NCBI GenBank assembly: GCA_017415185.1
Contig: JAFQHZ010000021.1
Location: 1 to 57,543 of the forward strand
DNA from: Candidatus Gastranaerophilales bacterium
GTDB lineage: Bacteria > Cyanobacteriota > Vampirovibrionia > Gastranaerophilales > Gastranaerophilaceae
Length of the DNA: 57,543 nt
Direction: 5' to 3'
The translations under genes were made by a program, and so were the position numbers. Below, piece after piece: positions 1-57,543 of the stretch. Under the pieces are notes generated by a model. The model made no database searches, was not told where the DNA came from, and saw only the letters and a list, made by a program, of their open reading frames with translations. Position 1 is the stretch's first letter. Every line of letters begins with the position of its first letter.

Positions 1-80
1 ATTGTTGCTATGATACCGAGGATTGTCATAACTAGTATTGCTTCTGCCATGGTGAAGGCTTTATTGAATGCATTTTTCAT
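1..80 (-). CDS. Type IV pilin-like prepilin, N-terminal part only (gene runs off the left edge)
   Basis: The first 26 codons are visible, reading leftwards from an ATG at 80. They encode a short basic leader (MKNAFNKA), then FTMAEA, then an unbroken hydrophobic stretch ending at the window edge. This is the class III signal of type IV pilins and pseudopilins: cleavage before Phe(+1), Glu at +5 and a hydrophobic N-terminal helix. Residue -1 is Ala rather than the usual Gly, which prepilin peptidases can tolerate. A good ribosome site (AGGAG) lies 5 nt before the ATG. The protein would be made as an inner-membrane precursor and assembled into a pilus or secretion pseudopilus. It resembles the gene at 15214 in its start and in its distant promoter. 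The rest of the gene cannot be judged from this window. Confidence 0.75.
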   Translation of the reverse strand, partial: MKNAFNKAFTMAEAILVMTILGIIAT

Positions 81-94
81 GATAACTCCTTTTT

Positions 95-232
95 AGGTTC
101 CTGCACAAGGGGTACGGTATCCGTGCTCGTCGCCTGCTCCTCGCAGCCGCCGTCGCACTTCACACACCTTGTGCCTTAGGCTTCGCTTAACAAGTGCGCA
201 CAAGCGCACTAAGTTTCGCTCGCCCAAGGAGC
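95..232 (-). promoter_or_regulatory. GC-rich structured 5' leader of the left-edge pilin-like gene
   Basis: About 140 bases between the (TA)n promoter and the pilin start are strikingly GC-rich for this genome: 40 of the 60 bases in 121-180 are G or C. They can fold. On the minus strand a perfect hairpin AGTGCGC-TTGT-GCGCACT is present, and GCACAAGG near 104-111 can pair with CCTTGTGC near 167-174. The sister gene at 15214 has no such block; its start codon follows the promoter by about 20 bases. It may be an inserted repeat element or a regulatory leader. The reading frame across it has no start signal and looks accidental. Confidence 0.4.
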
Positions 233-259
233 ATTCTAATATATATATATATATTTCAA
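233..259 (-). promoter_or_regulatory. Promoter with (TA)n tract in the spacer, for the left-edge pilin-like gene
   Basis: On the minus strand, TTGAAA (259-254) and TAGAAT (238-233) are separated by 15 bp made only of alternating T and A. The -35 lies in a 35-base block that aligns without gaps to the block upstream of the pilin-like gene at 15214 (27 of 35 bases the same by eye), and both promoters continue with TAGAATGCTCC. A 15-bp spacer is shorter than the usual 16-18, so this copy may be weak or off. Known parallel: TA repeats in the hifA/hifB fimbrial promoters of Haemophilus influenzae. Confidence 0.6.
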
Positions 260-711
260 GTTGATTTTGGGAAATTAGGATGGATGGAGGAGATTTTAGT
301 TTTGTTTTGGGATATGTCACCCTGAACTTGTTTCAGGGTCTTATTCATGTTGATTTCTATAATTAGGGCTAAAGCCCTAGTTCATTTTTTCTTCTTTTGC
401 GCTCAAACGCCGCAATCAAAAGAAGAAAAAATAGAACCAAAAAAGAAGAAAACAACGGGCTTAATGAATTAGCCAATTTTCGAACAGCGCTCAAAATTTA
501 ATTCCCAGACAAAAGATTCAAGAATTTTAACATCTTCAACAATAATCTATTTCATTCTAAGCAACATCTCAAAAGCGTATAAAATTCTTTCAGCTTTTGT
601 CTTTTTGTGGAATTAAATTTTTCGCTTGTTTTGATTTTCTTTTTGATTCCGTTTTTCTTTGCGAGATATATTCTAAACAAGTTTAAAATAACAAATTACA
701 AGCACAAAAGC
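260..711. other. Intergenic DNA with several perfect inverted repeats, no gene seen
   Basis: This gap lies between the pilin promoter and the end of dapL. It holds ACCCTGAA-N5-TTCAGGGT (319-339), AGGGCT-AA-AGCCCT (365-378), and a 15-bp perfect stem TTTTTTCTTCTTTTG / CAAAAGAAGAAAAAA (385-399 with 417-431, 17-base loop). A further AAAAAAGAAGAAAA stretch follows at about 440. The first palindrome resembles widespread small extragenic palindromic elements. No open frame here has a ribosome site or recognisable product. Confidence 0.5.
385..431. repeat. Long inverted repeat (15-bp perfect stem)
   Basis: TTTTTTCTTCTTTTG at 385-399 is the exact complement of CAAAAGAAGAAAAAA at 417-431, with a 17-base loop. 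It is not next to the end of a gene in an orientation that clearly makes it a terminator (dapL ends about 280 bases away), so its role is open. It could be a remnant of a dispersed intergenic repeat. Confidence 0.55.
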
Positions 712-1902
712 TTATTCATATCTTATTCCAGCTTCTTTAAATCTTTTAAACACTTCTTCAATTCTATAATTTGGCTGAACCAAAGAAACCCTAAAATGAT
801 CATCGCTTAATGAGCCAAAAGCACTTCCTGGAGTCACAATTACACCTGTTTTATCTAAAACATATTTTGTAAATTCCATGGAAGATTTAAATTTTGATGG
901 GATTTTAATCCAAAAATACATAGTAGCGTCGCTTCGAGGAGCGTAGAAGCCTAATTCAGTGAACCCTCTTGCCATAACTTCTCGTCTGCCATGGTAAATA
1001 TCCATGATTCCCTGAACATGACACATTGGCATATTTAGCGCCTCAATACAAGCGTCTTGAACAATTGTTGATGTACCATAATCCATGTTTGATTTCATCG
1101 CATAAAGATTATTAATAAATTCCTCTTTTCCAATTGCAAAGCCACATCTCCAACCTGCCATATTGAAAGTTTTAGTAAACGAATGGAATTCCATAGCGAT
1201 ATCTTTTGCACCATCAATATTAAAAATTGAATAAGGACGATAATCACCAAAACAAACTTCACCATAGGCTAAATCTGAAACCAAAAGTATTCCATATTCT
1301 TTACAAAATTGAACAACATCTTCCAAAAAGCTTTTTGGCGCAATTGCCCCAGTTGGATTGTTTGGATAGTTAATGAAAAACATTTTTGCTTTTTTTGCAA
1401 CATCTGATGGGATATCTGATAAATCAATCAAAAATTTATTTTCTTCCTTTAATTGAACAAAATATGGATTTCCGCCTGCAATCAGCGTTCCTCTGCACAA
1501 AACTGGGTAATATGGATCTGGAATAATATTTATATCGCCTGGGTTTGTATATGCAAGAGCAATATTTGCCAAGCCTTCTTTTTCGCCAATTAATGTTTGA
1601 ACTTCATTGCGAGGGTCAATTTCAACGTTATATCTTTTTTTCATCCAGTCTGCAATTGCTTGTCTTAATTCGATTTTGCCTCTGAAATTAGGATATCCAT
1701 GATTGGCTGGGTCTTGAATGGCTTTTGTTGCCATATCAACAACAGGTCTTGGCGTAGCGCCATCAGGATTGCCGATAGATATGTCAATTACATCAACTCC
1801 ACGCTCAATTGCTTCTTGCTTTAATTCAGCCAATTGTGCAAAAACATATTTTGGCAAAGTAGCAATTCTGTCAGCCGGATGAATTTTTTTTGTATTTTCC
1901 AT
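712..1902 (-). CDS. dapL: LL-diaminopimelate aminotransferase
   Basis: A PLP-dependent class I/II aminotransferase of 396 residues, the normal length. It would convert tetrahydrodipicolinate and glutamate to LL-diaminopimelate in one step, supplying lysine and peptidoglycan precursors. The N-terminus (RIATLPKYVFAQL, then GVDVIDISIGNPD) and the segment DPYYPVLCRGTLIAGG match the DapL family of cyanobacteria and Firmicutes well. FINYPNNPTGA and SFTKTFNMAGWR are the cofactor-binding motifs; the Lys in SFTK is the Schiff-base residue. It is preceded by a weak AGGG ribosome site. It lies just after the rpsP terminator, so it probably has its own promoter. Substrate assignment rests on family resemblance; related aminotransferases can use other amino acids. 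Confidence 0.85.
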   Translation of the reverse strand: MENTKKIHPADRIATLPKYVFAQLAELKQEAIERGVDVIDISIGNPDGATPRPVVDMATKAIQDPANHGYPNFRGKIELRQAIADWMKKRYNVEIDPRNEVQTLIGEKEGLANIALAYTNPGDINIIPDPYYPVLCRGTLIAGGNPYFVQLKEENKFLIDLSDIPSDVAKKAKMFFINYPNNPTGAIAPKSFLEDVVQFCKEYGILLVSDLAYGEVCFGDYRPYSIFNIDGAKDIAMEFHSFTKTFNMAGWRCGFAIGKEEFINNLYAMKSNMDYGTSTIVQDACIEALNMPMCHVQGIMDIYHGRREVMARGFTELGFYAPRSDATMYFWIKIPSKFKSSMEFTKYVLDKTGVIVTPGSAFGSLSDDHFRVSLVQPNYRIEEVFKRFKEAGIRYE

Positions 1903-1936
1903 TATATAAACCCTTTCGCTAAATCTTAATATAAAA

Positions 1937-1964
1937 AAAGAGCCTCAATATTTCGAGGCTCTTT
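1937..1964 (-). terminator. Rho-independent terminator after rpsP
   Basis: AAAGAGCCTC (1937-1946) and GAGGCTCTTT (1955-1964) form a perfect 10-bp stem. On the minus strand it is followed by a run of seven T. It separates rpsP from dapL. Confidence 0.85.
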
Positions 1965-1984
1965 GAGTGTTCTTATAAACTAAA

Positions 1985-2344
1985 CTACGCCTCAACTTCA
2001 GCAGGAGCTTCCGCTTCTGCCGCCGCTGCAGCTGCCGCTTTTTCTTCTTCTAATTTAGCTTGAGCTTTTTTAGAAAGTTTTACTTTTTCAGATTTTTTAT
2101 AGTTTAATGTACCATCTTCATTAGCATTGTTGATTAAGTACATAACTGTTTCTGTTGCTTGAGCGCCTTGTGCAAGTCTTGCTTTTGCTCTTTCAACATT
2201 TAATTTCATTTCTTTTGATTTTGGATTGTAAAATCCTAATTCTTCGATAGGAGCGCCTTCACGTTTGCAACGGCTATCGATGGCAATAATACGGTAGCTA
2301 GGATTTTTCTTATAACCTAATCTTTTTAATCTGATTTTTACCAC
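1985..2344 (-). CDS. rpsP: Ribosomal protein S16
   Basis: Small-subunit protein S16, 119 residues from a GTG start. The body, VKIRLKRLGYKKNPSYRI then EELGFYNP, is the standard S16 fold. The C-terminal third is a Lys/Glu/Ala-rich tail including a run of alanines, longer than in short S16 proteins. I chose GTG at 2344 because AAGGA lies 9-10 nt upstream and the protein then begins with MVKIRLKRLG as in the family. The frame is open back to an ATG at 2509, but that extension is AT-rich, has no S16 similarity and overlaps the divergent gene at 2475. A strong terminator follows the gene. Confidence 0.93.
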   Translation of the reverse strand: MVKIRLKRLGYKKNPSYRIIAIDSRCKREGAPIEELGFYNPKSKEMKLNVERAKARLAQGAQATETVMYLINNANEDGTLNYKKSEKVKLSKKAQAKLEEEKAAAAAAAEAEAPAEVEA

Positions 2345-2474
2345 TTTATTAAATTCCTTTTTATTTGTGTACTGTCTTAATTCTATCAAACTATAAACAT
2401 ATTTATTTTGCAAGCGTAATGATAAATAACTTTTTAAATTTTTAAAATTTTTAATAATATGATATAGTTTTTTT

Positions 2475-3485
2475 ATGATTAACAATGTCATAAATAAATT
2501 TTTAGCCAATGATTCTGTTTCGCAAGTTGAACTCTTAGAAGCCTTTGAAGAAATATTTTCAGGATTGGCAAACGATATTCAATCAAGCGCATTTATTACC
2601 GCACTCAATGATATTAAAATGAATGAAGATGTGCTTTTGACTGCAATTCAAGCTTCTTGTCAATCTATAAAAAAACCATACAGCGTTTTAAATTCTCAAG
2701 ATATGATTGAAAATATTTCTTTTGGGGATAAAACTAAATATTTTGATATTTCATTAATTCAAGATTTAATTTGCTGCGCTTGCGATTTACCAATTTCAAG
2801 ATATTCTTTTGGAAACGATATTTCATCAAGAACATTTGATATTTTATCTTTAATGGGGATTAATCTTTCAAAGGAAATTGATTATTCAACAAATGATTTT
2901 AAAAAATTAAATTTTAATTATTACAAGCTATCTTGCGAATTGCCATATTCTAAATACACAAAAAATTTAAACCATTCACTGCCTTTTGATAACATTTTAA
3001 AAATTACTTCTAAAATGCTTAATCCGCTTTGCGCAAGCAACTTATTTTTGGGAGTAAACAAAAAAAGCAATGTTGAAATTTTTGCAAACCTGGCTTTGAA
3101 ATTAAACAAAACAAATTCAATAATAGTTTGCGCAAATGATTCACTGCCTTTTGTTTCAACAAAAGGAGAAACTTATGTTGCTGAAGCTTGGAAAAACAAA
3201 ATTTTTACTTATATCCTCACTCCGCAACTACTTGGGATTGAAGATTTTGAAGTTGATTTACTAAAATGTGAAAATAATTCACAAAACGCTTCAGATATTT
3301 TAGACATAATTAAAAACAAAAACAAATCAGCAAAATATTGTGCTTCAATATTAAATAGTGCATTAGCTTTATATATCGCCAAAAAGGCTGATTCAATAAT
3401 CGACGGGCTTTCATTAGCTAAAAAAGTTCTTAAAGAAGGGCTTGTTGAAGAAAAATTTGAACAAATCAAAGCTTTTTATTCATAA
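2475..3485 (+). CDS. TrpD-like protein (anthranilate phosphoribosyltransferase fold) lacking catalytic motifs
   Basis: A 336-residue protein with the length and layout of anthranilate phosphoribosyltransferase. The N-terminal helical domain (residues 1-65) and the C-terminal helix (LNSALALYIAKKADSIIDGL, like the NAAAALYVAGKA segment of TrpD) are recognisable. The phosphoribosyl-pyrophosphate loop, normally GTGGDGANTFNIS, is here SFGDKTKYFDIS (residues 82-93). The KHGNR motif is here RYSFGND (109-115). Both usual active-site signatures are therefore eroded, and no other trp gene is nearby. It may be a non-enzymatic homologue or use another substrate. The start fits the family N-terminus; a -10-like TATGAT lies 11 nt upstream, so the mRNA may have almost no leader. 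It runs divergently from rpsP. Confidence 0.7.
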   Translation: MINNVINKFLANDSVSQVELLEAFEEIFSGLANDIQSSAFITALNDIKMNEDVLLTAIQASCQSIKKPYSVLNSQDMIENISFGDKTKYFDISLIQDLICCACDLPISRYSFGNDISSRTFDILSLMGINLSKEIDYSTNDFKKLNFNYYKLSCELPYSKYTKNLNHSLPFDNILKITSKMLNPLCASNLFLGVNKKSNVEIFANLALKLNKTNSIIVCANDSLPFVSTKGETYVAEAWKNKIFTYILTPQLLGIEDFEVDLLKCENNSQNASDILDIIKNKNKSAKYCASILNSALALYIAKKADSIIDGLSLAKKVLKEGLVEEKFEQIKAFYS

Positions 3486-3504
3486 AATCATATCAAAAAA
3501 CGAG

Positions 3505-3533
3505 TTGAATTACCTTTAAAATCTATTTATAAT
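3505..3533 (+). promoter_or_regulatory. Sigma-70-type promoter for the exported barrel-like protein
   Basis: TTGAAT (3505-3510), 17-bp spacer, TATAAT (3528-3533). The ATG is only 9 nt downstream and no ribosome site lies between, so the transcript is predicted to be leaderless or nearly so. Confidence 0.7.
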
Positions 3534-3542
3534 TTAATTACA

Positions 3543-4265
3543 ATGGGCAAAAAATTAGTATTATTGTTTTTCTTGATGCTGTCATTCGCTGCTTTTGCGG
3601 CGGATAAAATTGCTGCTAATAATGATTATTTATATTCTGAAGAATATTTTGATTATCTAATTGAATGCGCTAACGAAGAAGCAATTCAACAAAAAGAAAA
3701 TGAAGAAATTAAAGCAAACGAGCTTATTTTAGAAGACGAAGTCACATTTGCTTTTGATGATGAAATTTCAGACAATTTTGAACCTTTTCGCTTAAGAATC
3801 GAAGAAAAATCAACAATTGAAGCTTATTCAGAAACATTCAAAAAACCCGAAACAAAAATTATCATACCAACAAGCGACATTTTTAGCTTCACATATAACG
3901 CAACCCAATACATCAACAAAAACTACACAGATGGAAGAAGAATTACTTCCGGCGTTGAGTATATGCCATTTAAAAATTTAAACTTTGCCGCTGGTGTTGA
4001 AACAAATTATCGAGATGTTGATAATAATCCTTTATCTCGAAAATTTTATTTTACGCCCAGTTTCAAAGTGAACGATTATTTCACCATCAGTTTTTTAAAC
4101 AAATACAACTTCAATAATTACTCAACCGATCATGATATCGGGCTTTATATTACTCCTTTTAAAACAAAAGCGATTGATTTTAAAGCATTTGCAGGAATTA
4201 CAAACGAACACACTGGAACACAAAGCCAGAGTGCAAGTTTTTATACAAACTTTTATTTCTATTAA
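3543..4265 (+). CDS. Exported, probably outer-membrane beta-barrel protein of unknown function
   Basis: 240 residues with a clear Sec signal peptide: basic start, hydrophobic core LVLLFFLMLSFAAFA, probable cleavage after about residue 20. An acidic, Glu-rich stretch follows (about 30-85). The last ~125 residues alternate polar and aromatic residues (for example FSFTYNATQYINKNY and KFYFTPSFKVNDYFTISF) and end in NFYFY. Alternating strands with a terminal aromatic residue are typical of outer-membrane beta-barrels recognised by BamA. The barrel would be small or a partial, oligomerising one. It has a strong promoter directly before the ATG. It is convergent with the next gene, overlapping it by 4 bases. 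No family was recognised. Confidence 0.7.
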   Translation: MGKKLVLLFFLMLSFAAFAADKIAANNDYLYSEEYFDYLIECANEEAIQQKENEEIKANELILEDEVTFAFDDEISDNFEPFRLRIEEKSTIEAYSETFKKPETKIIIPTSDIFSFTYNATQYINKNYTDGRRITSGVEYMPFKNLNFAAGVETNYRDVDNNPLSRKFYFTPSFKVNDYFTISFLNKYNFNNYSTDHDIGLYITPFKTKAIDFKAFAGITNEHTGTQSQSASFYTNFYFY

Positions 4266-4771
4266 TTCCTATTTAAAAAGTTTTTATTGTATTCGCCAAG
4301 CATTTCAAGACTTGTCATTAAAGCTTGATTAGTACTATCATAGCCCGATGAACCATTACTTTGTGCTTGTATAAAAGCAAGCTCTTGACTCAAGCCTTTT
4401 AATTCTTTTAGTGCGTTGATATCATTAGAGCTAATTGCTAATCTTTCTTCAATTTTTGTTTGAATTGCCATCAATAATTGTTGAAAATTTACTTCTTTAG
4501 GAACCTGAATCCCTAATTTTTCTGCTAACTTTTTAGCTTTTTCAAATAAATCATTAGAATTTGAAGGATTTTGAAACATTCCTTGTTGATTTGCATTTTC
4601 TCTTTTTTGAGCCTCAAAAGCCTTGATTAGCCTTTTTCCTTCTTCTTCTGTAATATTTTGATTGTATGGTATTCCAAGGGCTTCAAGCTTTTGCCTTGTT
4701 GCTTGAGTTAATCTTTGATTATATGCACCATACGATGCGCCGTAAGCTATATTAACAGAGCTAATTCCCAT
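4262..4771 (-). CDS. Hypothetical protein, helical, no signal peptide
   Basis: 169 residues with a good ribosome site (AGGTGA, 5 nt before the ATG). The N-terminus MGISSVNIAYGASYGAYN is Gly/Ser/Tyr-rich and lacks a membrane segment. The middle is rich in charged helices with repeated Lys/Glu/Gln (for example EEEGKRLIKAFEAQKREN, then FEKAKKLAEKLGIQVPKEV). The tail is Ser/Asn-rich. A short flexible N-terminus before helices resembles other unknown proteins in this window. I do not recognise a family. It ends convergently with the barrel-like gene. Confidence 0.65.
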   Translation of the reverse strand: MGISSVNIAYGASYGAYNQRLTQATRQKLEALGIPYNQNITEEEGKRLIKAFEAQKRENANQQGMFQNPSNSNDLFEKAKKLAEKLGIQVPKEVNFQQLLMAIQTKIEERLAISSNDINALKELKGLSQELAFIQAQSNGSSGYDSTNQALMTSLEMLGEYNKNFLNRN

Positions 4772-4891
4772 AGTTCACCTACTATTTCCTTAATTAAACT
4801 TTTCCTAAAGTCAACCTTCTTGATGTAATTATCGGCAGTTTTATTAATTTATTAAGTAAAATAGATATTATTTTAATATTTCTTTACAAAA

Positions 4892-6736
4892 CTATTTGTA
4901 AATTAAAAATATATAATCACTTTCTCTTGAATTAATTGCTCTATAAATATTATTTGACGATGGCACATTATAATATTCATTGTCAATTTTTTTGTATTCA
5001 ACAATTGTATCTAATTGGAAATTTGTGTTTAAAATATTGATAAAATTATATAACGTTTTTGATTTTAAAGCGTCATACAAGTTTTTGGAAGGATTTTGGC
5101 TTAAATCAGCATATCTAAAATCAATTTTTCTAGGGTGCCAAGTGTAATCTTTTTGATTAGCATATTTGTTAATTGTGTTTTGAGAAATTGGTCTTGAATT
5201 CAATTTATCAATAACCAAAACAATTCGATTAGGCAAAACATCCTCGCCAAAGACTCTTTGGGTAAAATATGTCATCAAATAGCTGTTAATTTTTTCCTCT
5301 TGAAGATATCTTCTTGTTAAATATTGGATATTTTTTTTGTTGATTGATTTTGTATTTTTGCTTGAAATATTCCTTATTATGCTTTTTTTCTTGGAAATTT
5401 TTAAATATTCATTGTCATAATCAAAGAATTTTTGCTTTTTAAAAAAGAAAGAACCAAATTTACCTTTGTGAGGCATAACAATAAGGTCGTTTTTAGCAAT
5501 TTCATAATCATTAATGAAATTTTTAATTGGATTTAAGGTTGTATAATTTTTAAAAATTGTAATATTAAAAGAATCAAGCTCCGGATTGATTGTTTGAATC
5601 GCCAAAAGACAAACAATCAATATTATTTTAGTAAATTTATCCTTAATTTTAAATATGCTATATCCAAGAATAATCAAACTAATCAAGAAAAATTGAGAGG
5701 TATAGATTGGCTGAGTTGGTATTTTTTCAAAAAGCATCAATAAAAGCATTGCACCTGTTGAAATTGCACAAATAAGCCAAATTAGCTTAAGTTTTAAATT
5801 CTTTTTATAAGCCATAATTGTTGCCCAAACGGTAATTCCAATTGGCAAAAATGTGCTATAAAATAAAGTTATTAAAATTTTTAACGAATTTAAATTTCTA
5901 ATATCAGGATTTAAAAAATAACCATATAGCAACCCTAGGGTGCTTTTTGTTTGTGCTTCTGGGGCAATAAAACTCAAATGAGGAGTCAAATATTCGCTTA
6001 ACATTAAATAAATTGCGCTTAAATTCAGCCCTATTCCTTCGTTATTGTTTGGAATAATCAATTTCGAATTAATTGCATATTGTGTGATTAAAATTGGCAA
6101 AACAACCAAAAAAGCAACAAAAGCGAAATTAAACAATTTTGTGCATTGTATTAAATAAATTCTTTTTCTTTTTCCAAGAAGATATAGAATTAGGATTTCT
6201 GAAAGAACAAATAAAAACCCAAACGTGTCACACAAAATCAATATGAAATTAAATATGTTTAAAACTTTAAAATTTCTTTTTGTGGGTTTTTTAAGATAAT
6301 CAATTAACGAATTAATTATGCAACTTTGAACAAGAAAAATTAACGCCCAAGGCGCAATAAGGCTCGTATAATGCACAAAAAAGTGATTAATTATTAACAA
6401 AGTTGCTAGAAAAATTCCGAGCTTTTTATTTAATAATTTTTTTCCAATTAATACAAAAACATAAATGTTTGCAAAAGAAATTATTATATTAAACAATTTG
6501 ATTAAAATTTCGGCTCTTAAAATGCCTATAATTAAATAATAGAAAGGCAAAAATGTGTCTTTAAGGGCTGTTTCAAATATAATTCCAAATGGCCATGCAC
6601 AACGTGAAATCGCAAGACTTTTAAGTCCAATATTTTCGATTTCTCCCGATGATAGCTGATAATTTATTCTAATTAAAATAAAGATAATAAAAAGAATAAT
6701 GTATAATACATACTTCGAATTATTATTTATTTTCAT
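4892..6736 (-). CDS. Multi-pass membrane protein, probable GT-C glycosyltransferase (GT39/ArnT-like)
   Basis: 614 residues: about ten hydrophobic segments spread over the first ~390, then a soluble C-terminal domain of ~220 residues. The first loop contains ALKDTFLPFYYLIIGIL (about 57-73), which resembles the D-x-PPLYY region of dolichyl-phosphate-mannose and lipid-linked-sugar glycosyltransferases (GT39/83). Such enzymes move a sugar from a polyprenyl carrier to protein or lipid A outside the inner membrane. The substrate cannot be predicted. The protein is extremely rich in Ile, Asn and Lys. Its promoter gives a leaderless start: TTGCCT, 17 bp, TATACT, then 7 nt to the ATG. It appears monocistronic. 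Confidence 0.6.
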   Translation of the reverse strand: MKINNNSKYVLYIILFIIFILIRINYQLSSGEIENIGLKSLAISRCAWPFGIIFETALKDTFLPFYYLIIGILRAEILIKLFNIIISFANIYVFVLIGKKLLNKKLGIFLATLLIINHFFVHYTSLIAPWALIFLVQSCIINSLIDYLKKPTKRNFKVLNIFNFILILCDTFGFLFVLSEILILYLLGKRKRIYLIQCTKLFNFAFVAFLVVLPILITQYAINSKLIIPNNNEGIGLNLSAIYLMLSEYLTPHLSFIAPEAQTKSTLGLLYGYFLNPDIRNLNSLKILITLFYSTFLPIGITVWATIMAYKKNLKLKLIWLICAISTGAMLLLMLFEKIPTQPIYTSQFFLISLIILGYSIFKIKDKFTKIILIVCLLAIQTINPELDSFNITIFKNYTTLNPIKNFINDYEIAKNDLIVMPHKGKFGSFFFKKQKFFDYDNEYLKISKKKSIIRNISSKNTKSINKKNIQYLTRRYLQEEKINSYLMTYFTQRVFGEDVLPNRIVLVIDKLNSRPISQNTINKYANQKDYTWHPRKIDFRYADLSQNPSKNLYDALKSKTLYNFINILNTNFQLDTIVEYKKIDNEYYNVPSSNNIYRAINSRESDYIFLIYK

Positions 6737-6743
6737 ATTTTAA

Positions 6744-6772
6744 AGTATATAATCAATTTTTATTAAAGGCAA
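6744..6772 (-). promoter_or_regulatory. Promoter for the GT-C-like gene, leaderless geometry
   Basis: Minus strand TTGCCT (6772-6767), 17-bp spacer, TATACT (6749-6744). The ATG at 6736 begins 7 nt after the -10 box, so the predicted first transcribed base is at or next to the start codon. No ribosome site is present. Confidence 0.65.
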
Positions 6773-6777
6773 AAATG

Positions 6778-7212
6778 TTAAGCAGTTTTTGAACTTTTGA
6801 TAATTTGAATTAATTCATTATCTTTATCGCTCCAAATTGAATCTCCAAGCCCATATCTTGAATATATAACTTGGCTCATTTGCTTAGGGTCTTGAATAAT
6901 TAAAGAATAATAGCCTTCAAGCCAAGGGTTTTCATAAACTCTTGCATGATTTCCTTGACCGATTTTTGTTCCTTTTAAAGCTCCTTTTTGAACTAATTCC
7001 ATATTTCTAAACATATCAATTGCATCTTTTGGAGAAAGAATTCTTTTAATTTCGTCAGGAAGGGTGTTGTATTTTTTAAGATAATAAGCAATTGAAGAAC
7101 TAAAAGAGATGGTGTCTTTTTGAAGAGGAGGAAAAGGCGGCTCTTTAATAGAGCTTTTCTTTTGATTTTGTACGACAAAACGACCCAAAGCACTAATAGG
7201 CGGAATCTTCAT
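6778..7212 (-). CDS. Hypothetical protein with a kinase-like glycine loop
   Basis: 144 residues, no signal peptide. The N-terminal ~40 residues are Pro/Ser-rich and look disordered, containing DTISFSSS. The rest looks folded. GTKIGQGNHARVYENP (about 82-97) has the shape of the GxGxxxxVY nucleotide loop of protein kinases, but the next strand (YYSLIIQDP) lacks the expected Lys, and the protein ends before any catalytic HRD or DFG motif. It may be a degenerate, lone N-lobe or an unrelated fold. RBS quality is modest (GAGAAGAG region upstream of the ATG). It is divergent from sbcD. Confidence 0.55.
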   Translation of the reverse strand: MKIPPISALGRFVVQNQKKSSIKEPPFPPLQKDTISFSSSIAYYLKKYNTLPDEIKRILSPKDAIDMFRNMELVQKGALKGTKIGQGNHARVYENPWLEGYYSLIIQDPKQMSQVIYSRYGLGDSIWSDKDNELIQIIKSSKTA

Positions 7213-7336
7213 ACTCTTCTCTTTTCTATTTACAACACAATCTATATTATTATTTTAACAAATTTTTATAACGTTTTCTATAATATATTTAAAGTATTAC
7301 AAAACTAAATATAGTATTTTAAACACTTAATATTTC

Positions 7337-7365
7337 TTGAATAGGGCTTGTTTTAATGCTTTAAT
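7337..7365 (+). promoter_or_regulatory. Promoter of sbcDC, leaderless geometry
   Basis: TTGAAT (7337-7342), 17-bp spacer, TTTAAT (7360-7365). The sbcD ATG begins at 7372, 6 nt after the -10 box, so transcription should start at the start codon. No ribosome site is visible. Confidence 0.65.
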
Positions 7366-7371
7366 ATTTTT

Positions 7372-8493
7372 ATGAAAATTCTTCATTTGGCAGACTTGCA
7401 TATTGGGAAAAAAGTTAATGATTTTTGCATGTTAAATGAACAAAAATATGTTCTTTCCCAAGCTTTAGATTTAATTCAAGAAAAAAACATCGAAGCTCTT
7501 TTAATTTCGGGAGATATTTTTGACAAAGGAATTCCTTCTATTGCTTCGCTTGAATTGTTTGAAAATTTTTTATGCGAATTAAACAAATATAAAATAAAAG
7601 TTTTTATAATTTCAGGAAACCATGACAACATGGATAGATTATCATATTTATCAAAATTCCTTGAATATTCAAATATTTTCATTTCAAAAAGCTACAATGG
7701 AAAAATCAATTTTATACCGCTTAACAAAAATATTAATATTTATCTTTTGCCATATCTTTATCCAGCCATAGTCAAAAAGTTTTATCCCAATACAGAAATC
7801 AAAAATTATAATGACGCAATTCGTGTTGTTCTTGAAAACGTTGAATTAGACGAAAACAAAACAAATATTATTCTTTCGCATCAATTTGTTATTGGAAAAA
7901 GCTCTCCCGAGTTATCACAAAGCGAGCGAAAATCCGTTGGCGGAATAGACGAAGTCGATTACAAAAATTATTCAAAATTTGATTATGTCGCACTTGGACA
8001 TCTTCATTGTGCGCAAAAATGCGGTCTTGAAAAAATAAGATATGCCGGTTCAATTTTAAAATATTCTTTTTCAGAAATTAACCAAGAAAAGAAATTTGTT
8101 GTGTTAAATATTGGAAAAAACAAAAAAATCAAACTAGACTTTTATCCAATTAAATTTTTACATGAAATGAAAGAATATAGGGGCTTTATTAATGATTTTT
8201 TAAATAAAGATTTTTACGAAAAAATTAAAACCGATGATTATATTCATTTTATTTTAGAGGATGAATATGTAATTGACGCCAAAAAGAAATTATCGCTAAT
8301 CTATCCAAATATTATGCTTCTTGAGTTTGATAACTCTTTTACAAAAAACTTAAATTCAAATTATGAATCAATTGTTAAAGACAAAACCATTCTTGAACAT
8401 TTTAAGGATTTTTACAAAATTCAAACAAACCAAGACCTTGATGAAATTAAAGAAAATCTCGCTAAAAATTTATTATCAGGGGGAATTGAATGA
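7372..8493 (+). CDS. sbcD: Exonuclease subunit SbcD (Mre11-type nuclease)
   Basis: 373 residues, normal SbcD length. The calcineurin-like phosphoesterase motifs are all present: DLHIG (8-12), GDIFD (47-51), GNHD (82-85), SHQF (from 169) and GHLH (209-212), giving the two-metal site. With SbcC it forms a double-strand exonuclease and hairpin endonuclease that clears DNA ends and palindromes during replication and repair in the cytoplasm. Its stop overlaps the sbcC start (ATGA), indicating translational coupling. The start is fixed by the family N-terminus MKILHLADLHIG. Confidence 0.93.
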   Translation: MKILHLADLHIGKKVNDFCMLNEQKYVLSQALDLIQEKNIEALLISGDIFDKGIPSIASLELFENFLCELNKYKIKVFIISGNHDNMDRLSYLSKFLEYSNIFISKSYNGKINFIPLNKNINIYLLPYLYPAIVKKFYPNTEIKNYNDAIRVVLENVELDENKTNIILSHQFVIGKSSPELSQSERKSVGGIDEVDYKNYSKFDYVALGHLHCAQKCGLEKIRYAGSILKYSFSEINQEKKFVVLNIGKNKKIKLDFYPIKFLHEMKEYRGFINDFLNKDFYEKIKTDDYIHFILEDEYVIDAKKKLSLIYPNIMLLEFDNSFTKNLNSNYESIVKDKTILEHFKDFYKIQTNQDLDEIKENLAKNLLSGGIE

Positions 8494-11051
8494 GACCGCT
8501 AAAATTAACAATGCAAGCATTTGGTTCCTTTCCTTCAAAAGTCGAAATTCCTTTTGAAAATCTTGGAAAAGGAAATATATATTTAATTTCAGGGGTGACG
8601 GGTTCTGGCAAAACAACAATTTTTGATGCGATATCTTATGCGCTTTTCAATTCATCATCAGGAGAAAATCGAGGAAATTCAACTTTCAAAAGCCATTTTG
8701 CAAAAGACGATACAGAAAGTTTTGTCACACTAGAATTTTTGTTTAATGGCGAAAAATATATAATAACAAGATATCCAAGCTATGAACAAAAGAAAACTCG
8801 TGGCGAAGGCACCGTTTTAAAGCAATCCAGAGCTTTGTTGACTTTGCCTGATGGAAAAATAATCGAAAAAGTTAAAGAAATTGATAATTTTATTGTTGAA
8901 CTTCTTGGAATGAATTCTGCTCAATTTGGCCAAATTGCCCTACTAGCGCAAGGCGAATTTTTAAAACTTTTGCATGCTGATACGCAAACAAGAGCTGATG
9001 TTTTTAGAAGAATATTTAAAACTTGGAATTATGCAGATTTTCAGCAGAAATTAAAAGAAAAATCAAATTCATACAAAAACGATTATGAAGCCTTAAAAAA
9101 TTCAATTTTGCAATATATTAGCGAAATTCAGCCTCTTGATAATCAACTTTTAGAATTAAAAGAAAACTATCTTCAAAGCAAATACTTCGATAATCTTTCA
9201 GATTTTGTTGAACTTTTAGATTTGCAAAATAAGGATGACGAGAAGAAATTAAAACAAATTAAAAATGAAGTTGTTAATTTTGAAAAAGAAATCAATGAAA
9301 AAAAAGATTATTTTTCAAAAATTCAAAACAAGCTTTCTATAATTAAACAAATTCAAGATTACAACAACGAGCTTAAAAACAAAAACATAGAGTATGAAAA
9401 AATAAAAAAAGAATATTTAAATCTTGAAAAATATAAAAAACAACATAATAATTTGATTCTTGAAATTGAAAAAACGCAACAAAGCTACAAAAAAGCGCTT
9501 GAAATTAAAGAATTAAAAGCACAAATTCTATCAGACAAAAAACAATTAGAAACAGGATTCAGCGCATTAGAACAAATAAAAAACAAAATACACATTTTAA
9601 AAATTGAACATTTAAAATATTCTTTTAATTCATATTTAAATTTCAAAAACACCGCAACAATTAAAAAAGAAAGTTTTATAAAGCTTCAAAAAGAAACACA
9701 AAAGCAAGCAAACGAATATTTAAAAAACTACAATGATTATTTAAAAATCCAAGCCGGAATAATCGCCCAATCACTTTGCGATGATTCTCCTTGCCCTGTT
9801 TGCGGTTCTTTATCACATCCAAACCCAGCTAAAATCGAAAACAAAAACCTAACAAAAGAATTTCTTGATTCATCAAAAGAAGAGCTTGATTTATTAAATT
9901 CAAATTTAAGCAAAATTGCGCAAGAATGCTCTGTTTTAAATGAAAAAACAGATTTTTCAAAAGAATTATACAATTCTCTTTTAAAAAAATATGAGCTTGC
10001 AATTAAAGAAGAAAAAACTGATTTTCTTGAATTAGATTTTGAGACTGAAATAAATTCAGAATTAAAAGAGCTTGAAATTCAAAACGAAAAGAATAATTCA
10101 AAAATTTTATCCATAAAATCAATTGAAGCAAAAATTGAAACTTTATTAAAGGACATTAAAACAGACGATATTGAATCAATTTTAAATTTACAAAACAAAC
10201 AAATTGACGAAAAAGATCTTCTTGAAAAGCAAATAAATGAAATCGAACAAACTTACAGCGAAATTAAAAATGATATTACAAATCTTTCTTCTAAAATTGA
10301 TTTATTAAATTCGCAATTAATTCAATTTAGCTCAATCGACGAAACAAAATTAGAACAAATTAACCTTGAAGTTGATAAATTAATAAAAATTCTTGAAGAA
10401 TTAGAAAATTCAATTCATAAAATAATCATCAGAAAATCAATAAACGAAAAAACTCTTGAAACAATCAAGCGCAAAAACCTTGAATTTCAAAAACTTTGCG
10501 AAATTTATTCTCATTACAAAATTCTTTCCGATTGCGCTAATGGAAATATGTCTAAAAATGTTAAAATTCCATTTGAGCAATATATTCAAGGATATTATCT
10601 TGATTTAGTGCTACACGAAGCAAATAAACGATTAAAGATTATGACTCAAAATCAATTTCAATTAATCAGAAAAAAAGACATTGATTCTCGCCAATCAAAA
10701 ACTGGTCTTGATTTGGAAGTTATGGATTTTCATACATTTAAAAAGCGCTCTACAAAAACACTTTCTGGTGGCGAATCTTTTAAAGCAGCGCTTTCTTTAG
10801 CCTTAGGCTTATCAGATTGCATTTCTAATTTTTCAAGCGCCATGAACATCGAAGCAATGTTTATTGACGAAGGATTTGGTTCTTTGGATTCTGAATCTTT
10901 AGAACTTGCAATGGATGTAATTTTCAATCTTTCAGACAACAACAGGCTAATTGGAATAATTTCACATATAGAAGATTTAAAATCAAAAATTGAAAACCAA
11001 ATTACAACAATAAAAACCGAGAACGGCTCTAAATTAGTCTTAAATTTTTAA
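8490..11051 (+). CDS. sbcC: Exonuclease subunit SbcC (Rad50-type ATPase)
   Basis: 853 residues. The ATPase head has Walker A GVTGSGKTT (35-43) at the N-terminus, and the ABC signature LSGGES (758-763) and Walker B region MFIDEGFGSLD (about 790-800) at the C-terminus. Between them lie two long Lys/Glu/Asn-rich coiled-coil arms. The zinc hook CPVC (435-438) sits at their midpoint, where two Rad50-type arms clasp. It is shorter than E. coli SbcC (about 1050), the difference being coiled coil. It drives the SbcD nuclease by ATP-dependent opening and closing. It overlaps sbcD by 4 bases. Confidence 0.93.
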   Translation: MRPLKLTMQAFGSFPSKVEIPFENLGKGNIYLISGVTGSGKTTIFDAISYALFNSSSGENRGNSTFKSHFAKDDTESFVTLEFLFNGEKYIITRYPSYEQKKTRGEGTVLKQSRALLTLPDGKIIEKVKEIDNFIVELLGMNSAQFGQIALLAQGEFLKLLHADTQTRADVFRRIFKTWNYADFQQKLKEKSNSYKNDYEALKNSILQYISEIQPLDNQLLELKENYLQSKYFDNLSDFVELLDLQNKDDEKKLKQIKNEVVNFEKEINEKKDYFSKIQNKLSIIKQIQDYNNELKNKNIEYEKIKKEYLNLEKYKKQHNNLILEIEKTQQSYKKALEIKELKAQILSDKKQLETGFSALEQIKNKIHILKIEHLKYSFNSYLNFKNTATIKKESFIKLQKETQKQANEYLKNYNDYLKIQAGIIAQSLCDDSPCPVCGSLSHPNPAKIENKNLTKEFLDSSKEELDLLNSNLSKIAQECSVLNEKTDFSKELYNSLLKKYELAIKEEKTDFLELDFETEINSELKELEIQNEKNNSKILSIKSIEAKIETLLKDIKTDDIESILNLQNKQIDEKDLLEKQINEIEQTYSEIKNDITNLSSKIDLLNSQLIQFSSIDETKLEQINLEVDKLIKILEELENSIHKIIIRKSINEKTLETIKRKNLEFQKLCEIYSHYKILSDCANGNMSKNVKIPFEQYIQGYYLDLVLHEANKRLKIMTQNQFQLIRKKDIDSRQSKTGLDLEVMDFHTFKKRSTKTLSGGESFKAALSLALGLSDCISNFSSAMNIEAMFIDEGFGSLDSESLELAMDVIFNLSDNNRLIGIISHIEDLKSKIENQITTIKTENGSKLVLNF

Positions 11052-11086
11052 AGATTTTTTATGCTAAAATTTTTTTAGGAGGAATT

Positions 11087-12295
11087 ATGAAAAACATTCA
11101 AAATATTACTAATGATTTATTATATATAGGCTCATCGGATAGAAAATTGTCTTTCTTTGAAGCGGTTTATCCAGTTGTTGATGGAGTTAGTTACAATTCT
11201 TATTTGCTTTTGGATGAAAAAACCGTTCTTTTTGACACTGTGGATAAACATTGTGCTGAACAATTTTTTGAAAATTTAAAAGCAGGTTTAGAAGGGAAAA
11301 ATCTTGATTACTTCATTATTAACCATCTTGAACCTGACCATAGCGCTTTAATTAAAAAGGTTATTGAAAAATATCCTAGTGTTAAATTGGTTTGCAACGC
11401 AAAAACAAAACAAATGCTTTTCCAATTTTTCGAATTTGATTTTGATATCGAACAAAATTTTGAAATCGTAAAAGAAGGTGATTCCATTAAAACAGGACAA
11501 CACGAATTGAGCTTCGTTATGGCTCCAATGGTTCATTGGCCAGAAGTTATGGTAACATACGACAAAACAGACAAAATTTTATTCTCAGCAGACGCATTTG
11601 GTTCTTTTGGTGCGCTAAATGGTAACATTTTTGATAACGAAACAGAATTAGACTTAAATGAATATAGAAGATATTATACAAACATTGTAGGAAAATATGG
11701 CGCCCAGGTTAATGCTTTATTAAATAAAGCAGCAAATCTTGAAATCAAAATGGTTTGTCCATTACACGGGGTCATTTTAAAAGAAAATATTTCAAAATTG
11801 ATTTCCCTGTATTCAAAGTGGGCAAATTACGAGCCAGAAATTAAATCTGTATTAATTTCTTATGCAAGCGTATATGGTGGAACGCAAAATGCAGCAGAGA
11901 TTCTTGCAACAAAACTTGCTCAAAAAGGAATCAAAAATATTAAAATGCATGATGTTTCAATGGTTCATCATTCTTTTATTTTAGCGCAAGCTTTCAAATA
12001 TTCTCACATCGTTCTTGCTTCGCCAACATATAACAATTGCATTTTTGTAAAAATGGAACAATTTATTAATGAAATTATTTCTCATAACTTGCAAAATCGT
12101 ACTTTTGCAATTGTTGAAAACGGCTCTTGGGCGCCAAACTGCGCAAATACAATCAAAACTTCACTTGAAAATTTAAAAGGTTCAAAATTTATTGAAGAAA
12201 AAATGACAATCAAATCAACCCTTAAAGCAAATCAGGAAGAAGAGCTTGAAAATCTTGCAAATGCAATTGTTGAAGATATTAAAAAAGGGGCTTAA
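11087..12295 (+). CDS. Flavodiiron protein (A-type; O2/NO reductase)
   Basis: 402 residues: an N-terminal metallo-beta-lactamase-like domain (1-250) and a C-terminal flavodoxin domain (255-400), the core A-type flavodiiron layout. The di-iron ligand motif HLEPDH (H80, E82, D84, H85) is intact, followed by HWPEVMVTYD and the later CPLHG. The flavodoxin FMN loop is SYASVYGGTQNAA. These enzymes reduce oxygen or nitric oxide to water or nitrous oxide and protect anaerobes. No rubredoxin or flavin-reductase domain is fused, so a separate electron donor is needed. A very good AGGAGG lies 5 nt before the ATG, with a TAAAAT -10 just upstream. The stop codon lies in the loop of the shared terminator. 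Confidence 0.9.
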   Translation: MKNIQNITNDLLYIGSSDRKLSFFEAVYPVVDGVSYNSYLLLDEKTVLFDTVDKHCAEQFFENLKAGLEGKNLDYFIINHLEPDHSALIKKVIEKYPSVKLVCNAKTKQMLFQFFEFDFDIEQNFEIVKEGDSIKTGQHELSFVMAPMVHWPEVMVTYDKTDKILFSADAFGSFGALNGNIFDNETELDLNEYRRYYTNIVGKYGAQVNALLNKAANLEIKMVCPLHGVILKENISKLISLYSKWANYEPEIKSVLISYASVYGGTQNAAEILATKLAQKGIKNIKMHDVSMVHHSFILAQAFKYSHIVLASPTYNNCIFVKMEQFINEIISHNLQNRTFAIVENGSWAPNCANTIKTSLENLKGSKFIEEKMTIKSTLKANQEEELENLANAIVEDIKKGA

Positions 12296-12307
12296 TAAAG
12301 CCCCTTT
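12284..12307. terminator. Bidirectional terminator between the flavodiiron and acyl-CoA ligase genes
   Basis: AAAGGGGCTT (12284-12293) and AAGCCCCTTT (12298-12307) form a perfect 10-bp stem with a 4-base loop. The upstream A run and downstream T run let it work for both convergent genes. The TAA stop of the plus-strand gene (12293-12295) is inside it. Confidence 0.85.
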
Positions 12308-12311
12308 AATT

Positions 12312-13961
12312 TTATTTTGCGCTACCTACGATAGCTTTTCTTGATATTTTATTTATCCCCGTTCTTGGTAGTGGTTCAAAGGTTATGTCGATATTTGTTG
12401 GACGCTTATATTGTGAAAGTTCAAGGGAAAGTCTTTTAACTTCAGCTCTAACAAGATTTTGAAGCTCTTCTCCATCATGAGAATCAACAGCCTCTTTTCC
12501 AGGATAAATTTTAACAACAATTTCTTCAGTTCCTTGCTTTGCACCTGATTTTTTAAGTTCAGAATAAACAATGCACTCTTGAATTAAATCGCTTTTAGTT
12601 AAAACTGCTTCAACTTCCTCAGGGAAAACTTTTTTACCACCAGAAAGAACAATCATATTTTTAATTCTTCCTGTGATATATATAAAGCCTTGCTTAGAAA
12701 TACGAGCAATATCGCCAGTTTTAAGCCATCCATCTTCAGTCATGACATCTTTAGTCATTTCAGGCTTATTATAATAACCCTTCATAACTGTTTCGCCAAA
12801 AACTTGCAACTCTTGTGTTTTAGAATCAGTTCTCACTTTTACGCCAGGCAAAGCCTTGCCAACAGAACCAAGGCGTCTGTTATTTTTGTAATTCATTGAC
12901 ACAACAGGACTTGCTTCTGATAGTCCATAAGCCTCATAAACATCAATCCCGATTGTTTCAAAAAATCTTCCAACTTCATATTCTAAAGGTGCACCACCAG
13001 ACATGAAGCCTTTAAATCTTGGACCAAATTTTCTTCTTATTTCCCTAAAGAATAATTTAGAAACAAAAGGATTATTAAGTGCGTATGCAATTGAATATTT
13101 TAACTTATAAAATTTACTTTTAAATGCTCCATATTGTTTGATTTCCGATTCAAGTGTTGATTTTAAAAGCTTTAAAAACGAAGGAACGGTTGCCATAAAA
13201 GTAATTTTTTTAGAATTCATTACAGCTAAAATGTCTTTTGGTTTTAGACTGTGAGAATAATAAATTGAAGCCCCTTTATTTAAAGAAGACATAAAACCAA
13301 CAGAAATTTCATATAAATGATTCATTGGCAAAAACGATAACAATGAATCATTTGGACCAATATTGAATCGTTTTCCGATTGCCATAACTTGGCTTAACAT
13401 GTTTCTATATGTAATTTCAACGCCTTTTGGATTTCCTGTTGTACCAGATGTATAGCAAATTATAGCTGTTTCATCAAGCCTTTTATGGCGCCATTTGCAA
13501 TCTTTTGCTTGAAGAGCATATAAGTTTGGATATTCTGCTTCTTGCTTTTTACCGTCAATTACGATTATTTGTTCAATTGATGAAATCAATTCTTTAATAT
13601 TTTTAGCTTTTTCAAGATATGTTTCAGAAGTTAAAATCACCCTTGGCAAGCAATCGTTTAAAATATGCTCGTATTCATGGATTGTTAATTTAATATCTAA
13701 AGGAACAATTGTCATTCCAGCTAATACTGAACCAAAAATTGCAGCTCCAAATTCAGGCATTGATTCAGACAAAATTGCAACTTTGTCGCCTTTATTCATA
13801 CCTGATTCAATTAAATAGCTTCCGATTTTTTTTGATAATATGCTTAATCCTTTATAAGTCAACTCAGCCCAACCAAGATTTGTTCTTGTTCCAAGGGCAA
13901 CATTGTTTTCCATTTCCTTTGTTCTTTTATCCAAAAAAGATAACAAATTTACATTTTTCAT
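12312..13961 (-). CDS. AMP-forming long-chain fatty acid--CoA ligase
   Basis: 549 residues of the acyl-adenylate-forming family. The P-loop ICYTSGTTGNPKG (about 168-180), FLPMNHLYE, the adenine-binding YGLSEASP and the hinge/C-terminal motifs GDIARISKQGFIYITGR and LSGGKKVFPEEVE are all present; a Lys near the end (INKISRKA) is the usual catalytic lysine. It would activate fatty acids with ATP for CoA (or ACP) transfer at the inner-membrane face, feeding lipid synthesis or recycling. Acyl-ACP synthetases share this architecture, so the acceptor is not certain. GAGGAG precedes the ATG. The gene is monocistronic and convergent with the flavodiiron gene. Confidence 0.85.
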   Translation of the reverse strand: MKNVNLLSFLDKRTKEMENNVALGTRTNLGWAELTYKGLSILSKKIGSYLIESGMNKGDKVAILSESMPEFGAAIFGSVLAGMTIVPLDIKLTIHEYEHILNDCLPRVILTSETYLEKAKNIKELISSIEQIIVIDGKKQEAEYPNLYALQAKDCKWRHKRLDETAIICYTSGTTGNPKGVEITYRNMLSQVMAIGKRFNIGPNDSLLSFLPMNHLYEISVGFMSSLNKGASIYYSHSLKPKDILAVMNSKKITFMATVPSFLKLLKSTLESEIKQYGAFKSKFYKLKYSIAYALNNPFVSKLFFREIRRKFGPRFKGFMSGGAPLEYEVGRFFETIGIDVYEAYGLSEASPVVSMNYKNNRRLGSVGKALPGVKVRTDSKTQELQVFGETVMKGYYNKPEMTKDVMTEDGWLKTGDIARISKQGFIYITGRIKNMIVLSGGKKVFPEEVEAVLTKSDLIQECIVYSELKKSGAKQGTEEIVVKIYPGKEAVDSHDGEELQNLVRAEVKRLSLELSQYKRPTNIDITFEPLPRTGINKISRKAIVGSAK

Positions 13962-14075
13962 GTATTTCTCCTCTTTTCCAAATTACATTATATAATAATT
14001 TTTTAAAAAATAGTCTAAATATTTGTAAATTTATTAAATTGTTAGTGCTATAATTTGAAATCAAAGGAGATTTAT

Positions 14076-14588
14076 ATGATTGAAATGAGAGTAATGGGGA
14101 TTGCGCTCGACACAAGAACTGGTTCACCCATCGTTGTTTTAAACGATAAAGAAAATAGAAAAGCTCTTCCAATTTGGATTGGTTCAGCCGAAGCAAGCGC
14201 AATTATAAGAAAAATCGAAAATATACCATCAACTCGTCCTATGACTCATGATTTATTTATGCAAATTTCTGAAAAAACTGGTTTTGAAATTGCAAGAGTT
14301 GAAATTAACGATGTTGATGATCAAACATATTTTGCAAGCGTCGTGATGTTTAATTCTGAATTACAAAAAGAAATTGAAATCGATTCAAGGCCATCTGACG
14401 CAATTGCAATTGCACTTCGTGCCGATGTTCCAATATTTGTTACAACAAACGTTTTGGCAACAGGACTTGTTTCAACAGATATTGAAAAAGACGAGCAAGA
14501 AGCTGCTGAATTTAAAAATTTTATTCAAGACATTAAGCCTTCAGATTTTGAAAAATTACTCAAAAAGAATTTTGAGTCTGACCAATAA
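14076..14588 (+). CDS. DUF151 / bifunctional nuclease family protein
   Basis: 170 residues. The N-terminus MIEMRVMGIALDTRTGSPIVVLND and LPIWIGSAEASAI then ...RPMTHDL and RPSDAIAIALRADVPIF are characteristic of the DUF151 (BFN) family found in cyanobacteria, actinobacteria, Thermotoga and plants. Plant members have reported DNase/RNase activity; the bacterial role is not settled. I chose ATG 14076 because AAAGGAG lies 7 nt upstream and the family begins here, although the frame is open from 14055. A TATAAT box sits near 14050. The C-terminal ~30 residues form a charged helix. Confidence 0.85.
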   Translation: MIEMRVMGIALDTRTGSPIVVLNDKENRKALPIWIGSAEASAIIRKIENIPSTRPMTHDLFMQISEKTGFEIARVEINDVDDQTYFASVVMFNSELQKEIEIDSRPSDAIAIALRADVPIFVTTNVLATGLVSTDIEKDEQEAAEFKNFIQDIKPSDFEKLLKKNFESDQ

Positions 14589-14728
14589 GGTCCATTTAGA
14601 AGAATCAAAAGCATAGCTTTCTTGCAAGTATCTTTTTCTAATCGAAGCTAAACCAATTGAATAAAATGTTGTATTATTTTTGTTTTCCATGGTATTTTAT
14701 TAATGTAAAATTTAGAAAAGGCAAAAAA

Positions 14729-14935
14729 ATGAGCAAAATTACAAAAGAAATGGGAATTATGGATATTGTTACAGGTTATCCTGAAACATTGGAAGTTTTT
14801 GCAAAATATGGCATGGGTTGCATCGGCTGCGCAGCAGCAAGATTTGAAAACCTTGAAGCAGGCGCAAAAGTTCATGGAATCGACGTTGACGCAATGGTTG
14901 ACGAAATGAATCAAATTTTAGAAAAAAATAACTAG
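14729..14935 (+). CDS. DUF1858 small protein with a CxxC motif
   Basis: 68 residues. The pattern EMGIMDIVTGYPETLEVFAKYGMGCIGCAAA matches the DUF1858 / ScdA-N-like domain, found alone or fused to hybrid-cluster and redox proteins in anaerobes. The two Cys (GCIGC, about residues 31-34) could bind metal or Fe-S, or take part in thiol chemistry. The start at 14729 follows AAGG and matches the family; upstream codons in the same frame are not conserved-looking. A T-rich inverted repeat directly after the stop (14936-14956) could act as a weak terminator. Confidence 0.8.
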   Translation: MSKITKEMGIMDIVTGYPETLEVFAKYGMGCIGCAAARFENLEAGAKVHGIDVDAMVDEMNQILEKNN

Positions 14936-15001
14936 ACAACAAAAATTTTTTGTTGTAATATAAACAAGCACTCAAAAGAGAGCATTGATAATTTGATAAA
15001 T

Positions 15002-15091
15002 GCCCTGGTGGTGGAATCGGTAGACACGTCGGACTTAAAATCCGATGAGGCTAATAACTTCGTGCCAGTTCAAGTCTGGCCCAGGGCACCA
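15002..15091 (+). tRNA. tRNA-Leu (UAA anticodon)
   Basis: Acceptor stem GCCCTGG / CCAGGGC (15002-15008 with 15081-15087), discriminator A and encoded CCA (15089-15091). The anticodon stem-loop TCGGA-CTTAAAA-TCCGA gives anticodon TAA. The T arm GCCAG-TTCAAGT-CTGGC is canonical, and a long variable arm makes it a class II tRNA of 90 bases. It is followed directly by a strong terminator. Confidence 0.96.
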
Positions 15092-15094
15092 TTT

Positions 15095-15118
15095 ACCACT
15101 CCTAAGGAGTGGTTTTTT
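15095..15118 (+). terminator. Terminator of tRNA-Leu
   Basis: ACCACTCCT (15095-15103) pairs with AGGAGTGGT (15105-15113), followed by a T run. The stem starts 3 bases after the tRNA CCA. Confidence 0.85.
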
Positions 15119-15129
15119 ATTGCAAACTT

Positions 15130-15192
15130 TCTAGTCCATCCACCCTAATTTCATTAAAACCCCTTGTAATATATATATATATATATTAGAAT
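15130..15192 (+). promoter_or_regulatory. Promoter with (TA)n tract in the spacer, for the second pilin-like gene
   Basis: TTGTAA (15164-15169), a 17-bp spacer of alternating T and A (15170-15186), then TAGAAT (15187-15192). A conserved upstream block from about 15135 matches the left-edge pilin promoter without gaps over 35 bases. The 17-bp spacing is optimal, against 15 in the other copy, a difference of one TA unit. The ATG follows 21 nt downstream of the -10. Confidence 0.65.
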
Positions 15193-15213
15193 GCTCCGCA
15201 AAGGAGTATAGAA

Positions 15214-15906
15214 ATGAAAAACAAATTTGGGTTTACTTTGGCTGAAATAATGATTGTTTTGACAGTAATCGGAGTATTAAGCGCTGTTTTGTTGCCAGTT
15301 GCAAGAAATGCTATGCCTGACAATAATGTCATGAAGTTTAAAAAAGCATACAATGGACTTGCAACAACAATTAAAGAACTAGCAAATTCAGACTTATATT
15401 TTTTGAATGGCGATTTTGCAATTAAAGCCGATGGAACATATATGACCGATGATGTTTATTTTTGTAATGCATTTTCAGATTTCTTTGCAACGCAAGAAAA
15501 AGTTTGCAAAAGTCGCACTTTAATGATGCCGTTAACAGCTCCAAATGGTGGTAAATTATCATTCGGCGGATTAGTTTTTAGCAATACACAATATGACAGT
15601 CAATGCAAAAGCATGCAAGCAAATAACGAATGGGATAAACTATCATATATTTATACTTCAGATGGAATTTATTACTATTTTCCAATAGCAATGGGCTATG
15701 CTTTTGGCGCCGATATTCGAGCAACACCTTATATCATGACAGACGAAAATGGTTTTAAAGGAGCTTATGGTATGGTATGCTTTGATATTGATGAAATAAA
15801 TGAAGGCGAAGAGCCTTTTGGGGTTGCAGTGCGTGCTGATGGCAAAATCGCCCCTGATTTAAGAGTTAATGAATGGTTTCAAAAATCTATACAGAACAAA
15901 GACTAA
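15214..15906 (+). CDS. Type IV pilin-like / pseudopilin protein
   Basis: 230 residues. It begins MKNKFGFTLAEIMIVLTVIGVLSAVLLPVA: a short basic leader, cleavage site G-FTLAE and a long hydrophobic helix, all standard for class III signal peptides (Glu at +5). The remainder is a soluble head with four Cys (as CNAF, VCKS, QCKS and VCF) that could form disulfides. It would be processed by prepilin peptidase and built into a pilus or type II-like pseudopilus. No pilus assembly genes are next to it, so it may be one of several scattered minor pilins. AAAGGAG precedes the ATG. Transcription is probably from the (TA)n promoter. Confidence 0.82.
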   Translation: MKNKFGFTLAEIMIVLTVIGVLSAVLLPVARNAMPDNNVMKFKKAYNGLATTIKELANSDLYFLNGDFAIKADGTYMTDDVYFCNAFSDFFATQEKVCKSRTLMMPLTAPNGGKLSFGGLVFSNTQYDSQCKSMQANNEWDKLSYIYTSDGIYYYFPIAMGYAFGADIRATPYIMTDENGFKGAYGMVCFDIDEINEGEEPFGVAVRADGKIAPDLRVNEWFQKSIQNKD

Positions 15907-16270
15907 TGGCGTAATTTAAAATTTGATTTACCATGCTAAATTTTATTTGTATGCATAAATATAAAAAAAGTAAAAAATTTTGTTAAGAAAAATTAACAAA
16001 CACTAAACGACAATATCGCAATGTTCGCAATGTTTACTTAAATAATTATTAAAATCAAACATCTAAACCAAATAATGTAAGACAAACACCAAAAAAAATG
16101 CTATTATCGTTAAGCAATGTGTTCGGAAGAATATATGAATCTTAAAAAAGAATATAAAAATTATAATTTACATAAATTAAAACATTAACAACAAAAGGCA
16201 ATTATTTTTTTAAAAAAGTTTTTATAAATATATAAGTAGTAGTGTGTAAAAATGTTATTGGAGGAAAACA
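15907..16270. other. Intergenic region, AT-rich, one weak hairpin
   Basis: No gene is supported here. TTTGTTAA-N6-TTAACAAA (15979-16000) is a perfect 8-bp inverted repeat without a T run. GCAATGTT occurs twice near 16020. A 17-codon frame from an ATG at 16135 has only a poor ribosome site and no visible features. The last part holds GGAGG, 7 nt before the HEAT-repeat gene, and probably an unassigned promoter. Confidence 0.4.
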
Positions 16271-17125
16271 ATGACAATTAGTGTGAACAACCGCAAAAAA
16301 ACAGCTAAAAAATCTTTTGACGAATTAGTTAAAGATTTAAAAACTTCTAATTCAGAAAAAGTTAGATATAATGCAGCTAGAATTCTTGGCGAAATGGGTG
16401 ATTTTTCAGCTGTTGAACCATTAATCGAAGTTCTTAAAAATGACAAAAACGGTTCTGTTCGTTTATATGCAGCTCGTGCGCTTGGTGAATTAGGCGACGT
16501 TAATGCAACTGTACCATTAATCGAATCATTAAGATTAGACCGAAATGTTGACGTTCGTGTTCGTGCAGCTCGTGCGCTTGGTCGTCTTGGTGGTGAAATC
16601 GTTGTTGAACCACTTGTTGAAGCATTAAACGACGAAAACCCACAAGTTTGCATTACTGCAACTGAAGCGTTAATCGAAATCGGCGATGTTGCAACTGATG
16701 CATTAATTGAATCTTTAGATCATGAAAAAGTTAATGTTCGTTGCGATGCAACTCGTGCATTAGGCGAAATTGGAAACCCAAAATGCGTTGAGCGCATTAT
16801 TAACATGTTAAACGATGAATGGGTTAATGTTAGAATTTATGCTGTTACTTCTTTAGGCAAATTAAACGACAAAAAAGCTGTTCCTGCTTTAATTGATGTT
16901 ATGAAAAACGAAAAAGAAAATGATTTAGTTCGTGCTGGCGCTGCTGCTGCTTTAGGCGTTTTAAGAGACCAAAGAGCATTGTTGCCATTAAGAGAATTAA
17001 TCATTAATGCAGAAGAACTTGGAGAATTAGAAGACACCGCTCTAAAATCTTTCAAAAAGATTATGGCAGCAAATTGGGAAGCTATGCAAGGCGCTCAAAA
17101 CGTTAAAAAACCAAGTTTCTTTTAA
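16271..17125 (+). CDS. HEAT-repeat (PBS lyase-type) protein
   Basis: 284 residues made of about seven ~31-residue HEAT-like units, each with a pattern like VRYNAARILGEMGD.SAVEPLIEVL and VRLYAARALGELGDVNATVPLIESL. These are the PBS lyase HEAT-like repeats first known from phycobilisome lyases, common in cyanobacteria and relatives as protein-binding solenoids. No catalytic residues are expected; partners are unknown. The C-terminal 40 residues leave the repeat pattern. GGAGG lies 7 nt before the ATG. Many Arg codons are CGT and the gene is less AT-skewed than its neighbours, which suggests high expression. A strong terminator follows. Confidence 0.9.
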   Translation: MTISVNNRKKTAKKSFDELVKDLKTSNSEKVRYNAARILGEMGDFSAVEPLIEVLKNDKNGSVRLYAARALGELGDVNATVPLIESLRLDRNVDVRVRAARALGRLGGEIVVEPLVEALNDENPQVCITATEALIEIGDVATDALIESLDHEKVNVRCDATRALGEIGNPKCVERIINMLNDEWVNVRIYAVTSLGKLNDKKAVPALIDVMKNEKENDLVRAGAAAALGVLRDQRALLPLRELIINAEELGELEDTALKSFKKIMAANWEAMQGAQNVKKPSFF

Positions 17126-17142
17126 ACTATAAATTACAACTT

Positions 17143-17170
17143 AAAAAACCTCCCAAAAGGGAGGTTTTTT
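17143..17170. terminator. Bidirectional terminator after the HEAT-repeat gene
   Basis: AAAAAACCTCCC (17143-17154), AAAA loop, GGGAGGTTTTTT (17159-17170): a perfect 12-bp arm pair serving the plus-strand HEAT gene and the convergent small gene. Confidence 0.9.
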
Positions 17171-17171
17171 A

Positions 17172-17372
17172 TTACATATAAATTGCACTAGGCAGAATAT
17201 CGTCCCAATTAAAATCCCAATTAAATGATTCAGAATCAATTGGTTGTAATGGCGTTGCAATACCGATTCGAACCATATCGATAGGATTAGTATCAGATTT
17301 TTTACCTTGAAAACGTTGCGCAAAAGATTTGTCACAATAAATCATATTGGAACCACCAGAAATTTTTGTCAT
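17172..17372 (-). CDS. Small hypothetical protein (66 residues)
   Basis: 66 residues, starting MTKISGGSNMIYCDKSFAQR, with no membrane segment or signal peptide. Its tail is acidic and aromatic (SFNWDFNWDD). Support for being real: GAGGAA lies 5-6 nt before the ATG, the stop falls right at the bidirectional terminator, and the strand's other frames are poor. The N-terminal part is Gly/Ser-rich, like other unknown proteins here. No family was recognised. Confidence 0.5.
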   Translation of the reverse strand: MTKISGGSNMIYCDKSFAQRFQGKKSDTNPIDMVRIGIATPLQPIDSESFNWDFNWDDILPSAIYM

Positions 17373-17451
17373 AAATATTCCTCGTATAAACTATTAACCC
17401 CTATGAATTATTAAAAAAATTTTTATTAAAAAAATTGCTATATTGTAAATA

Positions 17452-17889
17452 TTATTTTAAATAACTTTCAAATTTTTTATCAACATCAAAATAAAAACCA
17501 CAATTATCAAGCATTTCAACCCCATTATAGATTAAATCAGGGTTAATATTTGGATAATCGCGACAAAACAAAGGTCGAAACCAATATATCATACATTTAT
17601 TATCGTTTCCGATAAACTTACATTCAAAAGTTAAAGCACCATTTTGAAAATCTTGCTTTCCTTCAACACGTCCTGAAATTTTAAAATTCCTATAATATCT
17701 GTGTTTCTTTTGCATTTTTAAAAAAATTTTTTCGTCTTTAACGTAACCTTCTTTTGTTGAAAACAAAATGTTTCGACAACAAGCTCCGCATTTTTTGCAT
17801 TTTCCCTTTAAAACATATTTTGATGAAAAAAATTTGTTATACAAATCCAATAAGAAATCTTGAAAGAAATTTTTAATTTTTAAAAACAT
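17452..17889 (-). CDS. YkgJ-type zinc/iron cysteine-cluster protein
   Basis: 145 residues. GKCKKCGACCRN (about 29-40), then CKFIGNDNKCMIYWFRPLFCRDYP (from about 90) give the Cys pattern CxxCGxCC...C...C...C of the YkgJ / UPF0153 family, thought to bind zinc or an Fe-S cluster. The family's role is poorly defined; some members are linked to protein modification. It lies 4 bases after the exported protein at 17894 and is probably the last gene of the TPR operon. Cytoplasmic, no signal peptide. Confidence 0.8.
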   Translation of the reverse strand: MFLKIKNFFQDFLLDLYNKFFSSKYVLKGKCKKCGACCRNILFSTKEGYVKDEKIFLKMQKKHRYYRNFKISGRVEGKQDFQNGALTFECKFIGNDNKCMIYWFRPLFCRDYPNINPDLIYNGVEMLDNCGFYFDVDKKFESYLK

Positions 17890-17893
17890 ACCA

Positions 17894-18319
17894 TTAATCC
17901 ATCACCAAAAAATGCGCAAAAGCAATCCAATGGTGCAAATTTTCAATGTCAAAAATTTGCAAACCATATTTGCCAGCTTCAGACAAGACAAAATAATCAA
18001 TATAATAATTTTTGTCATTCACTCTTCTTGTAATATTTCTAATCCTTGAATAGCCGCCAACATGGGCTTTGTCGTCTTGTTTAAAAATTTGATATTTAAT
18101 ATAGTCAGACTTAAAGCCTTCTGGAACATAAACAAGAAAATATATTCTTTTTCCTTTTTGAAAAACGTCTTCATTTTGAATTTTTTCATCATAAGAAATA
18201 CTCAAGCTTGGATTCGTTGATGACAAAAACAAAGAAGGCTTTTCTTTTTTCTTCCAAAAAAAGGCATAAGAAGGCGAACAAATAAAAAATATTATCAAAA
18301 ATAATAAGATTTTTTTCAT
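17894..18319 (-). CDS. Exported hypothetical protein
   Basis: 141 residues. A clear signal peptide (MKKILLFLIIFFICSPSYA) has a probable cleavage after Ala19; the lone Cys is in the hydrophobic core, not a clear lipobox. The mature part is a compact mixed alpha/beta sequence rich in Tyr, Phe and Lys, with strand-like segments such as KRIYFLVYVPEGF and YYIDYFVLSEAGKYGLQIFD. The latter resembles an immunoglobulin-like or bacterial surface domain but is not diagnostic. Its start overlaps the stop of the TPR gene (18316-18319), so the two are probably made together and may act together in the periplasm. Confidence 0.7.
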   Translation of the reverse strand: MKKILLFLIIFFICSPSYAFFWKKKEKPSLFLSSTNPSLSISYDEKIQNEDVFQKGKRIYFLVYVPEGFKSDYIKYQIFKQDDKAHVGGYSRIRNITRRVNDKNYYIDYFVLSEAGKYGLQIFDIENLHHWIAFAHFLVMD

Positions 18320-20142
18320 TCTTTAACTACGCCATCATACAAAGATTTTGTTTTAAGCTTAATTCTTTCTTTTAAAGTTTCGTCAGTCGAATACTCCATA
18401 AATTTTTCAAAAGCATAAATTGCATCTTTGGAATTACCTTGAGAATCCAAGACTGTGCCTAAAAGATAATAATAATCAGGATTATCAATTTTATATTTCA
18501 AAGCTTCTTTTAAATTATTAATTGCAGAATCAAAATCTTTTTGTTCATAATTTACAAGAGCTTTATTATAAAATGCGCTATCGCTTTTTGGATTTATTTC
18601 AATAATTTTGTCTAAAATTGCAAGTGCTTCATCATAATCTTTCATTTCATACAAAACTTGAGCGTATCTTTCAAGGGCATGAATATTAGAATTATCAATG
18701 CTTAGCGCTTTTTCATAATAATCTTTTGCATACATATTCATACCAAGCGCAAAAGAACTATCAGCCAAACCAAGAGAAACACGAATATCGTCATCATGGG
18801 TTTGAGAAAGTTTATTTAAAATTGAACGAGCTTTTTTTGGTTGAGCAATTTCAATATAATTTTGCGCCATTTTTAATTGATTTTCATATAAATCTTTTTT
18901 AATATCGTCAATTTTAATCTCGTTTTTCGCAAGTTTTTCTTCGTCTTCTTTAAGCAAGTTTGTATATATAGCATGAGATTCTTCATATTTTCCCATTTGA
19001 GTCTTAATAACAGCGACATTATAAAGAGCCAAAGGATTGGTTTTATCTAAAGACAAAATATCAGAATAATATTTTAGTGCATCAGAAAATTCAGCATTAT
19101 TTTGATGCAAACGAGCCAATGCTGCAATAAGCTCAACTTCATTTGGCTTAACTTTTAGTGCATTTGAAAGAGTTTCAATTGCATCATGACTATTTTCTGT
19201 TTGTTCATATAATTTTGCCAAGGCAATATATGCTTCCGTTGCCTCAGGATAATGTTCAATAAAAGTTTCATATTCTTCAATTGCATTTGTTGTTTGCTTT
19301 TTGGCTACATAAAGCGCTGCCAAATCATAACGAACGCTATGCAATTCATTATCTAATTCTAAAGCTTGCTTAAATGAATTAATTGCGTTATCGATATCCT
19401 GTTGTTTCATTTGCGAAACAGCAAGATTAGCATAACTAATTGCGTCATTTTTGTTAATTCCGACTGCGCTTTTAAATGCAATTTCTGCCTTAGGATAATC
19501 TTGCTTTCTTAAAAGAGCAATCCCATAATTTGAATAATCACGAAATTCCTTCGGATGGCTTCTTAGTGCAAGAGCAAAATATTCAATCGCTTCAGTGTAA
19601 TTTTTTTGCTCAAGATAAATGTTTGCAATTGAATTTAATCCTTCAAGATTGTTTGGATATTCTTTTAAAAATTCATTATAAGAAGCAATTGCGCCTTCAT
19701 AATCATTCAAAAGATTTTTTGCATTAGCGATATTAATGTAATTATATTTATAATCAGGAATTAAAATTTGAGCTTTTTCGTAAGCATTAAGAGCATTTTG
19801 ATAGTCATATTGCTGATTATATAAATTTCCAAGGCTAATATATAAAAAACCATCATCCCCACGAAGAGAAATCGCTTTATTGTACGCCGAAATTGCCTCT
19901 TGATATTTGCCAAGATTGTTATATAAGCCGGCTAATTTAATATTTAATACTGCATCATCAGGCGAATATTGCAAAGCTTTTAAAATGTAATCAAGCGCTC
20001 TTTGCGTGTTTCCTTCTTGCTCTTGAACAATTGCGCTATTGTATAATTTATTTGATTGAACACTCATTTTTGCATCAACTGGATTTAAATTTAAACCAAA
20101 AGCAACGAGTGCAAATGTTGATAATAATAACTCTCTTTTCAT
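18316..20142 (-). CDS. Exported TPR-repeat protein
   Basis: 608 residues from ATG 20142. The start gives a Sec signal peptide (MKRELLLSTFALVAFGLNLNPVDA) followed by about fifteen tetratricopeptide repeats (typical units: NTQRALDYILKALQYSPDD, YQEAISAYNKAISLRGDDG). TPR solenoids bind partner proteins; this one should do so in the periplasm or at the outer membrane. The frame is open to an ATG at 20226, which would add 28 residues including another hydrophobic segment. I prefer 20142 because the signal peptide then lies at the very start and a -10-like TTTAAT/TAATAA lies just upstream. It is first in an operon with two small genes and divergent from a second TPR gene. Confidence 0.8.
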   Translation of the reverse strand: MKRELLLSTFALVAFGLNLNPVDAKMSVQSNKLYNSAIVQEQEGNTQRALDYILKALQYSPDDAVLNIKLAGLYNNLGKYQEAISAYNKAISLRGDDGFLYISLGNLYNQQYDYQNALNAYEKAQILIPDYKYNYINIANAKNLLNDYEGAIASYNEFLKEYPNNLEGLNSIANIYLEQKNYTEAIEYFALALRSHPKEFRDYSNYGIALLRKQDYPKAEIAFKSAVGINKNDAISYANLAVSQMKQQDIDNAINSFKQALELDNELHSVRYDLAALYVAKKQTTNAIEEYETFIEHYPEATEAYIALAKLYEQTENSHDAIETLSNALKVKPNEVELIAALARLHQNNAEFSDALKYYSDILSLDKTNPLALYNVAVIKTQMGKYEESHAIYTNLLKEDEEKLAKNEIKIDDIKKDLYENQLKMAQNYIEIAQPKKARSILNKLSQTHDDDIRVSLGLADSSFALGMNMYAKDYYEKALSIDNSNIHALERYAQVLYEMKDYDEALAILDKIIEINPKSDSAFYNKALVNYEQKDFDSAINNLKEALKYKIDNPDYYYLLGTVLDSQGNSKDAIYAFEKFMEYSTDETLKERIKLKTKSLYDGVVKE

Positions 20143-20265
20143 ATAAACATTATTAAACTTAAAGAAATAAATTGCAACTATTAAAAAATATAACAATAGC
20201 CAAAGGATTGTTTCTTTTAAAGCCATTTTATATTAAAATTATTTTGAGTTATATGAGGTAGAATT

Positions 20266-22368
20266 TTGCAATTCAAAAAAGCATTAAAACTTGGCAGTTT
20301 ATCGATATTGCTTGCTATAACATTAACAAATCAATGCGTTTTTGCTGATGAAAAAATTAACGAATTTGATATAATCAGGGCAGAATTGTCATGCTTAAAA
20401 GACAAAAATTCTCCATATTATATAAAAACAAAACAAAAACTAGACAAATTACTTGCTAAAAACAAAATAGATTATTCTGATGAAGCAAGATTTAATGATA
20501 TCGAACGTTTAATTAACGAACAAAAATTTGCAAGCGCATTTTATGAATTAAATGAATTAATTGAAAAAGGCTACAAAACTAGCGCTTGCTATGAATTATT
20601 AGGAGATATTAGCCAAAAAAAAGGCGAGGCTCAAAAAGTTATAGTCAAATATTATAAAAATGCAGCACAAGAAGATTCTAACAACATTAGCGCACGCTAT
20701 AAAATTGCAAAAATTTATTTAACCCAAAAGAAAAATATAATAGCTGTCGAATTTTTGAAAGAAATCGTTGAAAAAACAAACGATTGCGAGCTTTTGGAAG
20801 AAATAAAAGAAATAATTACAACAAAAATTATGCCTCAAAACAAATATGAGGCAAATAATCTCTATGAAATTTTAGGCGAAATCAATCTCAAACTCGGACA
20901 AAAAGAAGAAGCTTTTAGTGCCTTATCAAAAGCAATTCAAATAAATCCAAAAGATATATTTTTAAAATATTATCTTTCTGGGCTTTTGTATGAAAACAAC
21001 GAATATGACCACGCACTTGCATTATATGATTCAATTTTGTACGAAAACTCAAAAGATAATCAAATTAAAACCCTGAAAGCAAAAACCTTAATAAAACAAG
21101 GAAAATTCCTTGAAGCGCAAGAAATTTATCAACAAATTTTGAACGACTTTCCACTTTCTTCTCAAGCAAAATATGGAATTTATGAAATTTATAAAAATAG
21201 CTTAAATCCGAGCGAAATTCTGAAAAAGGTTTATCAGCAAAACAAAAATTACTCTCCTTCAACAAAAGACATCTATAAATTTGCAGATTTCTTAAAAGAA
21301 ATGGAAGATATTAATGGTGCACAAATATTTATAACATACGCACAAGATATTGAAGAAGCAAAAAAACAGAAAATATTACAAGAAGAGCAACAAAAACAAA
21401 AAGAATTAATCAAAAAAGAAGAAATCAAAAAAGAGACAACACCAAAACAAACAGAACAAAAAAAGCCTGAAATGGCTCAGAAAAAAGAAAAAAAAGAGCT
21501 TAAACCAAAAAAAGAAATAGAAAAAAACATTACAAAAAAAGAAGAAAAAAAGCCGCAAATAGCAAAAAAAGAAGAAATTAAAAAAGAAATAAAAGAAAAT
21601 AAACCAAAACAACAGCAACCAAAACAAAAACTTGAAAATACACTTGATATCAAAAAAGCAAAAGCAGAAAAAGAAAAAGCGATTTCAAAAAATCCACAAA
21701 AATATCAAGAATTAGAAGCAATTGCAAAAAAATATCTTGCACTTGAACCCAAAACCGCTCAAAACTACATTGCAGCAGCAAACACATACAAGCAACTTGG
21801 CGAATTAACGACTGCTCTTTATTATTACAAAGAAGCAATGAAATTAGACCCAACAAATTCTGATATTTATTACAATATTGGCTTAACTTCTTTTGAACAA
21901 AACAACACAAAAGACGCAAAAACAAACCTTGAAAAATCAATTAATCTTGATAGCGAAAACACAAAAGCAAAAAATTTATTGTCGTTTGTAAATCAAAAGA
22001 TTATTACTCATTCAATAAACAAAGCCTATGCGCTTTATGAAAAAAAGAATTATATCCCTGCTTTTGAAGTTTTGGATAATGAAATCAAAAATTATCCCCA
22101 AAATGCGCAATTGTATTATTATAGAGCCTTAATATATAGCGCAATGGATAGAAATGGAGCTGCTATAATCGATTTACAAAAATCAATCGAGCTTGATGCT
22201 TCGCATTACATGTCTTATTATCAATTAGGTAACACATACGAAAAAATAAACGACGAAAGAAGCGCACTTGTAGCTTATGAAAAATTTTTATCAACGGAAC
22301 CAGAAGAAAAAGAGCTGGTTGATGAAATTCAGAAAAAAGTTATCAATTTGGGCGCAAAATATTACTAG
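20266..22368 (+). CDS. Exported TPR-repeat protein with Lys/Glu-rich linker
   Basis: 700 residues from a TTG start preceded by GAGG. Signal peptide MQFKKALKLGSLSILLAITLTNQCVFA, then two TPR blocks (about 50-365 and 475-690) separated by a roughly 100-residue, low-complexity linker of Lys, Glu, Gln and Pro (for example KKEIEKNITKKEEKKPQIAK). The linker is probably an extended, charged spacer or coiled coil that may cross the periplasm. It shares the TPR style of its divergent neighbour, suggesting an envelope-assembly pair. kdsB follows 12 bases downstream and is probably co-transcribed. Confidence 0.8.
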   Translation: MQFKKALKLGSLSILLAITLTNQCVFADEKINEFDIIRAELSCLKDKNSPYYIKTKQKLDKLLAKNKIDYSDEARFNDIERLINEQKFASAFYELNELIEKGYKTSACYELLGDISQKKGEAQKVIVKYYKNAAQEDSNNISARYKIAKIYLTQKKNIIAVEFLKEIVEKTNDCELLEEIKEIITTKIMPQNKYEANNLYEILGEINLKLGQKEEAFSALSKAIQINPKDIFLKYYLSGLLYENNEYDHALALYDSILYENSKDNQIKTLKAKTLIKQGKFLEAQEIYQQILNDFPLSSQAKYGIYEIYKNSLNPSEILKKVYQQNKNYSPSTKDIYKFADFLKEMEDINGAQIFITYAQDIEEAKKQKILQEEQQKQKELIKKEEIKKETTPKQTEQKKPEMAQKKEKKELKPKKEIEKNITKKEEKKPQIAKKEEIKKEIKENKPKQQQPKQKLENTLDIKKAKAEKEKAISKNPQKYQELEAIAKKYLALEPKTAQNYIAAANTYKQLGELTTALYYYKEAMKLDPTNSDIYYNIGLTSFEQNNTKDAKTNLEKSINLDSENTKAKNLLSFVNQKIITHSINKAYALYEKKNYIPAFEVLDNEIKNYPQNAQLYYYRALIYSAMDRNGAAIIDLQKSIELDASHYMSYYQLGNTYEKINDERSALVAYEKFLSTEPEEKELVDEIQKKVINLGAKYY

Positions 22369-22380
22369 AAAGAAGATATT

Positions 22381-23106
22381 ATGAAAAAAATTGCTATTAT
22401 CATTCCAGCACGCTATGGCTCATCAAGACTTCCAGCTAAACCATTATTGCTTGTCAATAATAAGCCAATAATTCAATATGTTTACGAAGCTGCAAAACAA
22501 TCAAAACTTGCAAGCGAAGTTATTGTTGCAACTGATGATGAAAGAATCAAAGAAGCGGTTGAGAAATTTAATGGCAAATGCGAAATGACAAAAAAAGACC
22601 ACCAATGCGGCTCTGATAGAATAGCAGAAGTAGCATCAAGAAACGATTTCGACTACATTTTAAATCTTCAAGGAGACGAACCGCAAATCACTCCCGATGT
22701 AATTGATTTGGCAATTGAAGCATTAATAAATGATTCTAAAACAGATATTTCAACACTTGTTCGTGAAATCAAAGACAAAGAACAAATAAACAACCCGAAT
22801 TGTGTTAAATGCGTATTTGATAATGAATATAATGCGCTATATTTCTCTCGTTGCCCAATTCCATACGAAAGAAATGAAAATCAATCACCATATTATGCAC
22901 ACATAGGAATTTATGGTTATAAAAAAGAGTCATTAATAAAAATGACACAATTAGAACAAAGCAACCTAGAAAAACAGGAAAGCCTTGAACAATTAAGAGC
23001 CTTGCAAAACGGCATGAAAATAAAAGTTGCAATCACAGACCTTAATCCAACAGGCATTGATACAATTGAAGATTACGAAAAATTTAAAAAATTAATGGAA
23101 AACTAA
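22381..23106 (+). CDS. kdsB: 3-deoxy-manno-octulosonate cytidylyltransferase
   Basis: 241 residues, normal length for KdsB. Motifs: IIPARYGSSRLPAKPL at the N-terminus (CTP-binding), HQCGSDRIAE, LQGDEP (metal-binding Asp) and a C-terminal TGIDTIEDYEKF. The enzyme makes CMP-Kdo from CTP and Kdo for the inner core of lipopolysaccharide, so the organism makes Kdo-type LPS or a related glycan. It is cytoplasmic. It overlaps lptD at its 3' end by 4 bases, tail to tail. Confidence 0.92.
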   Translation: MKKIAIIIPARYGSSRLPAKPLLLVNNKPIIQYVYEAAKQSKLASEVIVATDDERIKEAVEKFNGKCEMTKKDHQCGSDRIAEVASRNDFDYILNLQGDEPQITPDVIDLAIEALINDSKTDISTLVREIKDKEQINNPNCVKCVFDNEYNALYFSRCPIPYERNENQSPYYAHIGIYGYKKESLIKMTQLEQSNLEKQESLEQLRALQNGMKIKVAITDLNPTGIDTIEDYEKFKKLMEN

Positions 23107-25133
23107 ATATTTTCAGGTCTTACAATTTTAACTGGCTTAGCGTGTTTATAAAAATCACGCTTTTGCGCTTTGCCATCGATGTCTTTTGTGGATAGCTTTT
23201 CAAAATTGATTCTTGAATTTTCTGAACCAATTAAAAACATAAAGTCCATGTGCGCAACATCTCTAACAAAGTCATAAGAAAAAGCAATTTTTGCATCCTT
23301 AGGACCTGCAATAACGTAAAATCTGCACTCAGTAAGCAAATCCTCTTGAACATTATCTTTCATAGGGGTAATAAACAATCTAAAACCAAGAGCAAAATGC
23401 TCATTAAAATTAAATTTTTCGCTTAAAGTTATTGTAGATTTACCATAACGATATCTATCAAATTCGAATGGCGTATCTCCATGCAATCCGCTTAAAAGAT
23501 AGCCAATGCTTTGATCCCAGTGTTTATATCTTGTTGTAAGCTGTGGGCCAATTCTAACAATGCCGTGAGTTTCTCCTGAGCCATAAACGGTTGCAGCCCC
23601 TTGCGTAACAGCAGAAAGGAACATTGTAAAATCTTGTTCAGGATTTTTATACTTTTTCAAAACCTTAGACATTTGCGCCATATATCTAAATCTTGTTGTC
23701 GAATAAGCTTCGCTTTGATTGTCTTTTTCGTAATCACTGAATAAACCAGCATAAAAAGCATTATTAAATCGAACACCTAGGTCTTTAACAGTGTAACTTT
23801 TTGCATATTGCAATTGTGCAGCATAACCAGAACGCATTGCTCCCATAAAGCCTTCGGAAAGATAAGCATGACGACCAAAAGCAAGGTTTACATTATCGCT
23901 AAATTGATATCTTCCTCTAACAACCAAATTTTCAGAAGCAGTATTCCAACCGCCATCAACAATACCATGTCTTGCACGATATCTTGCAATTAAACCAACG
24001 CCTGCGCTGCTTTCTTTGTAAGCTAAAACAGGCATTAATTTCAAAGTATGCCCATGAGGCATTTTATAAAGCATTCCATAACCGATATATGTACCAAAAT
24101 TACGAAGATTTCCAGCCTCAGGCGCATTTGTTTCAACGATTTGTCGAGATTTGTCTGAAATTATTTCAATATCTGAATTTCTTACAATTTTATGATTGTT
24201 ATAAAAAACATTTGTGCCTTTTAAAAGAACACTATTATGGTCTTTATAGCTTGTTATAACAATTTCTTTTGAATCGATTTTATAAGCTTGTCGGTTTTGA
24301 GAATCATCATTATCATCGTCAAACTTCATTTTTTCAAAATAAGGATTACGATAAGCTGCATCAAGGCGCATAAAACCACGGCTAACCAATGGAAAATCTT
24401 TTTTGGAATTACTTTTGAGTGTTCCATTTAGCATTTGAATATCGTTCGCAATAACAAAGCCTTCTTGGGCATTAATTGTGAAAGAAAAAGCATCAAAAAC
24501 AGGATTATCCATTAAGATATTCTGCTCATTCAAATCAACAATTAATGATTCACCACGCATTTCAGTTCCGCTTTTTAAAATTTTAACGTTGCCGTTTAAT
24601 TTAAGAGTTTGTTCTTCTTTATTCAAAACAGCATTATCTGCCTTTAAACAAACACCTTGCGAAGGAGCAATAATTTCAACATTTCCTTGTGCTTGAACAT
24701 TTCCATCAACATCATCGTAAGTAACTCTATCAGCATTAATTTGAAATTTATGGTTTTCGGCAACTTCTTGTTTTTCTTCTTGAGAGAAATCAAGCCTATT
24801 AGTCAAATTTTGTTCTGAATTTGTTTCCTCTTCAACTAAAGAATCCTCAGACACATCATCAGTATCTTCGTTATCAATTTTATTTTTTCTTTTAAATATT
24901 TTTTTTATTTTTCTTTCAAACAAATCCGTCAAATCCTGATTAGATTCGGTTTTTTCAAATTCGGAATCATTATACAATTCGGGAGAAAAATCGTCCTCTT
25001 GAACAATTTCACCAACTTCTTTTATAGTTGTTGCTCTAACAACTTCATAAGCAGCATTTGCATTGTTGTCATTAAAATTTAAGAACAATGCAATTAAAGC
25101 GGTGATAAAGATTTTTCTTTTATAACAATTCAA
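23103..25133 (-). CDS. LptD-like outer-membrane LPS-assembly protein (DUF3769-like)
   Basis: 676 residues from a TTG start with AAGG upstream. A signal peptide (to about residue 28) is followed by an acidic, low-complexity linker (about 45-120), an OstA/LptA-like beta-jellyroll (about 125-235; for example FQINADRVTYDDVDGNVQAQG and NAVLNKEEQTLKLNGNVKIL), then a long beta-barrel-like region. This order matches the cyanobacterial LptD homologues (DUF3769). It would insert LPS or a related lipid into the outer leaflet. The Cys pattern of proteobacterial LptD is absent. It is the last gene of the operon that starts with the miniprotein and the M23 gene. Confidence 0.75.
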   Translation of the reverse strand: MNCYKRKIFITALIALFLNFNDNNANAAYEVVRATTIKEVGEIVQEDDFSPELYNDSEFEKTESNQDLTDLFERKIKKIFKRKNKIDNEDTDDVSEDSLVEEETNSEQNLTNRLDFSQEEKQEVAENHKFQINADRVTYDDVDGNVQAQGNVEIIAPSQGVCLKADNAVLNKEEQTLKLNGNVKILKSGTEMRGESLIVDLNEQNILMDNPVFDAFSFTINAQEGFVIANDIQMLNGTLKSNSKKDFPLVSRGFMRLDAAYRNPYFEKMKFDDDNDDSQNRQAYKIDSKEIVITSYKDHNSVLLKGTNVFYNNHKIVRNSDIEIISDKSRQIVETNAPEAGNLRNFGTYIGYGMLYKMPHGHTLKLMPVLAYKESSAGVGLIARYRARHGIVDGGWNTASENLVVRGRYQFSDNVNLAFGRHAYLSEGFMGAMRSGYAAQLQYAKSYTVKDLGVRFNNAFYAGLFSDYEKDNQSEAYSTTRFRYMAQMSKVLKKYKNPEQDFTMFLSAVTQGAATVYGSGETHGIVRIGPQLTTRYKHWDQSIGYLLSGLHGDTPFEFDRYRYGKSTITLSEKFNFNEHFALGFRLFITPMKDNVQEDLLTECRFYVIAGPKDAKIAFSYDFVRDVAHMDFMFLIGSENSRINFEKLSTKDIDGKAQKRDFYKHAKPVKIVRPENI

Positions 25134-25161
25134 ACGATTTTACCTTACGATTAATTTTGTG

Positions 25162-26319
25162 TTATCTGATGAAATTTAAAGGATTCACAGGATTACCCTT
25201 TTGACGAACCTCAAAGTGCAAGTGTGGACCAGTCGAATAGCCAGTTGTACCGACTTTACCAATTACACTTCCTTTGGCAACGTTGGAACCTTGTTTTGCA
25301 ACTGTAACAGACATGTGGGCATATAATGTTGTAGTAGGTAGACCGCCAATGTTACCGTGATCGATAATAACAACTTTGCCATATCCGCTATACCATCCAA
25401 CAAAGATAACTCTTCCTGAATTTGCAGCCTTAATTGGTGTTCCATAAGGAGCGCCAATATCAATTCCTGAATGGAAAATTCTTCTTTTGAATATTGGATG
25501 CATACGATAGCCAAATGGCGAAGTGATTCTTCCAGGAACTGGACGAGTAAACCCGCCAACAACGCTAATGCTTACGCCATCTTTTTGAGTCTTTTTAGCT
25601 TCTTGATTAATCATACGAGAAATCGCAGAAGATTGCTTTGCTAATTCACGCTCTGCTTTTTCCCAAGTCGCCCTGTCGGTTTGAAGTTTTTCGATAAACT
25701 TTTTATTTTTTGTGATTGCGTCTTGAATATCAACCTGTTGACGATTAATTGTTGCAATTGATGTTTTTAGATTTCTTTTTTGTCTTTCAATTTGTGATTT
25801 TAAAGATAATATCTCACGAGCAACAGTCTTTGTTTCGTGAAGTTTTTTTCTATCATGACTAATTACAATGTTTTCAAAATAAAGCCTATCTAAAAAGGCA
25901 TTAATATCTTCGGAATTTAAAAGAAATTCGATATAGTTATTTTGCTTATGCTTATAAATTTGATTGATTCTTTTTGATGTGTATGACAAATGACGTCTAT
26001 GTTCCACCATTAAACTTTCAAGTTTTTTTTCAAGGTTTTTAACTTCGGTTTCAGCCGTCATATATTGTTTTTTGTTTCTTTGAAGACTGTTTTGAGCTTG
26101 CTCAAGTTTTTGTTGATTATTATAAAGCCTTGTTGTTTCAAGCTTTTCAAGAAGCTTTAATTTTTTAATTTGTTTTTTTGCTTGTCCCATTTGCGCTTCA
26201 ATTTCTGACTTTTTCTCTTGTTGAGATAAATCAGCAAAAACAGGCAATGCAAATTGAATTGCAAAAAAAGCAATCATAATTAATGAAATATTTTTTATTT
26301 TAAATAAAGGCAATTTCAT
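25162..26319 (-). CDS. EnvC-like M23 peptidase / murein hydrolase activator
   Basis: 385 residues. Signal peptide (to about residue 29), two long coiled-coil stretches (about 32-110 and 155-245), then a LytM/M23 domain (255-385). The zinc ligands are complete: HSGID (H283, D287) and HLH (H366, H368), with H335 in TLYAHMS. Unlike many EnvC/NlpD proteins, which have lost them, this one could be an active endopeptidase cutting peptidoglycan cross-links at division, as well as an activator. One base separates its ATG from the stop of the small upstream gene; lptD follows 28 bases later. Confidence 0.87.
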
Positions 26320-26320
26320 A

Positions 26321-26422
26321 TTACATTAAGCTAAACAATGCACCCAATCCAACCATCCAAGCAACGACAAATATAGTTAAAAATATAACAATAATCTTTC
26401 TATTTTTTCTAAAAAATTCCAT
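26321..26422 (-). CDS. 33-residue single-span membrane miniprotein
   Basis: A small gene not found by ordinary length cut-offs. It encodes [20 protein letters not shown] followed by [13 protein letters not shown]: a short basic N-terminus and one hydrophobic span to the end (33 residues), so a membrane protein with its N-terminus probably inside. Support: AGGTG 6-7 nt before the ATG, an AT-rich promoter-like region just upstream, and its TAA lies one base before the M23 ATG, an operon-like junction. It may help anchor or regulate the murein hydrolase, or simply couple translation. The function is unknown. Confidence 0.55.
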
Positions 26423-26497
26423 TTTTTACACCTGTACTCTCTATACTAATATAATAGCAAAAACAATACCCAAAGTGCAAATTAGTATAAAAAGTTG

Positions 26498-28303
26498 TTA
26501 ATTAGCTTTACAACCAACATCTTCAAAATCAATTTTTCCATCAAAATTGTTATCAAGACCATCAAAACAAGAATTTTTTGAATCCAACCCTTCGGCTCTT
26601 GGAATCGAAATTAGAAATTTTTTGTCTATCGAATTAAACAAAAACAAGAAATAATCAGAATAAAATTTTGCCATTTCGATATTGCGAAAAACAAGCATAT
26701 TTTCATCATTTTTATAAAAACCACTCTTGGTAAAATTGCAACTTCCAAAAATCAATATTTCATCATCAATCATAATGGTTTTTTCATGATTTTTTCCACC
26801 CCAATCTTCAACAATTGTAGGAATATTATTTTTTCTTAATTTGATAATTTTCTCTTTAAAACCGTTGGCGCTAGTTGCATCAACTAAAACCAAAACTTCA
26901 ACTCCTCGCTTTTTTGCAAAAATTAATTCGGAAATAAATTTTTCATGAGTCAAATAAAAAGAAGAAACGTATATTTTTCGTTTTGCTTTAAAAATCAACT
27001 CTTTTAAAACATTTTCAAAAACATCATCCTGAGGAGAAAAATAAACCTGAATATCGGATTTTGAGGAATCAGTTAAATTTTGGCTTTTTTCTTTTGAAAA
27101 TTTTGAATTAAACATTTGATTGAATTCAGCTTTATATATTTTTGCAATTTCAAAATCATTGATAAACGCCGCAATATTTGAATTATATCCGCCAGAACCA
27201 GAAGAAGAGATATTAACAGAACCAGACATAACAATTTTTTCATCAAAAATAAAAAATTTGTTATGCATTAAAGAAGTGCTTTTATCAACAACGGCATCAA
27301 ATTCGTTAATAAATTTTTCGTTCATTGAATAATTATTTTTATTATTTTCGCTAAAATCAGCTAGCGCACGAATTTTAATTCCTCTTTCTTTTGCATTTTT
27401 AAGCGCTTGAAAAATTTCTTCTTGCTCTCCAAAACCATAAAGTGCAACATCAATTGATTCTTTGGCGCTATTTATTTCCTTGATTAATCTTTTACAAAAT
27501 AGCGTTTCGCACTTTGAATTTGGCTTTTTATATTTCAGAGGATTAATCAAATACAAATCCACATTTCCAAAATTTTTATAAGGAGAATTGTTATAAACAC
27601 GTTTATTTTTTGGAATATTTATTTTGGAAAGAAGGGTATTCAACTTTGTTTCAAAACAAGTTTTGCATAAAATTTTGTCATTTAAATCTAAATCAAATTG
27701 AAAAACTATTTCAGACAAAGAAATATCTTTAGCATGCTCACAAGTAGCTTTATGCAAAATTTTTGAATTAAGATTTAAAACAAAATATTTAATTTTAGAT
27801 AATGCATTGGCGTTGTTTTTAACTTCATTCATATCAAAAGAAAAAAGCCCAATTTTATTTGAATCCGAAGGATATGCAAGCCCATTTTCTAAAAGGAAAT
27901 TTGAATAATTTTGTTTATCATAAATAAAATCTATTGCGCAAATTTCACCCTTGAAACAAGAATTAAGCCCAAAAACTAAAACATTTTTATTGGTTAAATT
28001 TTCTTTTGCCCAAGTTCTTGAAATTAAACCAACTTTTAAATATTCATCCAAAGACAAGTTTAATTTTTTTGAAATTTGAGAAATATAATTTGATTTAATA
28101 GGAGCAAAAGCGCTAATTCCTTTAATTTTGCATAATTCATTATCATCAATTTTGTTGTTTTTATTAAAATCAATATAAATTTTATCAGCCTCAATAACTT
28201 TTAAAATTTTATATTCAACAGGCATTTTTTGTTTCATTAAAAGCAAAATTGCAAGAAACAAAAAGAAAATAAGGATGGAAATTTTAAAAAATTTGTCCTT
28301 CAT
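26498..28303 (-). CDS. Exported PLD-family protein with extra SNase-like and zinc-binding-like segments
   Basis: 601 residues. One N-terminal membrane segment or uncleaved signal (about 6-23). Residues 30-150 resemble a staphylococcal-nuclease fold (VIEADKIYIDFN, CKIKGISAFAP) with a calcium-loop-like DFNKNNKIDDNE (45-56). Residues 172-218 (C188, C213, C216) look like the Ada-type zinc-binding segment that often accompanies SNase domains. Two phospholipase D motifs follow: H347-K349-D354 and H506-K508-D513, so the PLD active site should be complete. The C-terminus has a second DxNxDG-like loop (DGLDNNFDGKIDFED) flanked by Cys. It may cut nucleic acid or phospholipid outside the inner membrane. 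The start is leaderless-type. Confidence 0.72.
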   Translation of the reverse strand: MKDKFFKISILIFFLFLAILLLMKQKMPVEYKILKVIEADKIYIDFNKNNKIDDNELCKIKGISAFAPIKSNYISQISKKLNLSLDEYLKVGLISRTWAKENLTNKNVLVFGLNSCFKGEICAIDFIYDKQNYSNFLLENGLAYPSDSNKIGLFSFDMNEVKNNANALSKIKYFVLNLNSKILHKATCEHAKDISLSEIVFQFDLDLNDKILCKTCFETKLNTLLSKINIPKNKRVYNNSPYKNFGNVDLYLINPLKYKKPNSKCETLFCKRLIKEINSAKESIDVALYGFGEQEEIFQALKNAKERGIKIRALADFSENNKNNYSMNEKFINEFDAVVDKSTSLMHNKFFIFDEKIVMSGSVNISSSGSGGYNSNIAAFINDFEIAKIYKAEFNQMFNSKFSKEKSQNLTDSSKSDIQVYFSPQDDVFENVLKELIFKAKRKIYVSSFYLTHEKFISELIFAKKRGVEVLVLVDATSANGFKEKIIKLRKNNIPTIVEDWGGKNHEKTIMIDDEILIFGSCNFTKSGFYKNDENMLVFRNIEMAKFYSDYFLFLFNSIDKKFLISIPRAEGLDSKNSCFDGLDNNFDGKIDFEDVGCKAN

Positions 28304-28315
28304 ATTATAATTATC
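28304..28315 (-). promoter_or_regulatory. -10 region overlapping the PLD-family gene start
   Basis: On the minus strand GATAAT (28315-28310) and TATAAT (28309-28304) stand directly before the ATG at 28303. Using GATAAT, the ATG is 6 nt downstream. No ribosome site and no strong -35 are visible. Confidence 0.4.
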
Positions 28316-28434
28316 TTTGGAAATAATAAAAAATTAATTTTTGTTAATAAAAGTTTACCAAAACCACTTGTTTATTAATTTTGTTTAATATAATATGGAA
28401 TATGCTAGAACAACTAACAAAAAGGGTATAAAAA

Positions 28435-28788
28435 ATGAATCCGATTATTACTGAATTAGAAAAAGAATATACAGATCGTGAAATGCCTGAAATCAATCCT
28501 GGGGATACAGTTAAAGTATTCGTTAGAATTATCGAAGGAAATAAAGAAAGAACTCAAGCATTCGAAGGTACTGTTATTAAAAAACGTGGTAGCTTAATCA
28601 ACAAAACAATCACTGTTAGAAAAGTATTCCAAGGTATTGGCGTTGAAAGAGTATTTGCTATCTACTCTCCTCGTATTGAAAAAATTCAAGTATTAAGAAG
28701 AGGGGATGTAAGAAGAGCTAAACTTTACTACTTAAGAGAAAGATCTGGTAAAGCTACTCGTATTAGAGAAAAAATGGAAAAAAGATAA
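28435..28788 (+). CDS. rplS: Ribosomal protein L19
   Basis: 117 residues, normal length. [27 protein letters not shown], then [16 protein letters not shown] and the C-terminal [19 protein letters not shown] are standard L19, located at the subunit interface. The gene is less AT-rich and uses favoured codons like other ribosomal genes here. AAAAGGG lies upstream of the ATG. A good terminator follows 22 bases later, so it is likely monocistronic. Confidence 0.95.
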
Positions 28789-28810
28789 TTTTTCTCGAAA
28801 AGAATTCACA

Positions 28811-28846
28811 AAAAGCCTTGGATTAACAACAATTCAAGGCTTTTTT
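28811..28846 (+). terminator. Terminator of rplS
   Basis: AAAAGCCTTG (28811-28820) pairs with CAAGGCTTTT (28835-28844); a T run ends at 28846. Confidence 0.85.
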
Positions 28847-28865
28847 AATAAAGATTGGAATTAAT

Positions 28866-29723
28866 ATGTCACACATTCATTGGTATCCTGGGCATATCGC
28901 AAAAGCTCAAAAGCAATTAAAAGAAAAACTAAACCTTGTTGATGTAATCATCGAAGTAATCGACGCTCGAATCCCATATTCAAGCTGGTACAAAACGACT
29001 GCCGAGCTTTGTGGCGCTAAACCAAGATTAATTTTAATGAATAAATCAGACGTATCAGACCCAGAATTAAACAAAATATGGGCAAATACGATTTCAAGAA
29101 AAGCAAATTGCGATATTTTAATTACAAATTTATCAAATAAAAATGATATAAATATAATTATTTCAAAAATTATCAAGCTTTCGCAAGACATGCTTCAAAA
29201 AAGAGCAGAAAAAGGTATGCTTCCTCGCCCAACAAGAACAATGGTTATCGGAATGCCAAATGTTGGAAAATCAAGCACGATAAATCGCCTTGTTAAAAAA
29301 GCAAAAACAAAAACAGGAGCAAAAGCGGGCGTAACTCGCCAACAACAATGGGTTAGAATTAACGACAAAATTGAATTATTAGATACTCCTGGGATTATTC
29401 CAACAGTACAAGACGACCAATTTCAAGCACTAAAGCTGGCATGTGTTAATTCAATTGGAGAAAACGCCTATGATAGCGAATATGTGGCTTGCGAATTGTT
29501 GAAAATTTTAAACAAAAAATATCGAGAAGTGATAGAAAAATATTACGGCTTCAATAATAATGAAGAAATCACAATCGAAACAATAGCGCTAAAAAAAGGA
29601 TGGATTTTAAAAGGTGCGCAACCAGACACAAAAAGAACATCTCAAATAATTCTTTCAACATTCAGAGAAGGAAAAATTGGCAAATTCAGCCTAGAAACTC
29701 CGCAAGAATATGAGCTTATTTAA
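28866..29723 (+). CDS. ylqF: Ribosome-assembly GTPase YlqF/RbgA
   Basis: 285 residues. Circularly permuted GTPase order: NKSD (G4, about 58-61) comes first, then GMPNVGKSS (G1) and DTPG (G3). MSHIHWYPGHIAKA at the N-terminus is the family signature. It acts late in 50S ribosome assembly in the cytoplasm. The C-terminal helical domain is present and of normal length. It overlaps rnhB by 14 bases, so the two are translationally coupled. Confidence 0.93.
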   Translation: MSHIHWYPGHIAKAQKQLKEKLNLVDVIIEVIDARIPYSSWYKTTAELCGAKPRLILMNKSDVSDPELNKIWANTISRKANCDILITNLSNKNDINIIISKIIKLSQDMLQKRAEKGMLPRPTRTMVIGMPNVGKSSTINRLVKKAKTKTGAKAGVTRQQQWVRINDKIELLDTPGIIPTVQDDQFQALKLACVNSIGENAYDSEYVACELLKILNKKYREVIEKYYGFNNNEEITIETIALKKGWILKGAQPDTKRTSQIILSTFREGKIGKFSLETPQEYELI

Positions 29724-30360
29724 TTTTGATTTAGAAGAAAAAAAAGCTTCAAACTCTAATTTTATAATCGGAACAGATGAAGCTGGTCGTGGTCCTGCCG
29801 CAGGGGGCGTTTGGGCAGCAGCAGTGTGTTTTAGGGAAAATATCGATGAAAAACTTTTTGAAACTTTAAATGATTCAAAAAAATTAACCCCTAAAAAAAG
29901 AGAGGTTCTTTATGAACCAATAAAAGAAAATTCATATTGGGCAATTAAAGCCGTTACCGTTGAAAAAATTGAAGAAATAAATATATTAAACGCTTCGCTA
30001 TTAGCAATGAAATATGCTGTTGAATCCGTCAAAGAGCAAATAAATTCAAGCAATATTTTGACTTTAGTTGACGGAAATAAATTAATCAAAAATTTTTCTT
30101 ATCCTCAAAAATTCATAATAAAAGGAGATGGAACTTCCGCTTCAATTGCCGCTGCAAGTATTTTAGCAAAAGTTTCAAGAGATAAATATATGGATAAAAT
30201 CCACGAAGAATTCCCACAGTATGATTGGATTAAAAACAAAGGATATTTAACCAAAACACATATTGAAGCAATTCAAAATTTTGGAACAACAAAGTATCAT
30301 CGCTTATCTTTTTTAAAAAATATAACAAAAAGCCCCTGTAAAACAGAGGCTCAAAATTAA
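29710..30360 (+). CDS. rnhB: Ribonuclease HII
   Basis: 216 residues. GTDEAGRGPAAGGVW contains the first catalytic Asp and Glu; DSKKLTPKKRE and GDGTSASIAAASILAKVSRD are the other RNase HII signatures. It removes ribonucleotides from DNA and RNA primers. It overlaps ylqF. The last ten codons also encode, on the other strand, the terminator of the flagellin gene. Confidence 0.94.
   Translation: MSLFNFDLEEKKASNSNFIIGTDEAGRGPAAGGVWAAAVCFRENIDEKLFETLNDSKKLTPKKREVLYEPIKENSYWAIKAVTVEKIEEINILNASLLAMKYAVESVKEQINSSNILTLVDGNKLIKNFSYPQKFIIKGDGTSASIAAASILAKVSRDKYMDKIHEEFPQYDWIKNKGYLTKTHIEAIQNFGTTKYHRLSFLKNITKSPCKTEAQN
30331..30351 (-). terminator. Flagellin terminator inside the 3' end of rnhB
   Basis: Read on the minus strand: AGCCTCTGT, loop TTT, ACAGGGGCT, then TTTT. 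All nine pairs form in RNA (one U-G). It lies 60-85 bases after the flagellin stop and inside the rnhB coding end. Confidence 0.65.
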
Positions 30361-30414
30361 ATTTATTTTGCGATTTTCCTTCATCGCTTCGCCGATTTAG
30401 CACCAGCTTTCGCA

Positions 30415-31311
30415 TTAAATCAAACTTAATGCAATTGAAGGAGCTTGGTTTGCTTGCGCCAATAATGATGTTGATACTTGTTGAAGAATTTGTTGTTGAG
30501 TAAAGTTTGAAGCTTCAGCAGCAATATCAGCGTCTGTGATGATAGATTTTGCACTTGATAAGTTTTCATATTGAGTTGATAACGTATTAAGAGCTGAATC
30601 CATACGGTTACCAGCAGAACCAATAACTGATTTTCTGTTAGTAATATCATTAATTGCTTCGTCTAATGCTTTAATAGCTTTATCGAATGCTGTGTCGCCA
30701 TCAACTTCAGTAGGCTCAGCTTTGCCATTTTGTCCATATTGAACACTGCCCATTTTGGTCAAATCAAAACCTTTTGCGCCAGTTAAGGCAGAAAATTCAA
30801 CTGATTTAAATAATGAAGCGTCAGCTTTAATGGTATTATCAACACCAGCGTCTGAACCAACTTGGAAAGTTGCACCATTTGTTCCTAAGTCACCACCAAA
30901 TAATTTTAATGAAGAATACTCAGCAGATTTACTAATACGGTCAATTTCAGCAATACGTTGTTCAACTTCGTCTTGCATTGCTTTAATTTCTTCATTAGAA
31001 TAAGTACCGTTTTTTGCTTGAAGAGTCAAGTCACGAATTCTTGAAACGTTGTCTTCGATAACATCTAAGTTACCTTCTGCAGTTGACAATAATGCGTTTG
31101 CGTTTTGAACGTTCTTTTGCGCAATTTTGTTACCATTTAATTGCACATCCATTTTTGCAGAAATTACTGTACCAGCAGCGTCGTCTTTTGCTGATAAGAT
31201 TTGCAAACCTGAAGACATTCTTTGCATTGAAGTAGACAATTGATTTGTTGAACCATTCAACAAAGATTGAATTTTCAATGAATCCACATTAGTGTTAATA
31301 ACTACTGCCAT
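30415..31311 (-). CDS. Flagellin
   Basis: 298 residues. Conserved D0/D1 ends: MAVVINTNVDSLKIQSLL and MSSGLQILSAKDDAAG at the N-terminus, and ITDADIAAEASNFTQQQILQQ at the C-terminus. The variable centre (about 150-215) is very short, so the filament subunit is compact. It is exported by the FliPQR-FlhBA apparatus encoded at 40-46 kb and polymerised at the filament tip. AGGAG precedes the ATG; a ~145-base gap upstream holds AT-rich sequence with a TATAAC box but no clear sigma-28 promoter. A single flagellin gene stands here without chaperone or cap genes. It terminates within rnhB. Confidence 0.94.
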   Translation of the reverse strand: MAVVINTNVDSLKIQSLLNGSTNQLSTSMQRMSSGLQILSAKDDAAGTVISAKMDVQLNGNKIAQKNVQNANALLSTAEGNLDVIEDNVSRIRDLTLQAKNGTYSNEEIKAMQDEVEQRIAEIDRISKSAEYSSLKLFGGDLGTNGATFQVGSDAGVDNTIKADASLFKSVEFSALTGAKGFDLTKMGSVQYGQNGKAEPTEVDGDTAFDKAIKALDEAINDITNRKSVIGSAGNRMDSALNTLSTQYENLSSAKSIITDADIAAEASNFTQQQILQQVSTSLLAQANQAPSIALSLI

Positions 31312-31457
31312 AAATGAGCTCCTTTCATAAAGCTAGTAATACATCCTTGTGTTATAAAATAGTCACAAGTTTTCTATTCACTAAATGAAAGAATCTCTAA
31401 CAAAATATTAATCAATTTTTAACTTATGTAAAAACTATTTTTTGGGTGTTATAAAAT

Positions 31458-32591
31458 TTATTTTTGTGGAAACTTTTTCAAAATCCATTCAATTTCATCA
31501 GCTTTTGATTCAAATTTCTCAGGATTTTCAAGCTTATCCTTTAAAAGAGAATTCAAAATTAAGCCAATTTGTTGACCTTGAATATAGCCCAATTTAATCA
31601 AATCATCCCCATTTGCAATTAATTTTATATCTTTAATTTCTAAAAATTTTAAAACATTTAAATCTTGGGTTTTATAAAAATAATATGCTAAATCAAGCTC
31701 GGACATTTTTGAAAAAGTTTTATATATATTTAAAAAATCGTCTGTTTTAATTGGCAAAACTTGCTCATCAAGCAAAATTTTTAGATATAATTCAGACATT
31801 ATCATCATATCCAGACAAAAATCATCAAAAATTTTTGAAATTAATTCAAAATTAACACTAATTTCTTTATTATTGATAATTTTATAATATTTTTTTTCAA
31901 CCAATTCTTTAAAGATTTCTTGCTGAAAAGAAGAATTCAAAACTTGCTTGATGATTTTTTTATTTCTATCAATGCTCATGTTTGAATAAGCGACATTCTG
32001 AAAATATTTTTCAATCAATTCTTTATCATAACAAGAAAAATCAAAACCAAAACGATATTTAAACCCAAGCCCCCTAATAATTCTAGTTGGGTCATCAATA
32101 TAGCTATTATTGTGCAAAACTCTTAATTTTTTTTCTTTAATATCATCCAAACCATGAACCAAATCAATCAGCTTATATGAAATTTTATCCTCAAAAAGCC
32201 CTAATTCACAATAAAGCGAATTAATTGCAAAATCTCGCCTTAAAACATCTTTTTCTAATTTAACGCCAATTTCTTCAACAACAGGCAAACAGCCGCTAAA
32301 AGGATAAGATTCAACCCTTGAAGAAGCAATATCAATTTCTATATCTTCATATTGCAATTTAACAGTGCAAAAATCTTCATGAAACGATTTTATTTTGATT
32401 TCTTTTGGCAAAGTTTTTGAAAATTCAATCGCATTTCCCAAAATAAGCAAATCAATATCAAGAGTTGGCATATTTAAAAGTTTATCTCGTACTATACCAC
32501 CCACAAAAAACACCCTAATTTGTTGGCTTAGGGCGTTTTTTAAAATGATTTTTATAAAGTTATTTGTTTTTTTATCAAATTGAAAATTCAC
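31458..32591 (-). CDS. tRNA nucleotidyltransferase / poly(A) polymerase family enzyme
   Basis: 377 residues, class II nucleotidyltransferase fold. FVGGIVRDKLL and DIDLLI (catalytic DxD) are followed by RRDFAINSL and DDPTRIIRG. These enzymes add CCA to tRNA 3' ends or add poly(A) to RNA; sequence alone does not decide which. The tRNA-Leu in this window already encodes CCA, so repair is the likely tRNA role. The C-terminal helical body is AT-rich and divergent. It lies 9 bases after accC at the end of the acc operon. Confidence 0.8.
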   Translation of the reverse strand: MNFQFDKKTNNFIKIILKNALSQQIRVFFVGGIVRDKLLNMPTLDIDLLILGNAIEFSKTLPKEIKIKSFHEDFCTVKLQYEDIEIDIASSRVESYPFSGCLPVVEEIGVKLEKDVLRRDFAINSLYCELGLFEDKISYKLIDLVHGLDDIKEKKLRVLHNNSYIDDPTRIIRGLGFKYRFGFDFSCYDKELIEKYFQNVAYSNMSIDRNKKIIKQVLNSSFQQEIFKELVEKKYYKIINNKEISVNFELISKIFDDFCLDMMIMSELYLKILLDEQVLPIKTDDFLNIYKTFSKMSELDLAYYFYKTQDLNVLKFLEIKDIKLIANGDDLIKLGYIQGQQIGLILNSLLKDKLENPEKFESKADEIEWILKKFPQK

Positions 32592-32600
32592 TTTTAAACC

Positions 32601-33968
32601 TTATTTTTTAGCTAACACCTCAGGATAATTTGTTTCAATAAAACTTGTGTTGAAATCTCCTGAAATAAAGTTGTAATTGTTAAGAATTTTCTTATGAAAT
32701 CCTGCGGTAGTTTTAACGCCAGTAATGATATAATCATTCAAAGCACGAAGCATTCTTCTTCTTGCTTCTTCTCTATCTTTTCCCCAGCAAATAACTTTTC
32801 CAACCAAAGAATCATAAAATGGTGGAATTTTGTAACCAGGATAAACATGTGAATCAACTCTTGTTCCAAAGCCGCCTGGAGCAATATATCCTTCAATTGC
32901 GCCCGGACAAGGCATGAAACATTTTTCATAATCTTCAGCATTAATTCGACATTCAATCGCATGTCCAACAAGTTTAACGTCGTTTTGAGTGTACGAAAGT
33001 TTTTCTCCTTGCGCAACACGAATTTGTTCTTTAACAATATCAATATTTGAAATCATTTCTGTAACACAATGTTCAACTTGAACACGAGTGTTCATTTCCA
33101 TAAAATAAAACTTTTTGTTATTCTTGTCTGATTCATCCAATAAGAATTCTAATGTACCTGTGCCTTCGTAATTAATTGCTTTTGCAGCATTTACAGCAGC
33201 TTCGCCCATTTTTCTTCTAATATCTTCAGAAATCGCAACAGAAGGAGCTTCTTCAAGAAGTTTTTGATTTCTTCTTTGAATAGAGCAATCTCTTTCGCCA
33301 AGATGGATAACATTTCCATAGCTATCGGCTAAAATTTGAACCTCAATATGACGAGGGTTTTCAACAAATTTTTCTACATAAACATCAGGGTTAGCAAAAG
33401 CATTTTGAGCTTCAGCACGACAAAGATTAAATGCGTCGTCTAATTCTTCATCAGCTCGAACGATTCTCATGCCTTTTCCGCCGCCGCCAGCAGTTGCTTT
33501 GATAATTATAGGATAGCCGACTTTTTTAACAAATTCACGAATTTCGTCAGTATTGTCAACAATTCCCATCCCAGGAGTAATTGGAACACCAGAAGCCTCC
33601 ATTGTTGAGCGAGCAGTCGCTTTATCGCCCATTTTTCTCATTGCAGCACTGCTTGGACCAATAAATTTAATATGATGTTCTTCGCATATATCAACAAAAT
33701 CAGCTCTTTCAGACAAAAAACCATATCCCGGATGAATAGCGTCAGCGCCAGAAGTCAGCGCAACAGAAATTAAAGCAGGAATATGCAAATAGCTTTTTGC
33801 ACTTTGTGCAGGTCCAATGCAATATGCTTCATCAGCTAAAGAAACATGCAAACTTTGAGCATCTGCTTGCGAATAAACAGCAACTGTTGCAATGCCTAAT
33901 TCTCTACAAGCCCTAATTACACGGATAGCAATTTCGCCTCTGTTGGCGATTAATACTTTTTTAAACAT
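32601..33968 (-). CDS. accC: Acetyl-CoA carboxylase, biotin carboxylase subunit
   Basis: 455 residues from ATG 33968, the start that gives the family N-terminus MFKKVLIANRGEIAIRVIRA; AGGT lies upstream. Motifs: GGGGKGMR (ATP-grasp glycine loop), HIEVQILAD, ERDCSIQRRNQK and the catalytic MEMNTRVQVEH. It carboxylates biotin on AccB, the first half-reaction of malonyl-CoA synthesis for fatty acids. The frame extends 13 codons further up (to 34007), but that part has no similarity. It follows accB in one operon. Confidence 0.95.
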   Translation of the reverse strand: MFKKVLIANRGEIAIRVIRACRELGIATVAVYSQADAQSLHVSLADEAYCIGPAQSAKSYLHIPALISVALTSGADAIHPGYGFLSERADFVDICEEHHIKFIGPSSAAMRKMGDKATARSTMEASGVPITPGMGIVDNTDEIREFVKKVGYPIIIKATAGGGGKGMRIVRADEELDDAFNLCRAEAQNAFANPDVYVEKFVENPRHIEVQILADSYGNVIHLGERDCSIQRRNQKLLEEAPSVAISEDIRRKMGEAAVNAAKAINYEGTGTLEFLLDESDKNNKKFYFMEMNTRVQVEHCVTEMISNIDIVKEQIRVAQGEKLSYTQNDVKLVGHAIECRINAEDYEKCFMPCPGAIEGYIAPGGFGTRVDSHVYPGYKIPPFYDSLVGKVICWGKDREEARRRMLRALNDYIITGVKTTAGFHKKILNNYNFISGDFNTSFIETNYPEVLAKK

Positions 33969-34023
33969 AACGATACCTATATTAATAAAGACAGATGCGC
34001 ATAACATCTGTCTTTATATGATT

Positions 34024-34497
34024 CTATTCTACGTACATAAGTACTTGACCGTATTCAACGCTTTGACCGTCTTCAACGCAAATTTCAGTAATTTTACCTG
34101 AAACTTCAGATTCGATTTCATTCATAAGTTTCATAGCTTCAACTATGCAAACAACTTGACCAACGCTAACAGTGTCGCCAACTTTAACAAATGGTTTAGC
34201 ACCCGGAGCTGGAGCAGCATAAAATGCACCAACCATTGGTGAAGTGATTGCGCTGCCTTTTGAAGCAGGAGCAGATGTTTTTTCTTCTTTTGCAGCAGGA
34301 GCAACGCTAGCAACAGGAGCGCTAACAGGCGCAGCCGCAGGAGCGATTGGTGCTACAACTGGAGCAGAAGTAGCAATAACATTTGCTTCTTTTCTAACTA
34401 CAATAGCTTGCTCGCCATCTTCAAGAGTAATTTCTGTAAGATTATTGTCTGCAACTATTTTGGCAATTTTTTCAATATATTCTATTTCGTATTTCAT
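34024..34497 (-). CDS. accB: Acetyl-CoA carboxylase, biotin carboxyl carrier protein
   Basis: 157 residues. A small N-terminal domain, a flexible Ala/Pro/Val linker (about 40-85), then the biotinyl domain. The biotin-accepting lysine is in EAMKLMNE, the usual EAMKxM motif. It shuttles carboxyl groups between AccC and AccDA. The efp-accB-accC order is typical of cyanobacteria and their relatives. Upstream is efp, 10 bases away. Confidence 0.94.
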
Positions 34498-34507
34498 ACG
34501 CTTTTCC

Positions 34508-35065
34508 TTATGCTTTACCTAGATATTCATTTGTTCTAGTGTCAATTTTTAATAAATCACCGTTTTGAATATGGAAAGGAACGTTTACAACAGCGCCGCC
34601 TTCTAATGTTGCAGGTTTAGTACCGCCTTGAGCAGTGTTTCCTTTTTCAGCAGGTGGAGTATCAACAACTTCAAGTTCAACGAAGTTTGGAAGGTCAATA
34701 CCGATAATTTTAGCGTCATGTAATAAAATTTGAACATTCATGTTTTCTTTTAAATATTTAACGCCATCGCCAACTCTATCTGATGGAACTGGCATTTGTT
34801 CATAAGTTTCCAAATCCATCATAACAAGGTCATTGCCTTCTTTATATAAGTATTGCATTTCGCGTCTATCTAGCATAGCTTTTGCAACTTTTTCGCCAGC
34901 TCTGAAAGTTTTTTCAACAACTTGACCAGTTTCAACGTTTTTCAATTTTGTTCTAACAAACGCTGCGCCTTTGCCAGGTTTTACATGTAAAAATTCAACA
35001 ACTGACCAAAGACCGTTGTCAATGTCAAGTGTTAAGCCTGTTTTTAAGTCATTTACTGAAATCAT
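34508..35065 (-). CDS. efp: Translation elongation factor P
   Basis: 185 residues, normal length, three-domain [15 protein letters not shown] holds the loop tip lysine (K32) that contacts the ribosomal peptidyl-transferase centre; a PGKG loop belongs to the lysine class rather than the arginine-rhamnosylated class. It relieves stalling at polyproline stretches. It sits first of the recognisable acc operon genes, following a solenoid protein by 17 bases. Confidence 0.95.
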
Positions 35066-35082
35066 AATAATTATCCTATTAT

Positions 35083-35823
35083 CTATTCTTCATTGTTAAT
35101 TTTATCATAAACCAAATTTTTTACATAAAAATTTTGATCCGCATTCATTATTTTTAATAATTCAACAGGAGCTTTTGCAATATTAACCAATATTTTCGCT
35201 GTTTTTTCACGAATTGTGTAATCGTTAAATTTTATAGTTTCCTTAATAATTTCTAATACTGAAGAATTATTTTTTCCTTGTGCACAAATAGACAAAAGTT
35301 CTAAATACCAATAAAGTGAGAATAGTTTTTTGTTTTTAGCATGGTTTTTTCTAATTTTTTGCGCATCATCATAAAAACCACCCAAAGAAGTATCATTTTG
35401 CTTTATTTCATCAAGAAGCAAGCTGATTCTATTGCAAAGTTCTAAAAGCAAATCTTCTTTTAAAAATTCACTTTTAGAAATCAAAGAACAAATCGCTCTA
35501 CAAACATTAGGATTTATATCAATTATTGATTTCAAAAATTGTTCTTTAATGAAATCATTATAAAAATTATCTTGATAAATTTCTTCAAGCTTTAGTGCAA
35601 CTGCTTCTCGAATTGGGGTTGGATGATTTGTTAAATGCTGAAATAAAAGAGTTGTTTCTTCAATATTATTAATTTTTTCAAGATTAATAATTGAAAATAT
35701 TTTAATAAAATCATCGCAATCTTCCTTCAGATTAGAAATTATTTCCTCTTGAGAAAAATCAAAATTAATTTCTTGAAGTTGCGATAAATTATAAGAAGTT
35801 TTTTTGTCATTAACCATATTCAT
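35083..35823 (-). CDS. HEAT-like helical-repeat protein of unknown function
   Basis: 246 residues, all-helical. Repeating patterns such as HPTPIREAVALKLEEIYQ, INPNVCRAICSLISKSEF and YTIREKTAKILVNIAKAPV resemble HEAT repeats, weaker than those at 16271. No signal peptide, no catalytic motif. It opens the efp-accB-accC operon, with efp 17 bases downstream. It could scaffold a translation or lipid enzyme, but only position suggests that. Promoter TTGTTT, 18 bp, TATGCT, then 6 nt to the ATG: leaderless geometry. A second in-frame ATG two codons later is possible. Confidence 0.65.
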   Translation of the reverse strand: MNMVNDKKTSYNLSQLQEINFDFSQEEIISNLKEDCDDFIKIFSIINLEKINNIEETTLLFQHLTNHPTPIREAVALKLEEIYQDNFYNDFIKEQFLKSIIDINPNVCRAICSLISKSEFLKEDLLLELCNRISLLLDEIKQNDTSLGGFYDDAQKIRKNHAKNKKLFSLYWYLELLSICAQGKNNSSVLEIIKETIKFNDYTIREKTAKILVNIAKAPVELLKIMNADQNFYVKNLVYDKINNEE

Positions 35824-35829
35824 TATTTA

Positions 35830-35859
35830 AGCATAACAAAAAAGATGAGTAAAAAACAA
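35830..35859 (-). promoter_or_regulatory. Promoter of the solenoid-efp-acc operon, leaderless geometry
   Basis: Minus strand TTGTTT, 18-bp spacer, TATGCT (35835-35830). The ATG at 35823 begins 6 nt after the -10 box; no ribosome site is present. Confidence 0.55.
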
Positions 35860-35931
35860 AATTAAACTTTTATAATTATATTGATTTTTAAAAAATAAAT
35901 ATTAAATATTCAAATAATTAGTGAGGTTTAA

Positions 35932-36099
35932 ATGGATATAATAAAAAGATTGTTTTGCTTTAATAACGACGAAGATTCAATCATCGGACTTTGCAAATTT
36001 AACGATGATTTTTATAAAGCACAAGACAACAAAGAAAATTTTAAGAAAAAACTTTCTAAAAACATGAGCTTGTCAGAAATATTAAAACGCCCAATTTAA
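35932..36099 (+). CDS. 55-residue hypothetical protein
   Basis: Short gene: MDIIKRLFCFNNDEDSIIGL, then a charged, helical C-terminus rich in Lys, Asn and Phe ending LKRPI. It is preceded by GAGG 5 nt before the ATG, the same arrangement as accD, and an upstream TTGATT/AAATAT promoter-like pair. No membrane segment. Its stop overlaps the convergent divergent-PAP2 gene by 4 bases, a typical compact junction in this genome. I do not recognise a family; it could still be a chance frame. Confidence 0.5.
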   Translation: MDIIKRLFCFNNDEDSIIGLCKFNDDFYKAQDNKENFKKKLSKNMSLSEILKRPI

Positions 36100-36578
36100 G
36101 AACAATATGCTAATATTGCATTAAAATTGTGAACAACAAGGGCGATAATAATTCCCAAAATCATGCCACAAAAAACTTCTAATGGAGTATGTCCTAAAAG
36201 CTCTTTTAAAACAGCATAAGGCTTAACTTCTTGATTCTTTTGAACAAATTCATCAACAAGTCGGTTTAAAGTTGCCGCGGTTTTTCCCGCCGCCCTTCTA
36301 ACACCAGAAGCATCTTGCATTACAATTAAAGAAAAGCCTAAAGAAACAGCAAAAATCAAAGAATCAAAGCCATCAATTAAGCCAATTGCAGTCGTTAAAC
36401 CGATAACCCCAGCCGTATGAGAAGAAGGCATTCCCCCTGTTGTGGTAAAAATTTTGAAATTAATTTTTCTATGAGTGAACAAATAAGTGAAAACTTTAAT
36501 AAATTGAGCAATGAAAGTTCCTGCTAATCCAGAAAAAATTGCTTCAAAACCAGTATTGTAAAATTCAAATCCGTCCAC
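36096..36578 (-). CDS. Divergent PAP2-family membrane protein
   Basis: 160 residues, several membrane spans. TTGGMPSSHTAGV and LGHTPLEV are the phosphatase-like motifs, with DASGVRRAAG between, matching the divergent PAP2 family of cyanobacteria and plants. It probably removes phosphate from a lipid or isoprenoid pyrophosphate at the inner membrane. It directly follows a prenyl diphosphate synthase (one base apart), which supports an isoprenoid substrate, as in cyanobacterial crtE neighbours. Substrate is inferred. Confidence 0.82.
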   Translation of the reverse strand: MDGFEFYNTGFEAIFSGLAGTFIAQFIKVFTYLFTHRKINFKIFTTTGGMPSSHTAGVIGLTTAIGLIDGFDSLIFAVSLGFSLIVMQDASGVRRAAGKTAATLNRLVDEFVQKNQEVKPYAVLKELLGHTPLEVFCGMILGIIIALVVHNFNAILAYCS

Positions 36579-36579
36579 T

Positions 36580-37458
36580 TTAATTTATCCTTTTTTCTAA
36601 TATTGAATATATTTCATCAAACACATTCAATTTAATGTCTAGCTTAGTCAGTATAGCATGATTTTGTTCCTTAAGGCTATAAAAAATTTTCTTCGCCCCA
36701 TCGAGCCCATAAGCACTAACATAAGTTAATTTATTAACAAGAGCATCTTTACCTGCAGTTTTACCAATTTCATCAGTAGAAAGAGTGCAATCGATAATAT
36801 CATCATAAACTTGAAATAATATTCCAAAATTATCAGCATATTTTTCAATTTCAAAAAGCGTATTTGAATCAACCCTTGCAAGCTTTGCCGCTATCATCAT
36901 TGAACATTTAAACAAAGCTCCTGTTTTATATTTATGAATATATTTTAAATTTTCAATATCAATTTCTTTATTTTCAGCTTCAATGTCTGCAACTTGCCCT
37001 GCGATAATTCCAAAAGCTCCTGCGCATTTTAAATAGTCATTAACTATTTCAAGCTTTATTTCGGGCAAAGTCTCTAATTTATCAATAATTAATTGCGCAC
37101 CAAATGAAATAAGAGCATCTCCAGCCAAAACCGCTATTGCTTCATTGAAAACTTTGTGATTTGTGGGTTTTCCTCTTCTTAAATCATCATTATCCATGCA
37201 AGGTAAATCGTCATGGATTAAACTATAAGCATGCATAATTTCCATAGCGCAAGCAAGAGGCATAGCTTTTTCGATTTCAAGCCCAAAACTCTTAGCACAT
37301 TCAAGACACATAATCGCTCTTAGTCTTTTACCATCCAAAAGAGTTGTGTACGCCATTGATTCCCAAATTATCGAAGAATAGGAAGAATCTTTTTTATATT
37401 CTTCAAAATATTTTTCAAGATTTTTTTGGATAATATCTTTATATTGAGCTATATTCAT
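36580..37458 (-). CDS. Trans-prenyl diphosphate synthase (farnesyl/geranylgeranyl type)
   Basis: 292 residues. First aspartate-rich motif DDLPCMDNDDLRRGKPTNH and second YDDIID are complete. The bulky-residue rule suggests a short to medium chain product (C15-C20), but the first motif alone does not fix it. Products feed quinone, carotenoid or cell-wall carrier synthesis. It lies directly against rsgA upstream and the PAP2-like gene downstream, one operon of three genes starting with the leaderless rsgA promoter. Confidence 0.9.
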   Translation of the reverse strand: MNIAQYKDIIQKNLEKYFEEYKKDSSYSSIIWESMAYTTLLDGKRLRAIMCLECAKSFGLEIEKAMPLACAMEIMHAYSLIHDDLPCMDNDDLRRGKPTNHKVFNEAIAVLAGDALISFGAQLIIDKLETLPEIKLEIVNDYLKCAGAFGIIAGQVADIEAENKEIDIENLKYIHKYKTGALFKCSMMIAAKLARVDSNTLFEIEKYADNFGILFQVYDDIIDCTLSTDEIGKTAGKDALVNKLTYVSAYGLDGAKKIFYSLKEQNHAILTKLDIKLNVFDEIYSILEKRIN

Positions 37459-38454
37459 TTATTCCCAATCTTTCATTTGTTGTTTTGATGTGTTTCTTGA
37501 AGCGTCACGTTTTCTTTTTGAAATTTTAACACTGACTCTATTTCCAACGTTTTTGTTTTTAGCTTCGTCTTTAATGCTTCTTTTTGAAATTAAATTTTTA
37601 TATTCTAGCGATTCAGCCAAAAAAAGCAAATAGCTTTCATATCTTGATTTATCGATTTTATCAAGATTTTGAATAACAGCACAAGTAGAATCATTTATTG
37701 AATCATGTAAACAATCAGAATATTTGCAATCAAGCGCATATTTGTTAATATCATCAAACAATTCGATTAATTTATCAGGCAATAAAAAATCGAATTTTAA
37801 ACATGAAAACCCAGGAGTATCAATTACTTTAAAATTTTTATATTCAACAATTTCACAATGTCTTGTTGTATGACAACCACGTTGCGTTTTTTGAGAAACT
37901 TCGCCTGTTCTAAGCTCAAGTTCTGGATTAAAAGCATTCAACAAAGTTGATTTTCCAACACCGCTCATGCCACAAAAAACAATTGTTTTGTTTTTGATAA
38001 ATTTCGATAACTCATCCAAATCAAGTTTGTCTTTTGCGCTGATAAAAAATAATTTATATCCTAATTTTTCATAAATTGAACAAATTTCGTTCTTTTTTTT
38101 GCTTAAATCGTCAATTAAGTCTTCTTTGTTAAAGCAAATCGCAACTTCAATATTATTATATTTTAAATATGTTAAATATCGGTTAAGCTGAATTAAATCA
38201 AGCTCTGGTTCTTTAAGCGCACAAACAACAAGAGCACAATCAATATTTGAAACTTTGGGACGATTAATCGAATTTTTGCGAGGCAAAAGCAAAGAAATAA
38301 ATTGATTATCGTTAGATAATTCAACAAAATCTCCAACTCGGACATCAATTTTTTGCTTTTTTAAAACATCACGCAATTTGCAAGTGAAACTTTCGCCTTC
38401 AAAGTTCTTAACATAATAAAAATCCGAATGTATTTTAAATACTTGCGCTTGCAT
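37459..38454 (-). CDS. rsgA: Ribosome small-subunit GTPase RsgA
   Basis: 331 residues. N-terminal OB domain, circularly permuted GTPase with NKED (G4) before GMSGVGKSTLLN (G1) and DTPGF (G3), and a C-terminal zinc knuckle CKYSDCLHDSINDSTC. It helps the final maturation of 30S subunits. A Lys/Arg-rich tail (KRSIKDEAKNKN...KRKRDAS) is longer than usual. Its promoter is leaderless-type: TTGCTA, 17 bp, TATTAT, 6 nt, ATG. It is first in an operon with the prenyl synthase. Confidence 0.94.
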   Translation of the reverse strand: MQAQVFKIHSDFYYVKNFEGESFTCKLRDVLKKQKIDVRVGDFVELSNDNQFISLLLPRKNSINRPKVSNIDCALVVCALKEPELDLIQLNRYLTYLKYNNIEVAICFNKEDLIDDLSKKKNEICSIYEKLGYKLFFISAKDKLDLDELSKFIKNKTIVFCGMSGVGKSTLLNAFNPELELRTGEVSQKTQRGCHTTRHCEIVEYKNFKVIDTPGFSCLKFDFLLPDKLIELFDDINKYALDCKYSDCLHDSINDSTCAVIQNLDKIDKSRYESYLLFLAESLEYKNLISKRSIKDEAKNKNVGNRVSVKISKRKRDASRNTSKQQMKDWE

Positions 38455-38460
38455 AGTTTT

Positions 38461-38489
38461 ATAATAGATAAAAAATTAACGTTTAGCAA
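38461..38489 (-). promoter_or_regulatory. Promoter of rsgA, leaderless geometry
   Basis: Minus strand TTGCTA (38489-38484), 17-bp spacer, TATTAT (38466-38461). The ATG at 38454 begins 6 nt after the -10 box; no ribosome site lies between. Confidence 0.65.
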
Positions 38490-38555
38490 TGATTTGTATT
38501 GAATTTTTATTTTGTAATATAATTAGATTAAATTTATTTGGTGAGGATATTATTT

Positions 38556-39422
38556 ATGACTTTAACCGATTGGTTTAACAAGAGGAAAATGCAGCAAATT
38601 GCTGCTCGTGATAATGACATACATATTGATGATTCTATTGGCAAACTTTGGACTCTTTGCTACAACTGCTCAAGTCAATTGCCGAAGAAAGATTTAGATA
38701 ATAATTTAATGGTGTGCCCAAATTGCGACTATCATTTTAGAATAGGCGCACATGACAGAATAAAACTTATCGCTGATGAAGGAACATTTGTTGAAATGTA
38801 TTCAAACATCAAGCCTTGCGACCCATTAGATTTTGTTGACACACAAAGCTATAAATCACGCCAAGAACAAGCTCGTGAAAAATCAGGATTAGATGATGCT
38901 GTTGTTGTTGGAACTTGTCTAATAGACGGACAAAAAACAGCCATCGCTGTTATGGATTTTGAATATATGGGCGGTTCTATGGGTTCAGTTGTTGGTGAAA
39001 AAATAACAAGAATTTTAGAACATGCTCTTGAAAACAAATTGCCATCAATTGTGTTTACTTCATCAGGCGGCGCTCGCATGCAAGAAAGCGCATTAAGCTT
39101 AATGCAAATGGCAAAAACAAGCTGTATTGTTGCAAAATTAAATGAAGCAAAATTATTATATATAACAGTTCTTTGCGAACCAACATTTGGTGGCGTAACT
39201 GCTTCTTTTGGAACAATTGGCGATATTATCATTGCAGAAAAAGGCGCAAGAATTGGCTTTGCTGGCAGAAGAGTAATTGAACAAACAATCAGACAAAAAC
39301 TTCCTGCGGATTTCCAAACCGCAGAATACTTATTAAAATGCGGACAAATAGATTTCATTGTAGAGAGAAAAGACATGAAAGAAAAACTTTCTAAGCTAAT
39401 TTCCCTACATAAGAAAAAATAA
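38556..39422 (+). CDS. accD: Acetyl-CoA carboxylase, carboxyltransferase beta subunit
   Basis: 288 residues. N-terminal zinc finger CYNCSSQLPKKDL...CPNC (four Cys), then the crotonase-fold carboxyltransferase with MGGSMGSVVGEK and SSGGARMQES. With AccA it transfers the carboxyl from biotin to acetyl-CoA to give malonyl-CoA. I chose ATG 38556 (MTLTDWFNKRKM) because GAGG lies upstream and the family starts here; six more codons are open upstream. accA follows 10 bases later. Confidence 0.95.
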   Translation: MTLTDWFNKRKMQQIAARDNDIHIDDSIGKLWTLCYNCSSQLPKKDLDNNLMVCPNCDYHFRIGAHDRIKLIADEGTFVEMYSNIKPCDPLDFVDTQSYKSRQEQAREKSGLDDAVVVGTCLIDGQKTAIAVMDFEYMGGSMGSVVGEKITRILEHALENKLPSIVFTSSGGARMQESALSLMQMAKTSCIVAKLNEAKLLYITVLCEPTFGGVTASFGTIGDIIIAEKGARIGFAGRRVIEQTIRQKLPADFQTAEYLLKCGQIDFIVERKDMKEKLSKLISLHKKK

Positions 39423-39432
39423 GGAAATTAAC

Positions 39433-40401
39433 ATGAGTCAAGATAAAAAAATTCAAATTTTGGATTTTGAAAAACCAATATACGAAATGCAAAACAAAAT
39501 CGAAGAACTCAAAAAAGCAAGTTCTACAACACAAATAGACTACGAAAGCGGAATTGAATCATTAGAAGAGCAAACGCAAATGTATAAAAAAGAATTATAT
39601 GAAAAACTAGAGCCATATCAAAAACTGCAAATCGCAAGACATCCACAAAGACCAAATTTCTTTGATTATGTTCAATTTATGTGTGATGACTTTATTGAAC
39701 TCCACGGCGATAGACACGGATGTGATGATAAGGCTATTGCTGGCGGAATTGCATCAATTGGCGGTAAAAGCGTTATGTTGATTGGAACAGTTAAAGGTAA
39801 ATCCACAAAAGAAAACCTTGAATGCAATTTTGGTATGCCGCAACCTCAAGGATATCGAAAAGCACTTCGTCTTTTTGAACATGCTAATCGTTTTGATTTG
39901 CCAATTATTACTTTAATTGACACAATGGGTGCATATCCTGGCATGCTTGCTGAAGAAGCAGGTCAAGGAGAAGCAATTGCTTTCAATCTTAAAGAAATGG
40001 CAAAATTAAGCGTTCCAATCATCGCAGTTATCACAGGTGAGGGCTGTTCTGGTGGCGCTTTAGGGCTTGCGGTTGCCAACAAAGTTATGGTCTTAGAACA
40101 TGCTTATTACACAGTTATTTCTCCAGAGGGTTGCGCTTCAATTTTATGGAAAGATTCAGCTATGGCTAAAACTGCAACAGACGCCCTTAAAATTACCGGA
40201 GAAGACTTATTAAAATTAGGCATTATTGATGAAGTTGTGAAAGAACCTGTTGGCGGAGCTCATTATAACGCTCAAGAAATGTCTGACAATTTAAAAGAAT
40301 CTTTATTAAAATCATTAGACGAGCTTAACAAAATGAATGGCGAAGAATTAAGAACACACAGATATTCTAAGTTTAGAGCCATGGGCGTTTTTGCTCAATA
40401 A
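39433..40401 (+). CDS. accA: Acetyl-CoA carboxylase, carboxyltransferase alpha subunit
   Basis: 322 residues, normal length. LDFEKPIYEMQNKIEEL at the N-terminus, RHPQRPNFFDYV and the AccA core IDTMGAYPGMLAEEAGQGEAIA with GEGCSGGALGLAVAN. Partner of AccD. The pair lies on the opposite strand from accBC, about 5 kb away. Only 38 bases separate it from fliP with no terminator visible, so flagellar genes may be read through from this operon. Confidence 0.95.
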   Translation: MSQDKKIQILDFEKPIYEMQNKIEELKKASSTTQIDYESGIESLEEQTQMYKKELYEKLEPYQKLQIARHPQRPNFFDYVQFMCDDFIELHGDRHGCDDKAIAGGIASIGGKSVMLIGTVKGKSTKENLECNFGMPQPQGYRKALRLFEHANRFDLPIITLIDTMGAYPGMLAEEAGQGEAIAFNLKEMAKLSVPIIAVITGEGCSGGALGLAVANKVMVLEHAYYTVISPEGCASILWKDSAMAKTATDALKITGEDLLKLGIIDEVVKEPVGGAHYNAQEMSDNLKESLLKSLDELNKMNGEELRTHRYSKFRAMGVFAQ

Positions 40402-40439
40402 TGCTTTTTGGTTGAGTTAATTATATTAGATGGATAGAT

Positions 40440-41195
40440 ATGTTTAAAAGAATTAAAACTTTATTTGCAACTTTAGGGCTATTTTTGATTAGCTCTCAAG
40501 TTGCGCAAGCTGCAATAAGCTTGCCAAATATAAATGTAAGTATGCAAAACGCTTCCACACCACAAGAATTCACTCAAGGCGTGCAAGTTTTAATTATGCT
40601 TACAATTTTAACACTTGCTCCGAGCATAATTATTATGACAACGGCATTTATTCGAATAGTCATTGTTTTATCACTAACTCGTCAAGCAATCGGAACAGCA
40701 AGCTTGCCTCCGAATCAAGTTATTGTTGGTCTTGCATTAATTTTAACTTTCTTTGTAATGTCGCCAACATTTTCAAAAATTAACGAAACAGCTTATCAGC
40801 CTTATATGAAAAATATGATTACCCAACAAAAGGCGCTCGATAATGCAATTTTACCAATGAGAGATTTTATGTTTAAACAAACACATGAATCAGAACTTGC
40901 TCTTTTTGTGAAACTTGCAAAAATTGAAAAGCCAAAAAACAAAGATGCAGTTCCAACTTACGTTTTAATCCCTTCTTTTGTTTTATCAGAATTAAAAACA
41001 GCATTTAAAATTGGATTTGTAATATTTTTGCCATTTTTGGTAATTGATTTAGTTGTGGCTTCTGTTCTTGTGTCAATGGGGATGATGTTTTTGCCACCAA
41101 CAACAATTGCAATGCCTTTTAAATTAATTATGTTTGTAATGGTTGATGGCTGGTTTTTAATAACGAAATCATTAATCGAAGGCTTTGTGCCATAG
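40440..41195 (+). CDS. fliP: Flagellar export protein FliP
   Basis: 251 residues: signal peptide and the four membrane spans of FliP, with LTILTLAPSIIIMTTAFIRIVIVLS and LRQAIG-like TRQAIGTASLPPNQVIVGLAL, then MGMMFLPPTTIAMPFKLIMFV. FliP with FliR and FliQ forms the gated export pore at the base of the flagellar type III secretion system. It begins the fliP-fliQ-fliR-flhB run, each separated by a few bases. fliO was not seen. Confidence 0.95.
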   Translation: MFKRIKTLFATLGLFLISSQVAQAAISLPNINVSMQNASTPQEFTQGVQVLIMLTILTLAPSIIIMTTAFIRIVIVLSLTRQAIGTASLPPNQVIVGLALILTFFVMSPTFSKINETAYQPYMKNMITQQKALDNAILPMRDFMFKQTHESELALFVKLAKIEKPKNKDAVPTYVLIPSFVLSELKTAFKIGFVIFLPFLVIDLVVASVLVSMGMMFLPPTTIAMPFKLIMFVMVDGWFLITKSLIEGFVP

Positions 41196-41205
41196 GAGAA
41201 GAAAA

Positions 41206-41475
41206 ATGGATGAAGCTTTATTTTTAACAATGTTTCAAAAAGCCATATTTTTAATTATGGCAATGGGCGCACCAATTTTGCTTTCAGCAATTGTCGTTGG
41301 TCTTGCAATCAGCATAATTCAATCAGTGACACAAATTCAAGAACAAACATTGACTTTTGTTCCAAAAATCTTTGCAGCACTTTTGATATTAATCGTTTCA
41401 GCTCCTTGGATGATTAAAATGTTTATTTCAGCAACAAAAGAAATGTTTGAATATATAACAGTCTTTATTTCATAA
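41206..41475 (+). CDS. fliQ: Flagellar export protein FliQ
   Basis: 89 residues, two membrane spans. MGAPILLSAIVVGLAISIIQSVTQIQEQTL and the following LTFVPKIFAALLILI are FliQ signatures. The start ATG 41206 is preceded by AGGAG and matches the family start (MDEALFLTMFQKA). Part of the FliPQR export gate. It lies 10 bases after fliP and 12 before fliR. Confidence 0.95.
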   Translation: MDEALFLTMFQKAIFLIMAMGAPILLSAIVVGLAISIIQSVTQIQEQTLTFVPKIFAALLILIVSAPWMIKMFISATKEMFEYITVFIS

Positions 41476-41487
41476 AACGGATAGAAA

Positions 41488-42279
41488 ATGACGCAAGCAC
41501 CAAATCTTTTAAATTTATTATCACCATATAACATTGTTATTTTTATGTTGGTATTTACAAGATTATCCGGCATGCTTCAAACTGCGCCATTTTTTTCAAC
41601 AATCAAAGCCCCAACAATGACAAAACTTTGGCTTGCAGCAATAAGCGCCTTCATCATGTATCCGCTTGTTTTTGCCTCAAAAAGCTATATTGCGCCAAAA
41701 AGCATGCCAGAATTTTTAATTTTAATAGCATTTGAGTTTTTAATCGGATATTTAATTGGTTTTGTTGCCAATTTAATTTTAGAAGGCGTACGAATGGCAG
41801 GGAACATTTTTTCAATACAAATGGCTCTTTCTATGTCAGAAGCGCTAGACCCTGCAACAGGGGTAAGCTCCAATGAAATTTCAAGAATTTATATTTACCT
41901 TACAACATTAATTTTCCTTGGAACAGGAGCGTATCAAATGTTGTTTATGGCGGTTTTTGGAAGCTTCAATGGATTACCCATTGGAAATATCCCAATTTTT
42001 GACTCGCAATTTGTTAATTCAATGCTAATTTTATTTGGGCAAGTTTTTAAAATAGCCTTTGGAGTAGCTCTTCCCGTATTTTCAGTATTATTAATTTCAG
42101 ATTTATTATTAGGCATGATGAGCAAAATGATGCCCCAAATGAATATTTATATGGTTGCAATTCCAATTAAAATCTATATTGGTTTATTTTTAATTTTAGC
42201 ATTTCTAAGTGCGACAAATGTATATTTACAAGGAGTAATACAAAACTACATACAAGCAATAGGCTTGATATTCACATAA
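41488..42279 (+). CDS. fliR: Flagellar export protein FliR
   Basis: 263 residues, six-span type III export component. It begins NLLSPYNIVIFMLVFTRLSG, with EFLIGYLIGFVANLILEGVRMAGN and LGMMSKMMPQMNIYMVAIPIK further on; these match FliR. It completes the export pore with FliP and FliQ and contacts FlhB. It precedes flhB by 4 bases. Confidence 0.95.
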   Translation: MTQAPNLLNLLSPYNIVIFMLVFTRLSGMLQTAPFFSTIKAPTMTKLWLAAISAFIMYPLVFASKSYIAPKSMPEFLILIAFEFLIGYLIGFVANLILEGVRMAGNIFSIQMALSMSEALDPATGVSSNEISRIYIYLTTLIFLGTGAYQMLFMAVFGSFNGLPIGNIPIFDSQFVNSMLILFGQVFKIAFGVALPVFSVLLISDLLLGMMSKMMPQMNIYMVAIPIKIYIGLFLILAFLSATNVYLQGVIQNYIQAIGLIFT

Positions 42280-42283
42280 AACT

Positions 42284-43360
42284 ATGGCAAACGATCAAAA
42301 CGAAAAAACCGAAGAAGCCACCCCCAAGCGGAAGCAGAAGGAGCGCGACAAAGGTCATATTGCAAAAAGTCAGGATTTTACTTCGTCGTTAATGCTGACA
42401 TTTGGTCTTGGATTGATTTTTGTTATGGGCAAAGGCATGCATGAAAAACTAAGCTCTATGCTTACAAATACATTTTTGCAATTAAACCCAAAAAACATTT
42501 CAGATACAGACGCAATAAGCATTCTAGCGCCATATTTAGAACATTATGCAGACATTGTTTTGTTATTCTTTGCTTTTCTTGCAATAGGAGCAGTTGTGAT
42601 TTTAAGATTTCAAACAGGCGCACTGTTTGCAAAAGAAGCTTTAAAGCCGAACTTCAAAAAATTATCGCCCGCAACGGCACTTAAAAATTTAATCGATAAA
42701 TTAAACATTTTTAAACCAAAACAACTCGTTGAATTAACAAAATCTTTATTGAAAACAATAATTGTTGCGACAGTCGGCTTTAATGTAATCATGAAAAGAA
42801 AGGATGATTTATTTGGCTTAATTGGAGCAGACCCCTCCACTGGTTTTAGCGTAATTGGTTCAGTAATTTTTGAATTAATTGCAAGCATTTGCATACTTTT
42901 GATTATTATTGGAATAATAGACCGATATTATCAAACTTGGGAATACAATAAGTCAATCAAAATGACAAAACAAGAAGTGAAAGACGAATGGAAAAATATC
43001 GAAGGGGATCCAAAAATTAAAGGCAAGATTCGTTCTTTCCAAATGAAGATTATGCAACAAAAAATGATGTCTAAAGTAAAAGAAGCAGATGTTGTTGTTG
43101 TAAACCCAACCCATTTTGCAGTTGCTCTTATGTATGACCCACAAAAGGTTCCTGCTCCAGTTGTTGTAGCAAAAGGAGTTGATTTTATAGCTTTTAAAAT
43201 CAGAGAAATTGCAAAAAACAATGGCATTCCAATTGTTGAAAATAAACCACTTGCAAGAAGCCTTTATAAGCTTGTCGAGGTTGACCAAATTATTCCACAA
43301 GAATTATATACAGCAGTTGCCGAAATTCTTCATTATGTTTACACGCAAAAAGGAAGATAA
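42284..43360 (+). CDS. flhB: Flagellar export switch protein FlhB
   Basis: 358 residues. Four N-terminal spans and a C-terminal cytoplasmic domain with the self-cleavage motif NPTH (VVVVNPTHFAVALMYDP). Autocleavage between Asn and Pro allows the export machine to change from rod/hook to filament substrates. The basic N-terminus DQNEKTEEATPKRKQKERDKG is typical. It ends convergently with the next gene, 1 base away; flhA follows on the plus strand after it. Confidence 0.95.
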   Translation: MANDQNEKTEEATPKRKQKERDKGHIAKSQDFTSSLMLTFGLGLIFVMGKGMHEKLSSMLTNTFLQLNPKNISDTDAISILAPYLEHYADIVLLFFAFLAIGAVVILRFQTGALFAKEALKPNFKKLSPATALKNLIDKLNIFKPKQLVELTKSLLKTIIVATVGFNVIMKRKDDLFGLIGADPSTGFSVIGSVIFELIASICILLIIIGIIDRYYQTWEYNKSIKMTKQEVKDEWKNIEGDPKIKGKIRSFQMKIMQQKMMSKVKEADVVVVNPTHFAVALMYDPQKVPAPVVVAKGVDFIAFKIREIAKNNGIPIVENKPLARSLYKLVEVDQIIPQELYTAVAEILHYVYTQKGR

Positions 43361-43361
43361 G

Positions 43362-44195
43362 CTATTCCATAAAGGAATCTTCAAAAACAAATCTCTTGAC
43401 TTCTCCTTTATCAGGTTCATAAAAAACCTTTATATGGTCAGGAAATTCATGAGAAATTGGACGGCCATTTTCATCATAACAAACTTTTTCGCCATCCTTG
43501 TGTGTAATTGAAACAACTGTGCCATTAAAATCGTATTCATAAACAGCACCATTATAGGCAAGCTTTGTTACTTTTTTATCTTCGTAATCAACAAAACCGC
43601 CTTCTGATTCTACTTCACCATTTGGCAAAACAGAGAATAATTTTTTATCACCATATTGTTCGTAGAAAATCTTTTTAAAAGTGTCATCAGGATATGAAAT
43701 TTTATTAACTCTTCCTTTATAATCATAAAATTCAATAGAAGAATCAGGCATTTTTTTTGAAATTAAATTTCCGTTTTTATAAGTCATTATTGACCCATCA
43801 GTGTAATAAACTTTTCCATCAATAGGAGCTTCTTCTAAGAATTGAACCGCTTTTTTCCCTTTTAAATTATCTAAATCAATGAGCGCAGTTTTTTCATTAG
43901 TTCCAAAAAGGAAATTCAAAAGTGCAGGAAGATAGTTTTTTCCAGCAAGACTTTGAATTTTAGAAATCCATACGCCTAAATCGTCCCTTTTTTTAGCCAT
44001 TTTTAATCTTGTCATATCAGAATCAGAAGCGATAATCAAAGCATTTTCATCATTATTGTCAACCAAAAGGGTTTCGCTTGAAACAAAAGAATCTTTAATT
44101 TGTTTATCGGCTCTTTTTAATTGTTCTTTTTCGCCAACGATAACAAATCTTTTTTGGAAATTTATATTATTTAAATTATTAAAAGCAACTTTCAT
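43362..44195 (-). CDS. Hypothetical protein with YD/MORN-like repeats
   Basis: 277 residues, reading against the flagellar genes between flhB and flhA. The N-terminus MKVAFNNLNNINFQKRFVIV has a short motif shared with other unknown proteins here. Residues ~135-270 hold repeated short strands around Tyr, Asp and Gly (YYTDGSIMTYKNGNLISKKM, IEFYDYKGRVNKISYPDD, VYEYDFNGTVVSITHKDGE), like YD or MORN-type repeats. No signal peptide or membrane span, so it is probably cytoplasmic or exported by the flagellar machine. GGAGA lies upstream of the ATG. Its position suggests, without proving, a flagellum-linked role. Confidence 0.65.
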   Translation of the reverse strand: MKVAFNNLNNINFQKRFVIVGEKEQLKRADKQIKDSFVSSETLLVDNNDENALIIASDSDMTRLKMAKKRDDLGVWISKIQSLAGKNYLPALLNFLFGTNEKTALIDLDNLKGKKAVQFLEEAPIDGKVYYTDGSIMTYKNGNLISKKMPDSSIEFYDYKGRVNKISYPDDTFKKIFYEQYGDKKLFSVLPNGEVESEGGFVDYEDKKVTKLAYNGAVYEYDFNGTVVSITHKDGEKVCYDENGRPISHEFPDHIKVFYEPDKGEVKRFVFEDSFME

Positions 44196-44266
44196 TTTTT
44201 CTCCTATCGTTTCTTATAATGCGCGTGAAAAAAAATTTTTGCAAATATTAATAAATTGTATTATTT

Positions 44267-44296
44267 TTGACTTTAAACTTTTTGCAAATGTATAAT
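44267..44296 (+). promoter_or_regulatory. Promoter of flhA
   Basis: TTGACT (44267-44272), 18-bp spacer, TATAAT (44291-44296), close to the housekeeping consensus. The start codon is 27 bases further on, with a GGGGAG/AGGT ribosome-binding region between. Confidence 0.75.
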
Positions 44297-44323
44297 ATAA
44301 GCTAGGGGAGAATTAGGTAAAAC

Positions 44324-46426
44324 TTGATTAAACTTAAAGAATTACTTAAAAATAATGATATAGTTTTAGCTATCGGTTTAGTTACCATTGTTTTAATGAT
44401 GGTGATACCTATCCCTGCGCAACTTTTAGACTTATTATTAACGCTTAATATTTCTCTTTCGGTTTTAATTCTCCTTGTTTGTTTATATACAAAAGAACCC
44501 CTTGAATATTCGAGTTTTCCAACAATTCTCCTTGTTTCAACTCTATTTAGGTTGGGTTTAAACGTTACTTCAACAAGATTAATTCTGCTTGAAGCCGATG
44601 CAGGCTCAGTTATTGAGTCTTTCGGGCAATTCGTAATTGGCGGAAATTATGTTGTTGGTGCAGTAATTTTTGTAATCTTGGTAATCATCAATTTTATGGT
44701 TATCACAGGCGGCGCAGGAAGAGTTGCAGAAGTAAGCGCACGTTTCACATTAGACGCAATGCCCGGTAAGCAACTTTCAATTGATGCAGATTTAAATTCT
44801 GGCTTAATTGACGAAGCAGAAGCAAAAAAAAGAAGAAAAGCCCTTTTAAGAGAAGCGGATTTCTATGGAACAATGGATGGTGCTTCAAAGTTTGTTAAGG
44901 GTGATGCAACAGCAGGGATTATCATTACTGTAATAAATATCATAGGCGGTTTAATTATCGGCATTATTCAAATGAAAATGCAACCAATGGATGCATTATC
45001 AACATACACCATTTTAACCGTGGGCGATGGTCTTGTTTCACAAATTCCTGCTTTAGTTATTTCAACAGCAACAGGTTTAATCATTTCTCGTGCAAGTGGA
45101 TCGGACAATTCTTTATCTGAAGATATTAGACAAGAAATGTTCCAAAATCCAAAAGTGCTTGGCGTAATTAGCGGATTATTATTCTTTATGGGCATAGTTC
45201 CAGGTATGCCAACTGTTCCATTTTTGGCGGTTTCTCTTGCTTCTGGTGGATTGTGCTTTAAAAAATATAAAGACAAAATTGAAGAAGCCCGCCAAGCAGA
45301 AATAGCCCAAAAAGAAGCAAAAAAAGCAGAAAAACTAGGCAAAAAGAAAAAGAAAGCAACAAGAGAAAGTGTGCTTGAGCTTTTGGCGGTTGAAACTCTT
45401 GAAATTGAAATAGGATATAGATTAGTAAGCCTTCTTGATGTTGAAAAAGGCGGAGATTTGCTTGATAGAATTTCTCAAATTAGGCGGCAAACCGCTCTTG
45501 ATTTGGGGATTGTTTTGCCTTCAATTCGTGTAAGGGATAATCTTCAGTTGCCTCCAAACACATATCAAATTAAATTAAAAGGCACAACAATCGAAACAGG
45601 CGAAGTTTATCCAGATAGAAATCTTGCAATGAACTCTATGGGAGGAGAAGACGACCCAAATATTGTTGGAATTTCAGCAATTGAACCTGCTTTTCATTTG
45701 AAAGCAACTTGGATATTAGAAAAAGACAAAGAATATGCTGAATCCGTGGGCTACACCGTTGTTAGCCCATCTGCAGTTGTTTCAACGCATTTAACTGAAA
45801 TTATCAAAAAGAATGCTTCTGAAATCATCACAAGAGCAGATGTTCAACAATTGATTGACAATCTTAAAAAAGAAGTAAATGAAACATACGTCAATGATTT
45901 AATGAAAGAAATCACAACAGCAGATGTTCAACAAGTTATGCAAAACCTTTTAAAAGAAAGGGTTTCAATAAGAGATTTAAAAACCATTCTTGAAACAATG
46001 AGCTTGCAATATAAAATCAACAAAAACTACAACTTCTTAACTGAAAGATGCAGAGAAGCACTAGCAAGAAATATTTGTAAGCAAAATCTTTCAGATACGG
46101 GCGAATTACTTGTAATTACAATGACTCAAGAAGTTGAACAAGAAATTGCAAAGGGAATAAATCCTGATGGCGAAAGCTTGACGCTAAATCCTGATTTTGT
46201 AAAAAGACTCATGGACAGCTTGAATCTCGAATTTGAAAAAGCAATTCAGCAAACAGGAAATCAACCAGTTATTTTATGCTCTTCACCTATTAGGTTGATT
46301 TTTAGGCGCCTATTAGAAAAAAATTATCCACAAATAACAATTATGTCTTATAATGAAGTAACAAACAATGTTAAGGCAAAATCTGTCGGCATAATTAGAG
46401 CCAACTTAAGGACAGCGACAATATAG
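44324..46426 (+). CDS. flhA: Flagellar export protein FlhA
   Basis: 700 residues from a TTG start. Eight membrane spans in the first ~330 with FPTILLVSTLFRLGLNVTSTR and the FHIPEP-type loop region (RFTLDAMPGKQLSIDADLN), then the large cytoplasmic platform. It docks export substrates and couples to proton flow in the type III export gate. It is first of a plus-strand run continuing into a PilZ protein and a two-component system, which are probably co-transcribed. Confidence 0.95.
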   Translation: MIKLKELLKNNDIVLAIGLVTIVLMMVIPIPAQLLDLLLTLNISLSVLILLVCLYTKEPLEYSSFPTILLVSTLFRLGLNVTSTRLILLEADAGSVIESFGQFVIGGNYVVGAVIFVILVIINFMVITGGAGRVAEVSARFTLDAMPGKQLSIDADLNSGLIDEAEAKKRRKALLREADFYGTMDGASKFVKGDATAGIIITVINIIGGLIIGIIQMKMQPMDALSTYTILTVGDGLVSQIPALVISTATGLIISRASGSDNSLSEDIRQEMFQNPKVLGVISGLLFFMGIVPGMPTVPFLAVSLASGGLCFKKYKDKIEEARQAEIAQKEAKKAEKLGKKKKKATRESVLELLAVETLEIEIGYRLVSLLDVEKGGDLLDRISQIRRQTALDLGIVLPSIRVRDNLQLPPNTYQIKLKGTTIETGEVYPDRNLAMNSMGGEDDPNIVGISAIEPAFHLKATWILEKDKEYAESVGYTVVSPSAVVSTHLTEIIKKNASEIITRADVQQLIDNLKKEVNETYVNDLMKEITTADVQQVMQNLLKERVSIRDLKTILETMSLQYKINKNYNFLTERCREALARNICKQNLSDTGELLVITMTQEVEQEIAKGINPDGESLTLNPDFVKRLMDSLNLEFEKAIQQTGNQPVILCSSPIRLIFRRLLEKNYPQITIMSYNEVTNNVKAKSVGIIRANLRTATI

Positions 46427-46439
46427 AAAAAGGCGAAAA

Positions 46440-47063
46440 ATGAAAGAATTATTAAAAAGCGCAAAAGATTTTAAAATTATACCAAGCAACTTCAAAAGCT
46501 CAGGCGCTATCAACGTCCAAGAAATAACAGACGAAAAAATCAAAGGAGAATTGGTTTTAATTGATGAAACAGAATTAAAAGATTATCCAGTTGATTCCAC
46601 TGTTGAAATTTTTGGCGTAAATTCTCTTGGTTTAATATATTTTGAAACAAAAATCATCGAAAGAGAAGATAAACAAATTTCTTTCGCCCTAACATCAGAT
46701 TATAGCATTATCCAAAGAAGAGAATATTCTCGTGTTGGCTTAAATCAAGGCACAGTTACTTTTAAAGACATTGCGCCTGAAGCAGTTTTAGAAATCGAAG
46801 ATATTTCAGCAGGCGGCATTAAGCTCACCTGTGCAACACCATTGGAAATTGACAAATATTATGATATCGAAATAAAACTTTCAAACAATATGACAATAGA
46901 ATGCGCTCTTGCTCCAATAAGAATAAAAGAGACAGAACACAAATCACAAAAAGCATATTCTATTTCAGGCAAATTTGTTAATCTAGAAAATGCAGACAGA
47001 ATCGTCCTTGTTCAATATGCATTTAAAATCAAAATGGAAGAACAAAACAAAGAAAACGAATAA
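46440..47063 (+). CDS. PilZ-domain protein, probable c-di-GMP receptor
   Basis: 207 residues: an N-terminal split-barrel (YcgR-N-like, 1-95) and a PilZ domain. The c-di-GMP site has the two usual parts, RREYSRVGLN (RxxxR) and DISAGGIKL (D/NxSxxG). YcgR-type proteins brake the flagellar motor or alter export when c-di-GMP is high. It lies 13 bases after flhA, which supports a motility role. The next gene starts 3 bases later. Confidence 0.85.
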   Translation: MKELLKSAKDFKIIPSNFKSSGAINVQEITDEKIKGELVLIDETELKDYPVDSTVEIFGVNSLGLIYFETKIIEREDKQISFALTSDYSIIQRREYSRVGLNQGTVTFKDIAPEAVLEIEDISAGGIKLTCATPLEIDKYYDIEIKLSNNMTIECALAPIRIKETEHKSQKAYSISGKFVNLENADRIVLVQYAFKIKMEEQNKENE

Positions 47064-47066
47064 TAA

Positions 47067-47399
47067 ATGGATAACGCATCGATAAATCAAAATGAGGAAT
47101 TAAAATATTCAAAATTTTTATCGTCACTATTTTGCTCAAGTTCAATAATAGTGCTTTCAATTTTGAGTTTACTTAACAATTTATCGATTGATTTTTATAG
47201 CATGGTTTCTCTGCTTAAAATTGTTTTGCCAGCTTCATTTTGTTTTTGGTTTATCGGTTTTGTTATTGGAAGAATATTGGACAGCTTAAACAAAAAAATT
47301 ATCAAAGAACAAATCAAACAAGAAACAGAAGCCTATGAAATGCCAAGTATGTTTGCTGGCGATAGTAGCATTATGGAAGACGACTTTGGAGTGTTATGA
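47067..47399 (+). CDS. Small two-span membrane protein
   Basis: 110 residues. Two hydrophobic segments (about 18-38 and 52-72; the second contains FCFWFIGFVIGRIL) with a short loop, then an acidic cytoplasmic tail ending EDDFGVL. Its stop overlaps the histidine kinase start by 4 bases, so the two are coupled; it may tune the kinase's membrane domain. No family was recognised. Confidence 0.7.
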   Translation: MDNASINQNEELKYSKFLSSLFCSSSIIVLSILSLLNNLSIDFYSMVSLLKIVLPASFCFWFIGFVIGRILDSLNKKIIKEQIKQETEAYEMPSMFAGDSSIMEDDFGVL

Positions 47400-49003
47400 A
47401 AAATTTTAACTTTAAAAAATTTAATTTCAAATTAAGCATAAGCGTATATCTTGCAACTTTAATGGGAGTGATTATAGTTGCCGTTACTGCGATTTTGGTT
47501 TTTATTGCAATGGGAAACATTAAAAACCTTGTTGGTCAATATGAATCAGACGCTAACAAATTAAGAAATTATCTTGCAACAATTCTTACGCAAACTATTA
47601 AATACGATATAGGCAACAACGATTTTAAATCAACAGAACACATGCTTGATTTTTATAAATCTGAAGCATTATTGGCTTATGTATATATTAAAAACGACAA
47701 AACAGACAAAGTAATCTTTGGAAAAGAAGACTATGATGAAATTCAAAACACTTCTCAAGACGACATAAAAGAATTATCAAGAACAATTGGCGACTACACG
47801 CTTTATTATGGAATTGATATAAACGACAAATTAAGTTCATACCATGATAATTTGTTTGAATTAATTTCATCAGTATTATTCTTAATCATCGTAATTGGAA
47901 TATTTGCTAGTATGTGTTTTGCTTCAATCATTTCAAAACCATTAAAAGATGTTTCAAGTGCAGCCAAAAAAATTACCGATGGAGAATTTGATGTTAAAAT
48001 TGAAAAATCAAATTTTGCCGAAATTGACGATTTGATTTATTCTTGCAACGAAATGGCATTCCAGCTTAAAGAACTATATTCTTCATTAGAATTAAAAGTT
48101 CAAGAAAGAACAATTGCCCTTGAAACCGCAAACCACAAACTGCAAGAAACGCAAGCGATGATGGTGCATTCAGAAAAAATGCGCTCATTAGGCGAACTTG
48201 TTGCAGGAATTGCCCATGAAATTAATAATCCAATTAATTTTATTCATGGAAACATTATGATTTTGCAAAACTATGCAAAAGATTTATTGAATTTAATTGA
48301 TTTATATGAAGCAAACAATGCTTCAATTCCAGAAGAAATAAAAGCAAAAATTGAAGCTCTTAAAAACGATATTGATCTTGATTTTCTAAGGGATGATATA
48401 AACGACTTAATCAAAAGCTGCATTGAAGGAACAGAAAGAACTAAAAATATCGTTTTAGACCTTAAAAACTTCTCAAGAATGGAAGAAATGGTATTAACTC
48501 AGTTTGATATTCCAAAAGAAATAGATACAACATTAAACATTTTAAACAACAAATATAAAAACAGAATCACTGTTATCAAAAATTATGCTCAAGACACGCC
48601 AAAAATTGAAGCTTATGGCGGACAATTAAACCAAGTGTTTATGAATATTTTAGACAACGCACAAGACGCAATGGGAGAAACAGGAACTCTCACAATAAAT
48701 ACATACAAAGAAGGTCTTGATGTTAAAATTGAATTCATTGACACAGGAGCAGGTATTCCAGAAGAAAACCTCAAAAAAATATTCGACCCGTTCTTCACAA
48801 CAAAAGCAGTTGGAAAAGGAACAGGTCTTGGAATGAGCATTTCATACCGTGTTATCAACGACCACAATGGAAGAATTGAAGTTGAGTCTGAAGTTGGAAA
48901 AGGTACAAAATTCACAATTACTCTTCCAATTTCACACGACAAACCAGAATTAACAATGGAAGAAGAAATAATCAAGGATTTACGCGAAGAAAACGGAGTT
49001 TAG
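47396..49003 (+). CDS. Sensor histidine kinase
   Basis: 535 residues. N-terminal membrane segment (about 10-35), a short extracytoplasmic sensor, a second span (about 155-175), a HAMP domain (about 180-230), a coiled-coil, HisKA with phospho-acceptor H274 (AHEINNPINF) and an ATPase domain with NILDNAQDAMGETG, DTGAGIPEENL, FFTTKAVGKGTGLGMS. It should phosphorylate the response regulator that begins 4 bases downstream. The signal is unknown. Position after flhA-PilZ ties it to motility or attachment. Confidence 0.9.
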   Translation: MKNFNFKKFNFKLSISVYLATLMGVIIVAVTAILVFIAMGNIKNLVGQYESDANKLRNYLATILTQTIKYDIGNNDFKSTEHMLDFYKSEALLAYVYIKNDKTDKVIFGKEDYDEIQNTSQDDIKELSRTIGDYTLYYGIDINDKLSSYHDNLFELISSVLFLIIVIGIFASMCFASIISKPLKDVSSAAKKITDGEFDVKIEKSNFAEIDDLIYSCNEMAFQLKELYSSLELKVQERTIALETANHKLQETQAMMVHSEKMRSLGELVAGIAHEINNPINFIHGNIMILQNYAKDLLNLIDLYEANNASIPEEIKAKIEALKNDIDLDFLRDDINDLIKSCIEGTERTKNIVLDLKNFSRMEEMVLTQFDIPKEIDTTLNILNNKYKNRITVIKNYAQDTPKIEAYGGQLNQVFMNILDNAQDAMGETGTLTINTYKEGLDVKIEFIDTGAGIPEENLKKIFDPFFTTKAVGKGTGLGMSISYRVINDHNGRIEVESEVGKGTKFTITLPISHDKPELTMEEEIIKDLREENGV

Positions 49004-49006
49004 ATA

Positions 49007-50032
49007 ATGGAAACAGAAGATAAAAGATATAGAGTTCTTATAGTTGACGACGAAGAAGACAATTTAGCATTATTATATCGTACTCTTCGCACAAAATATG
49101 CTATAACAAAAGCTCATAGTGCAATTGAGGCGCTTGAAATATTAAAAGATCAAAAATTTGATTGCATATTATCTGATCACAAAATGCCTTTAATGGATGG
49201 TGTTGAATTCTTAAAAAGAGTAAATGATATTCAGCCAAAAACAATGAGATTATTGGTTACAGCGTATTCCGATGTTAAAATTCTTATTGATGCGATTAAC
49301 TATGCAAAAATTTATCGATACATTAAAAAACCATATTCTCCTGACGAGCTTTTGATGATTGTGGAAGCTGCGCTTGAAACATACCAGCTTAAAATGGATA
49401 ATGAAAATTTAATCACTGATTTAAAAGATCTATTCTCTGGAACAGTAAAAGCAATCATAGAAGCGCTTGACGCCAAAGATTCATTCACATTGGGACGTTC
49501 AAGAAGAGTTGCTTTTTACGCATTAAAAATTGTCAACAAAATGGCGCTTAGTCCAACAGAAGTCAGCAGAATTGAACTTGCAGGACTGTTGCATGATATC
49601 GGAATGATTGGCGTTGCTGAAGAAATTTTAAACAAAACGCAAAAACTATCCGACGAAGAATATGAAAAAATCAAAATGCACGTTCATTACAGCGTTAAAA
49701 TTCTTGAAGACATTAAACAACTTTCAGAAATCACTGAAATTATCAAATATCACCATGAATACTACAACGGTTGTGGCTATCCATACGGATTAAAAGGTGA
49801 TCAAATTCCATTAGGCTCAAGAATTATTGCAATTGCAGACGCTTATGACTCTATGATTTCAAACAGAGCATACAGGAAAAGTTTAACATCTGATGAAGCT
49901 CTTAAAATCATTGAACAAGGTGCAGGTAAACAATTTGACCCTGATTTAGTTGAAATATTTAAATCAATTTTGCCTGATGCAATTCGTGAAATTGAACAAT
50001 ACGAAGCAAAAAATTTCTATGTGGAACAATAA
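49007..50032 (+). CDS. Response regulator with HD-GYP phosphodiesterase domain
   Basis: 341 residues. Receiver domain with phospho-acceptor D57 (ILSDHKMP), acidic pair VDDEEDN and the Lys in YIKKPYSP, followed by an HD-GYP domain (HD in LLHDIGMIG, HHEYYNGCGYP, IADAYDSM). HD-GYP enzymes hydrolyse c-di-GMP. With the PilZ receptor two genes upstream this makes a closed local circuit. It overlaps the next gene at TAATG. Confidence 0.92.
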   Translation: METEDKRYRVLIVDDEEDNLALLYRTLRTKYAITKAHSAIEALEILKDQKFDCILSDHKMPLMDGVEFLKRVNDIQPKTMRLLVTAYSDVKILIDAINYAKIYRYIKKPYSPDELLMIVEAALETYQLKMDNENLITDLKDLFSGTVKAIIEALDAKDSFTLGRSRRVAFYALKIVNKMALSPTEVSRIELAGLLHDIGMIGVAEEILNKTQKLSDEEYEKIKMHVHYSVKILEDIKQLSEITEIIKYHHEYYNGCGYPYGLKGDQIPLGSRIIAIADAYDSMISNRAYRKSLTSDEALKIIEQGAGKQFDPDLVEIFKSILPDAIREIEQYEAKNFYVEQ

Positions 50033-50712
50033 TGAGAACAGTTGAAATATACACAGGAGCATACGCTTCAGGAAAAAGCGAAAACGCAATTAATAGAGCT
50101 ATTTCATACATTAAAGAAAACAAAGAAATAACTCTTGTTGACCTTGATACGGTTGAACCTGCATATTGCATGCGCCCATTAGAAAAAACCTTAAAAGATA
50201 TAGGTATTAATTTAATCTTGCAATCAGATTATTTTGGACTTGGTGAAGCAGGAAGTTATGTTACAAACGAGCAAATAAATTGTCTTAAAAAAACAACTGG
50301 AGACATTATAATCGATGTTGGCTATGGAGTAACAGGGCTAGATACGCTTGATATCATAAACGATATCGATTTAGAAAAAAATATAAATATTTTTCTTGTT
50401 GTTAATACGGCAAAATTTGAAACAAAGGATGTTGAATCAATTTTAGAATATATTGAATTCAACAATGGCGAAAATCAAAAGCCTTGGAAAAAAATTACAG
50501 GCTTTGTTTCAAATACACATCTTGGCGATGAAACAACAAAAGAAGATATAATAAGAGGATATAAAATTTTAAAAGAAGTTTCAAACAAAACTTCAATTCC
50601 AATTGTTGCAATAAGCGTGGATGAAAAATTCAAAGGCGAATTTGAAGCTGATAAATACGACAATAAGCCTGTAAGATATCTTACAAGGCTTATGCCAAAA
50701 GCTTTATGGTAA
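50032..50712 (+). CDS. P-loop NTPase-like protein of unknown role
   Basis: 226 residues. Walker A GAYASGKS (8-15) at the N-terminus, strand TLVDLDTVEPAYC and IIIDVGYGVTGLD as a possible Walker B, then a Rossmann-like alternation of strands and helices (IFLVVNTAKFET, ITGFVSNTHLG). This looks like a MinD/CobQ-like ATPase, but the partner Lys pattern of MinD is not present. It is translationally coupled to the HD-GYP gene (TAATG), so it may take part in the same response. The family is not certain. Confidence 0.65.
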   Translation: MRTVEIYTGAYASGKSENAINRAISYIKENKEITLVDLDTVEPAYCMRPLEKTLKDIGINLILQSDYFGLGEAGSYVTNEQINCLKKTTGDIIIDVGYGVTGLDTLDIINDIDLEKNINIFLVVNTAKFETKDVESILEYIEFNNGENQKPWKKITGFVSNTHLGDETTKEDIIRGYKILKEVSNKTSIPIVAISVDEKFKGEFEADKYDNKPVRYLTRLMPKALW

Positions 50713-50714
50713 AA

Positions 50715-51014
50715 CTATTTTTGAACTTTATTGATTGGAATATATGTTTTTGTAGCTGTTTTTGAAGAAAAATGGCTTGAATTAATTATTTTATCAATAA
50801 AAGAAGATTTATCATCAATTTCATTAATTTCTTGCGCATCTTTCAATTGTTCATCAGTTAAATAACTTGAACCTTCAGAAAAATTAAAATTCCAATCAGC
50901 TTTAGTTTCATAATATTCCTGAGTATGATTAACTGGGCTAATTTTTTCCTTAGCAACAACAGATAAATTTAAAGTTAATAAACCGAAAAGTAATAATGAA
51001 ATAATTTTGTTCAT
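50715..51014 (-). CDS. Small exported hypothetical protein
   Basis: 99 residues. Signal peptide MNKIISLLLFGLLTLNLSVVA with probable cleavage after Ala21. The mature part is acidic and soluble (rich in Asp, Glu, Ser). AGGAGG lies 5-6 nt before the ATG. It converges on the P-loop gene. No family was recognised. Confidence 0.65.
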   Translation of the reverse strand: MNKIISLLLFGLLTLNLSVVAKEKISPVNHTQEYYETKADWNFNFSEGSSYLTDEQLKDAQEINEIDDKSSFIDKIINSSHFSSKTATKTYIPINKVQK

Positions 51015-51111
51015 ATATTGCCTCCTAGTTAAAAAATACCATTTAATTAAAAAATATCAACATTAAAGATTGCTACCAACTTAACATTTTTTAACTTATT
51101 AAAATAATAAT

Positions 51112-51573
51112 TTAACGTGCAATGTATTCAATATATTTTTCTAAAGCTTGATAACCGTCTTTAAATTCTGCAGCTCTTCCTGAAGTAACAGTTAATCTTA
51201 AATATTTTAATTCTTTAATTCTTATTTCAAACAATTCATTAGCATAAGCCCCAAGAAGGATATCACCGCTATTTGACCAGCTTTTTAATTGTTCAATTTG
51301 TCTATTAATATGTGAAATTGTAGAATTCTCCAATGGCATAAACCCATGACGAGATAAAACCGCTCTGTCAGCGTTTGTTATTGGAATAACAGCTGCGCAA
51401 GAACCGAAAATTCTTTTAATTAAAACATAATTAGAAGCAAGCTGTTTATGCTTAATAGGCACTTGAGTTTTGCCAAGCGCAACTGCCGTATTGATATTTG
51501 CGTAATAATCGTTTGCCCTTGAAACCCTCTTTACACTACCAGAAAAGCAATTTGAATTGCCATTTTTAAGCAT
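51112..51573 (-). CDS. Hypothetical protein, basic and helical
   Basis: 153 residues, starting MLKNGNSNCFSGSVKRVSRA, without signal peptide. The centre is hydrophobic with helices (LASNYVLIKRIFGSCAAVIP) and the rest is charged (INRQIEQLKSW, FEIRIKELKYLRLTV). GGGAG lies upstream of the ATG. The Gly/Asn/Ser-rich N-terminus resembles other unknown proteins here. I do not recognise a family. Confidence 0.6.
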   Translation of the reverse strand: MLKNGNSNCFSGSVKRVSRANDYYANINTAVALGKTQVPIKHKQLASNYVLIKRIFGSCAAVIPITNADRAVLSRHGFMPLENSTISHINRQIEQLKSWSNSGDILLGAYANELFEIRIKELKYLRLTVTSGRAAEFKDGYQALEKYIEYIAR

Positions 51574-51677
51574 TATAAACTCCCACTAATATCTATTGCT
51601 TTTATTATAGTAAAAAAGAAAAGGATAAAAAAGTATTTAATAAAAATTTACTTATTTTAAACTAGAAAAACATAAAT

Positions 51678-51706
51678 TTGCGCTTTTTAAAAAAATATGC
51701 TCTAAT
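51678..51706 (+). promoter_or_regulatory. Promoter of ndk
   Basis: TTGCGC (51678-51683), 17-bp spacer, TCTAAT (51701-51706). The ATG follows 27 bases later, with GAGGT before it. Confidence 0.5.
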
Positions 51707-51733
51707 TGTCTTGTATATAAAAAAGAGGTAAAC

Positions 51734-53704
<1,971 letters not shown>

Positions 53705-53710
53705 AGGACA

Positions 53711-53719
53711 ATTATAACA
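53711..53719 (-). promoter_or_regulatory. Extended -10 promoter, leaderless geometry
   Basis: Minus strand TGTTATAAT (53719-53711), a TGn-extended -10. The ATG at 53704 begins 6 nt later. No strong -35 and no ribosome site are visible. Confidence 0.5.
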
Positions 53720-53856
53720 CCTTACAATTAGAAGAAATATTTAGTTTTGTAACAAAATAATAGGGTTAATTTCGGTCAAATAGAAAAAATATGTTGACTT
53801 CATACCTTGTTTATTGTGAAATAGAAAATACAGTAAACTATTATTAAGGGGAAAAT

Positions 53857-54237
53857 ATGCCTACAATTAATCAATTAATTAAACGCGAAAGACAAAAACA
53901 AATAGATAAAACTAAATCACCAGCTCTTACAAGCTGTCCTCAAAGACGTGGTGTTTGCACAAGAGTTTATACAACAACTCCTAAAAAACCAAACTCAGCT
54001 ATGAGAAAAGTAGCTCGTGTACGTCTTACAAATGGATTTGAAGTTACTTCTTACATTCCAGGTATCGGACACAACTTGCAAGAACACTCTGTTGTGCTGA
54101 TCAGAGGTGGAAGAGTTAAAGACCTTCCTGGTGTAAGATATCATATCATCAGAGGTACTTTAGATACTCAAGGCGTTGCAAACAGAATGCAATCAAGATC
54201 TAAATACGGTACTAAAAAAGCAAAAGCTAAAAAGTAA
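53857..54237 (+). CDS. rpsL: Ribosomal protein S12
   Basis: 126 residues. [12 protein letters not shown], the [19 protein letters not shown] loop (streptomycin-linked lysines, unaltered) and [16 protein letters not shown] are standard. It tunes decoding accuracy in the 30S subunit. AAGGGG lies upstream of the ATG. rpsG follows 16 bases later. Confidence 0.96.
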
Positions 54238-54253
54238 GAAAGGTTAATTCATA

Positions 54254-54724
54254 ATGTCAAGAAGATCAAAACCGGCTAAAAGAATTCCAGCTCCGGATCC
54301 AATATATAACAGTGTTGATATCGCAAAATTCATCAACCGTTTAATGAAAAAAGGTAAAAAATCAGTAGCTCAAAGAATTTTCTACACAACAATGGAAAAA
54401 GTTCAAGAGCGTGCTAAAGCTGAACCAATTGAAACATTCAAAAAAGCTTTAACAAATGCAACTCCATTAATCGAAGTTAAAGCTCGTCGTATCGGTGGTT
54501 CAACATATCAAGTACCAATCGATGTTAAACCAGACAGAGGTACTGCTCTTGCTTCTCAATGGATTATCGAAGCTGCAAGAAAAAGAGGCGGAAAATCTAT
54601 GATTGAAAAATTAACTTCTGAAATTTTAGACGCTTCAAACTCAATGGGTTCTGCAGTTAAGAAAAAAGAAGATACTCACAAAATGGCAGAAGCAAACAAA
54701 GCATTTGTTCATTACAGATACTAA
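54254..54724 (+). CDS. rpsG: Ribosomal protein S7
   Basis: 156 residues. FINRLMKKGKKSVAQRIFY and VKARRIGGSTYQVPIDV with AHKMAEANKAF-type end (THKMAEANKAFVHYRY) are standard S7, a primary 30S assembly protein. The str operon normally goes on to fusA and tufA; here a terminator follows rpsG directly, so those genes lie elsewhere. Ribosomal-type codon use. Confidence 0.96.
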   Translation: MSRRSKPAKRIPAPDPIYNSVDIAKFINRLMKKGKKSVAQRIFYTTMEKVQERAKAEPIETFKKALTNATPLIEVKARRIGGSTYQVPIDVKPDRGTALASQWIIEAARKRGGKSMIEKLTSEILDASNSMGSAVKKKEDTHKMAEANKAFVHYRY

Positions 54725-54755
54725 TTCTTATAAAATAATACAACTAACAATCTTT

Positions 54756-54792
54756 AAAATCCGCTCGAAATTAATTTCAAGAGCGGATTTTT
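54756..54792. terminator. Terminator of rpsG, probably bidirectional
   Basis: AAAATCCGCTC (54756-54766) pairs with GAGCGGATTTT (54781-54791), 14-base loop, T run to 54792. It ends the rpsLG operon 31 bases after rpsG and lies just before the radical SAM gene. Confidence 0.85.
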
Positions 54793-54808
54793 ATAGTAAA
54801 ATATTATT

Positions 54809-55744
54809 ATGGAAAACGAAGCTAATAAATTTATAGATTTTATAATTACACAAAAATGCACTTATAGGTGCAAATATTGTTCTCAAAGCAAAAATCAAAC
54901 TCTTGAATGTAACAACGCAACAAAAGAAACAATCCAAGCATTTTACAAACTTTTAGACAATATTGAAAAAGATTACGAAATTACAATAACTGGTGGCGAA
55001 GCAATATTGCACCCTGATTTCTTTGAAATAATCGAAGAAATTAAAAACAAGGGATTTAAAATAAATTTGATTTCTAATTTGTCATTCAAAATTGAAACTT
55101 ATCAAAAAATTTTCAACTCATTAAAAGAAAATTTAAACCGTTTTGATATTAGCTTTCATATTGATGAAATCCAAAATTTTAATATCATGCTTGAAAAATT
55201 AGAAGAATTCATTCTTTCAAAACCCGCAACAACAAAAACTAGTTTTTTTATTCCTTTATACAACATCGATACAAAAAAAGAATTAAAAATCGACAAAATA
55301 CTTAGAATTGCAAAAAAATACAACATTTCATACAGCTTCCAAAAAATCAGATTTTTAAACAACTATAAAGAGCAATATAGCGAAAAATATGTTTCACATC
55401 ATACAAAAAGAAAAACATTTGCAAAATTATGCTTTGCAGGCTGCGAAAGCGCAGTAATCTACGAAAACGGCAATGCTTATCGTTGTTATTCTTCTCGTTT
55501 CAACCATTCAAATTTCCTTGGAAACATTAATGATGTTGATTTTAAATTAAACGACGACGCTAAAGCTTGCACAAATTGCTCTTGCAACTGTCCAAAACCG
55601 CAATTATATAACCAAATTTGCATCGAAAAAGATTACCTTGAAGCACTTAAAGAAACAGGAAAAAACATCATCAATTTACCAAAATTGATTTTAAAAAACA
55701 AAGAAATCGTTATTGCAAAAATAAAACAATTTTTAAGTTTTTAA
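54809..55744 (+). CDS. Radical SAM protein with SPASM-like cysteine tail
   Basis: 311 residues. The [4Fe-4S] motif is C17-C21-C24 (CTYRCKYC), followed by the SAM-binding ITGGEAILHPDF. The C-terminal ~90 residues have many Cys (LCFAGCESAV, YRCYSS, ACTNCSCNCPKP), like a SPASM/twitch auxiliary-cluster domain. Such proteins modify peptides or other proteins; the substrate is unknown and no short peptide gene is evident beside it. A TATAGT box lies 11 nt before the ATG. The last gene before it ends at a terminator. Confidence 0.82.
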   Translation: MENEANKFIDFIITQKCTYRCKYCSQSKNQTLECNNATKETIQAFYKLLDNIEKDYEITITGGEAILHPDFFEIIEEIKNKGFKINLISNLSFKIETYQKIFNSLKENLNRFDISFHIDEIQNFNIMLEKLEEFILSKPATTKTSFFIPLYNIDTKKELKIDKILRIAKKYNISYSFQKIRFLNNYKEQYSEKYVSHHTKRKTFAKLCFAGCESAVIYENGNAYRCYSSRFNHSNFLGNINDVDFKLNDDAKACTNCSCNCPKPQLYNQICIEKDYLEALKETGKNIINLPKLILKNKEIVIAKIKQFLSF

Positions 55745-55748
55745 ACTT

Positions 55749-57173
55749 TTAATTAAATCCAATTTTAACAGGTTTTGCAGCTTGCTTTTGATAATGTTTT
55801 TCGTCAGCTTTTTGCAAATCTGATTTTTTAATCGCTTCTTCTATATGAAAAGCCTTGATTTCGGAGCGATTATCTCTTTTTGCAAGTTTACAAGCTTCAT
55901 CCAAAATAAAAACAATAGAACGATTCGAATATCCAACAAGTTGCTTTGATAATGCCTTAATAGAATCGGAATCTTGCGCTAAAGAAGCACCTTTTGTTCT
56001 TTTAGATAAATATTTTATCAACAAATCGTCAATCTGTTCTCTTTTTGGTAAACCGATATATTTAACACTATCGAAACGAGATATAAAAGCATCGTCTAAA
56101 ATATCAAATTTGTTTGTAGCTGCAAATATTATAATATTGTTATCACGAGCAGATTCAATGTGTTTTAGAAGAGTTGTAATCGTTTTTGCGTCTTCTGACG
56201 AATTTGTGTTTTTTTCTCTGCTTCTTGCCAAGGAATCAACTTCATCCATAAACAACAGCACAGGCTTATTTCCCTTGTTGCCAACTTTTGCCAAATAATT
56301 GAAAGCTTTTTCCAAATTGTTTGCTGATTCATTAACGTGAATTCCTCCAATTTGAGAAACATTCATTTTAAAAAGCTGCAATCCGCTCTGCGCAGCAAGC
56401 GCCTCAACAACAAAAGTTTTCCCGCAGCCAGGAGGTCCCCAAAGCAAATATCCACGAGGCGGCCTTATCCCATATTCTTCTTCATCAATTTTTGCTTGTT
56501 GAGGATTTATAACATAATCAATAATGTTTTCTTGAAAATCTCTTTTAAAATCATCCATTCCGACAACATCGCAAAAGCCTTTTGGAGAAGATTGCGTTTT
56601 TTGATGAAGGACTAATTTGTTATCCAAAGCCATAACAACTTCACCCGAGGTTGGATTATATTGTTGAATTGGTTGGTTAGTGGGCTCATTTGCCAAAACT
56701 TTTGGCGGAATTTCAAGAACTTCTTCAAGGGTGTCTTTTGAATCCCAAACGTCATTCAATAAATTATCGATGGATAATTTAACCTTATCAAGCTGCTCAC
56801 AAAGTTTCATTCTCCAAAGATAAGAAAGTGATTTTTTATCAAAAACTTCCGCTTCTTTTTGATATTGTTCAATTAAATCATCACAATAATCGTCGCTATC
56901 AAAAAACTTATTCATGCGATGAGCCAAAAGAGATTTGTCTCGAATGTATTGCAAAATTTGCTGAACTAGTTCTTCTTTTTGAACTTCATCCAAGCCAAAA
57001 GCATTTTCTTTCTTTAGAATTTCGCTCTCCGCTTTTAATAATTCTTTGTCTCTTTGTGCAAGGCGATTTTTTTCATCAGAAGGCGCATGCATACGAATCA
57101 AATTCTTTTGAAGTTGATTGTGATAGCTTTGATTATATTTAAAATTAATATTTGAAAAATTATTTATTCTCAC
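55749..57173 (-). CDS. AAA+ ATPase with long helical N-terminal domain
   Basis: 474 residues from a GTG start (AGGT upstream). A 200-residue, charged, helical N-terminal region precedes a single AAA module: Walker A GPPGCGKT (246-253), Walker B LLFMDE (306-311), sensor AATN (351-354) and an arginine finger near R366. The core resembles the CDC48/katanin/FtsH branch. No protease or membrane domain is present. The N-terminus MRINNFSNINFKYNQSYH carries the short Asn/Phe motif seen in other unknown proteins here. It may remodel or unfold partner proteins; the target is unknown. Confidence 0.75.
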   Translation of the reverse strand: MRINNFSNINFKYNQSYHNQLQKNLIRMHAPSDEKNRLAQRDKELLKAESEILKKENAFGLDEVQKEELVQQILQYIRDKSLLAHRMNKFFDSDDYCDDLIEQYQKEAEVFDKKSLSYLWRMKLCEQLDKVKLSIDNLLNDVWDSKDTLEEVLEIPPKVLANEPTNQPIQQYNPTSGEVVMALDNKLVLHQKTQSSPKGFCDVVGMDDFKRDFQENIIDYVINPQQAKIDEEEYGIRPPRGYLLWGPPGCGKTFVVEALAAQSGLQLFKMNVSQIGGIHVNESANNLEKAFNYLAKVGNKGNKPVLLFMDEVDSLARSREKNTNSSEDAKTITTLLKHIESARDNNIIIFAATNKFDILDDAFISRFDSVKYIGLPKREQIDDLLIKYLSKRTKGASLAQDSDSIKALSKQLVGYSNRSIVFILDEACKLAKRDNRSEIKAFHIEEAIKKSDLQKADEKHYQKQAAKPVKIGFN

Positions 57174-57248
57174 GATATTACCTGAAAATAAAAAACTCGT
57201 GAATTGAATTTTTTGTTAATAACTGATAAAATTAAAATGTATTTTTAG

Positions 57249-57543
57249 GACGTAGCAAGGACTCCTCGGAAGTTGGAGGTGCGCAAGTCCCGAAGGTATA
57301 AATGAAAATTAAATAGTTTGTTTGAAAGCAAAATCGGGACGTAGCAAGGACTCCTCGGAAGTTGGAGGTGCGCAAGTCCCGAAAGCATAAATGAAAATTA
57401 AATAGTTTGTTTGTAAGCAAAATCGGGACGTAGCAAGGACTCCTCGGAAGTTGGAGGTGCGCAAGTCCCGAAGGTATAAATGAAAATTAAATAGTTTGTT
57501 TGAAAGCAAAATCGGGACGTAGCAAGGACTCCTCGGAAGTTGG
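57249..57543. repeat. 89-bp tandem repeat array, continues past the window
   Basis: Four units, each starting GACGTAGCAAGGACTCCTCG, begin at 57249, 57338, 57427 and 57516 (the last is cut by the window edge), so the period is exactly 89. Each has a GC-rich half of about 45 bases with an outer stem CGGGAC / GTCCCG (the first unit's left arm is incomplete) and internal CTCC / GGAG, and an AT-rich half. Unit 1 equals unit 3; unit 2 differs at three bases. No long open frame survives, as 89 is not a multiple of three. The array lies after the AAA+ gene start. Not a CRISPR: the AT halves are near-identical. Confidence 0.8.

Follow-up and report, generated by a model that had tools for sequence, protein, structure and literature searches.

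A dispersed family of type IV prepilin-like genes with TA-repeat promoter spacers in a gut lineage of Cyanobacteriota

Slippage-driven phase variation is known mostly from host-adapted pathogens, where each mechanism acts at few loci. In the opa genes of Neisseria the repeat lies in the coding region, where slippage shifts the reading frame. N. gonorrhoeae has 11 phase-variable opa genes (PMC11868660). Haemophilus influenzae carries a (TA)9-11 repeat between the -35 and -10 elements of hifA and hifB; changes in its length have been proposed to alter the spacing of these elements and thereby expression (PMC2651432, with reference to van Ham 1993 and Geluk 1998). A search of the open-licence literature found no report of phase-variable pilins in bacteria of the Gastranaerophilales type.

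The window, by which we mean the whole stretch of 57,543 nucleotides that was analysed, belongs to a 1.87 Mb genome of 43 contigs from a Candidatus Gastranaerophilales bacterium, probably a member of a non-photosynthetic gut lineage. The earlier note on this DNA had described a minus-strand promoter in which TTGAAA and TAGAAT are separated by 15 bp of pure alternating TA, and a version with 17 bp at the gene beginning at 15214. Direct reading finds both promoters, each ahead of a prepilin-like gene. The features concerned are as follows.

1..80, minus strand: 5' part of a MAEA-type prepilin-like gene, starting MKNAFNKAFTMAEAILVMTILGIIAT and cut by the contig end (start at 80, contig end at base 1, about 26 codons visible)
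81..232, minus strand: 152-nt leader with a GC-rich dispersed element between CTCCT and AAAGGAG, from comparison with short leaders
233..259, minus strand: promoter core, with TTGAAA at 259-254, 15 bp of alternating TA at 253-239 and TAGAAT at 238-233, from direct reading, shuffles and about 31 genomic copies
278..292, minus strand: upstream box CTCCTCCATCCATCC, common to many, not all, promoters of the family, from the upstream-flank alignment
15095..15113, plus strand: terminator-like hairpin, preceded by tRNA-Leu (15002-15091) and followed by the prepilin promoter
15164..15192, plus strand: promoter core, with TTGTAA at 15164-15169, a 17-bp TA spacer and TAGAAT at 15187-15192, from direct reading and the family alignment
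15194..15206, plus strand: small inverted repeat CTCC-GCAAA-GGAG, within which lies the Shine-Dalgarno sequence, from the alignment; common in the short leaders of the family
15214..15906, plus strand: prepilin-like gene, 230 aa, from PF07963, TIGR02532 and an AlphaFold2 model

The uninterrupted alternating TA runs are 16 bp (8 units) at the first promoter and 18 bp (9 units) at the second. When the window was shuffled 100 times with its dinucleotides preserved, a 15-bp TA tract never appeared, nor did the promoter pattern. The terminator-like hairpin suggests that the prepilin gene at 15214 forms its own transcription unit. Elsewhere in the window, the flagellar export protein FlhA is encoded at 44324-46426 (above the NCBIfam cut-off), indicating that the lineage is probably flagellated besides having many pilin-like genes, and the right end of the contig (57248-57543) is a tandem array of 3.3 copies of an 89-bp unit with 97% matches, the first half of which is GC-rich.

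The genes behind these promoters are type IV prepilin-like and lie in single orientation; they are not chaperone-usher fimbriae of the hif type. The product of 15214-15906 matches PF07963 (N_methyl) above cut-off (E 2.3e-6) and is one of three family members above the cut-off of TIGR02532, so that the N-terminal cleavage/methylation motif of prepilins is present by both models. The AlphaFold2 model of this protein is confident (pLDDT 85.5) and consists of N-terminal helices and beta strands. A Foldseek search of the PDB gave no match for the modelled pilin, its C-terminal domain included. The proteins of the family are deeply diverged, with a median end branch of 0.56 changes per site in a tree of 64 proteins.

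Several scans show that the two promoters of the earlier note are members of a much larger dispersed family. The sequence TATATATATATTAGAATG occurs 17 times in the genome and not at all in the reversed control. Wider scans, combined with inspection, place the number of copies of TTGNAA-(TA)n-TAGAAT and its close variants at about 31, although those on contigs C41 and C42 may be two halves of one; a subclass, TTGATA-(TA)n-TATA(A/G/T)G, has three copies. Of these, 27 run directly into a prepilin-like gene, and the remainder are cut by contig ends before the gene. The gene is prepilin-like in all 27 cases where it is visible, and among the roughly 31 copies none was seen ahead of a non-prepilin gene. 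Long TA tracts are almost confined to the family: the genome has 30 with a length of 15 bp or more, of which 28 are family members, and the other two, near 33204 on contig C40 and near 161295 on contig C43, do not belong to such a promoter.

The promoter serves two prepilin subfamilies, the second being the MAEA type that includes gene 80-1. A MAEA-type operon copy on contig C29 had no TA promoter within the stretch inspected. Near-identical MAEA-type 5' ends were found at 1-80 and at the ends of contigs C4, C15, C18, C21, C35 and C36; their position at so many contig ends suggests a recently amplified, repeat-rich family whose gene bodies are unassembled, and recombination-based antigenic variation is possible in this subfamily.

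The promoter core is under selection or active homogenisation. In diverged copies the 40-bp upstream flanks are 20-60% identical and the downstream flanks 17-70%, whereas the core is the same throughout, save for differences in tract length, a single interrupted tract and a single TAACAT. Upstream regions and leaders are combined as in a mosaic, an upstream region of the CTTCTAA type being found with three different leaders, and this mixing between copies indicates that recombination or gene conversion probably helped the family to spread. A universal upstream activator site was sought and rejected, the box CTCCTCCATCCACCC being present in many but not all copies. The GC-rich leader element, which contains the hairpin GTGCGC-TTGT-GCGCAC, lies between CTCCT and AAAGGAG in at least six or seven leaders of TA-promoter prepilin genes (81-232 on the minus strand, and contigs C8, C15 at both ends, C36, C41 and C42). 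It is also dispersed in the related genomes G005, G015 and G041 without an adjacent prepilin gene. The leader at 81-232 has a predicted fold of -64.8 kcal/mol (z -4.1), much better than shuffles; an Rfam search for known RNA elements gave tRNA alone.

Beyond this genome the design is rare. A scan of the order (383 genomes) for the pattern CTTGNAATATAT...TATTAGAAT gave 21 occurrences here, nine in SIG27 (G017), which is a member of the same genus placed by NCBI in the Cyanobacteriota, and one stray elsewhere. Among 84,980 species genomes the pattern was found in SIG27, where all nine loci precede prepilin genes, and in the window's own organism; there were also three unrelated strays. With the -35-like and -10-like elements assigned by conservation, a simple repeat stands between them at about 31 loci of this genome and at the nine of SIG27, which makes about 40 prepilin promoters in two species. 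A third species of the genus, G005, emerged from a looser search with a related form: it has four TA tracts, each followed after 38-40 nt by a prepilin gene. No TA tract of 15 bp or longer exists in 23 of the genus's 28 genomes. The same prepilin family reaches up to 45 matches in other species of the genus, and those inspected have other promoters. The confinement of the matches to a few species and to prepilin genes indicates that the TA promoter is lineage-restricted and tied to the prepilin family. An origin in a mobile element or phage was considered and set aside, there being no match among 2.9 million viral contigs. An exact match to the 28-mer CTTGAAATATATATATATATATTAGAAT lies ahead of an open reading frame in an unrelated Firmicute, an Oscillibacter metagenome-assembled genome (L133, 5930-5957), and is probably due to chance. 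In the relatives G003, G008, G020 and G005, many prepilin promoters have individual inverted repeats around the -10 element, some of them common to different species, which looks as though every paralog had an operator to itself.

Tract length varies within the family, and it does so in steps of two bases. The 25 pure TAGAAT copies of this genome have spacers of 13 bp (2 copies), 15 bp (20) and 17 bp (3); in SIG27 the spacers are 13 bp (4) and 15 bp (5); in G005 the tracts measure 16, 16, 18 and 20 bp, all four on prepilin genes. Repeat number differs between close paralogs in all three species. For example, the copies on contigs C35 and C21 are identical over 62 downstream bases and have spacers of 15 and 17 bp, and the related copy on C18 has 13 bp; the 5' coding ends of these three paralogs are near-identical. 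Similarly, the G005 copies on its contigs C5 and C20 have identical 50-nt leaders with tracts of 16 and 18 bp. When spacer length is mapped on a tree of 22 genes, seven changes are needed, and lengths are no more clustered than shuffled labels. Differences that are always multiples of 2 bp are what slippage by whole units predicts, and two-base slippage over evolutionary time is a supported source of them. The paralogs are old and mostly far diverged, and even rare slippage would suffice; the differences are consequently no gauge of the rate of switching. The tracts are short (about 7-9 units), which is a point against a switch by slippage, and the length distribution is narrower than would be expected of a fast contingency family. 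The earlier proposal that slippage changes tract length is supported as to the steps, which are of 2 bp only and separate even paralogs with identical leaders, but sits less well with the dominance of 15 bp.

How spacer length relates to promoter strength was judged from other promoters. The canonical pair TTGACA-N-TATAAT is not enriched in this genome (9 occurrences against 7 in the control), and TTGACA-N17-TATAAT was accordingly rejected as a guide to its spacing; a genus-level expectation was instead drawn from the prepilin promoters of relatives. There, spacings of 17 and 18 bp are over-represented among TTGACA/TATAAT pairs (seven each, about 1.5 expected), and 15 bp is less so (five). This preference in non-TA prepilin promoters makes it plausible that 17 bp is a strong state and 13 bp a weak one. 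In G005, the nearest -10-like hexamer, TATAGT, would lie only 10-14 bp from TTGATA (10, 12 or 14 bp, in an ambiguous register), and the sigma-70 spacing model does not carry over simply to that species. Two further G005 prepilin promoters, which carry CTTGAAACAAGGGAATATATATAATAG or a near version of it, place a -35-like TTG just 12 bp upstream of TATAAT, a hint that the genus has a promoter type that is not standard. For the promoters of the window the sigma-70 model is reasonable, not proven. The rule in the earlier note that 15 bp is poor and 17 bp optimal is not established by these data: 15 bp is the norm among the copies here, and the G005 reading gives 10, 12 or 14 bp.

Just on the probable side, in our judgement, is a reading in which a dispersed family of prepilin promoters has a TA microsatellite as its spacer, slippage changes the spacer stepwise, and spacer length sets expression. 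The core promoter is a module common to many dispersed type IV prepilin-like genes and is retained on paralogs though their other flanks have diverged, with the -35-like TTGNAA and the -10-like TAGAAT flanking the microsatellite. Slipped-strand mispairing would add or remove single TA units to give spacers of 13, 15 or 17 bp, and the length would probably govern the expression strength of each pilin gene. By analogy with hif, the 15 bp of most copies would be weak, 13 bp near off and 17 bp strong, and a cell would express a changing few among its many pilin-like genes. That spacing alters the transcription of the prepilin genes is suggested by the same analogy, and switching of the tracts within populations, that is, phase variation, is plausible. 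We are inclined to doubt, while still entertaining, the stronger proposal of a switchboard of about 30 pilin-like genes in which slippage would randomly set each one off (13 bp), low (15 bp) or high (17 bp).

A rather unlikely alternative, in our estimation, is that the promoters are co-regulated and that their TA tract serves as a fixed functional element with a working length of 15 bp, either recognised by a regulator or acting as an easily melted, supercoiling-sensitive spacer, and the copies with 13 and 17 bp represent drift. The predominance of 15 bp fits this explanation, as does the retention of pure TA in nearly all copies despite the deep divergence of the paralogs. An alternating tract is also a perfect palindrome, and as such a candidate site for a dimeric protein; every (TA)n is palindromic, however, and the symmetry is not independent evidence for a bound regulator. 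The differences in length between close paralogs in all three species, and the failure to find an upstream activator site common to all copies, speak against a fixed element.

We consider it improbable that a promoter-plus-leader cassette spread by duplication and gene conversion with TA length as a neutral passenger, even though the modules on either side of the core have a mosaic make-up, many copies sit at the ends of contigs within near-identical 5' coding sequence, and one promoter serves two prepilin subfamilies. The exact core is kept without flank similarity, in SIG27 too, and this requires either selection or conversion tracts of 26-30 bp; nor does copying alone produce length steps of 2 bp. 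Chance TA-rich spacers in an AT-rich genome, or assembly errors in tract length, are barely credible. This is a metagenome assembly with many copies at contig ends, as an artefact would have it, but the shuffles gave zero and the reversed-pattern controls zero or near zero, which rules out chance TA richness for the family as a whole. Moreover, the design recurs in three separately assembled species, the tracts are much shorter than reads, and two contigs of the public record RGIG1918 (goat caecum; same genome, hence not a second strain) match without a mismatch, one being identical but for an additional base at its end and the other matching along its entire length.

If the reading with slippage and length-dependent expression is correct, a single promoter-spacer repeat shared by about 30 pilin-like paralogs in an uncultured gut commensal would bring slippage-driven phase variation to the Cyanobacteriota, and the 13, 15 and 17 bp spacers at many loci would offer a natural series on spacer length and promoter strength. 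The switchboard, if true, would let non-photosynthetic gut Cyanobacteriota vary their surface combinatorially. Three species would have related versions of it, and to our knowledge it would be the largest hif-like family.

The family can be compared with several described systems. Like the proteins of PF07963 and TIGR02532 in general, both gene types here have a hydrophobic helix after the prepilin motif, which reads FTLAE or FTMAEA; they differ in their amplification, several of the genus's species having dozens of members. With Neisseria opa the family shares many dispersed paralogs of surface proteins, each with a slippage-prone repeat, opa expression being combinatorial, whereas here the repeat is in the promoter, consists of TA units and varies little in length from locus to locus. 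The parallel with hif that the earlier note had drawn is close in promoter anatomy and fails in genetic context. Of the systems compared, hif is the nearest precedent, and an experimental one: the TA repeat lies at the same promoter position between -35-like and -10-like elements, with the same unit and 2-bp steps, ahead of genes for surface fibres. The hif system has a divergent promoter (hifA/hifB), chaperone-usher fimbriae and one or few loci. The divergent chaperone-usher arrangement was not found at the loci studied here, where about 31 one-directional promoters precede type IV prepilin-like genes with N_methyl motifs and mostly have one tract length. The best reading is a hif-like promoter-spacer microsatellite that has been multiplied over a pilin repertoire and may be phase-variable.
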